Shown: positions 1 to 40,695 of the stretch, piece by piece | How positions within the stretch are numbered: the stretch's first letter is position 1 | Layout of the letters: each line of letters opens with the position of its first letter | Assembly: GCA_022566895.1 (NCBI GenBank) | Contig: JADFIA010000019.1 | Location: 1-40,695 of the forward strand | Direction: 5' to 3' | From: Pseudomonadota bacterium | GTDB lineage: Bacteria; Pseudomonadota; Alphaproteobacteria; Sphingomonadales; SMXR01 | Length of the DNA stretch: 40,695 nucleotides | The notes under the pieces: generated by a model | Seen by the model: the letters and a program-made list of their open reading frames with translations, nothing else | Database searches by the model: none | Told to the model about the DNA's origin: nothing | Translations under genes and position numbers: made by a program

Positions 1-80
1 ATCAGCCCGCCGCCGATAACATAGGCGATGCCGACCCGGACCACATGGCGGCGCTTCAGTTCCTCGTAAAAATTACTCAT
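1..80 (-). CDS. Second TPR/TolB-like membrane protein, N-terminal fragment (cut by window edge)
   Basis: The reverse strand from 80 reads ATG and stays open to the left edge, giving 26 residues that begin MSNFYEELKRRHVVRVGIAY. This matches the N-terminus of the gene to its right (MGNLFYELKRRNIFRVAVAY), so it is the start of a tandem paralogue: a cytoplasmic ELKRR segment followed by a first membrane helix. Its ATG lies inside the last codons of the upstream gene and the two overlap by 8 bases (73-80), which suggests translational coupling. Everything after residue 26 is outside the window, so the downstream domains (TolB/FlgO-like, TPR) are inferred only from the paralogue. Confidence 0.75.
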   Translation of the reverse strand, partial: MSNFYEELKRRHVVRVGIAYVIGGGL

Positions 81-1899
81 CGCTGTCCTCGGCCACAGCC
101 TCGAGATTACGGCGGCGGACCTCGAAAAGCCGCTTCAGATCGGGCTTGTCGAAGGCCGCCCGCAGGGCCTCGTGCTGCGGCCAGTCCTCGGGCAGGCGCA
201 GCGAATGGTAGGGGTAGAAAAGGTCCGGATCGTTGCTTAGATAAGCCGTCTCGGCCCAATAGCCGGCCCGCTCCAACTGACCCAGGCGGACGGCGTAAAC
301 CATCGCCAGGTGGCTATCCCAGGGATTTTCGCTGGCCGCCGCCTCGAGCGCCCGAAAGGCCCTGAGCGCATCGTCGGTGCGGCCTTCGGCCAGCCCCAAA
401 CGCACTTCCAAGCCGGCCAGGTGGCCGGCTGTGGCCGCAGCCAAGGCGGCGAAGGCTTCGATCTCGCCGCGGGCCTCCTCGAGCTGGCCCGAATCGATCA
501 GGCTGAGGATCAGGGCGACCCGCTCGTTGGCGGTCTCCGGGCTCAGGGCGATGGCCCGCCGGGCCAGCGGCAGTGCCGCCTCGAATTCGCCGCGCAGATA
601 GTGGACCCGGGCCAGTTCCTCAAGATTGACCATGAGCAGGGGATTGAGCTTGGCCGCCTGCCCCTCCCACCTGAGCGCTTGGTCCGAATTGGCGATCAGA
701 CGATAGAAATCACCAATGAAATTGGCGATCTCGGCGTCGTTGGGGGCCAGCTCGACCGCTCTCAGATGGGCCGCCTCGGCGGCTTCGAAATCCCGGAAAT
801 ATTCGCCTTGCACCTCGCCGATCACCGAATGGGCTTCGGCGTTCGAGGGCTCGATCCGGATCGCCGTCTCGGCCGCCTCGATGGCGCGGATGGCCAGATC
901 CTCGCGGTCCAGGTCGGCCGAAGCCGAATAATAGGGGGCCAGCGCCAGGACCCGGCCGAGGGCTGAATGAGCGCGGCTGAATTCGGCATCGAGGACGATC
1001 GTCGCGGCGAACAAATGGCCGGCGTTCAAAAGATTTTTCTCGCCGCGCGCGGCCAGGAACTGGCGGCCCCTCAGGTAGAGACCGTAGGCTTCCATGCTCG
1101 TGGTGCCCACGACCTCCGGATCGCCGGCATAGGCGCCGATCCGCACTTCGAGGGCCGCCACCACGGCCTTGCCGATGTGGTCCTGGATCCTGAAAATATC
1201 GGTCAATTCGGCGTCGTAGGTCTCGGCCCAGACGTGAAAACCGTCGGCCGCGTTGATCAGCTGCACGGTTACCCGCACCCGGTTGCCGGCCTTGCGCACG
1301 CTGCCCTCGAGGATATGGGCCACACCCAGCGACCTGGCGATCTCGTCTATACCGACGTCTTGGCCCTTGAAACGGAAACTCGAGCGCCGCCCGGTGACCT
1401 TGAGATCGGCCGCCTTGGTCAGAAGATTGATGATTTCTTCGGCCACACCGTCGGCGAAATATTCCTGGTCCCCTTCGGGGCTCATATCGGTAAACGGCAG
1501 CACGGCGATGGATTGCTCGATCCGGACCGGGCGATCGCCGCTGTCACGTAAGGCTTCGAGTTGCCGCTGGCCGGCGTAATAGCCCAGCGCAAAAATCAGC
1601 GCCACCAGCGTGATGCGGTCGATCTTGCGGCCGGTCTCGGCGGTAATGCTGCTCTCGGCATCCACCTCGTAGGTCTTGGCCAATCCTTGGGGCGTAATCT
1701 CGAAAGCCCAGGCCCACAACAACAAGATTGGCATAAAGGTGACCAGAAGCGCCACCGTAAAAGGCACCGTCCAGGGGGCCAGATCGAGGGCCCCTTCGAG
1801 GCTGCCGAAGACTTGCACAACCAGCCAGCCGACGACCATATAGGCCACCGCCACCCGGAAGATATTGCGCCGCTTTAATTCGTAAAAAAGGTTGCCCAT
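73..1899 (-). CDS. Membrane-anchored TolB/FlgO-domain TPR protein
   Basis: A 608-residue protein of unknown exact role. Residues 1-15 carry the ELKRR motif. About three hydrophobic helices follow (near 12-34, 40-62 and 92-110). A TolB/FlgO-like domain then runs from about 127 to 255, beginning IAVLPFTDMSPEGDQEYFAD and containing GVAHILEGSVRKAG. The rest is alanine-rich helical repeats typical of TPRs. This architecture is common in proteins labelled adenylate cyclase-like or TPR proteins, but no cyclase catalytic domain is present here. I chose the ATG at 1899 over an in-frame start at 1947 because the family begins at MGN.FYELKRRN and the extra 16 residues look non-coding; a GGGGAGGGG stretch lies upstream. 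It overlaps a paralogue at its 3' end. Likely role: envelope-associated scaffold or sensor (inference). Confidence 0.85.
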   Translation of the reverse strand: MGNLFYELKRRNIFRVAVAYMVVGWLVVQVFGSLEGALDLAPWTVPFTVALLVTFMPILLLWAWAFEITPQGLAKTYEVDAESSITAETGRKIDRITLVALIFALGYYAGQRQLEALRDSGDRPVRIEQSIAVLPFTDMSPEGDQEYFADGVAEEIINLLTKAADLKVTGRRSSFRFKGQDVGIDEIARSLGVAHILEGSVRKAGNRVRVTVQLINAADGFHVWAETYDAELTDIFRIQDHIGKAVVAALEVRIGAYAGDPEVVGTTSMEAYGLYLRGRQFLAARGEKNLLNAGHLFAATIVLDAEFSRAHSALGRVLALAPYYSASADLDREDLAIRAIEAAETAIRIEPSNAEAHSVIGEVQGEYFRDFEAAEAAHLRAVELAPNDAEIANFIGDFYRLIANSDQALRWEGQAAKLNPLLMVNLEELARVHYLRGEFEAALPLARRAIALSPETANERVALILSLIDSGQLEEARGEIEAFAALAAATAGHLAGLEVRLGLAEGRTDDALRAFRALEAAASENPWDSHLAMVYAVRLGQLERAGYWAETAYLSNDPDLFYPYHSLRLPEDWPQHEALRAAFDKPDLKRLFEVRRRNLEAVAEDSDE

Positions 1900-1986
1900 G
1901 TCCGGCCCCTCCCCTCGCCCGTCACCTCGGGAGCAAAACTGTAGCATTTTTGCCGGGGCGGCAACAGTAAAGGGCCGGCGGGGCTG

Positions 1987-3615
1987 TCAGGCGGTTGGCA
2001 ACTCAAAATCCCGGAACTGTTCGCGCAGCTCGGTTTTCCTGATCTTGCCGGTCGCCGTATGAGGAATCTCATCGACCATGACGATGGCGTCCGGCAACCA
2101 CCATTTGGCTACCTTGCCGGCCAGAAATTCGAGAATCTCGGGCTTATCGATGGTCGCGCCGTCGGCGGCCACCAGGATCAGAAGCGGCCGCTCGTCCCAT
2201 TTGGGGTGCGGCAGGCCGATGACCGCCGCCTCGGCGACGCTGGGGTGCTCGACCGCGGCATTCTCCAACTCGATCGAGCTGATCCATTCGCCGCCCGACT
2301 TGATGACGTCCTTCGCCCGGTCGGTGATTTGCATATAGCCGTTCGGGTCGAGCGTCGCCACGTCGCCGGTATCGAACCAGCCCTGCGGGTCGAGCATATC
2401 GCCGCCCTCGTCCCTGAAATAGCGCCGGGCGACCCAAGGGCCGCGGACCATCAGATGGCCGAAGGTCTTGCCGTCCTTTGGCAGTTCCTTGCCATCGTCG
2501 TCGATCACCTTCAGCTCGACCCCCAGGGGCGGCCGGCCCTGCTTGACCTTGAGCTTTAATTGCTCGTCCCGGGACCACTGGGCGGTGACGCCGTTCAAGG
2601 TGCCAATGGTGCCGATCGGCGAGGTTTCGGTCATTCCCCAGGCGTGGCAGACCTGGACGTCGTATTCGGTCTCGAACGCTTCGATCATATTGGCCGGGGC
2701 GGCGGCGCCGCCGATGATGACGTTTTTAAGACTGTCGACTTTAAGGCCCGATTTGCGCAGGTGGTCCAATAGCCCGAGCCACAAGGTCGGCACCGCGGCG
2801 GTAATCGTCACCGCCTGGTCCTGGATCATCTGGTGGATCATTTGGCCATCGAAATTGGGGCCGTTGAGCACCAGCCGCGCGCCCAGCGCAAAGGCGAGAT
2901 AAGGAATGCCCCAGGCGTTGGCGTGAAACATCGGCACGATCGGCATGATCGTGTCCCGCGCCGTGGCGCCCAGGGTATCGGCTGCGGCGGCGCTCCAGGT
3001 ATGCAGGAAATTGCTGCGGTGCGAATATAAAACGCCTTTCGGGTTGCCGGTGGTGCCCGAGGTGTAACAAAGGCCGGCGGCCGCGTTCTCGTCCAGAACC
3101 GGCCAGCTGTAGGCGCCGTCTTCCGCTTCGAGAAGGGTCTCGTAACAGATCACATTGGTAAGGCTGGTGGCCGGCATATGGTCCGGATCGGTCATGATCA
3201 CGAAGGCTTCGATGTTCTCAAGCCGCTCGGCCAGGCCCTCGACCATGGACACAAAGCTCAGATCGAGAAACAGCAGCCGGTCCTCGGCGTGGTTGATGAT
3301 ATAGGCGATCTGCTCGCTGAACAGCTTCGGATTGACCGTGTGGGTGACCGCGCCCATGCCCGAAATGCCGTACCAGGCCTCGACGTGGCGATAGGTATTC
3401 CAGGCCAGGGTAGCCACCCGGTCACCGTGCCGGATGCCAAAACGCTCGAGGGCCTGGGCCAGCTTTTTGGACCGCATATGGCACTCGGCGAAGGTATAGC
3501 GATGGACCTCGCCCTCGACCGTGTAGGTAACGATCTCGCTGCTGCCATGGCAGCGCGCCCCATGTTCAATTATTCTTGAAATCAGAAGCGGCCAGTCCTG
3601 CATCAAGCCTTGCAT
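1987..3615 (-). CDS. Acyl-CoA ligase of the AMP-binding family (DmdB/medium-chain type)
   Basis: A 542-residue ANL-superfamily enzyme that activates a carboxylic acid with ATP to an acyl-adenylate and transfers it to CoA. The P-loop [11 protein letters not shown] is at about 184-194, the aromatic/MTE region [10 protein letters not shown] is mid-protein, the hinge region GWFDTGD and [10 protein letters not shown] follow, and the catalytic lysine lies in HTATGKIRK at about residue 524. The N-terminus [12 protein letters not shown] is typical of the group that includes methylthiopropionyl-CoA ligase (DmdB) and medium-chain acyl-CoA synthetases; the substrate cannot be told from sequence. I chose ATG 3615 rather than an in-frame start at 3660: a GGGGGAT stretch sits 5-11 bases before it, and the longer form would start inside an inverted repeat. 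It has its own promoter and stands apart from the TPR genes by 87 bases. Confidence 0.9.
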
Positions 3616-3631
3616 GTATATCCCCCAAATT

Positions 3632-3676
3632 GCCTTTTGAGGGCGACCATCGAGCATCAACCGCCCTTTAAAAGGC
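3632..3676 (-). repeat. Long inverted repeat at the start of the acyl-CoA ligase transcript
   Basis: The left arm 3632-3645 (GCCTTTTGAGGGCG) and right arm 3662-3676 (CGCCCTTTAAAAGGC) are complementary except for one extra base in the right arm and one mismatch, with a 16-base loop. The right arm begins directly downstream of a -10 box (3678-3683), so the repeat spans the predicted transcription start and most of the leader. It could be an operator for a dimeric repressor of fatty-acid metabolism or a 5' mRNA hairpin; the sequence does not decide. No T-run follows, so it is not an intrinsic terminator. Confidence 0.6.
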
Positions 3677-3677
3677 G

Positions 3678-3705
3678 ACTATACCGGCCTTTGGGGAGAT
3701 TTCAA
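3678..3705 (-). promoter_or_regulatory. Sigma-70-type promoter of the acyl-CoA ligase gene
   Basis: On the minus strand TTGAAA (3700-3705) is followed after 16 bases by TATAGT (3678-3683), both five of six matches to consensus. The predicted start is near 3671, about 55 bases before the ATG and inside the inverted repeat. Visual match only. Confidence 0.5.
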
Positions 3706-3750
3706 TCGGACTCGGAGACCCCACCCCGGCACACAATATGTTGGGGTATT

Positions 3751-3770
3751 CCACAATCTAACCACAATCT
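3751..3770 (+). repeat. Paired CCACAATCT direct repeats upstream of eipA
   Basis: CCACAATCT occurs at 3751-3759 and again at 3762-3770, an 11-base period equal to about one helical turn. The pair lies just upstream of a candidate -35 box, a typical activator position. A related ACACAATAT lies at 3731-3739. No regulator is identified. Confidence 0.4.
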
Positions 3771-3775
3771 TTTGG

Positions 3776-3804
3776 TTGATTTCGGGTTGGGAAAGCCGCA
3801 TGAT
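3776..3804 (+). promoter_or_regulatory. Candidate promoter of eipA
   Basis: TTGATT (3776-3781), 17 bases, then CATGAT (3799-3804). The predicted start near 3811 leaves a leader of about 24 bases containing the AAGGAG ribosome site at 3822-3827. The -10 box is only a 4/6 match. Confidence 0.35.
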
Positions 3805-3834
3805 TCACTTCGCACGACCGTAAGGAGCACGTCA

Positions 3835-4422
3835 ATGATCGGATTTTCGCAGCGATTATCCGCCGGTTTGGTTGTCTTGGCCATGGCCCTTGCGGTGACC
3901 CCGGCCGCCAACAGCCAAACCGAGACCGAATTGCCAGAGGATACTTTCGATCAGGAAAGCGTTCTCGACGCGGCGACCGGTTTTTTTGGCTCCGGGGCAA
4001 AGGGCCTGGCCAAGGCAATCGAGAAAGTGTTTGCCGATAACGGCCGCCCCAACGCCTATATCTTGGGCAACGAAGGCAGCGCCGCCCTGATCATCGGCTT
4101 GCGTTACGGCAACGGCACCATGTTCCACAAGATCGAGGGCGAGCGGAAGGTCCACTGGACCGGCCCGTCGATCGGCTTCGATGCCGGGGCCAACCTGTCG
4201 AAGGTTTTCGTGCTGGTCTATAATCTTTACGACACCGACGATTTATTTCACCGCTTTCCGGCCGTCGAGGGCAGCTTTTATTGGATTGGCGGGGTCGGGG
4301 TGAACTACCAGCAAAAGGGTGATATTGTCCTGGCCCCTATGCGGGTCGGCGTAGGATTGCGGGCCGGGGTCAACCTCGGCTACATGAAATATTCCAAAAA
4401 GAAAAAGCTGCTGCCGTTCTAG
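3835..4422 (+). CDS. eipA: EipA-family envelope integrity protein (DUF1134)
   Basis: A 195-residue exported protein. The start at 3835 is preceded by TAAGGAGCA, and the protein begins with a signal peptide (basic MIGFSQR, hydrophobic [11 protein letters not shown], cleavage after ANS or nearby at about 24-27). Longer in-frame starts toward 3610 run through intergenic DNA and are not needed. The mature part matches the DUF1134 family of Alphaproteobacteria: [38 protein letters not shown], then [20 protein letters not shown] and a C-terminal glycine-rich GGVGVNYQQ segment. In Brucella the homologue EipA is a periplasmic protein needed for cell-envelope integrity; the same role here is by homology. 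The gene ends in CTAG, which it shares with the convergent cold-shock gene, and there is no room for a terminator between them. Confidence 0.9.
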
Positions 4423-4640
4423 TCGCTCTGGTGGTCGATCAGGCGCAGACCCTCGGCCAGCACCCGGCCGTCCCCCAGTTGATGCACTTCGTATTCGAGA
4501 CGCTGATCCTGTTCGAGCGAGTGCAGGTCGATCTTACGGAGCGCCGAGATATGCACGAAGATATCCTTTTGTCCGTCGTCCGGACGGATAAAGCCGTAGC
4601 CCTTCGTCGGATTGAACCATTTGACATTGCCAAGAGCCAT
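4419..4640 (-). CDS. Cold-shock domain protein (CspA family)
   Basis: A 73-residue single cold-shock domain. RNP1 is KGYGFIR and RNP2 is DIFVHIS, both intact, after the usual start [10 protein letters not shown]. Such proteins bind single-stranded nucleic acid and melt mRNA structure. Start 4640 is preceded by AAAGGATG on the minus strand, better than the start 9 bases upstream. The C-terminal tail [13 protein letters not shown] is a little longer than in short Csp proteins. The 79-base leader region contains a GC-rich hairpin (arms GGCGC/GCGCC) just before the ribosome site, which could help temperature or structural control. The last codons overlap the end of eipA on the other strand by four bases. 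Confidence 0.92.
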
Positions 4641-4719
4641 TAACCGCATCCTTTTTTGGGCGCCCCGGCGCGCCTCACCTTAGTCCGATCCGGAATATAG
4701 GGCAATCGGCCCGGCGGCC

Positions 4720-5139
4720 TTAAAAGAGGATTAAGTCCAGCCCCACCGGGCCCTTTTCCTCGGCCCGGCGGAAGGCGGCGCTTTCGACCGCTCCCTCCTT
4801 GGCCTGGAGCGCCAGCACCAGCCACACCCACGCCTCCGGGGCCGGCGATTGGAGATCGGCTGGCGACATCTCCGCCCGACCGCCCGGGTGCGAGTGAAAA
4901 AGTCCGACGATGCCGAAGCGCGAGCCGCGCAATTGGCGCTGCAATTTCAAATGCATGGCCGGGTCTAGGGTAAAGTGGCGCCCCGGGTCGGCGGCCCGGT
5001 TGGGGCTTAAGGCAAAGCAATCGATATGGACCGCCTGGTCGTCCTGGTGGCCGATCAAAAAGCCGCAGGTCTCGTTTGGATAGGCGCGCCTGGCCGCCGC
5101 TTCGAGATGTCCGAGCACCTGGCGGGCCAGTCTGATCAT
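4720..5139 (-). CDS. JAMM/MPN metallopeptidase, M67 family
   Basis: A 139-residue zinc isopeptidase-like protein. It has the full JAMM signature: glutamate E23 in NETCG and H82-S-H84-P with S92 and D95 in the HSHPGGRAEMSPAD stretch. Bacterial M67 enzymes cleave small ubiquitin-like sulfur carriers or C-terminal adducts, often in sulfur transfer for cysteine, thiamine or molybdopterin synthesis. No ThiF/MoeB or ThiS/CysO partner gene is next to it, so the substrate is unknown. Its ATG overlaps the stop of the upstream membrane-protein gene (ATGA, 5136-5139), so the two form one transcript and are probably translationally coupled. Confidence 0.88.
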   Translation of the reverse strand: MIRLARQVLGHLEAAARRAYPNETCGFLIGHQDDQAVHIDCFALSPNRAADPGRHFTLDPAMHLKLQRQLRGSRFGIVGLFHSHPGGRAEMSPADLQSPAPEAWVWLVLALQAKEGAVESAAFRRAEEKGPVGLDLILF

Positions 5140-5525
5140 GGGCTTTTAAGCCTCACCCGGCTGACCACCTTGCCGCTGCTCAGATCGACGATCCAAATCT
5201 CGGTGCCGGCGGCGCCTTGGAGCCTGATGGCCAGCCGCGCGCCGTCGAGGTCGTGCCCGGTAATCTGGCTGCCCTCGGGCAGCGACAGTTCAATCTCGCT
5301 CAGCAGTTTTGCCATCTCCGGGTTGGCAATCGCCGCCGAGCCCATCCCTGCGGCTTCGGGCGGATCCGAACCGGACAGCCGGTAAACGATCGTGACGACC
5401 ATCACCGCAAAGCCCAGAACCAAGAGGATACCAAGAAATATGACGATGAATTTGAGTATGCTATAGCTGGCCGTCGGGGCCTGGGAATCCCTCCGGGGGC
5501 TTGACGGATGATCGGATGGCGACAT
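5136..5525 (-). CDS. Small single-pass membrane protein (DUF6476-like, tentative)
   Basis: 129 residues: a polar proline/serine-rich N-terminus of about 30 residues, one strong membrane helix at about 33-58 (FIVIFLGILLVLGFAVMVVT), then a soluble C-terminal domain of about 70 residues with LSLPEGSQITGHDLDGARLA and a final IWIVDLSSGKVVSRVRL. It resembles small alphaproteobacterial proteins of unknown function (DUF6476-like by recall). The C-terminal part is probably periplasmic. Start 5525 was chosen because AAAGGG lies about 10 bases before it and the longer in-frame version would run antisense through rluD. Its start codon overlaps the start codon of the divergent rluD. Confidence 0.75.
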   Translation of the reverse strand: MSPSDHPSSPRRDSQAPTASYSILKFIVIFLGILLVLGFAVMVVTIVYRLSGSDPPEAAGMGSAAIANPEMAKLLSEIELSLPEGSQITGHDLDGARLAIRLQGAAGTEIWIVDLSSGKVVSRVRLKSP

Positions 5526-6546
5526 GGCGAATGACCCTTTACATGCTTCGGGATCGCGGATCAGGGTTGTGGTGGCCCCGGAACGCTCCGGCCAACGGCT
5601 CGATCGCTTTCTGGCCGCCGAATGTCCCGATCTTTCCCGCTCGCGCCTCAAGGCGCTGTTGCTCGAGGGGCTCATCGACGGCCCGGACGGCAACGGCGGC
5701 GCGGCCACGATAACCGACCCCGCATACCGGGTCAAACCCGGCCAGAGCTTTGAAATCCGCCTGCCTCCGGCGGCCGAGCCGGTGCCAAAGCCCGAGGATA
5801 TCCCCCTGCAGGTGATCTATGAGGACGCCGATCTGATCGTCATCGACAAAGCGGCCGGCCTGGTCGTCCATCCCGGGGCCGGCCACCCCGCGGGAACCCT
5901 GGTCAACGCGCTGCTGTATCATTGCCAAGGCAGCCTGTCGGGCATCGGCGGCGTCAAGCGGCCCGGCATCGTGCACCGGTTGGACAAGGATACAAGCGGC
6001 CTGATGGTGTGCGCCAAAAACGATAAGGCGCACCAGGAGCTGAGCCGGCAGTTCGAAGCCCGCAGCGTCGGCCGGCTCTATCTGGCCCTGGTCAAGGGGC
6101 GACCGCAACCGGCCGCCGGCCGCATCGAGGCGGCGATCGGCCGCCACCGCCGAGCCCGCAAAAAAATGGCGGTGCTCGAATCGGGCGGCAAGCCGGCGGT
6201 GAGCCGGTACAAGACGCTGGAGATTTTTTATATGGCCGGCCAACCTCTGGCCAGCCTGGTCGAATGCCGGCTCGAGACCGGGCGCACCCACCAGGTGCGG
6301 GTTCATATGGCCCATCTCGGGCATCCTTTGTTGGCGGATAGCACGTACGGGCGCAGCGGCGGCGCCCTGGCCAAGGCGCCGCCGATGGTCCGGCAAGCGC
6401 TCGATGATCTGGGCCGGCAGGCCCTGCACGCGGCCGAACTGGGCTTTCAACATCCCGTGACCCGGCAAGACTTTCATTTCACAAGCGCCCCGCCGGATGA
6501 TATGCAACGCCTCCTGGATTCGCTGCGCATGTCGTCACCGGGCTAG
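5524..6546 (+). CDS. rluD: Ribosomal large-subunit pseudouridine synthase, RluA/RluD family
   Basis: A 340-residue enzyme that isomerises uridine to pseudouridine in 23S rRNA; RluD acts on helix 69. An N-terminal S4 RNA-binding domain (about 18-80, QRLDRFLAAECPDLSRSRLK) precedes the catalytic domain. The catalytic aspartate is D154 in HRLDKDTSGLMV, and the conserved LETGRTHQVRVH and HPLLADSTYG motifs follow. Length is normal. Assignment to RluD rather than RluC or RluA is by overall length, S4 domain and position before rpoH. The start at 5524 shares bases with the start of the minus-strand membrane protein and no good ribosome site is visible; a short leader or alternative start a few codons in is possible. 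Confidence 0.9.
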   Translation: MANDPLHASGSRIRVVVAPERSGQRLDRFLAAECPDLSRSRLKALLLEGLIDGPDGNGGAATITDPAYRVKPGQSFEIRLPPAAEPVPKPEDIPLQVIYEDADLIVIDKAAGLVVHPGAGHPAGTLVNALLYHCQGSLSGIGGVKRPGIVHRLDKDTSGLMVCAKNDKAHQELSRQFEARSVGRLYLALVKGRPQPAAGRIEAAIGRHRRARKKMAVLESGGKPAVSRYKTLEIFYMAGQPLASLVECRLETGRTHQVRVHMAHLGHPLLADSTYGRSGGALAKAPPMVRQALDDLGRQALHAAELGFQHPVTRQDFHFTSAPPDDMQRLLDSLRMSSPG

Positions 6547-6576
6547 AAGCCGATTTAGATTTATGTGCCGCTTAGA

Positions 6577-6606
6577 TTGACTTTCCGCAAGCGGATTCGG
6601 TATTAT
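6577..6606 (+). promoter_or_regulatory. Promoter of rpoH
   Basis: TTGACT (6577-6582), 18 bases, TATTAT (6601-6606). The -35 is 5/6 and the -10 is 5/6. The predicted start, near 6613, lies in the middle of a perfect palindrome. A second consensus TATAAT is present at 6617-6622 inside the right arm but has no good -35 at normal spacing. Confidence 0.55.
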
Positions 6607-6623
6607 ATCGTTTCGATATAATA
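6601..6623 (+). repeat. Perfect 10-bp palindrome over the rpoH -10 box
   Basis: TATTATATCG (6601-6610), three T bases, then CGATATAATA (6614-6623): a perfect inverted repeat with 10-base arms. It covers the -10 element and predicted start of rpoH, the position of a repressor operator. A run of seven A bases follows. It is AT-rich and lacks a downstream T-run on either strand, so it is unlikely to be a terminator. Confidence 0.65.
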
Positions 6624-6676
6624 AAAAAAGTTCGCGCGGCGCCCCCGGCCAGCGTCAGAACTAGAGGAGCGTTAAC

Positions 6677-7582
6677 ATGGCAACCGGTACAGCCCTCCCC
6701 TCTCTGGCCCTCGACGGCAGCCTGAGCCATTATTTGCGGGAAATTCGCAAGTTCCCGCTTTTGGAGCCCGATGAGGAATATATGTTGGCCAAGGCCTGGG
6801 TCGAGCACGACGACCGCGAGGCGGCCCACAAGCTGGTGACCAGCCATCTGCGGCTGGTGGCCAAGATCGCCATGGGTTACCGGGGCTACGGCCTGCCGGT
6901 GGCCGAGCTCGTCTCGGAGGGGAACGTGGGCATGATGCAGGCGGTCAAACGCTTTGACCCCGAACGGGGCTTCCGGCTTGCGACCTACGCCATGTGGTGG
7001 ATCCGGGCTTCGATCCAGGAATATATTCTGCGTTCCTGGTCCTTGGTGAAAATCGGCACCACGGCGGCCCAAAAGAAACTGTTTTTTAATCTGCGGCGCT
7101 CCAAGGCCAAGCTGCAGGCCTTCGAAGAAGGTGATCTGAAGCCCGATCACGTGGCTCATATCGCCAAGCAATTGGGCGTGCCGGAACAGGAAGTGATCAA
7201 CATGAACCGGCGCCTGGCGGCCCAGGATCACTCGTTGAACGCGCCGATGAAGATGGAGGGCGGCGGTGAATGGCAGGACTGGCTGGTCGACGACACGCCG
7301 GACCAGGAAACCCTGGTCGCCAACGCCGAGGAGCTGGACTATCGCCGCGGTCTGATGGCCGAGGCCATGAAGGTCTTGAAGGAACGCGAAAAACATATCC
7401 TCACGGAACGCCGGCTCAAGGAGTCGCCGTCGACGCTTGAGGAGCTGAGCCATGTCTACGGCATCAGTCGCGAACGCGTGCGCCAGATCGAAGTGCGGGC
7501 CTTCGAAAAGCTGCAAAAAGCGATGCGCAACCGCGAGACCGAGGACCGGCTGGCCGCCCAGGCCAAACTCGAGGCCTACTAA
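6677..7582 (+). CDS. rpoH: RNA polymerase sigma-32-type factor RpoH
   Basis: A 301-residue group-2/3 sigma factor for the heat-shock regulon. Region 2 contains LVTSHLRLVAKIAMGYRGYG and RGFRLATYAMWWIRASIQEY. The RpoH-box-like stretch QKKLFFNLRRSK, diagnostic for RpoH and linked to chaperone/FtsH control, lies at about 137-148. Region 4 has STLEELSHVYGISRERVRQI. GAGGAG at 6664-6669 lies 7 bases before the ATG. Its presumed protease regulator FtsH is encoded about 8 kb away in this window. Length and motifs are normal for alphaproteobacterial RpoH. Confidence 0.96.
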   Translation: MATGTALPSLALDGSLSHYLREIRKFPLLEPDEEYMLAKAWVEHDDREAAHKLVTSHLRLVAKIAMGYRGYGLPVAELVSEGNVGMMQAVKRFDPERGFRLATYAMWWIRASIQEYILRSWSLVKIGTTAAQKKLFFNLRRSKAKLQAFEEGDLKPDHVAHIAKQLGVPEQEVINMNRRLAAQDHSLNAPMKMEGGGEWQDWLVDDTPDQETLVANAEELDYRRGLMAEAMKVLKEREKHILTERRLKESPSTLEELSHVYGISRERVRQIEVRAFEKLQKAMRNRETEDRLAAQAKLEAY

Positions 7583-7616
7583 CCGGCCGGCTCAAGTCCG
7601 ATGAATTCCTGAAATC

Positions 7617-8915
<1,299 letters not shown>

Positions 8916-8928
8916 CTAGCTGGCACGA

Positions 8929-10506
8929 TTAAAATTCGAGCGCCTTGACCTGACGGACGTGGGGCAGTGCTCCGACATCCTTCAGTACTTGTGCCGACAG
9001 TTCCTGGTCGACCGAGATCAGGGCGATTGCCAAACCGCTCTCGCGGTCGCGGCCCAGATTAAACGTCCCGATATTGATCCCGGCATCCCCCAGGATCGTG
9101 CCCAGCCCGCCAATAAAGCCGGGCTTGTCGTCGTTTGCAACAAAAAGCATGTGACCGCCCAACTCGGCCTCGATCTCCATGCCCATAATATTGACGATGC
9201 GCGGCGCGCTGTTGGCGAACAGAGTGCCGGCAATCGTCCGGCGGCGCTTTTCGGTGCGCACTGTAAGCCGAATCAGGGTGTGAAAATCCCCTTTCCGGTC
9301 GTGCACCACCTCGGACACGTCGATATTGCGCTGTTTGGCCACCACCGGCGCGTTGACCATATTCACCGTGTCCATCAGCGGCCGCAGGAGACCCTCGAGG
9401 ACGACCGCCGTCAGGGGCCGCACATTGACCTCGCAGACATGGCCTTCGTATTCGACGATCACCTCCTCGAGCCCGGTCTCGGTCATTTGCCCGGCAAAAC
9501 TGCCGAGTTGCCTGGCCAGCTCCATATAGGGTTTAAGCTTCGGCGCGTCCTCGGCCGAGACCGACGGCATATTGAGGGCGTTGGCGACCGCCCCGGTGAG
9601 CAGGAAGTCGGACATCTGATCCGCCACCTGGATCGCCACATTGACCTGAGCTTCCGTGGTCGCCGCCCCCAGATGCGGCGTCGCGACCAGGTTCGGCGCC
9701 TCGAACAGGGGGTTTTCCGTCGCCGGCTCGACGCTGAACACATCGAGGGCGGCCCCGGCCACCTTGCCGTCTTCGAGAGCCTTGCACAGGGCCCCTTCGT
9801 TGACCAGGCCGCCGCGCGCGCAATTGATGATCCTCACCCCATCCTTCATCTTGGCGATGGCCGCCGCATCGATAATGTTACGGGTCGAATCCGTAAGCGG
9901 CACATGGAGGCTGATAAAGTCCGCCTCGGCAAACAGCTCCCCCAGCTCGACCTTGCGCACGCCCAGATCCGCGGCCCGCTCGAGGGCCAGATAAGGATCG
10001 TAACCGATCACCTTCATGGCCAGTCCCTGGGCCTTTTCGGCCACGATCGAGCCGATATTTCCGCAGCCGATGAGCCCCAAGGTCTTGCCGCTTACTTCGA
10101 CCCCCATGAATTTCGATTTTTCCCATTTGCCCTGGCGGGTCGAGGCGTCGGCCGCCGGGATCGACCGGGCCAGGGCCAGCATCATGGCGATCGTATGCTC
10201 GGCCGTGGTGATCGAATTGCCGAACGGCGTGTTCATGACCACGATGCCCTTTTCGGTCGCCGCATCAACATCGATATTGTCGACCCCGATGCCGGCCCGC
10301 CCGATAACCTTCAGGCGCTCCGCCTTTGCCAGCAGCTTGGCCGTGACTTTGGTCGCCGAACGCACCGCGAGGCCGTCGTAATCGGCGATGATCCGGGCCA
10401 GCCCCGCCTTGTCCAGATCGACCTTCTCGTCAACCTCGACGCCGTTCTGGCGAAACCGTTCGGCGGCCCGCGGGCTCATTGGGTCGGTGATCAGAACCTT
10501 GACCAT
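8929..10506 (-). CDS. serA: D-3-phosphoglycerate dehydrogenase
   Basis: A 525-residue NAD-dependent enzyme that oxidises 3-phosphoglycerate to phosphohydroxypyruvate, the first step of serine synthesis. The N-terminal substrate domain begins MVKVLITDPMSP; the Rossmann motif GLIGCGNIGSIVAEKA is at about 144-159, and the catalytic NCARGGLVNEGAL and HLGAATTEAQ segments follow. The C-terminal half carries the allosteric substrate-binding domain and a final ACT domain (about 452-525, LFVANDDKPGFIGGLGTILG), making this the long type that can be serine-inhibited. An AGGATGG site precedes ATG 10506. It lies 9 bases downstream of serC and forms an operon with it under the serC leader. Confidence 0.97.
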   Translation of the reverse strand: MVKVLITDPMSPRAAERFRQNGVEVDEKVDLDKAGLARIIADYDGLAVRSATKVTAKLLAKAERLKVIGRAGIGVDNIDVDAATEKGIVVMNTPFGNSITTAEHTIAMMLALARSIPAADASTRQGKWEKSKFMGVEVSGKTLGLIGCGNIGSIVAEKAQGLAMKVIGYDPYLALERAADLGVRKVELGELFAEADFISLHVPLTDSTRNIIDAAAIAKMKDGVRIINCARGGLVNEGALCKALEDGKVAGAALDVFSVEPATENPLFEAPNLVATPHLGAATTEAQVNVAIQVADQMSDFLLTGAVANALNMPSVSAEDAPKLKPYMELARQLGSFAGQMTETGLEEVIVEYEGHVCEVNVRPLTAVVLEGLLRPLMDTVNMVNAPVVAKQRNIDVSEVVHDRKGDFHTLIRLTVRTEKRRRTIAGTLFANSAPRIVNIMGMEIEAELGGHMLFVANDDKPGFIGGLGTILGDAGINIGTFNLGRDRESGLAIALISVDQELSAQVLKDVGALPHVRQVKALEF

Positions 10507-10515
10507 TATTCCATC

Positions 10516-11673
10516 CTATGGCTGGTGCCGCGCCTTGATTTCGATAAAAGCCCAGTCGAGCCAGGGGAACAGGGCTTCGAGGTTTTTGCGCTCGACGGTT
10601 GCCCCGGCCCACAGCCTCAAGCCGGCCGGAGCGGTCCGGTAGGCACCGATATCGAAGGCTGCGCCTTCATCCTCCAGGAGCTCCACCAACTCTTTTTGGA
10701 TCGCCTTGCGCCCGGGCTCGTCGAAGCTTTCGAACCATGGATCGACGATCCTAAGGCAAACCGAAGTGGTCGAACGGATGGCCGGATCGGCGGCCAGAAA
10801 TTCGACCCACGGTGTTTTTTCGACCCACTGGGCGATGGCCCGGGCATTGTCGTCGGTGCGGGCGATCATCGCCTGAAGGCCGCCAATCTCGCGGGCCCAG
10901 CCAAGCACGTCCAGGTAATCCTCGACCGCCAGCAGGGACGGCGTATTGATGGTCACGCCATCGAAAATAGCCCGGTTGAGCTTGCCGCCCACGGTCAGCC
11001 TGAACAGCTTCGGCAGCGGCCACGGCGGCGTGTAGCCCTCGAGCCGCTCGACGGCCCGCGGGCCGAGGATCAAAATACCGTGCTGCGCTTCGCCGCCCAG
11101 AACCTTCTGCCAGCTATAAGTGACCACATCGAGCTTGGCCCACGGCAAATCCATGGCAAAAGCGGCCGAGGTGGCATCGCAGATGGTCAGCCCGGCCCGC
11201 GGGTCGGCGATCCACTCGCCATTGGGCACCCGCACGCCCGAAGTGGTGCCATTCCAGGCGAACACCACGTCGTGGGCAAAATCTACCGCCCCGAGGTCTG
11301 GCAGCTGGCCGTAGTCGGCCTCGAAAAGCCGCACATCGTCGAGCTTTAGATGTTCGATAATATCGGTCGCCCAGCCTTTTGAAAAACTTTCCCAGGCCAG
11401 CACGTCGACCGGCCGCGGGCCGAGCATCGACCACAGGGACAACTCAACCGCCCCGGTATCGGAAGCCGGGATGATGCCGATCAAATGCGTCTGCGGCACC
11501 TCGAGAACCTGCCGCGTGCGATCGACCGCTTCTTTCAGCTTGGCCTTGGCCTGGGCTGACCGGTGGGAGCGGCCCAGCAGGGCCTGTTCGAAGATTTGGG
11601 GCGTCCAGCCGGGACGCTTGGGGCACGGGCCTGACGAAAATCGTGGATTTTCCGGCCGGAGGCTCGGTTTCAT
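10516..11673 (-). CDS. serC: Phosphoserine aminotransferase
   Basis: A 385-residue PLP enzyme that converts 3-phosphohydroxypyruvate and glutamate to phosphoserine. The N-terminus [18 protein letters not shown] is typical of the alphaproteobacterial/archaeal-like SerC subgroup; [17 protein letters not shown] holds the PLP-binding lysine. The start at 11673 ([10 protein letters not shown]) is preferred to an in-frame start 27 bases upstream, which would disrupt the conserved leader hairpin. The second enzyme, SerA, is immediately downstream. A conserved leader structure lies directly before the ATG, so expression is probably controlled at the level of the mRNA leader. Confidence 0.95.
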
Positions 11674-11716
11674 TGTCTCTACCCTTACAGATAGTCGCAC
11701 CTCGTTGGGGAGGCGT
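11674..11716 (-). ncRNA. serC-type leader RNA motif
   Basis: The leader folds into two hairpins directly before serC. Hairpin 1 pairs CGCCTC (11715-11710) with GAGGTG (11703-11698) around a CCCAAC loop. Hairpin 2 pairs CTATC (11694-11690) with GGTAG (11683-11679) around TGTAAG, leaving only AGACA before the ATG. A serC RNA motif with two small hairpins upstream of serC is known from Alphaproteobacteria, and the arrangement here fits it. Its ligand, if any, is unknown. Hairpin 2 includes the purine-rich AAGGG that would act as the ribosome site, so folding could block translation (inference). Confidence 0.65.
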
Positions 11717-11727
11717 GGCCCAAAGCC

Positions 11728-11756
11728 GACCTAAAGGCCCCGATGAGCGATGTCAA
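11728..11756 (-). promoter_or_regulatory. Candidate promoter of serC-serA
   Basis: A consensus TTGACA lies on the minus strand at 11751-11756. Seventeen bases on is TAGGTC (11728-11733), a weak -10. The predicted start near 11721 would place the whole two-hairpin leader at the 5' end of the transcript, which supports the call more than the -10 does. Confidence 0.4.
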
Positions 11757-11790
11757 CGCGCAAATGAGGAATCGTGAAGATCGACCGCCC

Positions 11791-11922
11791 TTAGAGGCCA
11801 ATGCTGAAATGATCGGTAGACTCGATCGGCTTGTCGGTGCACCGCTCGCAGGGCGTGAAGCCGAGCCGCACATAGTGCGACATATCGCCGGATGCCGCTT
11901 GATCGATCGCCAACTCAGTCAT
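11791..11922 (-). CDS. Probable 43-residue small protein coupled to thiD
   Basis: ATG at 11922 overlaps the last codons and stop of thiD by 8 bases (11915-11922) and runs to TAA at 11791. The product starts [20 protein letters not shown] and ends with a short tail containing a CERC motif (CxxC). About three quarters of its codons end in G or C (32 of 42 by my count), as in real genes here, and it has a normal residue mix. No ribosome site of its own is clear beyond a GGAG about 16 bases upstream, so re-initiation after thiD is the likely mechanism. I recognise no family. It could bind a metal or a thiol partner through CxxC, but that is only a guess. An inner start at MSHYV is possible. Confidence 0.45.
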   Translation of the reverse strand: MTELAIDQAASGDMSHYVRLGFTPCERCTDKPIESTDHFSIGL

Positions 11923-12730
11923 TGCCGCGCCCCGCTCCGGCGTGCCCCAGGGGACCGCGGCCGGAGCCCAGCCCCGGAGCCGCAACGATCGCCCGGCGTA
12001 CAAATTGGCGCGCCTCGCCGACCGCCTCTTCCAAGGATTTGCCAGCCGCCAGCCCGGCAGCGATGGCACTCGAGAGCGTGCAGCCGGTGCCGTGGGTGTG
12101 ACGGCTGTCGAGCCGCCGGTCCTCGTAAGTCTTGATGCCGTCGGTGTCAAAGAGCACATCGAAAAGCTGATCTCCCTCGAGGTGCCCGCCGGTCACCAGC
12201 GCCGCCGCCGCTCCCATCCCGACCAGCGCCACGGCGGCCGCCTGCATGTCCTCCAAGGTTTTCACCGGACGCCCGGTCAGAGCCGCCGCCTCGTCGAGAT
12301 TGGGGGTCACCAGGCTGGCCATTGGCAGGAGGGTTTTTATGAGGCTGTGCAAGCCGGCCGGCTCGAGAAGCGCCATGCCACTGGTGGCCTTCAGCACCGG
12401 GTCGAGGACGATCGGCACGCCGGCCGCCGCTTCGTGAAGCGCCAGGGCCACCGCATCGACCATCCCGGCGCTGCCAAGCAGGCCGATCTTGATGGCTTGT
12501 GGGCCGATATCGGCCAACAGAGTGCGAAGCTGCCGGCCAACGAACCCGGCCGGGACGGCATGGATTTCCGTGATCCCTTCGGTGTCCTGCACGGTCAGGA
12601 CGGTGATCGCGGTCATCGCATAGGCGCCCAGCGCCGTGAGCGTTTTGATGTCCGCTTCGATGCCGGCGCCGCCGCTGGGATCCGAACCGGCGATGACCAG
12701 AACCGGCCTGGACCCGGCCACCATGGTCAT
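11915..12730 (-). CDS. thiD: Hydroxymethylpyrimidine/phosphomethylpyrimidine kinase
   Basis: A 271-residue ribokinase-fold enzyme that phosphorylates HMP and HMP-P for thiamine synthesis. Key motifs are [19 protein letters not shown] at the N-terminus, [11 protein letters not shown] with the substrate/Mg region, [14 protein letters not shown], and the catalytic [18 protein letters not shown] near the C-terminus. Start 12730 gives an ATGA overlap with the glmM stop (12727-12730); an ATG two codons later is also possible. The C-terminal [13 protein letters not shown] is the usual end, so the extra small ORF after it is separate rather than a frameshifted tail. thiE lies in another operon at 35362. 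Confidence 0.94.
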
Positions 12731-14070
12731 GCCGCGGATTCGACCGCCGCGCAAACCTCGGACGCCACCCTTTCGATCAGAGCCTTGTCCTCACCCTCGG
12801 CCATGACCCGGACCAGCGGCTCGGTGCCCGAACGCCTGACCAAAAGGCGGCCGCCTTCGGATAGCGCGGCTTCGCCGTTGCTGATCGCGGTTTGCACGCC
12901 CTTGTCGCCCAGCGGATCGGCGGCGGTATAGCCGGCGTTTTTTATGATTTGGGGGACCGGCTCGAAAAGCGAAAAAACCTTGGAGGCCGGAGCGCCGACC
13001 TTGACCAATTCGACCATCGCTTGCAGGGCCGCGATCAACCCATCGCCGGTGGTCATGAAATCCGAGAAAATAATGTGACCCGACTGCTCGCCACCGATAT
13101 TAAAGCCTTCGGTCCGCATGGTCTCGCCGACGTAACGGTCGCCGACCGGGCAGCGCTTCAGACTCATGCCATTGGCTTCGAGATAGCGCTCCAGGCCAAG
13201 ATTGGACATCACGCTGGCGACAATGCCGCCGCCCTTTAGGCGTTGCCGCCTGTTCCAGGCCGTGGCGGCCAGCGCCAGCAGTTGATCGCCGCCCACGAGC
13301 TGACCCTGTTCGTCGGCGATCACCACCCGGTCGGCGTCGCCATCGAGGGCGATGCCGAGATCGGCGCCGACTTCGCGAACCTTGTCCCTCATTGCCTGCG
13401 GGTAGGTCGAGCCGACATCGTGGTTGATGTTGATGCCGTTCGGTTCGACCCCTATGGCCACCACCTCGGCCCCCAGCTCGCGCAATATGGTCGGCCCGAC
13501 ACGGTAGGCGGCGCCGTGGGCGCAGTCGAGGACGATCTTCAGTCCTTCAAGCACAAAGCCGGTCGGCACCGTGGCCTTGACGAATTCCACATAGCGGCCG
13601 CCGACCCCGTCAAGACGCTTCGCCCGGCCGGTATTCTCGGCTGCCGCCAGCCCTTCCGAGAGATCGGTCGACATCAGCGCCTCGATCTGCCGTTCTTCGG
13701 CGTCCGAAAGCTTGTATCCGTCGCGGCCGAAAAGCTTGAACCCATTGTCGGTAAAGGCGTTATGCGACGCCGTGAGCATGATCCCGGCATCGGCCCGGAA
13801 CGACCTGGTGAGCATGCCCACGGCCGGCGTCGGCACCGGGCCAAGCAGTACCACGTCAACCCCGGTGGCCAGCAAACCGGCGGCCAGGGCCGGCTCGAAG
13901 ACATAGCCCGAGAGGCGCGTGTCCTTGCCGATAATGATCTTGTGCCGATGCTCGCCGGCCCGGAAATAGCGGCCAGCCGCTATGCCGAACCGCAACGCGG
14001 TCTCGGGGGTCATCGGCGGTTCGTTCACACGGCCGCGCACACCGTCGGTACCAAAGAAATCTCTGCTCAT
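12727..14070 (-). CDS. glmM: Phosphoglucosamine mutase
   Basis: A 447-residue enzyme that converts glucosamine-6-phosphate to glucosamine-1-phosphate on the way to UDP-GlcNAc for peptidoglycan and lipid A. It starts [16 protein letters not shown], has the phosphoserine active site [15 protein letters not shown] near residue 100, the metal-binding DGDADRV segment near 240-246, GGEQSGHI sugar-binding motif, and [13 protein letters not shown] phosphate-binding loop. The reading frame is open for another 315 bases upstream, but that stretch overlaps folP and lacks similarity, so the family start at 14070 is used. The folP-glmM order is widely conserved. Confidence 0.97.
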
Positions 14071-14162
14071 GGCTATTCCGTGGGCGGTTACGGGGATCGT
14101 CTTCGCGGCGCCATAATGCCCCGGTCGAGCGGCAAAAGGCAACCATTGCGGGCCCAGGCCGT

Positions 14163-15290
14163 CTAATCGATGCCCGGCGGCAGGTAGGACACGTCGGCAA
14201 GTCCGCGGATGACCGCCAGCGCTTGCCGGGTCTCCTCTACGTCGTGAACCCGCAAGATATGGACCCCGGCCGACAGGCCCTGCAGACCTGCCGCCAGGGA
14301 ACCTCCAAGCCGTTCCTGGGCCGGCTCCTCGCGGCTCAGGGCGCCGATAAAGCGCTTGCGGGAGACGCCAAGCTGGAGCCCGCAACCGAGACCCTGAAAA
14401 AGACCGAGGCCGTTGATCAGAGCGATGCTGTGGCGCACGGTCTTGCCAAAGCCGATGCCTGGATCGACGATGATATTCTGGCGCTTGATCCCGGCCGCCA
14501 GCGCCGCCTCGACGCGGTCGTCCAGATAATCATATACATCCAGCAGCACATCGGCATAACGCGGATCGTCCTGCATCGTCTGGGGGTCGCCCTGGGAATG
14601 CATCAGGACCACCGGTGCGGCGGATTGAGCGGCGACCTCCAGGCTCTCGGGGTCGGCGGTCAAAGCGCTGATATCGTTGATGATCTGCGCCCCGGCCTCA
14701 AGCGCTTGGCGCATCACGCTGGCCCGCCGGGTGTCGATCGAGAGGGGCACGCCCAAGTCCCTGAGCGCTTCGATAACCGGCAGCACGCGGTCCATTTCCT
14801 CGCCCTCCCAGACCGTCAGCGCCCCGGGGCGGGTGGACTCGCCGCCGATATCGATAATATCGGCTCCGGCCTCGGCAAGCTGCTTGGCGTGGGCAATCGC
14901 AGCCTCCGGGGCGAGAAAGTTGCCGCCATCCGAAAAGCTGTCCGGGGTCACATTGAGGACCCCCATGATCAGCGGTTTGGAGAAGGAAATCTTGCCGCCC
15001 GAGGGCAACACAAGCGGCCCCCGCCCGGCGGCAATGTTGGCCAGCAGCTGGTTCAGGCGTTGGCCCAGCGGCGGCGGCAGGTCGGCGGCCAGATCGTCGA
15101 GGCTGGCCACCGGGGCAAGCCAGGTCATCAGCCGGTCACCGGCCTTGGCGATGATCACCTCGACGGCGGCGAAGGCGCGCTGGGTACCGCCGATGGCGAG
15201 CGCGTTCGGGCCGCAAAAAGCGGCGCTCAAGAAGCCGGCCGGGCGCAAATACAGCTGCGCCCCAGACGGAATTTCCGGTAACTCTGCCAT
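14163..15290 (-). CDS. folP: Dihydropteroate synthase with N-terminal extension
   Basis: A 375-residue enzyme that condenses hydroxymethyl-dihydropterin diphosphate with p-aminobenzoate, the sulfonamide target. The TIM-barrel part starts near 105 with [16 protein letters not shown], then [51 protein letters not shown] and a final [13 protein letters not shown]. The first 105 residues are extra compared with the usual 270-280 residue enzyme; they include [20 protein letters not shown] and look like a real small domain with genomic codon use rather than a wrong start. Such extended versions occur in some Alphaproteobacteria. The ATG at 15290 lacks a strong ribosome site. It lies 27 bases after ftsH. 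Confidence 0.94.
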
Positions 15291-15317
15291 AGGAGACGCC
15301 CCCGCCGTCGCGAAGCT

Positions 15318-17264
15318 TTAGCCCTCGGGCTGGGGCTCCGGCCCAAAGTCCTTGCCGCGCTTGCCTTTGTGGCCTTCGGCCACGCCGGCGGCTGGAACCG
15401 AACTGCGGACCTTGCCGCGCTTGGCCGACTGATCGGGATCCTTGTCGGCCTGTTCGCGATCGAGGCTCTTGCCGGCCAGGATGGCATCGATGTCCTCGCC
15501 GGTCAGGGTCTCGTAATCGAGCAGCCCGTTGGCCAGCTTGTGAAGATCATCGATATGGGTGGTGATAATCTCGGTGGCGCGCTTGTAGGCCCGGTCGATG
15601 AATTCGCGAATCTCTGAGTCGATCAGTTTTGCCGTGTCCTCGGAGATATTATGCTGCCGGGTCACCGAATGGCCGAGGAACACTTCGTCCTGGTTATCTT
15701 CGTAGCGCAACGGGCCAAGCTTGTCGGACAGGCCGTATTTGGTGACCATGGTGCGGGCCAGAGCGGTCGCCATCTGGATATCACCGGTCGCCCCCGAGGT
15801 GACCTTGTCATGACCGAACACCACTTCCTCGGCCACCCGGCCGCCCATGGCGATGGTCAAATTGTCATGCATTTTTTCGCGGCTGGTCGAATATTCGTCG
15901 CGCTCGGGCAGACGCATGACCATGCCCAGGGCCCGGCCGCGCGGTATAATCGTTGCCTTGTGGATCGGATCGGCGGCCTTGCAATGGACCGTGACTAGCG
16001 CGTGGCCGGCTTCGTGGAAGGCGGTGTTGCGCTTTTCCTCGTCGCTCATCACCATCGAACGGCGCTCGGGGCCCATCATGACCTTGTCCTTGGCATGTTC
16101 GAACTCGCTCATCGAGACCACCCGCTTGCCCATGCGGGCCGCCAGCAAGGCCGCTTCGTTGATAAGATTGGCCAGATCGGCGCCCGAAAAGCCGGGCGTG
16201 CCGCGGGCCACGACCCGGATATTGACGTCCGCTGCCAGCGGCACTTTGCGGATATGCACTTCGAGAATTTTTTCGCGGCCCAAGATATCCGGCAACGCCA
16301 CTACCACCTGCCGGTCAAAGCGACCGGGGCGCAAAAGCGCCGGGTCCAGAACGTCCGGCCGGTTGGTGGCGGCGATCAGGATCACGCCTTCGTTGGTCTC
16401 GAAGCCGTCCATCTCGACCAGAAGCTGATTTAGGGTTTGCTCGCGTTCGTCATTGCCGCCGCCAAGGCCGGCCCCACGATGGCGGCCAACCGCGTCGATC
16501 TCATCGATAAAGATGATGCAGGGGGCGTTTTTCTTGGCCTGATCGAACATGTCGCGGACCCGGCTGGCGCCAACCCCGACGAACATTTCGACAAAGTCCG
16601 AGCCCGAAATCGTGAAAAACGGCACATCGGCCTCGCCGGCGATGGCGCGGGCCAGAAGAGTCTTGCCGGTGCCCGGTGGGCCGATCAGAAGCGCACCTTT
16701 GGGGATCTTGCCGCCCAGACGCTGGAACTTGTGGGGATCCTTTAGAAAATCGATAATCTCCTCGACTTCTTCCTTGGCTTCATCGATGCCAGCCACATCA
16801 TCGAAGGTGATGCCGCCTTTGGTATCGGTCAAAAGCCGGGCCTTGGATTTGCCGAATCCCAAGGCGCCGCCGCGCCCGCCACCCTGCATCTGGCGCATGA
16901 AAAAGATCCACACGCCGATCAACAAAAGCATCGGGAACCAGGCGATAAAGATGCCCGAAAGAAAGCCGCCGTCCACCGGCACCACCTCGAAGCGCACACC
17001 GCGCTCGCTCAGACGGTCAATGAGGCCGGGATCTTCTGGCATGTAGGTCTTGAAAGGCTGGTTGTTGGTATAAGACCCGGTGATATCGCGGCCCTGCATT
17101 TTGACCTCGCTGATCTCGCCGTTCTCGACCGACAGGAGAAACTCCGAATAGGTAAGATTCGCCGCCCGGTCGGGGTTCGTGCCGCCCTGAAACGCATTAA
17201 AAACGCCGACCAGCAAGAGAATCACCAGAAGCCAGATCAACGCATTTCGACCAAAACTGTTCAC
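15318..17264 (-). CDS. ftsH: ATP-dependent zinc metalloprotease FtsH
   Basis: A 648-residue membrane AAA protease that degrades membrane and regulatory proteins, including RpoH and LpxC in well-studied bacteria. One membrane helix lies at about 8-26, a periplasmic domain follows, and a second helix at 102-124. The AAA module has Walker A GPPGTGKT (195-202), Walker B IIFIDEID (250-257) and the SRH arginines in RPGRFDRQ. The zinc site HEAGH is at 417-421. The tail is charged and ends in a proline-rich segment. I chose GTG 17264 ([11 protein letters not shown]) because AAGGAA lies upstream and the family starts with N.FGRN; the frame stays open to 17438 but that part contains the promoter. Confidence 0.97.
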
Positions 17265-17300
17265 CGATCCCGTTCCTTCGTTCTGTGCATCCAGGGCCGC

Positions 17301-17309
17301 AGTATACCA
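17301..17309 (-). promoter_or_regulatory. Extended -10 promoter of ftsH
   Basis: On the minus strand TGGTATACT gives an extended -10 (TG, one base, TATACT at 17301-17306), about 37 bases before the GTG start. No good -35 is visible at 16-18 bases (CGGTTT at best), as expected for extended -10 promoters. A possible heat-shock-type element further upstream is too weak to call. Confidence 0.45.
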
Positions 17310-17404
17310 GATTCCGCTGGCCAAAACCGCCCGCCATAGAAATAGGTACATTTTCCGCCGAAGCAACCGAAAAAACCACTGCCAAGCGCCGCTTTGCCGC
17401 AAGT

Positions 17405-18727
17405 TTAGGTGATTTCGCCGCTTTCCTTCCCGAACCATTGCTCAGGGCCCGTTTGGACCGTGATTTCAAGGCCGCTGTGTCGCCAATAGCCAAGCTGGGG
17501 AACCGCCACCAGCGTCTCCCCTTGCCAAAACGACGGCAGGCTCAGGGCGGCGGCGCGTGGAAACCAGATGTCTTCAGTCTCCGGCAGCTGCGCCGCGAAC
17601 TGCCGCCAGCCGTCATCGCCGAGGGCCTTGAGTGTCAAAGCGCCCTCGCCTTTGGCATATTCAATCAGGAAGCGGCGGTCCCAGAAAACAGTTTGGCCGG
17701 GCTTGAGATCGCCGGCCTCGGCAACCGCCGCCGGCTCGCGGACCACGAGAAGGGCTGGTCTCGGTCCGCGCGGGTCGACAATCAGCTGGCAGCCGCCCAG
17801 GGTGGCGCCCTGAAAATCCGGCCGCCTCAGATCGTCGTAAAGCCGCTCGAGCCGGGCCTGCCGCGGCTGGTAATCGGCGCCCGCCGTGAGGCGCAAAATC
17901 CGCGCCATGGCCCTGAGGCCGATCACCGGGTGGACGGCGCGGCCAAAATCCTTGGCCATTTCGACATATCCAGCCGGATCGAAACGCGTGGTCAAACGCA
18001 AATAGTCCTCCGTCACCTGATCCAGATAGCTTCGCACCGCGGCCATGCGCCCGGCCGTCTCGCTCAAACGCCCGGCCGTCAGACCCTCGATCTCGCTCTG
18101 CTCGAGCAGCCGGCGGACCTGGGTTCTCAAGTAGGCCGGGTCGCGGTTGCTCGGATCCTCGATCCAGTCCTGATCCCGGGCCCGGAGCGTCGCTTCAAGC
18201 CGCGCTTTGGGGACCGCTAAAAGCGGCCGGCAGAGGCGCGGGCCGTCGGGACGGCTCAGAGGCGGCGCCACCGCGGCCATGGCGCTCAGACCGTCGACGC
18301 CGGAGCCACGCACCAGCCGCATGAGGAAGGTTTCGGCCTGATCGTCGCGATGGTGCCCGAGGAGCAGATATTCGATGCCGTTTTCGCGGCACCAGCCTTC
18401 GAGGGCGGCATAGCGGGCCGTCCTGGCCGCGGCCTGTAGGTCGCTGCCGGGCTTGTCGCCCAGCCATTCAAGCCGTACACAGCGAATACCCGCCTGATCG
18501 AGCCAGGCCGCCACCCGTTGGGCTTCCTGGTCCGAGCCAGCCCGCAGTCCATGGTCAAAGACCAGGGCTGTCACCTCACCCCATTCGGCGGCCAGAAGCG
18601 TCAGGGCCAGACTGTCGGCGCCGCCGGAGACGGCAACCGCAACCGGCGCTCGCGGATGGCCCAGCCCGATCGCGGCCATCAATTGCTCAAAGTCCTGAGC
18701 CGACAGCGGTCCCTCTTGTTTTTTCAT
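17405..18727 (-). CDS. tilS: tRNA(Ile)-lysidine synthetase
   Basis: A 440-residue enzyme that attaches lysine to C34 of the CAU-anticodon isoleucine tRNA, changing both amino-acid identity and codon reading. The PP-loop SGGADS is at 34-39, [15 protein letters not shown] follows, then the conserved [10 protein letters not shown](F)LMRLVRGSG segment. A C-terminal substrate-recognition part follows. Start is uncertain: ATG 18727 is used, but an in-frame GTG at 18751, eight codons upstream, overlaps the cpoB stop by ten bases and could be the coupled start; neither has a good ribosome site. It lies between cpoB and ftsH, the conserved alphaproteobacterial order. Confidence 0.93.
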
Positions 18728-18741
18728 GGTGAGAACCGTGC

Positions 18742-19710
18742 CTAGGGGCACGACAGGCGTCGGGCCTCGGCCTCGGCCCGTCTTTTGATCCTTTGGTTGG
18801 CCTTGAGGTAACGAATTTCCAGCTCTCTTAGGATCGTGCAGGCCTCTTCATTCTGACCCATTCCGGCCATGGCCAGACCCAGCTTTAAGAGGTTGTCCGG
18901 GCCCTTGGCGCCGTCGCCGTATTTCCGATAGCCGACCAGGAAGGCCTCGGCCGCCCGCGGGTAATCCTTGCGCACATAGAAGGTCTCGCCGAGCCAGTAT
19001 TGTGCATTGCCGGTCAAACCGTGATCGCTGTGCACCGTAATGAAGTTGGAAAAGGCCTTCTCAGCCGCCTCGTAATCGCCGCGCCGCATGAGATCCTGGG
19101 CGAACTCGTATTGTTCTTCAGGCGATCCGGAGGGCAGCCGCGCCGCTTCGATCCTGGCCTTGAACGCGCGCTCCTCGGCCTTGGCCTTCTGGAGTTGTTT
19201 TTCCGCCTCTTCGGGGCTCTCGGTCTCTACGAAGGGCGAGCGTCGAGTTGTTGGGCCGACCGCTTTTTCTTTGGCCGCCGCCGCGGTCCTTTGTTCGAGC
19301 TCGCGAAAGCGAAATTCGATATCCTCCTGTAGCTTCCCGATCTCCGACAGAAGACGGCTTTGGTGAAACTCAAGCTCTTCGACTTTGCCGGTAAGCAGGC
19401 GCATCTGGCGGTCGATGCCGGCGATTCGCACTTCCATGCTGGCCAGCAGCTCGGCACGGCTCAAGGAATGCCGGCCAGCTTCGGTCTCGGCCTGTGCAAG
19501 TGCCTCGACGCTGGAGAAATTTTTCCCAAACACTCTTTTCTGGACGGCCCGCAACTGCTTTTCGATGCGTACGATCTGCTTTTTGAGATCCCGAATCTCG
19601 CTCCGCGACTGCTGCGCCGCCACGGGTGAAGTTACGATCAGCAGAACGCCAAGCGCCGCGACCACCGCAAGCCCGCCTCCGAACTTCCCTAATTTTGCCT
19701 TCGCTCGCAT
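18742..19710 (-). CDS. cpoB: Cell-division coordinator CpoB (YbgF)
   Basis: A 322-residue periplasmic protein. A signal peptide (basic MRAKAKLGK, hydrophobic GGLAVVAALGVLLIVTS, cleavage after VAA or near residue 33) precedes a coiled coil at about 38-135 (IRDLKKQIVRIEKQLRAVQK), a charged linker and C-terminal TPRs (about 200-320, EQYEFAQDLMRRGDYEAAEK and AQYWLGETFYVRKDYPRAA). CpoB links Tol-Pal constriction with peptidoglycan synthesis by PBP1B in E. coli. The start at 19710 was chosen because the signal peptide begins there, rather than 30 bases upstream. The gene follows pal, as usual in Tol-Pal clusters. Confidence 0.92.
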   Translation of the reverse strand: MRAKAKLGKFGGGLAVVAALGVLLIVTSPVAAQQSRSEIRDLKKQIVRIEKQLRAVQKRVFGKNFSSVEALAQAETEAGRHSLSRAELLASMEVRIAGIDRQMRLLTGKVEELEFHQSRLLSEIGKLQEDIEFRFRELEQRTAAAAKEKAVGPTTRRSPFVETESPEEAEKQLQKAKAEERAFKARIEAARLPSGSPEEQYEFAQDLMRRGDYEAAEKAFSNFITVHSDHGLTGNAQYWLGETFYVRKDYPRAAEAFLVGYRKYGDGAKGPDNLLKLGLAMAGMGQNEEACTILRELEIRYLKANQRIKRRAEAEARRLSCP

Positions 19711-19826
19711 CAATTCAACGCCATTTCCGGTGACCACCAAAGAAAAGCCCCATACCTATCAGCCAAACAGAAAAGTTTGGCCAAAAATAGGCCTGGGGCC
19801 CGAAACCGGTGGCTGGTGATCGCCGA

Positions 19827-20357
19827 CTAGAGGACGACCATGACGGCCCGGCGGTTCTTGGACCAGGAGGCCTGGCTGGCGCCGAAGGCCACCGGCCGCT
19901 CCTTGCCATAGCTGATCGTCCGCATGCGGTCACCCGATATGCCAAGCGCGATCATATAATTCCTGGCCATGGTGGCGCGGCGATCGCCCAGCGCAATATT
20001 GTATTCCCGCGTACCCCGTTCGTCGCAGTGGCCTTCGATGACCACCTCAACGTCCAGGTTGTTGCGCAGCCATTCCGCCTGGCGGCGCAGAATATCGCGG
20101 GCCGTGGCCGTCAGTTCCGCCTTGTCATATTCGAAAAAGACACGGTCGCCGACCGTCGCCACCAGATGCGCCTGGGTTCCGGGAGCCGGCCCCGGGGTCA
20201 GCGGAGTTTGCATCACATCGGGCGCCGGGACGACCGGCACCATGGTTTCTGTTTCCGTTACGGTTTCCATTTCGGTTTCGCTTGTTGCGCAAGCAGCCAG
20301 AAAGATCGAAGCTGCGGTGATCGTAAGAAATCTCTTGCCAAGGCCGTTCATTTTCAT
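19827..20357 (-). CDS. pal: Peptidoglycan-associated lipoprotein Pal
   Basis: A 176-residue outer-membrane lipoprotein. The lipobox LAAC ends a typical lipoprotein signal (lipidated cysteine at about residue 23), followed by a threonine/glutamate-rich linker and an OmpA-like peptidoglycan-binding domain at about 65-176 (RVFFEYDKAELTATARDIL, VVIEGHCDERGTREYN, GDRRATMARNYM, and a final SKNRRAVMVVL). It anchors the outer membrane to peptidoglycan and is moved by TolQRAB at the division site. GGAAG lies seven bases before ATG 20357, which makes that start preferable to an ATG two codons later. A promoter and long structured leader precede it. Confidence 0.96.
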   Translation of the reverse strand: MKMNGLGKRFLTITAASIFLAACATSETEMETVTETETMVPVVPAPDVMQTPLTPGPAPGTQAHLVATVGDRVFFEYDKAELTATARDILRRQAEWLRNNLDVEVVIEGHCDERGTREYNIALGDRRATMARNYMIALGISGDRMRTISYGKERPVAFGASQASWSKNRRAVMVVL

Positions 20358-20395
20358 TTGGTCTTCCTTCTCACCGATGATTTGGTTTGGCGCCG

Positions 20396-20428
20396 GCCGG
20401 ACATTACCTTTCCGGTTTACGGTCCGGC
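20396..20428 (-). promoter_or_regulatory. Hairpin in the pal leader
   Basis: GCCGGAC and GTCCGGC form a perfect 7-bp stem (20422-20428 with 20396-20402) with 19 bases between, in which ACC/GGT can pair again. It lies about 40 bases before the pal start and downstream of the pal promoter. It may stabilise the message or affect translation; no T-run follows, so it is not a normal terminator. Confidence 0.45.
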
Positions 20429-20478
20429 ACGATAACGAGGAACGGCTTTCCCCTTATCGGGCAGGACGCCACGGCGGA

Positions 20479-20507
20479 ACTATAGATTCGCTCCCGAAAT
20501 CAATCAA
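20479..20507 (-). promoter_or_regulatory. Internal promoter of pal-cpoB
   Basis: TTGATT (20502-20507), 17 bases, TATAGT (20479-20484) on the minus strand; one of the best sigma-70 matches in the window. It lies in the 207-base gap between tolB and pal and predicts a leader of about 115 bases. This would let pal, an abundant lipoprotein, be made above the level of tolQRAB. Confidence 0.55.
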
Positions 20508-20564
20508 GGGCCGGAATCGCGCAATTTCGTGAAACCTTGACCTGAGCAGCATCCGGCCCACCGT

Positions 20565-21941
20565 TCAGCGGCTCATCAGGGGCGACCAAGCCGGGTCCGA
20601 ACCCTCAAAGGGTGTGGTTACCGGCCGCTCATTGTATCCGGTCAGGTCAACCGACCAGACCGACATTTCTCCACCCTCGCCGCGCTCATTGTAGGGCGTC
20701 TGGCGGAAGAACATGAGGACCCGCCCATTGGGCGCCCAAGTCGGACCTTCGTCCTGATAGCTGTCGGTCAACAGCCGCTCGCCGGTGCCGTCATAGCGCA
20801 TGACGCCGACCCTGAACTGGCCATTGCCGATCTTGGTAAAAGCGATCAAATCGCCGCGCGGCGACCACACAGGGGTTGCATAGCGTCCCTTGCCGAACGA
20901 GATCCGCTTGATGTCCGAGCCGTCGGTGTCCATGACATAAATCTGTTGGCTGCCGCCGCGGTCGGAATTAAAAGTAATCCTGGCACCATCCGGCGAGAAG
21001 GACGGCGAGGTGTCAATCCCGGGATGCGTGGTCAACCGGGTCACCCGCCGGGTCCGCAGGTCCATAAGATAAATGTCGCTGTTGCCATTCTCGGCCAGGC
21101 TCATCGCGACCATGTTGCCGTCCGGCGAAAAGCGGGGGGCAAAGGTCATATTCGGAAAATCGCCCAGAACCTCGTGCTTGCCGGTATCGATATTATAGAG
21201 ATAAACCCGCGGCTGATCGTTGTAATAGGCCAGATAGGTGATTTCCTGGCGGGTCGGAGAAAAGCGCGGTGTGAGCACCAGATCCTCGCCATTGGTCAGA
21301 TAGCGGTGGTTGGCGCCGTCCTGATCCATGATCGCCAGCCGCTTGGTGCGTTTGGTCTTGGGTCCGGTCTCGGCGATATAGACGATGCGGCTGTCAAAAT
21401 ATCCCTTCTCGCCGGTCAGGCGTCCGTACACGGCGTCGGCAATCAGATGCGCCACCCGCCGCCAGTTCTGCGGCGGCGCCACGTAACGCAGGCCGGTCAT
21501 CTGGCTCTCGGCAAACACATCCCAGAGTCGGAACTCGACCCGGATGCGGCCGTCGCTCTCCAATTCGACATGCGAAGTCACAAGAGCCTGGCTGCCGATG
21601 GCCCGCCAGTCCCCGAAACGCGGCCGCATCGAGCCGGCGCCGATCTTTTCGATAAAGGCCTCTTTGTCGATCGACCGGAACAGGCCCGAGCGCGTCAGGT
21701 CGGCGATCACAACGCTGGCAATATTGATCCCGATATCGGCCAATGATCCGATCATGGTGGTGGCCTCGGAGGCCGGTGCCGTATCCGGCACCGCGATCGG
21801 CAGCGGTTCGACATTGCCGCGCGTCACGTCGACGTTAAGCACCGCGGCGGCCTCTTGAGGGTCAAACAAGAGAACCAGAAAACCAATCAACAGGGCCGGC
21901 AGGAACCCTGTGACGACTTGCTTTCCTAAAACTTTGATCAT
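20565..21941 (-). CDS. tolB: Tol-Pal system protein TolB
   Basis: A 458-residue periplasmic protein. A signal peptide covers roughly residues 1-33, ending near EAAA; an N-terminal alpha/beta domain follows (about 34-180, with [20 protein letters not shown]), then a six-bladed beta-propeller with repeated blades of the [29 protein letters not shown] and [12 protein letters not shown] type. TolB binds Pal and TolA and controls release of Pal at the septum. Its ATG overlaps the tolA stop (21938-21941, ATGA). Length and repeats are normal. Confidence 0.96.
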
Positions 21942-22768
21942 CCTCCGATCATCTCCCTTGGATCAAAATTGAACTCGATCACCCGCCACAGATCGTACTG
22001 ATCCTTCGGCAGTTCATAAGGCGCACACCTGCGGACCGCCCGGGCGGCGCTTTCAACCGCCGTCCGGAAGTATTCCTGCCCCGGCTCGTGCATGCGGTCA
22101 AGGTCCAACAATTCGATCGGCCGCGCCAGATTGCCATCCAGGGTCAGATATATCTTCAGCCGCACATTCAGGTCGGCGGCCTCTTTGGCCCCGGCCGGGA
22201 TGCTCCAGCACTCCTCGACCTTGCGCCGGATCGCCGCCACCAGGGTCGCCGTGGCGATCCGGGCCCGGCGGCCGTCCAGCGACGCCCGGCGCACCACCTC
22301 CTCCAGTTTCTCGGTTTCGTCCCTAGCTTCGACCTTGGCCGCCGCCTGTTCCTTTTTGGATTTATCGATCAGGGCGGCCAGCCGCCCGGCATCCAGCTGG
22401 CTCGGCGGATTTGGTTTGGCTTTCGGGCTTACCCGCGGGATCAGCCGCGGCGCTGGCTTTTGGCGAATCTCTTTAAGCGCCGCTTTCTGCGGCACCGCCT
22501 CCGGCGGCGGCACGGCGGTGCGGCGCGGTGCGGGCGCCGCGGTCGCCTTCAGGGACGGTGATGGCTCGGGTGCGGTTTTCTTTTCCTCTTGCGGCGCCGG
22601 GGCCGGCTCGGTGACCCGGAAGCGATCCGAGATCACCACATCGATCGGGATCGGCTGCGGCAGTTGCGGCAGCTCGCGGGCCAGCGAGGGAATTCCGACC
22701 ACCGCCACGCCGGCGATGACGACGTGGAAGACGGCCGAAAATATCAATCCAATTCGAAGCTCGTTCAC
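21938..22768 (-). CDS. tolA: Tol-Pal system protein TolA
   Basis: A 276-residue inner-membrane protein that spans the periplasm. One N-terminal helix (about 7-29, [19 protein letters not shown]) is followed by a proline/alanine/lysine-rich middle region with [17 protein letters not shown] and several PAPR stretches, then a TonB-like C-terminal domain (about 175-270) with [20 protein letters not shown] and a final [11 protein letters not shown]. It is shorter in the middle than E. coli TolA (421 residues), as usual in Alphaproteobacteria. The annotation rests on position between tolR and tolB and on this architecture, as the sequence itself is poorly conserved. Confidence 0.92.
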
Positions 22769-22816
22769 TTTCGCTTCCGCTGTTATATCAATGCCAACTC
22801 TGGCGATGCGAAGGGC

Positions 22817-23245
22817 TTAGCGTGGCCGCTCGGTAACCAGGGCGACCTTCCTGAAGCCGGCCCGGTTGATCGTGGTGATGATCTTCATGATCTCGCCGTA
22901 GGCCAAATCCCGATTGCCGCGTATATAGATCCGTGGATCGGTGCGGTTCTTGGCGATCGCCTGCAGGCGGGCCACCAACTCCGCATAGCCAACCGGAGTT
23001 TCGCCCAAGAATATGGCACCTTTTTGATCGATCGTGATCTCGATCGGCTTGTCGTCCTCCGGCAGCGGCCGGGCCGAGGCCTGCGGCAGATCGACCGGCA
23101 CACCGACGGTCAACAGGGGCGCGGCGACCATGAAGACGATCAGCAGGACCAGCATCACGTCGACCATCGGCGTGACGTTGATCTCCGATATCGGCTGGTA
23201 GCCCTGGCCGGGCTTGGTGCCCCGTTTTTGAAAGCCGACCGCCAT
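22817..23245 (-). CDS. tolR: Tol-Pal system protein TolR
   Basis: A 142-residue ExbD/TolR protein. One membrane helix at about 24-46 carries the conserved proton-path aspartate in INVTPMVDVMLVLLIVFMVA, and a periplasmic domain follows (DLPQASARPLPEDDKPIEI and the conserved LVARLQAIAKN(R) region). With TolQ it uses the proton gradient to energise TolA. Its start overlaps the tolQ stop by one base (TGATG), indicating coupled translation in the usual order tolQ-tolR-tolA. Confidence 0.95.
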   Translation of the reverse strand: MAVGFQKRGTKPGQGYQPISEINVTPMVDVMLVLLIVFMVAAPLLTVGVPVDLPQASARPLPEDDKPIEITIDQKGAIFLGETPVGYAELVARLQAIAKNRTDPRIYIRGNRDLAYGEIMKIITTINRAGFRKVALVTERPR

Positions 23246-23967
23246 CAGTGCGCCCTTTGGTCCATCTGGCGCGACAGGACGGCCTGAAATTCGTCCGAAA
23301 AGCCCTCGAGCCGGGCGGCGTATCGGGCCAGCTCCCCGGACAGCTTGTTATAGGCCATAACCGCCGGGATCGCGGCCACCAGGCCCAGGGCGGTGGCCAA
23401 CAGCGCCTCGGCGATGCCCGGTGCGACCACGGCCAGGCTGGTATTGCTGGTCAGGGCGATCGACTGAAAAGCGTTCATAATCCCCCAGACGGTGCCGAAC
23501 AGGCCAACAAAGGGCGCCGTCGAGCCGACCGTGGCCAGAAAGACCGTACGCTCCTCCAGGCGCTCCATTTCGCGCTGCGAGGTGACCCGCATGACCTTGG
23601 CGATCCGCTCTTGAAGGCTCAGCTTGTCGAGCACCCGGCCCTCGGCGGTCAGTGAGCGCTGCCATTCGCGCATGGCGGAGATGAAAACCAGCGCCAAGGG
23701 ATGAGTGGGGTTCTTCTTGGTCTCGCCGTAAAGGCTCTCGAGCGAGTTGCCGGACCAGAAGGTTTCCTCGAAGGCATCGGCTTCGCTATTGACCTTGCGG
23801 ATGCGCACCATCTTTTCGAAGATGATCGCCCAGGTCCAGACCGAGGCCAGCACCAGAAGCACGATCACCAGCTGGACCACGATACCGGCTTCCCAGAACA
23901 TGCCCCAGACGGTAAAATCCGGTACTGAGCCGCCCAGCGTCTCGGCGCTGACTTGTGTTTGTTCCAT
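23245..23967 (-). CDS. tolQ: Tol-Pal system protein TolQ
   Basis: A 240-residue MotA/TolQ/ExbB proton-channel protein of the inner membrane. Helices lie at about 24-46 (EAGIVVQLVIVLLVLASVWTW), 148-170 (FVGLFGTVWGIMNAF) and 182-205 (ALLATALGLVAAIPAVMAYN), with the conserved LATVGSTAPFVGLFGTVWG segment. It forms the motor pentamer around TolR. It starts two bases after the ybgC stop, forming part of a tightly packed operon. Confidence 0.96.
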   Translation of the reverse strand: MEQTQVSAETLGGSVPDFTVWGMFWEAGIVVQLVIVLLVLASVWTWAIIFEKMVRIRKVNSEADAFEETFWSGNSLESLYGETKKNPTHPLALVFISAMREWQRSLTAEGRVLDKLSLQERIAKVMRVTSQREMERLEERTVFLATVGSTAPFVGLFGTVWGIMNAFQSIALTSNTSLAVVAPGIAEALLATALGLVAAIPAVMAYNKLSGELARYAARLEGFSDEFQAVLSRQMDQRAH

Positions 23968-23969
23968 TC

Positions 23970-24434
23970 CTAAACTCCCCGCCCGGCCATAGCCGCCAAA
24001 TATGGCAGCATCTTGTCCCGCAGAGCCGCCGAAAGGCGCCGCGGGCGCCCTTTTGGGCCCAAAAGCGCAACTTTTACGCGGGCTTCAGCCAGCGGCTCGC
24101 CACGACGCGTGATGGCCTGATCGATGACCAGGCTGGCCCCACGCACCTCTTCGAGACCTGTCGATACAACAAGTGCGTCATCAAGAAAAGCCGGTCGCCG
24201 GAACTCAATCTCCATGCTGCGCACGGCAAAGTAACCGTCCATCGAGCCGGGCGCCAGCCGGGCGCCCTGATGGACACCCAAGAGGCGCAAAAAATCGCTC
24301 CGCCCGCGTTCGAAAAATTTGAGATAACTGGCGTGATAGACCAGGCTCGAAGCGTCGGTATCTTCAAAGTAGACCCGCACCGCAAGCAGGTGCCGGTGGT
24401 CGCTTATTGTGCCGGCGCTGGGCTCGAGGGTCAT
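23970..24434 (-). CDS. ybgC: Tol-Pal-associated acyl-CoA thioesterase YbgC
   Basis: A 154-residue hot-dog-fold thioesterase of the 4-hydroxybenzoyl-CoA thioesterase group. The signature [20 protein letters not shown] contains the catalytic aspartate region, followed by [13 protein letters not shown]. YbgC hydrolyses short acyl-CoA or acyl-ACP and is nearly always the first gene of the tol operon; a phospholipid-related role has been suggested. ATG 24434 overlaps the ruvB stop (ATGA, 24431-24434). Confidence 0.94.
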
Positions 24435-25510
24435 GCCTCGTCGCTCTCGCCGTCAGCCTCGAGCATCTCGAGCTGCGGCGCCTCGGGCAGCGATACCGGC
24501 TCGATCCCGAGATGGGCGAAGGCGGCCTCGGTCAGGGCCCGGCCGCGCGGCGTGCGCTGGACCAGACCCGATTGCATCAGATAGGGCTCGATGATGTCCT
24601 CGATCGCATCGCGCGGTTCCGAAAGGGCCGCGGCCAGGGTCTCGATGCCGACCGGGCCGCCGCTATAGGTCTGGCCGATGCAGCGCAGATAGCGGTGATC
24701 CATGGCGTCGAGCCCCAGATGGTCGACCTCGAGCTCGGTCAGCGCCTTGTCGGCCACCGATTTGTCGATTTCAGTGCGGCCCGAGACCAGCGCGAAATCG
24801 CGCACCCTTCGCAAAAGGCGTCCGGCGATGCGCGGCGTGCCTCTGGAGCGCGAGGCGATCTCCAGCGCCCCTTCGGCGGTCAGCTTCAGCTCCAGAACCC
24901 GGGCCCCGCGGTGCACCACTTCGCACAATTCCTCGGTCGAATAGAAGGACAGCCGCACCGGGATGCCGAAGCGCTCGCGTAAGGGCGTGGTGATCAGGCC
25001 CGAGCGGGTGGTGGCGCCGATCAGCGTAAACGGCGGCAAATCGATCTTGACGCTGCGCGCCGCCGGCCCCTCGCCGATGATGATATCGAGCTGAAAGTCC
25101 TCCATGGCCGGATAGAGGATCTCCTCGACGGCCGGATTGAGACGGTGAATTTCGTCGATAAAAAGAATGTCGTGCGGCTCCAGGTTGGTCACCAGGGCGG
25201 CCAGGTCGCCGGCCCGGGCGATCACCGGGCCCGCGGTTGCGCGGAAATTAACCCCCATTTCGCGGGCCAGAATCTGGGCCAGCGTCGTCTTGCCGAGGCC
25301 GGGCGGCCCGAAAAACAGCACATGGTCCAAGGCCTCGCGGCGCTTTTTCGCGGCCTCGATAAAAACCTTGAGGTTCTGGCAGACCTGCGACTGGCCGATG
25401 AATTCCTTCAGGTACTGCGGGCGCAGGCTGGTCGCAGGGGCGTCGCCGGGAGCCGGCTCGGCCTCAACCAGGCGATCTTGATCGGCCGTCTCTGAGGCCT
25501 TGTCGCTCAT
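24431..25510 (-). CDS. ruvB: Holliday-junction DNA helicase RuvB
   Basis: A 359-residue AAA+ ATPase motor that drives branch migration with RuvA. The protein has a 24-residue polar leader, then [12 protein letters not shown], Walker [15 protein letters not shown] near 66-79, Walker [11 protein letters not shown], sensor [18 protein letters not shown] with the arginine finger, and a C-terminal winged helix ([20 protein letters not shown]). Its start overlaps the ruvA stop (ATGA, 25507-25510). Confidence 0.97.
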
Positions 25511-26109
25511 TGGCTCAGCTCCTTAAGCCCGTGGCGGATCAGTTCCGAGGCGTCGGCCTCCTGGCCGGCTGCCTTGTGCGCCGTGGCGATCGCCCGGTGG
25601 GCTTCGGCCGAACGATAACCGAGTTTGACCAGAGCCGAAATAGCGTCGCCGGTCGGACCGCCGGGCGCCAACCTGGCCGCGGCCGCGCCGGCGCCAACCG
25701 CCGGCAGCTGGCCGATCTTGTCGCCCAGTTCGTTGGCAATCCGCAGCGCCAGCTTGGGCCCGACGCCGCTCGCCTGGGAGATCGCCGCAGTGTCGGATAG
25801 CGCCACCGCGCTGGCCAGCGCCGCCGGCTCGAGAACCGAGAGAATCCCCAGAGCCACCTTGGCCCCGACCCCTTGGACGCTTTGCAGCAGACGGAACATC
25901 TCGGCCTCGGCCGGGTTCTCGAAGCCATACAGGTGGATGTGATCCTCGCGCATGTGGGTTTCGATATGAAGCACCACCTCGGCCCCGGGTCCCGGCAGAC
26001 CGGCCAAGGTACGGCCGGTGGCAAAGACCATGTAGCCAACCCCGCCGACCTCGACGATCAGCCAGTCATCGCCCACCTGATCCAGAATGCCACGGAGCTT
26101 TGCAATCAT
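25507..26109 (-). CDS. ruvA: Holliday-junction DNA helicase subunit RuvA
   Basis: A 200-residue protein that binds four-way junctions as a tetramer. It starts [20 protein letters not shown] (OB fold, about 1-62), has two helix-hairpin-helix motifs ([13 protein letters not shown] near 79 and [16 protein letters not shown] near 114), and a C-terminal RuvB-binding domain (about 150-200, [17 protein letters not shown]). Overlaps of 4 bases occur at both ends, with ruvC upstream and ruvB downstream. Confidence 0.96.
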
Positions 26110-26639
26110 GATGCCCGGCCTCCCAGGGCGCTGGCCGCCTGCGCCCGCGCCTGGCCGGAGAATGCATGATGGGCGTGGCAGATGGCAACCGCCAGCGCAT
26201 CGGCGGCGTCACTGTTTTCGATGGTTACGCCCGGCAGCAGTACCTGCACCATGGTGTGAATCTGCTGTTTGGCCGCATGGCCGGTGCCAACCACCGACTT
26301 TTTGATCTGGTTGGGCGCATATTCAGCCACCAGGATGCCGCGCAGGGCCGGCACCAGCATCACCACGCCGCGCGCCTGGCCGAGTTTCAGGGTCGAAGCG
26401 GGATGTCGGCTGACGAAGGTCTCTTCGACCCCGGCCTGGTCCGGCTGCAGACGATCGACGACCTCGGACAGGCGTTCGAACAACTGCACCAACCGCGGCG
26501 CCAGATCCAGAGAAGCGTCGCTCGAGACGCTGCCGTTGGCGATATGGCTAAGCCGGTTGCCGTCGCTCAACACCAGGCCCCAGCCGGTCCGTCTGAGACC
26601 GGGATCGAGGCCCAGTATGCGCACGCCTTGGCTGGTCAT
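26106..26639 (-). CDS. ruvC: Holliday-junction resolvase RuvC
   Basis: A 177-residue endonuclease that resolves four-way junctions. Acidic active-site residues are seen in [13 protein letters not shown] (first aspartate), GVEETFVS (glutamate) and [17 protein letters not shown] (last aspartate pair); [15 protein letters not shown] is also conserved (here written [15 protein letters not shown]). The ruvC-ruvA-ruvB order with 4-base overlaps makes a single recombination repair unit that runs straight into the tol genes. It lies 8 bases downstream of yebC. Confidence 0.96.
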
Positions 26640-26647
26640 TGGTCCGG

Positions 26648-27394
26648 CTAGCTCCCCAGAGTTTCCATTATTTCGTCCGCAATGTCGAAATTGCCGAACA
26701 CCTCCTGCACGTCGTCATTATCATCCAGCGCCTCGAGCAGCCGGATCAGCTTGGCGGCGCCTTCGGCGTCGAGCGGCACGGTGTCGTGCGGATGCCAGAT
26801 CAGTTTGGCCGAGCGTGGCTCGCCGAGCCTGGCTTCGAGGAGCCGCGCAACCTCGTGGAGATTGCTGGCCTGGCAATAAATATCGTGACCGTGGCGGCTC
26901 GATTCGACGTCGTCGGCGCCGGCCTCCAGGGCCGCTTCAAAGACCGCATCGGCATCGCCGGCCCGGGGCCCGAAGTTGATAAGGCCGCGCCGCTCGAACA
27001 TGTGGCTGACGCTGCCCGAAGCCCCCATATTGCCGCCGCCCTTCGAGATGATGGTCCGTACGGCGGCCGCCGTGCGGTTGCGATTATCGGTCAGCGCCTC
27101 GACGATCAGGGCGACACCGGCCGGGCCGAAGCTTTCGTAGCGCACCTCCTCGTAATTCACATCGTCCGAAGTCTGGCTGCGATTGATCGCCCGCTCGATA
27201 TTGTCTTTGGGCAGGCTGTGGGCGCGGCCGGCCGAGATGGCCGCTCTGAGCCGCGGGTTGGCGTCCGGATCCGGTCCGCCCATTTTGGCGGCCACCGTGA
27301 TCTCACGCGACAGGCGGCTGAAGACCTTGGAACGCTTGGCGTCCTGGGCGCCCTTGCGGTACATGATGTTCTTGAACTTTGAATGCCCGGACAT
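26648..27394 (-). CDS. yebC: YebC/PmpR family protein
   Basis: A 248-residue protein with the standard start [21 protein letters not shown], the NIERAINR segment, SKGGGNMG loop and a conserved [15 protein letters not shown] near the C-terminus. The family includes DNA-binding regulators and, by more recent work, factors that relieve ribosome stalling at proline-rich motifs. efp, whose product also relieves such stalls, is in this window at 36156. An AAGGAT ribosome site precedes ATG 27394. It heads the gene train leading into ruvCAB and tol. Confidence 0.96.
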
Positions 27395-27413
27395 CTTTAT
27401 CCTTAGGTTTAGG

Positions 27414-27431
27414 GGCGCCTTTGGGAGCGCC
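27414..27431 (-). promoter_or_regulatory. Small hairpin in the yebC leader
   Basis: GGCGC and GCGCC (27427-27431 and 27414-27418) form a 5-bp GC stem with an 8-base loop, about 20 bases before the yebC start, in the 99-base gap after the phosphodiesterase gene. No T-run follows on the minus strand. I see no convincing -10/-35 pair in this gap. Confidence 0.3.
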
Positions 27432-27493
27432 TCGTATGCCCCCTTTCTTAAACCAGTTCGGGCGGCGATTGCCAGCCTGCAAACGGCCTTTTA

Positions 27494-28312
27494 TCAGCCC
27501 ACCTCGGGAATGTGTTCGTGCAGCGGCTGGCCGATGCGCAACGGCTCGATGCGCTTGGCCAGACCGGTCCGCTCGTCGCTTTCAATATAGACCCCGCAAA
27601 GCGTCGCCTCGCCGGCCGCCGGGTGGAAGCGCTGGCGCCCGATCTTGGCCTGGAACCGCCGCAGGGGCTCCGCCTTATCCATGCCGATGACCGAATCATA
27701 AACCCCGCACATGCCGGCATCGGTCTGATAGGCCGAACCGCCGGGCAGGATTTGCGCGTCGGCCGTCGGGATATGGCTATGACTGCCAACCGTCAAGCTG
27801 ACCCGGCCGTCGGCGAAATGTCCCATGGCCATCTTCTCGGAGGTCGCCTCGCCGTGTATATCGAGAACGATGCACTGCAGCTGCGAGCCCATGGGATGCC
27901 GCTTTAAAGCCTCGTCGACGGCCCGGAAGGGATCGTCGATGGCGTCCATGAACACCCGCCCCATGGCGTTGATCACCAGGATTTTGCGGCCGCGGGCGTC
28001 TTCGTACTCGCCGATCCCGTGGCCCGGCGTGCCCGGTGGATAATTTAACGGCCTCAAAACCCTTTTGTCGCTCTCGAGAAGCGGGATCACCTCTTTTTGA
28101 TCGAAGGTATGATTGCCGCCCGACAGACAATCGACGCCGGCGGCGAACAGCTCCTCGGCCAGCGGCGGCGTCAGGCCAAAGCCGCCGGCTGCGTTTTCAC
28201 CGTTGGCGATGACGAAATCGAGGCCCAGTCGGGCCCGCAGGCCGGGCAGCAATTCGACGATCTTTTTTCGCGCCGGCCGGCCAACGATATCGCCCAAGAA
28301 CAAGACTTTCAT
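27494..28312 (-). CDS. YmdB-type metallophosphoesterase (TIGR00282-like)
   Basis: A 272-residue calcineurin-like phosphoesterase. Metal ligands are visible in FLGDIVGRPAR (aspartate near 8), IANGENAAGG (glutamate and asparagine near 39-40), SGGNHTFDQ (asparagine and histidine near 67-68), DIHGEATSEK and GSHSHIPTAD. The Bacillus homologue YmdB is a cyclic-nucleotide phosphodiesterase affecting biofilm and gene expression; the reaction in this organism is not known. AAGGAAA precedes ATG 28312. It follows the cyclo-ligase gene by 31 bases. Confidence 0.93.
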   Translation of the reverse strand: MKVLFLGDIVGRPARKKIVELLPGLRARLGLDFVIANGENAAGGFGLTPPLAEELFAAGVDCLSGGNHTFDQKEVIPLLESDKRVLRPLNYPPGTPGHGIGEYEDARGRKILVINAMGRVFMDAIDDPFRAVDEALKRHPMGSQLQCIVLDIHGEATSEKMAMGHFADGRVSLTVGSHSHIPTADAQILPGGSAYQTDAGMCGVYDSVIGMDKAEPLRRFQAKIGRQRFHPAAGEATLCGVYIESDERTGLAKRIEPLRIGQPLHEHIPEVG

Positions 28313-28343
28313 AGTTTTCCTTTCGCACCCGCGGTGCCGGCCC

Positions 28344-28964
28344 CTAAGGGCCGACGCTGTGCCGTCTGGGTACCCGAATCCCCTCTTCGGTGGCGATCAG
28401 ATCCAGCGGCTGATCGTGCGCCTCGGCCGGGATGTGATCAACCCTTTGGCCGGCGTAGGCGATGCCGATCGCCAAAAGATTGCCGGCCGCCCGCAGGGCC
28501 TTCAGGGTGCGGTCATAATAGCCGGCCCCATAACCGATCCTGTAACCCGCCCTATCGAAAGCCAGAAGCGGCACCAGGACCACCTCGGGGCGCACCAGCG
28601 GCGCCTCAGCGGAAGGCTGACGAATGTTATGGGGCCCGGGCGACAGCGGATCGCCGCTTTCGAACAGCCGAAACTCGAGCGGCTGGTCTGCGGCCACCAC
28701 CCTTGGCAGGGCCAGGGGATAGCCGGCCCGTTGCAGATCACTTAACAGCACCCGGATGTCGGCCTCGGTGCCGATGGGCCAGTAGGCGGCGATGGTTTCC
28801 TTGCCCGGCCGCCCCTCGACGATCGACAGCACGGACCGCGACAAGCCCTCGAAAGTGGAGCCATCGGCCAACCGCACCAAGCGCTGGCGCTGGCGTGAAG
28901 CGGCGCGGCGCAGCTCCTTCTTTTGGCCCGCCTGCCGGCTTTCCTCGGCTGGGGTTTGGGTCAC
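28344..28964 (-). CDS. fau: 5-formyltetrahydrofolate cyclo-ligase
   Basis: A 206-residue ATP-dependent enzyme that converts 5-formyl-THF to 5,10-methenyl-THF. An N-terminal KKELRRAASRQRQRL helix is followed by AAYWPIGTEADIRVLL, PLLAFDRAGYRIGYGAGYYD (the nucleotide/folate loop) and a final GIRVPRR. The start is GTG at 28962-28964, sharing one base with the zapA stop (TAGTG), so it is coupled to zapA. In enterobacteria the same two genes flank 6S RNA; here they touch, so 6S RNA, if nearby, must be elsewhere. Confidence 0.94.
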   Translation of the reverse strand: MTQTPAEESRQAGQKKELRRAASRQRQRLVRLADGSTFEGLSRSVLSIVEGRPGKETIAAYWPIGTEADIRVLLSDLQRAGYPLALPRVVAADQPLEFRLFESGDPLSPGPHNIRQPSAEAPLVRPEVVLVPLLAFDRAGYRIGYGAGYYDRTLKALRAAGNLLAIGIAYAGQRVDHIPAEAHDQPLDLIATEEGIRVPRRHSVGP

Positions 28965-29278
28965 TAAGCGCTCTCCAGCCGCTCAGCGAGCTCTTCGACG
29001 GCTTTGGAGGCGTTGTCCATCATCTTGATCAGGCGCTCAAGATCAGTGTTGCCGTTCGATCCCGCGGTCGGGGTCGCACGGCATTCGTCGAGCTCATCGG
29101 CGATCAAAAGCGCCGACATCAGGAGAAGGCGCGACTCGCCGACCTGACCGAGATTGTCAATCAGCGTCTTGGCCTTGCCGTCCACATATTCGGCCAACTC
29201 CCCGAGCCGCTTTTCTTCGCCGTCGCGGCAGGCGAGGCTGTATTGCTGGCCTCTAATCTTGATTTTGATCTCACCCAT
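28964..29278 (-). CDS. zapA: Cell division protein ZapA
   Basis: A 104-residue FtsZ-ring-stabilising protein. It starts MGEIKIKIRGQQYSLACRDG, has the conserved region GEEKRLGELAEYVDGKAKTL, the SRLLLMSALLIADELDE helix and a C-terminal coiled coil (about 75-104). It crosslinks FtsZ filaments at mid-cell. It lies 18 bases after a DUF4164-like gene and overlaps the cyclo-ligase gene by one base. Confidence 0.94.
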   Translation of the reverse strand: MGEIKIKIRGQQYSLACRDGEEKRLGELAEYVDGKAKTLIDNLGQVGESRLLLMSALLIADELDECRATPTAGSNGNTDLERLIKMMDNASKAVEELAERLESA

Positions 29279-29296
29279 TCTCGGCCCCTTTCGCTG

Positions 29297-29695
29297 TTAT
29301 CCGGCTTCCTTGAGCCGGCCGGTGATCAGCGCTTCGAGCCTCGCCACCGTGGCATCGAGGCTGTCGCGGATGGCGCTCTTCATGGCCTGGCCCTCGGCCG
29401 CACGATCGGCCGCCGCTTGCTTTACACCTTCGCCCGCCTGCTTTGCCGCCCGCTCCTGAAGTTCCTTTAACCGCTCCTGCAATTGACCAAGGCTGGCCGC
29501 GGCTTGGTCGCGTTCGGCGCACACCTCTTCGAACTTGGCCTTCAGGCTCTCATTTTCCTTATTGACGGCGGCCTGCTGCTTATCCTGGGAGGCGAAGGAT
29601 TTGGTTGCTTTGGTCAGCCGGTTGACGGCCGATTTCAGTCGGGCTTCCGATTCGTCCAGACGTTTTTCCAGAATCGACTTCTTTTTTGCTGGCAT
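29297..29695 (-). CDS. DUF4164-like coiled-coil protein
   Basis: A 132-residue protein that is almost all charged coiled coil (LEKRLDESEARLKSAVNRL, then KENESLKAKFEEVCAERDQA and LGQLQERLKELQERAAK). No membrane helix or signal peptide. It resembles DUF4164 proteins, which often sit before zapA in Alphaproteobacteria, so a division-related role is plausible but unproven. I chose ATG 29695 (MPAKKKSILEK) because an in-frame start at 29746 would begin inside the promoter. It is the first gene of a minus-strand unit with zapA and the cyclo-ligase. Confidence 0.85.
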   Translation of the reverse strand: MPAKKKSILEKRLDESEARLKSAVNRLTKATKSFASQDKQQAAVNKENESLKAKFEEVCAERDQAAASLGQLQERLKELQERAAKQAGEGVKQAAADRAAEGQAMKSAIRDSLDATVARLEALITGRLKEAG

Positions 29696-29741
29696 TGCCG
29701 CCTCGTCTTTTAAATTGTCAACCACCCCAATCGCTGGCCGA

Positions 29742-29771
29742 AGCATAGATTGGCTTTCGAAGGTTGGTCAA
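29742..29771 (-). promoter_or_regulatory. Promoter of the DUF4164-zapA-fau unit
   Basis: TTGACC (29766-29771), 18 bases, TATGCT (29742-29747) on the minus strand: 5/6 and 4/6 matches. The predicted start near 29735 gives a leader of about 40 bases before ATG 29695. Confidence 0.45.
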
Positions 29772-29801
29772 CTCCCGAGGTGCCGGGGAGCAAAATTTAC
29801 T

Positions 29802-29903
29802 GATTCCAAAGGGCCTTGGCATGTCCCCTTGGGGTGCCCGGGAAGAGGGCTCAATTCGGCCTCCGGGCGAATCCTTGGGCGGTTCCTTTTCGAATGTAGA
29901 ATC
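29802..29903 (-). ncRNA. Structured RNA candidate, possibly 6S RNA
   Basis: This 102-base stretch in the 331-base gap 29696-30026 forms one long imperfect hairpin on either strand. Outer pairs are GATTC (29802-29806) with GAATC (29899-29903) and AAAGG (29808-29812) with CCTTT (29885-29889). After an asymmetric bulge, the inner stem pairs GCCCGG near 29836-29841 with CCGGGC near 29863-29868, plus CCC/GGG and GG/CC flanks, capped by GAGG/CCTC. A stem, central bubble and terminal stem is the plan of 6S RNA, whose gene is often near zapA. The minus strand is preferred because TGCTAAAAT (29945-29953) is an extended -10 upstream of it. I cannot match a 6S consensus by eye, so the identity is unproven. 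Confidence 0.38.
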
Positions 29904-29936
29904 TTTGTTGACGCGGGACAAAGAGCTGTCCATTGT
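29903..29936 (+). promoter_or_regulatory. Candidate tkt promoter with nested inverted repeats
   Basis: TTGACG (29908-29913), 17 bases, CATTGT (29931-29936); the -10 is weak (3/6). The perfect inverted repeat CTTTGT (29903-29908) and ACAAAG (29918-29923) with 9 bases between overlaps the -35, and GGACA (29916-29920)/TGTCC (29927-29931) lies in the spacer. These could be operator half-sites or part of the neighbouring structured RNA. Confidence 0.3.
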
Positions 29937-30026
29937 GGCGCCAGATTTTAGCAGGGAGGCGAGGCGCAGACGAGGCCTTGTCGACCCATCGCTGGTACAA
30001 ACCTCTGCCGCGAGCCGTCGAGACAT

Positions 30027-32036
30027 ATGCCGGATTCCGCAAGCACGACCGTCGACCATCGCACAATGGCCAACGCAATCCGTGCGCTTTCGATGGACGC
30101 CGTTCAGGCGGCCAATTCCGGTCATCCCGGAATGCCCATGGGCATGGCCGACGTGGCCACCCAGCTGTTTACGAATTTCATCAAGTTCGATCCCCGGGAT
30201 CCCCACTGGCCGGACCGTGACCGCTTCGTCCTGTCGGCCGGCCACGGTTCGATGCTTCTTTATTCGCTTTTGTATCTGACCGGCTATGCGCAACCGACGA
30301 TCGACCAGATCAAGGCCTTCCGGCAGCTCGGCTCGCCCTGCGCCGGTCACCCGGAGTTCGGCAGCATGCCGGGGGTCGAGACGACCACCGGTCCGCTGGC
30401 CCAGGGGCTCGCTATGGGGGTTGGCATGGCGCTCGCGGAACGCCTGCTGGCGGCCCGTTTCGGCGACCAGCTGGTGGATCATCATACCTACGTTCTGTGC
30501 GGCGACGGCTGCCTGATGGAGGGCCTCAGCCACGAGGCCATATCGTTCGCCGGACACATGAAGCTCGACAAGCTGGTGGTGCTGTTTGACGACAATCACG
30601 TGACCATCGACGGCGGCACCGATCTCAGCGTCTCGGACGACCAGCTGGCGCGCTTTGCCGCCGCCGGCTGGTTTGCAACCGCCGCCGACGGCCATGACCC
30701 GGAAGCGATCGCCGCCGCCCTCGAGGCGGCCCGGGCGGCAACGCGGCCGTCGATGATCGCCTTTCGCACCACCATCGGCTATGGCGCCCCCAACAAACAA
30801 GGCACCGCGGCGACCCACGGCGCGCCGCTGGGCGAAGACGAGGTGGCGGCGGCCCGCCAAACCCTCGGCTGGCCGCATCCGGCCTTTGAAATTCCGCCCG
30901 AGGTCAGGGCCGCCTGGCGCCATGCCGGCACCCGGTCGGCGGCGGTGGCTAAGGCTTGGCGCCAGCGTCTGGCGACGGCTCCGGAGGCCACACGGGCCGC
31001 TTTCGAGGCGGCGCAAAAGGGTGATTTGCCGGACCGGTTCGATGCCGCGATCCGTACACACAAGGCGGCGCTGGCCGCGAATCCCGAGAAGATGGCCACC
31101 CGCAAAGCTTCACAGCTGGCCCTCGAAGTGATCAATCCGCTGCTCGAGACGACCATCGGCGGTTCGGCGGATCTGACCGGATCGAACAACACCAAGACCT
31201 CCACCTTGGGCGTCGTCACGGCCGAGGATTTCTCGGGCCGTTATATCTATTACGGGGTCCGCGAGTTCGCCATGGGGGCGATCATGAACGGCCTGTCGCT
31301 GCACGGCGGGTTTAAGCCCTACGGCGGCAGCTTTCTGATTTTTACCGATTATGCGCGCCCGGCGATCCGCCTTTCGGCCCTGATGGGACAGCCTGTGATC
31401 TACGTCATGACCCACGATTCGGTGGGCCTCGGCGAGGACGGTCCGACCCACCAGCCGGTGGAACATCTGGCCAGCTTGCGGGCCATGCCCGGCCTGGTGG
31501 TCTACCGGCCGGCCGATGCGGTCGAGACGGCGGAATGCTGGCAGCTGGCGCTAGAGGACCGCGCCCGGCCGTCGGTAATCGCCCTGTCGCGCCAGGGCCT
31601 CGAGCCGGTGCGGCGCCAGCATACGGACGACAATCTCTCGGCCAGCGGCGGCTATGTGCTTAGGGACTGCGAGGGCGAGGCGGCGGTGACCCTGGTCGCC
31701 ACCGGCTCGGAAGTCAGCCTGGCGGTCGAAGTGCAAAGCGCTTTGAGCGAACGTCGCGTCGCCACCCGGGTGGTGAGCATGCCGTCCCTGGAACGCTTCG
31801 CGGCCCAGGACGCGGCCTACCGCCGAAGTGTTATCGGCGCGGCCGGGCTCAGAGTTTCGATCGAGGCGGCGGCCAGCTTTGGCTGGTGTGATATCGTCGG
31901 CCAGGACGGGCTGATCATCGGCCTCGACCGGTTTGGCGAGTCGGCGCCCGGCGACCAGGTGATGGCCCACTTTGGTTTTTCTGCCACTGCGGTAACCGAG
32001 AGGATTCTAGCCCGTCTCGAGGCCACCGACGAATGA
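30027..32036 (+). CDS. tkt: Transketolase
   Basis: A 669-residue thiamine-diphosphate enzyme that moves two-carbon units between sugar phosphates in the pentose phosphate or Calvin pathway. Key motifs: NSGHPGMPMGMAD near 29-41, VLSAGHGSMLLY, GPLAQGLAMGVGMALAE, the TPP-binding GDGCLMEGLSHEA with downstream asparagine (DDNHVTIDG), and in the C-terminal half THDSVGLGEDGPTHQPVEHL. The C-terminal domain ends FGESAPGDQVMAHFGFSA. The start is uncertain: ATG 30027 is used, but an ATG 13 codons in also fits and neither has a strong ribosome site. It leads the run tkt-gap-pgk-fba. Confidence 0.96.
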   Translation: MPDSASTTVDHRTMANAIRALSMDAVQAANSGHPGMPMGMADVATQLFTNFIKFDPRDPHWPDRDRFVLSAGHGSMLLYSLLYLTGYAQPTIDQIKAFRQLGSPCAGHPEFGSMPGVETTTGPLAQGLAMGVGMALAERLLAARFGDQLVDHHTYVLCGDGCLMEGLSHEAISFAGHMKLDKLVVLFDDNHVTIDGGTDLSVSDDQLARFAAAGWFATAADGHDPEAIAAALEAARAATRPSMIAFRTTIGYGAPNKQGTAATHGAPLGEDEVAAARQTLGWPHPAFEIPPEVRAAWRHAGTRSAAVAKAWRQRLATAPEATRAAFEAAQKGDLPDRFDAAIRTHKAALAANPEKMATRKASQLALEVINPLLETTIGGSADLTGSNNTKTSTLGVVTAEDFSGRYIYYGVREFAMGAIMNGLSLHGGFKPYGGSFLIFTDYARPAIRLSALMGQPVIYVMTHDSVGLGEDGPTHQPVEHLASLRAMPGLVVYRPADAVETAECWQLALEDRARPSVIALSRQGLEPVRRQHTDDNLSASGGYVLRDCEGEAAVTLVATGSEVSLAVEVQSALSERRVATRVVSMPSLERFAAQDAAYRRSVIGAAGLRVSIEAAASFGWCDIVGQDGLIIGLDRFGESAPGDQVMAHFGFSATAVTERILARLEATDE

Positions 32037-32054
32037 TCAAACAAGGATGACGTG

Positions 32055-33065
32055 ATGACAGTAAAAGTAGCAATTAACGGATTTGGCCGCATCGGCCGGT
32101 TGATCTTGAGGGCGATCGAGGAAAGCGGCCGCGACGACCTCCAGGTCGTCGGCATCAACGATCTTGGCGATGCCGAGATGAACGCCTATCTGTTGCGCCG
32201 CGATTCGGTGCACGGCGCCTTCCCGGGCCAGGTGTCGATCGAGGACGGCAACCTGGTGGTCAACGGCCAGCCCATCCGCGTGACCGCTGAGCCGGATCCG
32301 ACAAAGCTGCCCTGGGCCGAGCTTGGCGTGGATATCGTCATGGAGTGCACCGGCTTTTTCGCCAGCGGACCCAAAGCGGCGGCCCATCTCGAGGCCGGGG
32401 CCAAAAAGGTTCTGATCTCGGCGCCGGCCAAAGAGGTCGATCTGATGGTCGTTTACGGGGTCAATCACCAGCAGCTGGAGGCCGGCCACAAGATCGTCTC
32501 GAACGCCTCGTGCACCACCAATTGCCTGGCCCCGGTGGCCATGGTGCTGCACCAAAAGGTCGGCATGCTGCAAGGCTTTATGACCACCATCCACGCCTAT
32601 ACCGGCGATCAGCGGATATTGGATACGCTGCACAAGGATCCGCGGCGGGCCCGGGCGGCCGGGCTGTCGATGATCCCCACCTCGACCGGCGCCGCAAAGG
32701 CCGTGGGGCTGGTGCTGCCGGAACTTAAGGGTAAGCTCGACGGCACTTCGGTGCGCGTGCCGACCCCCAACGTCTCGCTGATCGATCTCAAGTTTAACGC
32801 CGGCCGCGAGACCTCGATCGAGGAGATCAACCGGGCCATCATCGAGGCCGCCGACGGACCCTTGAAAGGCGTCCTCGATTATGTCGACGAGCCGGTAGTC
32901 TCGATCGATTTCAACCATTGCCCGGCCAGCTCGACCTTCGATCTGTCGCAGACCCAGGTGGTCGAAGGGCGCCTGGTGCGGGTCCTCAGTTGGTACGACA
33001 ACGAGTGGGGCTTTTCGAACCGCATGGCCGATACCGCAATGGCCATGGCCGAGACAGGCTTCTAG
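32055..33065 (+). CDS. gap: Glyceraldehyde-3-phosphate dehydrogenase
   Basis: A 336-residue tetrameric enzyme of glycolysis/gluconeogenesis. It starts [16 protein letters not shown] (NAD-binding), has the catalytic cysteine in [15 protein letters not shown] near residue 152, [11 protein letters not shown], the [19 protein letters not shown] segment and a final [13 protein letters not shown]. The ATG at 32055 is preferred to the GTG codon directly before it; AAGGATGA lies upstream. Eighteen bases separate it from tkt and six from pgk, so the three are likely co-transcribed. Confidence 0.97.
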
Positions 33066-33071
33066 GCTGCA

Positions 33072-34271
33072 ATGAGTGCATTTCGCGGCATCGACGATCT
33101 GGGGCCGCTCGAGGATCGGCCGGTCCTGGTGCGGGTCGATTTCAATGTGCCGGTCAGCGCCGGCCGGATCGCCGACAGCTCGCGGATCGAGGCCGCCCTG
33201 CCAACCATCGAGGCGCTGACCGCAAAAGGCGCCCGGGTCATTCTGCTGTCCCATTTCGGGCGCCCGGGCGGCCAGGTGGAGCCGGCCCTGTCGCTGGCTT
33301 TTGTGGCCCCTGCGCTAGCTGAACGCTTGGCTCAAGCGGTCGAATTTATCGCCGCCCCGGTCGGCGATGGGGCCCGCGAAGCCATCGAAGCCTCGTCGGC
33401 GCCGGTGCTGCTGTTGGAGAACGTCCGCTTTTATGCCGGCGAGACCGAAAACGATGCGGCCTTGGCCGATCGACTGGCGGCCCTGGGCGAGGCCTTTGTC
33501 AACGATGCTTTCTCGGCCGCCCACCGGGCCCACGCTTCGACCGTGGGCCTGGCGCAGCGGTTGCCGGCCGTGGCCGGGCTGGCCATGATCGGCGAGTTGG
33601 AGGCGCTCGAAGCCGCCCTCGGGTCGCCGGCCCGGCCGCTGGCCGCGGTGGTTGGCGGGGCCAAGGTGTCGACCAAGCTGGCGGTGCTCGAAAACCTGGT
33701 GCCTAAAGTCGATCACCTGATCATCGGCGGCGGCATGGCCAATACCTTTCTGGCGGCGCTCGGCCACCCGGTCGGCGCCTCGCTGTGCGAGCACCATATG
33801 ACGGCCACCGCAGGCGCCATCATCGCCGCGGCCGCTCAGGCCGACTGCAAGATTCACCTGCCCTCGGAGGTGGTGGTCGCCAAAGCGCTCGAAGCAGGGA
33901 TCGAAACCCAGATCAAGCCGGTCGAGGAGGTGGCCGCGGACGACCTGATCCTCGATCTCGGTCCGGCCAGCGTCGAACGGCTGATCGGAGTTTTGCAGGA
34001 CTGCCGCACGGTGGTCTGGAACGGACCGCTGGGGGCCTTCGAGGTGCCGCCCTTCGATAAGGGAACAAAGGCTTTGGCGGCAGCGGCCGGGACCCTGTCG
34101 CAGGCCGGGACGCTGCTCAGCGTGGCCGGTGGCGGCGATACGGTGGCGGCCCTCAAGGCAGCCGGCGTGGCGCATCAATTCAACCATGTCTCGATGGCCG
34201 GCGGGGCCTTTCTGGACTGGATGGCGGGCCGCGAGCTGCCGGCCGTGACGCCCTTGCGGGCCAACGGTTGA
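33072..34271 (+). CDS. pgk: Phosphoglycerate kinase
   Basis: A 399-residue monomeric enzyme that transfers phosphate between 1,3-bisphosphoglycerate and ADP. The N-domain signature VLVRVDFNVPV is near 17-27, ILLSHFGRPGG near 58-68, LLENVRFYAGE near 113-123, VVGGAKVSTKLAVLENL mid-protein, and the C-domain nucleotide site VWNGPLGAFE and VAGGGDTVAAL. Length is normal. It starts six bases after gap and is followed by fba after 25 bases. Confidence 0.97.
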   Translation: MSAFRGIDDLGPLEDRPVLVRVDFNVPVSAGRIADSSRIEAALPTIEALTAKGARVILLSHFGRPGGQVEPALSLAFVAPALAERLAQAVEFIAAPVGDGAREAIEASSAPVLLLENVRFYAGETENDAALADRLAALGEAFVNDAFSAAHRAHASTVGLAQRLPAVAGLAMIGELEALEAALGSPARPLAAVVGGAKVSTKLAVLENLVPKVDHLIIGGGMANTFLAALGHPVGASLCEHHMTATAGAIIAAAAQADCKIHLPSEVVVAKALEAGIETQIKPVEEVAADDLILDLGPASVERLIGVLQDCRTVVWNGPLGAFEVPPFDKGTKALAAAAGTLSQAGTLLSVAGGGDTVAALKAAGVAHQFNHVSMAGGAFLDWMAGRELPAVTPLRANG

Positions 34272-34296
34272 ACCGGACCCGGGATAGGAGTAACAA

Positions 34297-35349
34297 ATGG
34301 GAATTGCCGCAGGGGAAGGGAAGACAATGAGCCAGGAATTGGTCCGTACCGCGCAGTCGATGGGCGCCAGAAGCCGCGGCATTCTGGCGGCCGACGAGAG
34401 CACGCCGACGATCACCAAACGCTTCGCTGCGATCGCTACCGAATCGACCGCAACCAGCCGCCGCGACTACCGCGAAATGCTGTTCCGCAGCGCCGCCCTG
34501 GCCGAGCATATCTCCGGCGTTATTCTCTACGACGAGACGCTGCGCCAGCAGAGCCCCGACGGCACGCCGCTGGTCGAGATCATCAAATCCCACGGTTCGA
34601 TCCCCGGCATCAAGGTCGACACCGGCGCCAAGCCGCTGGCCGCGGCCGAGGGCGAGAAAATCACCGAGGGCCTCGACGGCCTGAGGGAGCGTTTGAATGA
34701 ATATTATGCGCTCGGAGCGCGCTTCGCCAAATGGCGGGCGGTGATCAATATCGACTCGCGGCTGCCAACCGCCCATTGCGTCCGGGTCAACGCCCATGCC
34801 CTGGCCCGTTACGCCGCCCTGTGCCAGGAGGCCGGCCTGGTGCCGATTATCGAGCCGGAAGTGATGATGGAAGGCGACCACGACATCGAGCGGTGCTTCG
34901 AGGTCACCGAGTTTACGCTGAAAACCGTATTCGAAGAACTCCAGGCCCACAAGATCCTGCTCGAAGGCGCGGTCCTGAAGCCCAATATGGTCATTTCCGG
35001 CCTCAAATGCAAAGTCCGGGCCGGGGTCGAGGAAGTGGCCGAGATGACCGTGCGCTGCCTCAAGCGGACCGTGCCGGACGCCCTGCCCTCGATCTGTTTT
35101 CTCTCCGGCGGCCAGTCGGATGTGGATGCCACGGCGCATCTGAACGCCATGAACGCCGGATATGAGACGCCGTGGAATCTGTCCTTCTCCTATGGCCGGG
35201 CCCTGCAGGCGGCGGCGCTGAAGGCCTGGCACGGCAAGAGCGAGAATTTTGCCGTCGCCCAGCGCGTCTTTGCCCATCGGGCCTGCATGAACGGCTTGGC
35301 GACGCAGGGCAAATGGCGCCCTGAACTGGAGCAACAAGCGGCCGAATAG
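34297..35349 (+). CDS. Fructose-bisphosphate aldolase class I
   Basis: A 350-residue Schiff-base aldolase. Class I signatures are GILAADESTPTITKRF near the N-terminus, PGIKVDTGAKPL, KWRAVINID, IIEPEVMMEGDHD, LLEGAVLKPNM with the Schiff-base lysine, and ICFLSGGQSDVDATAHLNAM followed by NLSFSYGRALQ. This eukaryote-like class I type is found in many Alphaproteobacteria in place of class II. Two starts are possible: 34297 (AGGAG six bases upstream) and 34327 (MSQELVRTAQ, after GGGAAGG); the first is given. It runs 12 bases before thiE. Confidence 0.95.
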   Translation: MGIAAGEGKTMSQELVRTAQSMGARSRGILAADESTPTITKRFAAIATESTATSRRDYREMLFRSAALAEHISGVILYDETLRQQSPDGTPLVEIIKSHGSIPGIKVDTGAKPLAAAEGEKITEGLDGLRERLNEYYALGARFAKWRAVINIDSRLPTAHCVRVNAHALARYAALCQEAGLVPIIEPEVMMEGDHDIERCFEVTEFTLKTVFEELQAHKILLEGAVLKPNMVISGLKCKVRAGVEEVAEMTVRCLKRTVPDALPSICFLSGGQSDVDATAHLNAMNAGYETPWNLSFSYGRALQAAALKAWHGKSENFAVAQRVFAHRACMNGLATQGKWRPELEQQAAE

Positions 35350-35361
35350 GAATCCCCCCCG

Positions 35362-36003
35362 ATGTCCAGTCGGACCCGGCTTTATCTGATCACGCCGCCG
35401 GCCTTGGCGCCGCAAGCCTTCGCCGGTCGATTGGGCGAGGCGCTGGCCGGCGGTGGCGTGGCCAGCCTGCAACTGCGCCTCGAAGGGGCCGATGAGGCGG
35501 CTTGGCGGCAGGCGGCAGAAGTGCTGAGGCCGATCTGTCAGGCGGCCGACGTGGCCTTTGTGATCAACGACAAGCCGCGGCTGGCGGCCGAACTGGGAGC
35601 CGACGGCGTGCATCTGGGGCCCCATGACATGCCGATCCGCGAGGCCCGCGAGATCGTCGGCTTTGACCGGGTGATCGGCTTTTCGGCTGGCGATTCCAAG
35701 CACGCCGCCTTCGAGGCCGGTCAGGCCGGGGCCGATTATGTGGCCTTCGGCGCCTTTTTCCCCAGCCCCACGAAGGACACCGGGCGGCGGGCCGATCTGT
35801 CGCTGATCGAGGACTGGGCGGCGATCAGCGAAGTGCCTTGCGTGGCCATCGGCGGTCTGCGACCCGAAAACTGCGGCCCGGTGGTCCGCGCCGGGGCCGA
35901 TCTTGTCGCCGTCTCGTCGGCCGTCTGGACCCACCCCGAGGGCCCCGGGGCGGCGGTCAGGGCCTTCCGAGGCGCCTTCCGCGAGGCCGAGCGCCAGGCC
36001 TGA
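35362..36003 (+). CDS. thiE: Thiamine-phosphate synthase
   Basis: A 213-residue TIM-barrel enzyme that couples HMP diphosphate and the thiazole phosphate. It starts with RTRLYLITPP, has VASLQLRLEGADEAAW, FVINDKPRLAAELGADGVHL (metal/diphosphate site), a GADYVAFGAFFPSPTKDTG segment binding the thiazole phosphate, and CVAIGGLRPEN. Versions with PTKD in this loop are common in Alphaproteobacteria. It is separated from thiD (11915) and from other thiamine genes, and is attached to the glycolytic run, possibly just by operon read-through since Tkt uses thiamine diphosphate. Confidence 0.92.
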   Translation: MSSRTRLYLITPPALAPQAFAGRLGEALAGGGVASLQLRLEGADEAAWRQAAEVLRPICQAADVAFVINDKPRLAAELGADGVHLGPHDMPIREAREIVGFDRVIGFSAGDSKHAAFEAGQAGADYVAFGAFFPSPTKDTGRRADLSLIEDWAAISEVPCVAIGGLRPENCGPVVRAGADLVAVSSAVWTHPEGPGAAVRAFRGAFREAERQA

Positions 36004-36004
36004 A

Positions 36005-36070
36005 TGGCTCCAGCACCGCTCCAGAACCGCTCCGGGACCGCTCCAGAACCGCTCCGGGACCGCTCCAGCG
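36005..36070 (+). repeat. Six-copy 11-bp tandem repeat after thiE
   Basis: From 36005 to 36070 an 11-base unit of the form CCGCTCC[AG]G[AG]A is repeated about six times; the first unit is partly changed and the last ends in GCG. The two versions CCGCTCCAGAA and CCGCTCCGGGA alternate, so the higher-order period is 22 bases. It starts directly at the thiE stop and lies about 86 bases before efp. There are no spacers, so it is not CRISPR. Copy-number change by slippage is likely. Confidence 0.9.
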
Positions 36071-36155
36071 GGCCAAATCGATTGCGCATCGCCTGAAGGC
36101 CTGTTACTGATCCCGCGAATTTGAAGCGATACGGATCTTTGACAGGGTAAGGGCG

Positions 36156-36719
36156 ATGAAAATCAACGGCAATGCCATCCGCCCCGGCATGGTGATCGAG
36201 CACAAGGGCGGCCTGTGGCGGGCCGTCAAGACCCAGCATGTCAAGCCGGGCAAGGGAAAGGCCTATCTGCAGGTCGAATTGAAGCACGTCCTCGACGGCA
36301 CCAAATTGAATCAAAGCTTCCGCGCCGCCGAGCGGGTGGTGCGGGCCCGGCTCGAGCAGCGAAACTACCAGTATCTTTTTGAAGCCGACGGCACTTACAC
36401 GTTTATGGACAGCGAGACCTACGAGCAGGTCGAACTGGCGGCCGCGGTCCTCGGCGATCAGGCCGCCTTCCTGCAGGACGGCATGGCGGTGGTGATCGAG
36501 TTTTACGAGGAAAGGCCCCTCGGCGTACGGCTGCCGGATTCGGTGATCCTGGCGGTCGCCGAGACCGAGGCGGTGGTCAAGGGCCAGACCGCAGCCTCCT
36601 CGAGCAAGCCGGCGGTTCTCGCAAACGGCCGGCGGCTGATGGTGCCGCCTTTTGTCAACGTCGGCGACCTAATCGTGGTCAATACCGAAGACGGCTCTTA
36701 TGCCCGGCGGGCCGACTAA
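36156..36719 (+). CDS. efp: Translation elongation factor P
   Basis: A 187-residue three-domain protein that relieves ribosome stalling at polyproline. It starts [19 protein letters not shown]; the modified-lysine loop [15 protein letters not shown] places the functional lysine at K33. Domains II and III follow, with [21 protein letters not shown] and [20 protein letters not shown] at the end. Genes for EpmA/EpmB-type modification are not in the window. GGGTAAGGGCG precedes the ATG and TTGACA lies at 36138-36143, too close to the ATG for a normal promoter. Confidence 0.97.
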
Positions 36720-36751
36720 GACCGCGCCGAGAGAAAAGAGAAAGATGTCCC

Positions 36752-37570
36752 ATGGCTCTGCGCTCCGCCCTTATCAACGTGATGGTCTCGGCCGCCTTCA
36801 AGGCAGCCAGAGGGCTTAACCGCGACTTCGGTGAAGTGGAAAACCTCCAGGTGTCGCGCAAAGGCCCGGCCGATTTCGTCTCGACGGCCGATCTGAAGGC
36901 CGAAAAAATCCTCTTTGAACAGCTCTCAAGGGCCCGGCCCGAGTTCGGCTTTTTGATGGAAGAGCGCGGCAGCAAGCCCTCAACCGGCGATACCCAGGGG
37001 CGCTGGATCGTCGATCCCCTGGACGGTACGACCAATTTTCTCCACGGCCTGCCCCACTTCGCGATCTCTATCGCGGCCGAGGAAAGGGGCCAGCTGGTGG
37101 CCGGCATCATTTACGATCCGATTAGGAACGAGATGTTCTGGGCCGATAAGGGACGCGGCGCCTATTTGAATGATCAGCGCCTCAGGGTGGCGGCCCGGCA
37201 CAGCCTCGATGTGGCGCTGCTGGCCACCGGCATCCCGTTCAAAGGGCGCGGCGGTCAGCAGATTTTCGAGGCCGAATTGTCGCATTTCATGGGCCAGGTG
37301 GCGGGCATCCGCCGCTTCGGCTCGGCGGCGCTCGATCTGGCCTACGTGGCGGCCGGTCGCTTCGACGGCTTTTGGGAGCGCAACCTGGCGCCCTGGGACA
37401 TCGCGGCCGGGGTGCTGATGGTCCAGGAGGCCGGCGGCTTTGTGACCGATGTGGGCGGCGGTCCGATCGATATTTCAAGCGGCCGGGTGCTGGCCGCCAA
37501 TGATCGCATGCATGCGCGCATGTTGCGGCTGCTCAAAGAGGCCGAAAAGTCGCTGGCTGATCAAGACTAG
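36752..37570 (+). CDS. suhB: Inositol monophosphatase family protein (SuhB-like)
   Basis: A 272-residue Mg-dependent phosphatase of the IMPase family. Metal-binding motifs are FLMEERGSK (glutamate near 69-71), WIVDPLDGTTNFLHGLPHFA near 87-106 and the C-terminal WDIAAGVLMVQEAGGFVTD near 213-231. It may dephosphorylate inositol phosphates and, as in E. coli SuhB, also assist rRNA transcription; which role applies here is unknown. The gene follows efp by 32 bases in the common alphaproteobacterial efp-suhB order. A palindrome ends the unit at 37612. Confidence 0.94.
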   Translation: MALRSALINVMVSAAFKAARGLNRDFGEVENLQVSRKGPADFVSTADLKAEKILFEQLSRARPEFGFLMEERGSKPSTGDTQGRWIVDPLDGTTNFLHGLPHFAISIAAEERGQLVAGIIYDPIRNEMFWADKGRGAYLNDQRLRVAARHSLDVALLATGIPFKGRGGQQIFEAELSHFMGQVAGIRRFGSAALDLAYVAAGRFDGFWERNLAPWDIAAGVLMVQEAGGFVTDVGGGPIDISSGRVLAANDRMHARMLRLLKEAEKSLADQD

Positions 37571-37611
37571 GCCCGGCCTTTAGACGGCAGGCGGTCCATA
37601 AATAGTCAAAA

Positions 37612-37645
37612 AAAGAGTCCGCTTTTGACCCGAAGCGGACTCTTT
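37612..37645 (+). terminator. Perfect 13-bp palindrome after suhB (repeat family copy A)
   Basis: AAAGAGTCCGCTT (37612-37624) and AAGCGGACTCTTT (37633-37645) are perfect complements with loop TTGACCCG. On the minus strand the stem is followed by a run of seven T bases; on the plus strand by three, so it could act as a two-way terminator. It is also a member of a family found at 38335, 38393 and 40379, all built on GTCCGCTTTTGACCCGAAGC or close variants. Confidence 0.65.
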
Positions 37646-37732
37646 GGATACCTCGCCGACCGCATCACCCGTTGGTTTTTCCTCTTCATGGCATTATCTT
37701 TCTGCGACGGGAGAAACAAAGGTGGGCCGAGC

Positions 37733-38299
37733 ATGAAAAATATCATCGCACTTTTGGCCCTCGCCGTGGGCACGTTGGCGTTGCTTGCTGTCGCCCTCGA
37801 TGCGGACCCCCAGGAGGTGGCCGGTAACCAGCCTAAAGGATACGTTCTAAAACTTGGGGAGGGCGAGGTCTTGAACCCCGACCGCATCATCAAGGCGAGC
37901 CCGGAAAGCGGCACGCAAGGGAGCGTCATGGTGCTGGACCGGGCGCCGGCCGATTTCACCGTCGGCCTGCATTACCATACTGAGGCAGATGAGTTCTTCT
38001 ATATTCTTGCCGGTCGCGGAACGTTCCGGCTCAACGGCGAGGGCATCGCTATCGAGCCGGGTGATATTATATTCGTGCCCGCCGGCCAGGATCACGGATT
38101 TTCGGTCAGCCCGGAGCAGCCTTTGGAGATGCTGGTATTCTTGGACAGACCAGGTCTAGCGCAAGATTTTCGCGAGCTGCATGCGCTGCGTGCGGCCAAC
38201 CCCGGGCCAATGACACTCGATGAGCGCAACGCCATCGCCCGTAAATACGGTACGATCTATAAGGAATTGAGTGGTCCAAGAAGCTTTGGGCCGGAATAA
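37733..38299 (+). CDS. Exported or membrane-anchored cupin-domain protein
   Basis: A 188-residue protein. An N-terminal hydrophobic segment (about 4-22, IIALLALAVGTLALLAVAL) is a signal peptide or anchor. A single cupin barrel follows at about 60-145: motif 1 GLHYHTEADEFFYILAGRG supplies two histidines and a glutamate, and motif 2 PGDIIFVPAGQDHGF supplies the third histidine, so a metal site is complete. Reaction and substrate are unknown; many such proteins are small-molecule sensors or dioxygenase-like enzymes. The frame is open back to 37625 but that would translate the palindrome, so ATG 37733 is chosen; the ribosome site is weak. It lies between palindrome copies A and B, with codons less GC-biased than the genes to the left. 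Confidence 0.8.
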   Translation: MKNIIALLALAVGTLALLAVALDADPQEVAGNQPKGYVLKLGEGEVLNPDRIIKASPESGTQGSVMVLDRAPADFTVGLHYHTEADEFFYILAGRGTFRLNGEGIAIEPGDIIFVPAGQDHGFSVSPEQPLEMLVFLDRPGLAQDFRELHALRAANPGPMTLDERNAIARKYGTIYKELSGPRSFGPE

Positions 38300-38334
38300 G
38301 GGAAGGCGCTAACTAGATGGCAGCCATCCTGAAG

Positions 38335-38358
38335 GTCCGCTTATGGCTAATAGCGGAC
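38335..38358 (+). repeat. Palindrome family copy B
   Basis: GTCCGCT (38335-38341) and AGCGGAC (38352-38358) with a diverged 10-base loop TATGGCTAAT. It follows the cupin gene by about 35 bases. TCTTTTC follows, so it could be a weak terminator for the cupin gene. Confidence 0.7.
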
Positions 38359-38392
38359 TCTTTTCAACACGCACGCACCAGGATCCGAAAGC

Positions 38393-38416
38393 GTCCGCTT
38401 TTGACCCAAAGCGGAC
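38393..38416 (+). repeat. Palindrome family copy C
   Basis: GTCCGCTTT (38393-38401) and AAAGCGGAC (38408-38416), loop TGACCC. Core and loop match copy A except for one base. It sits 28 bases beyond the 3' end of the aspartic protease gene, which is on the minus strand. Confidence 0.75.
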
Positions 38417-38444
38417 ATTGGCGGTTCATTTAAGGAGGCTGGCC

Positions 38445-39350
38445 TTAAGTACGCTCAATATAAACAGTGCGCGCGCCATAGTCGACAATCAGGCGTCCAT
38501 CAAACAAAAGGTCTGATCCAAGGATCATAGCAGGCTCGGCACTCAACCCCAGTGCCTCAAAAATGTGGATGTCGGCTACAGTCACCTGCGGATTTGTCCA
38601 TGTGCGGTCACCAGCCCTCAAGGCTTCCAGTTGTAGGGCAATACCCCGCGCGCCATGGCCCGAAGCTCCTTTGATCGTCTTGCTGGCCTTCTCAAAGGTT
38701 TGGGGCAGATCGATGCCTAAGGCCGCCGCGGCGGCTGGATTGAGAATTGAGCCGCGCGCACCGGTATCCAACAAGGCCGTTATCTTGACCTCGCCAATCA
38801 TGGTATCAAGCATCCAAATACCCCCAGGGTGTTGGCGAATAGGGACGGTGGTGAAATCACCATCGCCAGCGAGTTCCTTGGCGCTGCCACTGCTCAGGAC
38901 CAGGCGGCCCCCGATCGCGTCAATCTCAACCACATATTGCTCAAAAAAATCAGACCCCAAGATGCCGTAAAACGGCTTGCCTGGGATATTCAGAGGTCCC
39001 AAAGCCGGCAACAAGGGTGTTTCATAGGTAATAACACCACCGACCTTAACCGTCATCGGCGCGTACATATCGATTTGCCGCTGGCCCGTTGTGCCATGAA
39101 CTACGGCGCTTTCACCGTCTTCGGGCTTCAAGCCCAGCGCTGCCACCAATGGCTGCGTAATGCCCGTCCTGGATGCCCCTGTATCCAGAATAAAGTCATA
39201 GCTTTCGCCGTTCTCAAAGGTAATCGGCACGCGAAGATGGCCATTTGCATCCAGTTCCAAAGGCAAGGTCAGGGTTTGGGCCGCGGCTGTTTGGCTTGTA
39301 GCAAAAACCGCGATGGCTAAAATCAAACTCCCTATATACTGTCGTGTCAT
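38445..39350 (-). CDS. Secreted two-lobed retropepsin-like aspartic protease
   Basis: A 301-residue protein. A signal peptide (about 1-24, ILAIAVFATSQTAAAQ) is followed by two similar lobes, each with a full catalytic triplet: YDFILDTGASRTGITQ in the first and ITALLDTGARGSILNP in the second. Each lobe also has a later LG(S)D motif (GILGSDFFEQY and ILGSDLLFDGR). Both lobes therefore keep an active-site aspartate, as in pepsin, in a bacterial protein of gag-polyprotein-protease type. It is likely periplasmic; substrate unknown. AAGGA lies before ATG 39350; the frame open to 39515 passes through the promoter and the end of the next gene. Codon use is less GC-biased than in the left part of the window. 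It may be regulated by the LytTR gene upstream. Confidence 0.85.
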   Translation of the reverse strand: MTRQYIGSLILAIAVFATSQTAAAQTLTLPLELDANGHLRVPITFENGESYDFILDTGASRTGITQPLVAALGLKPEDGESAVVHGTTGQRQIDMYAPMTVKVGGVITYETPLLPALGPLNIPGKPFYGILGSDFFEQYVVEIDAIGGRLVLSSGSAKELAGDGDFTTVPIRQHPGGIWMLDTMIGEVKITALLDTGARGSILNPAAAAALGIDLPQTFEKASKTIKGASGHGARGIALQLEALRAGDRTWTNPQVTVADIHIFEALGLSAEPAMILGSDLLFDGRLIVDYGARTVYIERT

Positions 39351-39402
39351 ATTTTTTCCTTCTTGAGTGTCCGGGCCCAAACAGTGAGCCGCGTCGAGAC
39401 TG

Positions 39403-39431
39403 GACATAAGGGGGAGAACGGCTGTTGACAA
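39403..39431 (-). promoter_or_regulatory. Candidate promoter of the aspartic protease gene
   Basis: TTGTCA (39426-39431), 17 bases, TATGTC (39403-39408) on the minus strand; the -35 is 5/6 and the -10 only 3/6. Upstream, near 39460-39480, TTCGTC occurs twice at a 9-base spacing and may be a binding site. Confidence 0.35.
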
Positions 39432-39492
39432 ACCAAATTCGGCGCGATTGCCGGATTGTCGACGAATGGGACGAACGATCGATGAGCGGGTT

Positions 39493-40248
39493 CTAGGCTT
39501 TTGGCAAAAGCCCATCTATTGCGTGCTTGTATGACCGGCTGGATTGAACCTTGGCGCCGCCAGCAAGGGTCATTTCATAAACGCCCCGCCCCTTGGCCAT
39601 AACCGAAACAATCTTATCCTTGTTGACGATTGTGGTGCGATGAATTCTGGCGAAACCGTTCGGTGGCAAGCGATGTTCAAAGTTCGACAGCGTTTGCTTT
39701 TTGAGATAGGTACCTTTGTCTGTCGTAAGCTCAATATAATCGCCATTCGACTGCACATACACGAGGTCCGCAATTTCAAGCGTTCTAACTTCGCCCCGGA
39801 CTTCAACTGTTATACGGCGCTCGTTTCCTTGTTTCCCATCACCCGTTTGAGCGGCATGGGACGACCCCGCGCGCCGCAAATATAACAGGCTCCAGACAAA
39901 GTAGAATAACCCGAAATACAAGGTATCAGTGGAGAGAATTTCGAAAGGCATTTGAGCGACCGGACGGCCCAAAAGTGAGAAGAGCACGGGGTTCAACATG
40001 GCCGCCGTCAGCAATGCCGCTAGACCGCTGGCCAATCCGACCAGTAGAATTGGATGGCCAAATCGGCGAAAAGCCCGCTGCCCGTAGAAGAGGGTCATAG
40101 AGCTTGAAAGCAAAAACCCAACCAACAGAAAATACAAATTGCGGATCAGCGCAATTTCCCAGTGCCCATAGGAAAGGCCGTAAAGGAACAGCATCGAGGC
40201 TGCTCCGGTCCAGAAAACAAGCTGGAATAAAAATAATGATCTGGTCAT
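39493..40248 (-). CDS. Membrane-bound LytTR-domain transcription regulator
   Basis: A 251-residue protein. Four probable membrane helices lie in the first 135 residues (about 8-25, 34-52, 66-90 and 108-126). A linker (RRAGSSHAAQTGDGKQGNER) leads to a LytTR DNA-binding domain at about 150-250, with DLVYVQSNGDYIELTTDKG, the KKQTLSNFEHRLPPNGFARI core, HRTTIVNKDKI and a final SRSYKHAIDGLL. There is no receiver domain, so the membrane part may be the sensor or a partner-binding anchor. Several LytTR membrane regulators act with a small membrane inhibitor, but none is visible here. ATG 40248 has no ribosome site and a -10 box ends ten bases away, so translation may be leaderless. It lies upstream of and on the same strand as the protease gene. 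Confidence 0.88.
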   Translation of the reverse strand: MTRSLFLFQLVFWTGAASMLFLYGLSYGHWEIALIRNLYFLLVGFLLSSSMTLFYGQRAFRRFGHPILLVGLASGLAALLTAAMLNPVLFSLLGRPVAQMPFEILSTDTLYFGLFYFVWSLLYLRRAGSSHAAQTGDGKQGNERRITVEVRGEVRTLEIADLVYVQSNGDYIELTTDKGTYLKKQTLSNFEHRLPPNGFARIHRTTIVNKDKIVSVMAKGRGVYEMTLAGGAKVQSSRSYKHAIDGLLPKA

Positions 40249-40257
40249 GGGTCGATC

Positions 40258-40296
40258 ATTATAAAGACCGCGGTGGTACTGACAATGGCGCTGTCA
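40258..40296 (-). promoter_or_regulatory. LytTR gene promoter with overlapping inverted repeat
   Basis: On the minus strand TTGTCA (40280-40285), 16 bases, then a perfect TATAAT (40258-40263). The predicted start near 40251 is only about 3 bases before ATG 40248, which suggests a leaderless mRNA. TGACA (40280-40284) and TGTCA (40292-40296), 7 bases apart, form an inverted repeat overlapping the -35, a repressor or autoregulation position. CAGTT also occurs twice farther upstream (17-base period), not the usual 21-base spacing of LytTR sites. Confidence 0.55.
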
Positions 40297-40378
40297 CGTT
40301 AACTGGGCGATATCCGAAACTGATTGGCTTTGGTGATCAAATGCCTTGAGTACCTAAGCTGCAACCCGTAGCTCCAAC

Positions 40379-40402
40379 GTCCGTTTTTGACCCGAAGGGG
40401 GC
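40379..40402 (+). repeat. Palindrome family copy D (degenerate)
   Basis: GTCCGTTTTTGACCCGAAGG and the following GGGC (40379-40402) match copy A closely on the left and in the loop (TTGACCCGAAG), but the right arm has lost its match (GGGGGC instead of GCGGAC). It lies between the LytTR and rhodanese genes, 35 bases from the end of the latter. Confidence 0.6.
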
Positions 40403-40436
40403 TTTCGGAAGGGTCAGCACCACGGTAACCTTCTGC

Positions 40437-40695
40437 TCAACCAGGTTGAATTGGAAAGCCCAGCGCCCGCCACCGAAAAAGACCCCCTGGTAGGTTGGCT
40501 GCCTGGGTGAATCCGGCCCTCTCCAATATCAATGCCGCCTGCGCTGAGCGTGCACCGGATGGGCATACGGTTATCACAGGTCGATCCTTGGGCACATCCG
40601 ACAACCGATCACGCAGCACGCTGAGCGGAATCACCATCGAGCCCTTAATTTGTCCCAACGGGCTGGCGTTGAGCTCTTCTCGCTCGCGTACATCG
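40437..40695 (-). CDS. Rhodanese-domain protein, C-terminal part (cut by window edge)
   Basis: The minus-strand frame is open from the right edge to TGA at 40437, giving 85 residues. The fragment begins DVREREELNASPLGQIKGSM, the conserved DVRE...IPGA-type stretch of rhodanese domains, and contains the active-site loop VCPSGARSAQAALIL with its catalytic cysteine, then LPGGLFRWRALGFPI. A TTG at 40658 is not the start because conserved sequence continues upstream. A single-domain sulfurtransferase, or the end of a larger protein with a C-terminal rhodanese domain, are both possible. Sulfur transfer is the family role; the acceptor is unknown. Confidence 0.85.
   Translation of the reverse strand, partial: DVREREELNASPLGQIKGSMVIPLSVLRDRLSDVPKDRPVITVCPSGARSAQAALILERAGFTQAANLPGGLFRWRALGFPIQPG

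Follow-up and report, generated by a model that had tools for sequence, protein, structure and literature searches.

Intergenic palindromes as probable core sites for site-specific exchange of gene modules in Proteobacteria

The right-hand accessory region of the window (the whole 40,695-nt stretch of alphaproteobacterial DNA analyzed here) carries four short palindromes within 2.8 kb, bordering a cupin, a protease and a LytTR gene, and the question is what such palindromes are for. The original prediction described them as four copies with a conserved stem and loop, either a mobile REP-like element or a protein-recognized one rather than simple terminators.

Palindromes in the window and beyond

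Site 1 (37612..37645, + strand) reads AAAGA-GTCCGCTTT-TGACCC-GAAGCGGAC-TCTTT and is an exact-arm copy whose 24-bp core lies at 37617-37640, the extended palindrome starting five bases outside the core at 37612. It adjoins a conserved inositol monophosphatase gene (36752..37570, + strand; Pfam E = 4.1e-67) that comes after EF-P, and together with the pair of sites at 38335 and 38393 it encloses a cupin-domain protein gene (37733..38299, + strand; Pfam Cupin_2, E = 1.6e-15), which we propose as a module. Site 2 (38335..38358, + strand), the first of this two-site cluster, has perfect arms and the centre TGGCTA (GTCCGCT TATGGCTAAT AGCGGAC). Site 3 (38393..38416, + strand) starts 58 bp after site 2, has the centre TGACCC and is a direct repeat of site 1, 776 bp away. 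The next interval holds a retroviral-type aspartyl protease gene with two domains (38445..39350, - strand; Pfam Asp_protease_2, E = 2.5e-25) and a LytTR DNA-binding regulator gene (39493..40248, - strand; Pfam LytTR, E = 7.3e-22). Site 4 (40379..40402, + strand) is decayed, with the centre TGACCC, the left arm GTCCGTTTT and a damaged right arm, GAAGGGGGC.

A window search with GTCCGCTTTTGACCC gave six matches against 1.69 expected: exact at 37617-37631 and 38393-38407, with one mismatch at 40379-40393, and three others with three mismatches each. These last are at chance level, in agreement with the prediction that the window holds no further copy. The four predicted palindromes were all present, but their loop is not conserved in all four, the TGACCC centre being confined to three copies while the copy at 38335 has TGGCTA; three copies likewise have intact stems, and the TTGACCC loop occurs in a different set of three. 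A homologue of the inositol monophosphatase was found in all eight relatives compared, none of which had a site within about 1.5 kb on either side of the match, and the fetched loci contained no homologues of the window cupin, protease or LytTR genes.

Across the whole genome assembly (2.15 Mb, 85.9% complete), 82 exact-arm copies were detected against 1 for the reversed control, so the palindrome is not limited to the four copies of the window. Allowing up to three mismatches, we obtained 45 forward and 33 reverse matches for the TGACCC type, and 46 and 36, respectively, for the TGGCTA type, totals that overlap because near-palindromes enter the counts of both strands; the controls gave 0 for both types. 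Of 101 copies from the fetched stretches, 53 had TGGCTA at the centre and 39 had TGACCC. This recurrence of two centres goes halfway towards the variable loop that would have counted against the original prediction. The TGGCTA and TGACCC types are nearly reverse complementary to each other. Sites are often clustered, two to four together with differing centres, and the members of a pair lie 46-58 bp from each other, in many cases with AAT on the outer sides and TCTTTT/AAAAGA on the inner ones; spacings of 46, 57 and 58 bp recur elsewhere in the genome, and the most frequent flanks are AAT or AAAGA/AAAGG. The palindromes avoid genes: none of the 10 and none of the 13 best copies lay in coding sequence, where the coding fractions were 0.81 and 0.78. 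The family also occurs in other Proteobacteria, both alpha- and gammaproteobacteria, and on more than 1000 plasmid records, mainly enterobacterial. The genome-wide spread of the copies, the recurrence of two centres and the occurrence of the sequence across Proteobacteria support the prediction of a protein-recognized element, and not a simple terminator.

Conservation as transcription terminators or insulators, for that role alone, would fit site 1, which scores as a terminator-like hairpin on the minus strand, and the many sites that come after gene ends. Terminator-like matches nevertheless numbered six against 5.5 in shuffles, and terminators need neither one exact arm sequence across classes nor breakpoints in the loop, which makes this explanation very unlikely. 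The copy at 37612 may still serve as a terminator in a side role, and the hairpins may also end transcription. Two candidate identities were dropped: a search for named RNA families gave a single match, to Thr_leader, whose 23 bits fall below the gathering score of 55 and were taken as chance, and ends of IS1595-family elements, suggested by two IS1595-like transposase genes that adjoin sites in the genome, were rejected as the palindromes adjoin many unrelated genes.

Block ends and switch points at the palindromes

Homologous DNA blocks end at the palindromes far above chance. A block end was counted when it lay on a site in both sequences, and the chance level was obtained from random shifts (2000 for the Pantoea agglomerans set). 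In the selected set of P. agglomerans plasmids, 31 of 39 internal block ends lay on sites (shift mean 0.001, maximum 1) and 8 off them; the corresponding counts were 8 on and 14 off among 22 in a blindly chosen Pantoea stretch (mean 0.0015, maximum 1), and 35 on and 116 off among 151 in the genome of the window (mean 0.08, maximum 2). The remaining pairs for this genome contributed 39 of 227 block ends on sites (mean 0.26, maximum 5). One plasmid match (H97) began exactly at one palindrome and ended exactly at another, at query positions 9056 and 11052; alignment ends in E. coli SE11 and in one Klebsiella plasmid were in many cases 36-48 bp off the nearest site.

Whole-gene blocks, and not palindromes alone, change at the sites, which bears against an origin as REP/REPIN elements mobilized by a RAYT (Y1) transposase. 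The palindromes resemble such elements in being short, intergenic and arranged in inverted pairs, given the 46-58 bp spacing and the near reverse complementarity of the two types. However, the Y1 transposase profile PF01797 had zero matches in the genome, although the same search was positive in 5 of 14 control genomes; at 85.88% completeness the assembly may lack such a gene. The terminal tags of REP elements are of the GTAG or CGTC type, as named in the title of PMC3733652, and no such tag was present at the site ends with their usual AAT or AAAGA/AAAGG flanks. REP families are also usually narrow in range, whereas this palindrome is common to several classes. We consider a RAYT-driven origin extremely improbable, and the REP-like half of the original prediction was abandoned.

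The position of the switch was examined in junction pairs with at least 17 of 20 left-flank matches and at most 13 of 20 right-flank matches, other pairs being dropped. The 29 pairs kept, which share events and hence are not independent, had zero mismatches in left-arm columns 2-9 and 23 mismatches in columns 16-23, the differences beginning mostly in the right arm, from column 16 on. The 6-bp centre was identical in 25 of the 29 pairs, against about 0.09 for random site pairs; the four pairs with unlike centres run against an equal-centre rule. Tyrosine-recombinase core sites have inverted arms of some 11 bp on either side of a 6-8 bp centre, a layout that the listed copies share, and the junction pattern, as read from the aligned sequences, with its switch within or beside the centre, has the 11-6-11 geometry of such a site.

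Perfect hairpins are known to trouble replication, and breaks are tolerated in the intergenic positions that the sites occupy, so that palindrome-stalled replication or hairpins with template switching might create such junctions passively, with no dedicated enzyme. Near-identical sequence across alpha- and gammaproteobacteria would be unexpected under passive recombination, as would two or more recurring centres, the equal centres of 25 among the 29 junctions and the confinement of the switch to the middle of the site, and we regard it as quite unlikely. The palindromes are instead probably core sites at which site-specific recombination, of the kind performed by tyrosine recombinases, swaps gene modules, an exchange presumably carried out by an enzyme.

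Candidate enzymes and related systems

The known system closest at hand is the plasmid dif (pdif) modules of Acinetobacter, in which accessory genes lie between two-armed sites with a 6-bp spacer, sites recombine when their spacers are identical or nearly so, and single modules are replaced by others (PMC13141974). The present sites share with them the accessory genes between short two-armed sites, the 6-bp spacer, the junctions inside the site and the equal-centre rule (PMC13141974). That the host XerC/XerD pair uses the palindromes would also fit the 36 of 49 palindrome-bearing genomes in which the search found no small integrase. On the other hand, both arms here are one inverted sequence, whereas the XerC and XerD arms of dif differ from each other, and the arms matched XerC/XerD arms at only 3-5 of 11 positions (four dif arms compared). 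The clusters of two to four sites with differing centres and the range reaching alpha- and gammaproteobacterial chromosomes and megaplasmids also set the palindromes apart from dif. Use by Xer appears rather unlikely.

A gene for a tyrosine recombinase of about 200 aa was found in the same genome between palindromes at 16193 and 16961 of contig C24, and its product is 58% identical to the Pantoea integrase of a palindrome-bounded YafY-VOC-int block. The residues R59, K87, H156, R159, H182 and Y191 were invariant in all 34 aligned integrases, giving the R-K-H-x-x-R-H-Y signature, and the AlphaFold2 model (mean pLDDT 85.7) had the catalytic-domain fold, with XerA, Cre and XerH as the best PDB matches and the integron integrase 2a3v also listed. 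Of 19 integrase genes in palindrome-bearing genomes, 7 had a near-perfect site no more than 300 bp away, whereas none of 74 control windows did. The association across genomes is modest, because the integrase (E ≤ 1e-25) was detected in only 13 of the 49 palindrome-bearing genomes, many of them MAGs of unstated completeness, compared with 69 of 398 Pseudomonadota at large. In a phylum-wide sample, 30 integrase loci held 35 loose sites against 16 in shuffles, and the GTCCGC site was not general beside integrases, many members having no site nearby. Different palindromes appear to neighbour other integrases of this family. It is plausible, at about even odds, that this FimB-sized integrase acts on the sites; its gene could also be just another passenger. 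Serine recombinases near two arrays (L073 160-888 and L069 5029-5733, named by eye) were set aside as a weaker alternative: these enzymes have a 2-bp overlap, which would not need an equal 6-bp centre.

Like integrons, the system has mostly single genes between hairpin sites, arrays and an integrase of the same superfamily; unlike integrons, the integrase itself lies between two sites and not at one platform end. The protein from this genome scored 15.6 bits on the IntI family TIGR02249, below the cut-off of 265. The attC boxes are RYYYAAC/GTTRRRY; by eye, no GTT/AAC box of this kind was present in the listed copies, whose arms are GTCCGCT/AGCGGAC. In its length of about 200 aa, mainly catalytic domain, the integrase resembles DNA invertases of the FimB/FimE type, and the Pantoea integrase had a weak family match to NF007371 (E = 1.7e-8). 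FimB/FimE inverts a single promoter segment in the known case, whereas here gene blocks move.

Proposed exchange and its reach

In the proposed mechanism, each site would consist of inverted 11-bp arms, most commonly ATGTCCGCTTT and AAAGCGGACAT, flanking an asymmetric 6-bp centre (TGACCC, TGGCTA, TGGCAC, GAGCGA and others). Sites with the same centre would exchange partners at the centre, and in the new site the left arm would stay with its left neighbour and the right arm with its right neighbour. Genes between sites would thereby behave as modules open to excision, insertion or swapping, like Acinetobacter dif modules; in the window, sites 1 and 3, as direct TGACCC repeats, would excise the cupin gene as a 776-bp circle. 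Paired sites with unlike centres would further allow double-crossover swaps: where two to four sites with differing centres cluster at module borders, two crossovers at unlike pairs would amount to natural recombinase-mediated cassette exchange, and the integrase would travel in a module of its own.

More tentatively, and with somewhat less than an even chance of being right as a whole, we propose an undescribed module exchange across Proteobacteria, in which a solo recombinase of about 200 aa, encoded in its own module, would act on 11-6-11 sites whose centres set the partners and whose clustering with unlike centres permits two-crossover module swaps. Several site families of this kind may exist, the present palindromes being one of them. 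The literature searched, which included PMC3826726 and PMC8138268, contained no earlier description of the palindromic site, though one may exist in preprints or subscription papers. Searching by site sequence returned nothing relevant, with one primer match in a Brucella paper; PMC5082802 and PMC5817063 concern palindromes other than the present ones and rep-PCR only, respectively.

If the proposal is true, unannotated site-specific swapping would account for a good share of the strain-to-strain gene differences in organisms such as Pantoea, and for some of those found on enterobacterial plasmids and in alphaproteobacteria from the environment. The palindrome would then give mobile genes a readable mark at their edges, the clustering of single accessory genes where no transposase is present would be explained, and a small recombinase with programmable centres would be a possible tool. 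Even if another enzyme acts on them, the sites can be used now as breakpoint landmarks.

Palindrome copies in the window and across genomes

The site is a palindrome of two inverted 11-bp arms around a 6-bp centre, with a 24-bp core. In the window, GTCCGCTTTTGACCC was found exactly at 37617 (site 1) and 38393 (site 3) and with one mismatch at 40379 (site 4), and matches with up to three mismatches numbered six, against 1.69 expected. The copy at 38335 (site 2) shares these arms but not the centre; of the conserved stem and loop originally noted for all four copies, the loop is therefore common to three. Site 1 comes after the genes for EF-P and inositol monophosphatase, and no site was found within ∼1.5 kb around the latter gene in any of eight relatives. 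Sites 1 and 3, equal in centre and direction, lie at a distance of 776 bp, and the interval contains a cupin gene as well as site 2. The protease and LytTR genes are located between sites 3 and 4, and 293 bases remain from site 4 to the window end.

The genome-wide search proposed in the original prediction carried the palindrome beyond these four copies: GTCCGCT and AGCGGAC occurred at a fitting distance 82 times in the whole assembly, compared with once for the reversed control, and every copy listed from it was 24 bp long. Many further copies were, like site 4, near contig ends, as expected where strains differ. We concluded that the palindromes are real and genome-wide. Among 101 copies read in retrieved stretches (loci, numbered with L), the dominant centres were TGGCTA (53) and TGACCC (39), and these two kinds pair up at spacings of 46, 57 or 58 bp, likewise in the window. 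Palindromes with other centres also form groups of three and four in a fixed order. Such clusters, of three palindromes spaced by ∼45 bp or of four inside 163 bp (L092, L112, L117, L130, L138, L163, L170, L176 and L186), have TGGC.. first, CGGGGGT/ACCCCCG in the middle and TGACCC last.

Of 60 genomes, comprising the own one and relatives, those with the exact TGACCC form were the own genome and four of seven other family members; none of 52 further genomes of the order had it, and in the class it was present in 9 of 385 genomes. A scan of named genomes yielded at least 110 stretches, mostly from Alphaproteobacteria but also from Dyella, Buttiauxella, Nitrospina and others, where some single matches, such as that in Paenibacillus, may be chance or contamination. 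Allowing one mismatch per arm, 289 copies were counted in 124 loci, most of which were fetched because they hold a copy, against three in shuffled sequence. A query of three joined palindromes matched 1206 plasmid records, mainly of Klebsiella, Enterobacter and Pantoea. It also matched in 991 of the 5426 E. coli genomes, on chromosomes at 1076 places and on plasmids at 15; centres in the seven such loci read were mostly TGGCAC and GAGCGA. In E. coli DSM 30083, the copy (L234, ∼3004) adjoins the prophage-type genes DUF977, YdaT and Cro/CI, so the spread in E. coli may follow prophages.

Homologous blocks ending on the palindromes

Related genes of the own genome, for example a family beginning MGQLFEELKRRNVVRVGIAY, were alike up to the palindrome and unlike past it, and 35 of 151 block ends in this genome fell on sites (random mean 0.08). 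P. agglomerans plasmids were compared over six 50-kb stretches, selected because they were linked to a site-bearing region; there, 31 of 39 internal block ends were on sites in both partners, against a mean of 0.001 and a maximum of 1 in 2000 random site shifts. For a stretch picked by round coordinates, the figure was 8 of 22 (shifts: mean 0.0015, maximum 1), and for other pairs, with one duplicate pair omitted, 39 of 227 (random mean 0.26). Searching plasmids with a Pantoea stretch yielded alignments that started or stopped on palindromes, one running exactly from palindrome to palindrome. Between corresponding sites of different plasmids, a LysE gene (L242 28671–29422) and a NUDIX gene (L244 20531–21151) occupied the same place, and a block of six annotated genes between sites was present or absent among plasmids (L242 23646–29422, L243 26826). 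E. coli and Klebsiella were mixed, with some alignments beginning on a site and many 36–48 bp off.

At least nine diverged copies of a gene family that begins like MGxLFEELKRRNVVRVGIAY were observed in palindrome-bounded intervals of the own genome (L065 2215–4401, L067 3077–4984, L068 2236–4320, L071 6231–8045, two in L073, L074 5633–7399, L081 and L082); a related gene at ∼880–1950 of the window, minus strand, has no sites nearby. One Hyphomicrobiales MAG holds three related ABC-type substrate-binding genes, named by eye, in 1.1-kb units with a palindrome at each end (L091 3144–4276 and 5195–6289, L092 3617–4739). Two IS1595-like transposase genes of the own genome (by eye; L075 415–1281 and L020) have their start a few hundred bases away from a TGACCC site, and the sequence straight after the site is similar in both.

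Position of the switch within the site

Requiring at least 17 of 20 agreeing bases in the left flank and at most 13 of 20 in the right gave 29 distinct junction pairs, with columns counted from the shared side and the centre at columns 10–15. Columns 2–9 were free of differences and column 1 differed in one pair, while 23 mismatches were located in columns 16–23. The centre was identical in 25 of these 29 pairs, which share events and are not independent, against ∼9% for random site pairs. Since the site is symmetrical, these limits apply on either side and place the switch in the centre or at its edges, the pattern expected from a tyrosine recombinase whose overlap is 6 bp. In one own-genome pair (L012 1501 and L072 256), the flank is 97% identical up to the palindrome and the centres are reversed (TGACCC and GGGTCA), as if one site had recombined in the opposite direction.

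Candidate integrase and known systems

Pantoea plasmids encode a 200-aa 'site-specific integrase' inside a palindrome-bounded block, and its homologue in the own genome (contig C24, 16282–16905; 58% identical) lies between palindromes at 16193 and 16961. Catalytic residues were complete in all 34 integrase members, matches to the catalytic parts of XerC/XerA and to FimB-type invertases were far under the cut-offs, and the predicted fold resembles XerA, Cre, XerH and the integron integrase. In palindrome-bearing genomes, a near-perfect site lay within 300 bp of 7 of 19 integrase genes but of none of 74 control windows; looser settings gave 9 versus 2 and 14 versus 8 in the same sets. Against this candidate, the integrase was found in only 13 of 49 palindrome-bearing genomes, 69 of 398 Pseudomonadota carry it regardless, and most loci of that Pseudomonadota sample are without a good site; the integrase may be a passenger gene. 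Matches in eight relatives were far weaker (best E 5.8e-8 compared with 2.2e-74 in the own genome), one being a 29-residue remnant with 72% identity.

Other integrase-family genes are often flanked by a different near-perfect palindrome ∼35–40 bp upstream or 10–25 bp downstream (L259–L287), for example GGGCAGAGC-N6-GCTCTGCCC and TAGCGACGGTC-N7-GACCGTCGCTA. Of 60 integrase-gene flanks, counting the own locus L258, 14 held a palindrome in which 10 or more of 11 positions pair, compared with 1 of 300 shuffles; some of those beside other integrase genes may be terminators, and others could be sites of these integrases themselves.

Membership among integrons failed on the tested features, as did membership among REP elements, and the REP-like reading first proposed was accordingly abandoned. 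Among described systems, the dif module of Acinetobacter comes closest, with the same equal-spacer rule and the replacement of modules reported for it (PMC13141974). The palindromes work like this module but are distinct from it by their arms, which are one inverted sequence, unlike those of dif. In sum, the palindromes are probably a recombination site, with the integrase as the candidate enzyme.
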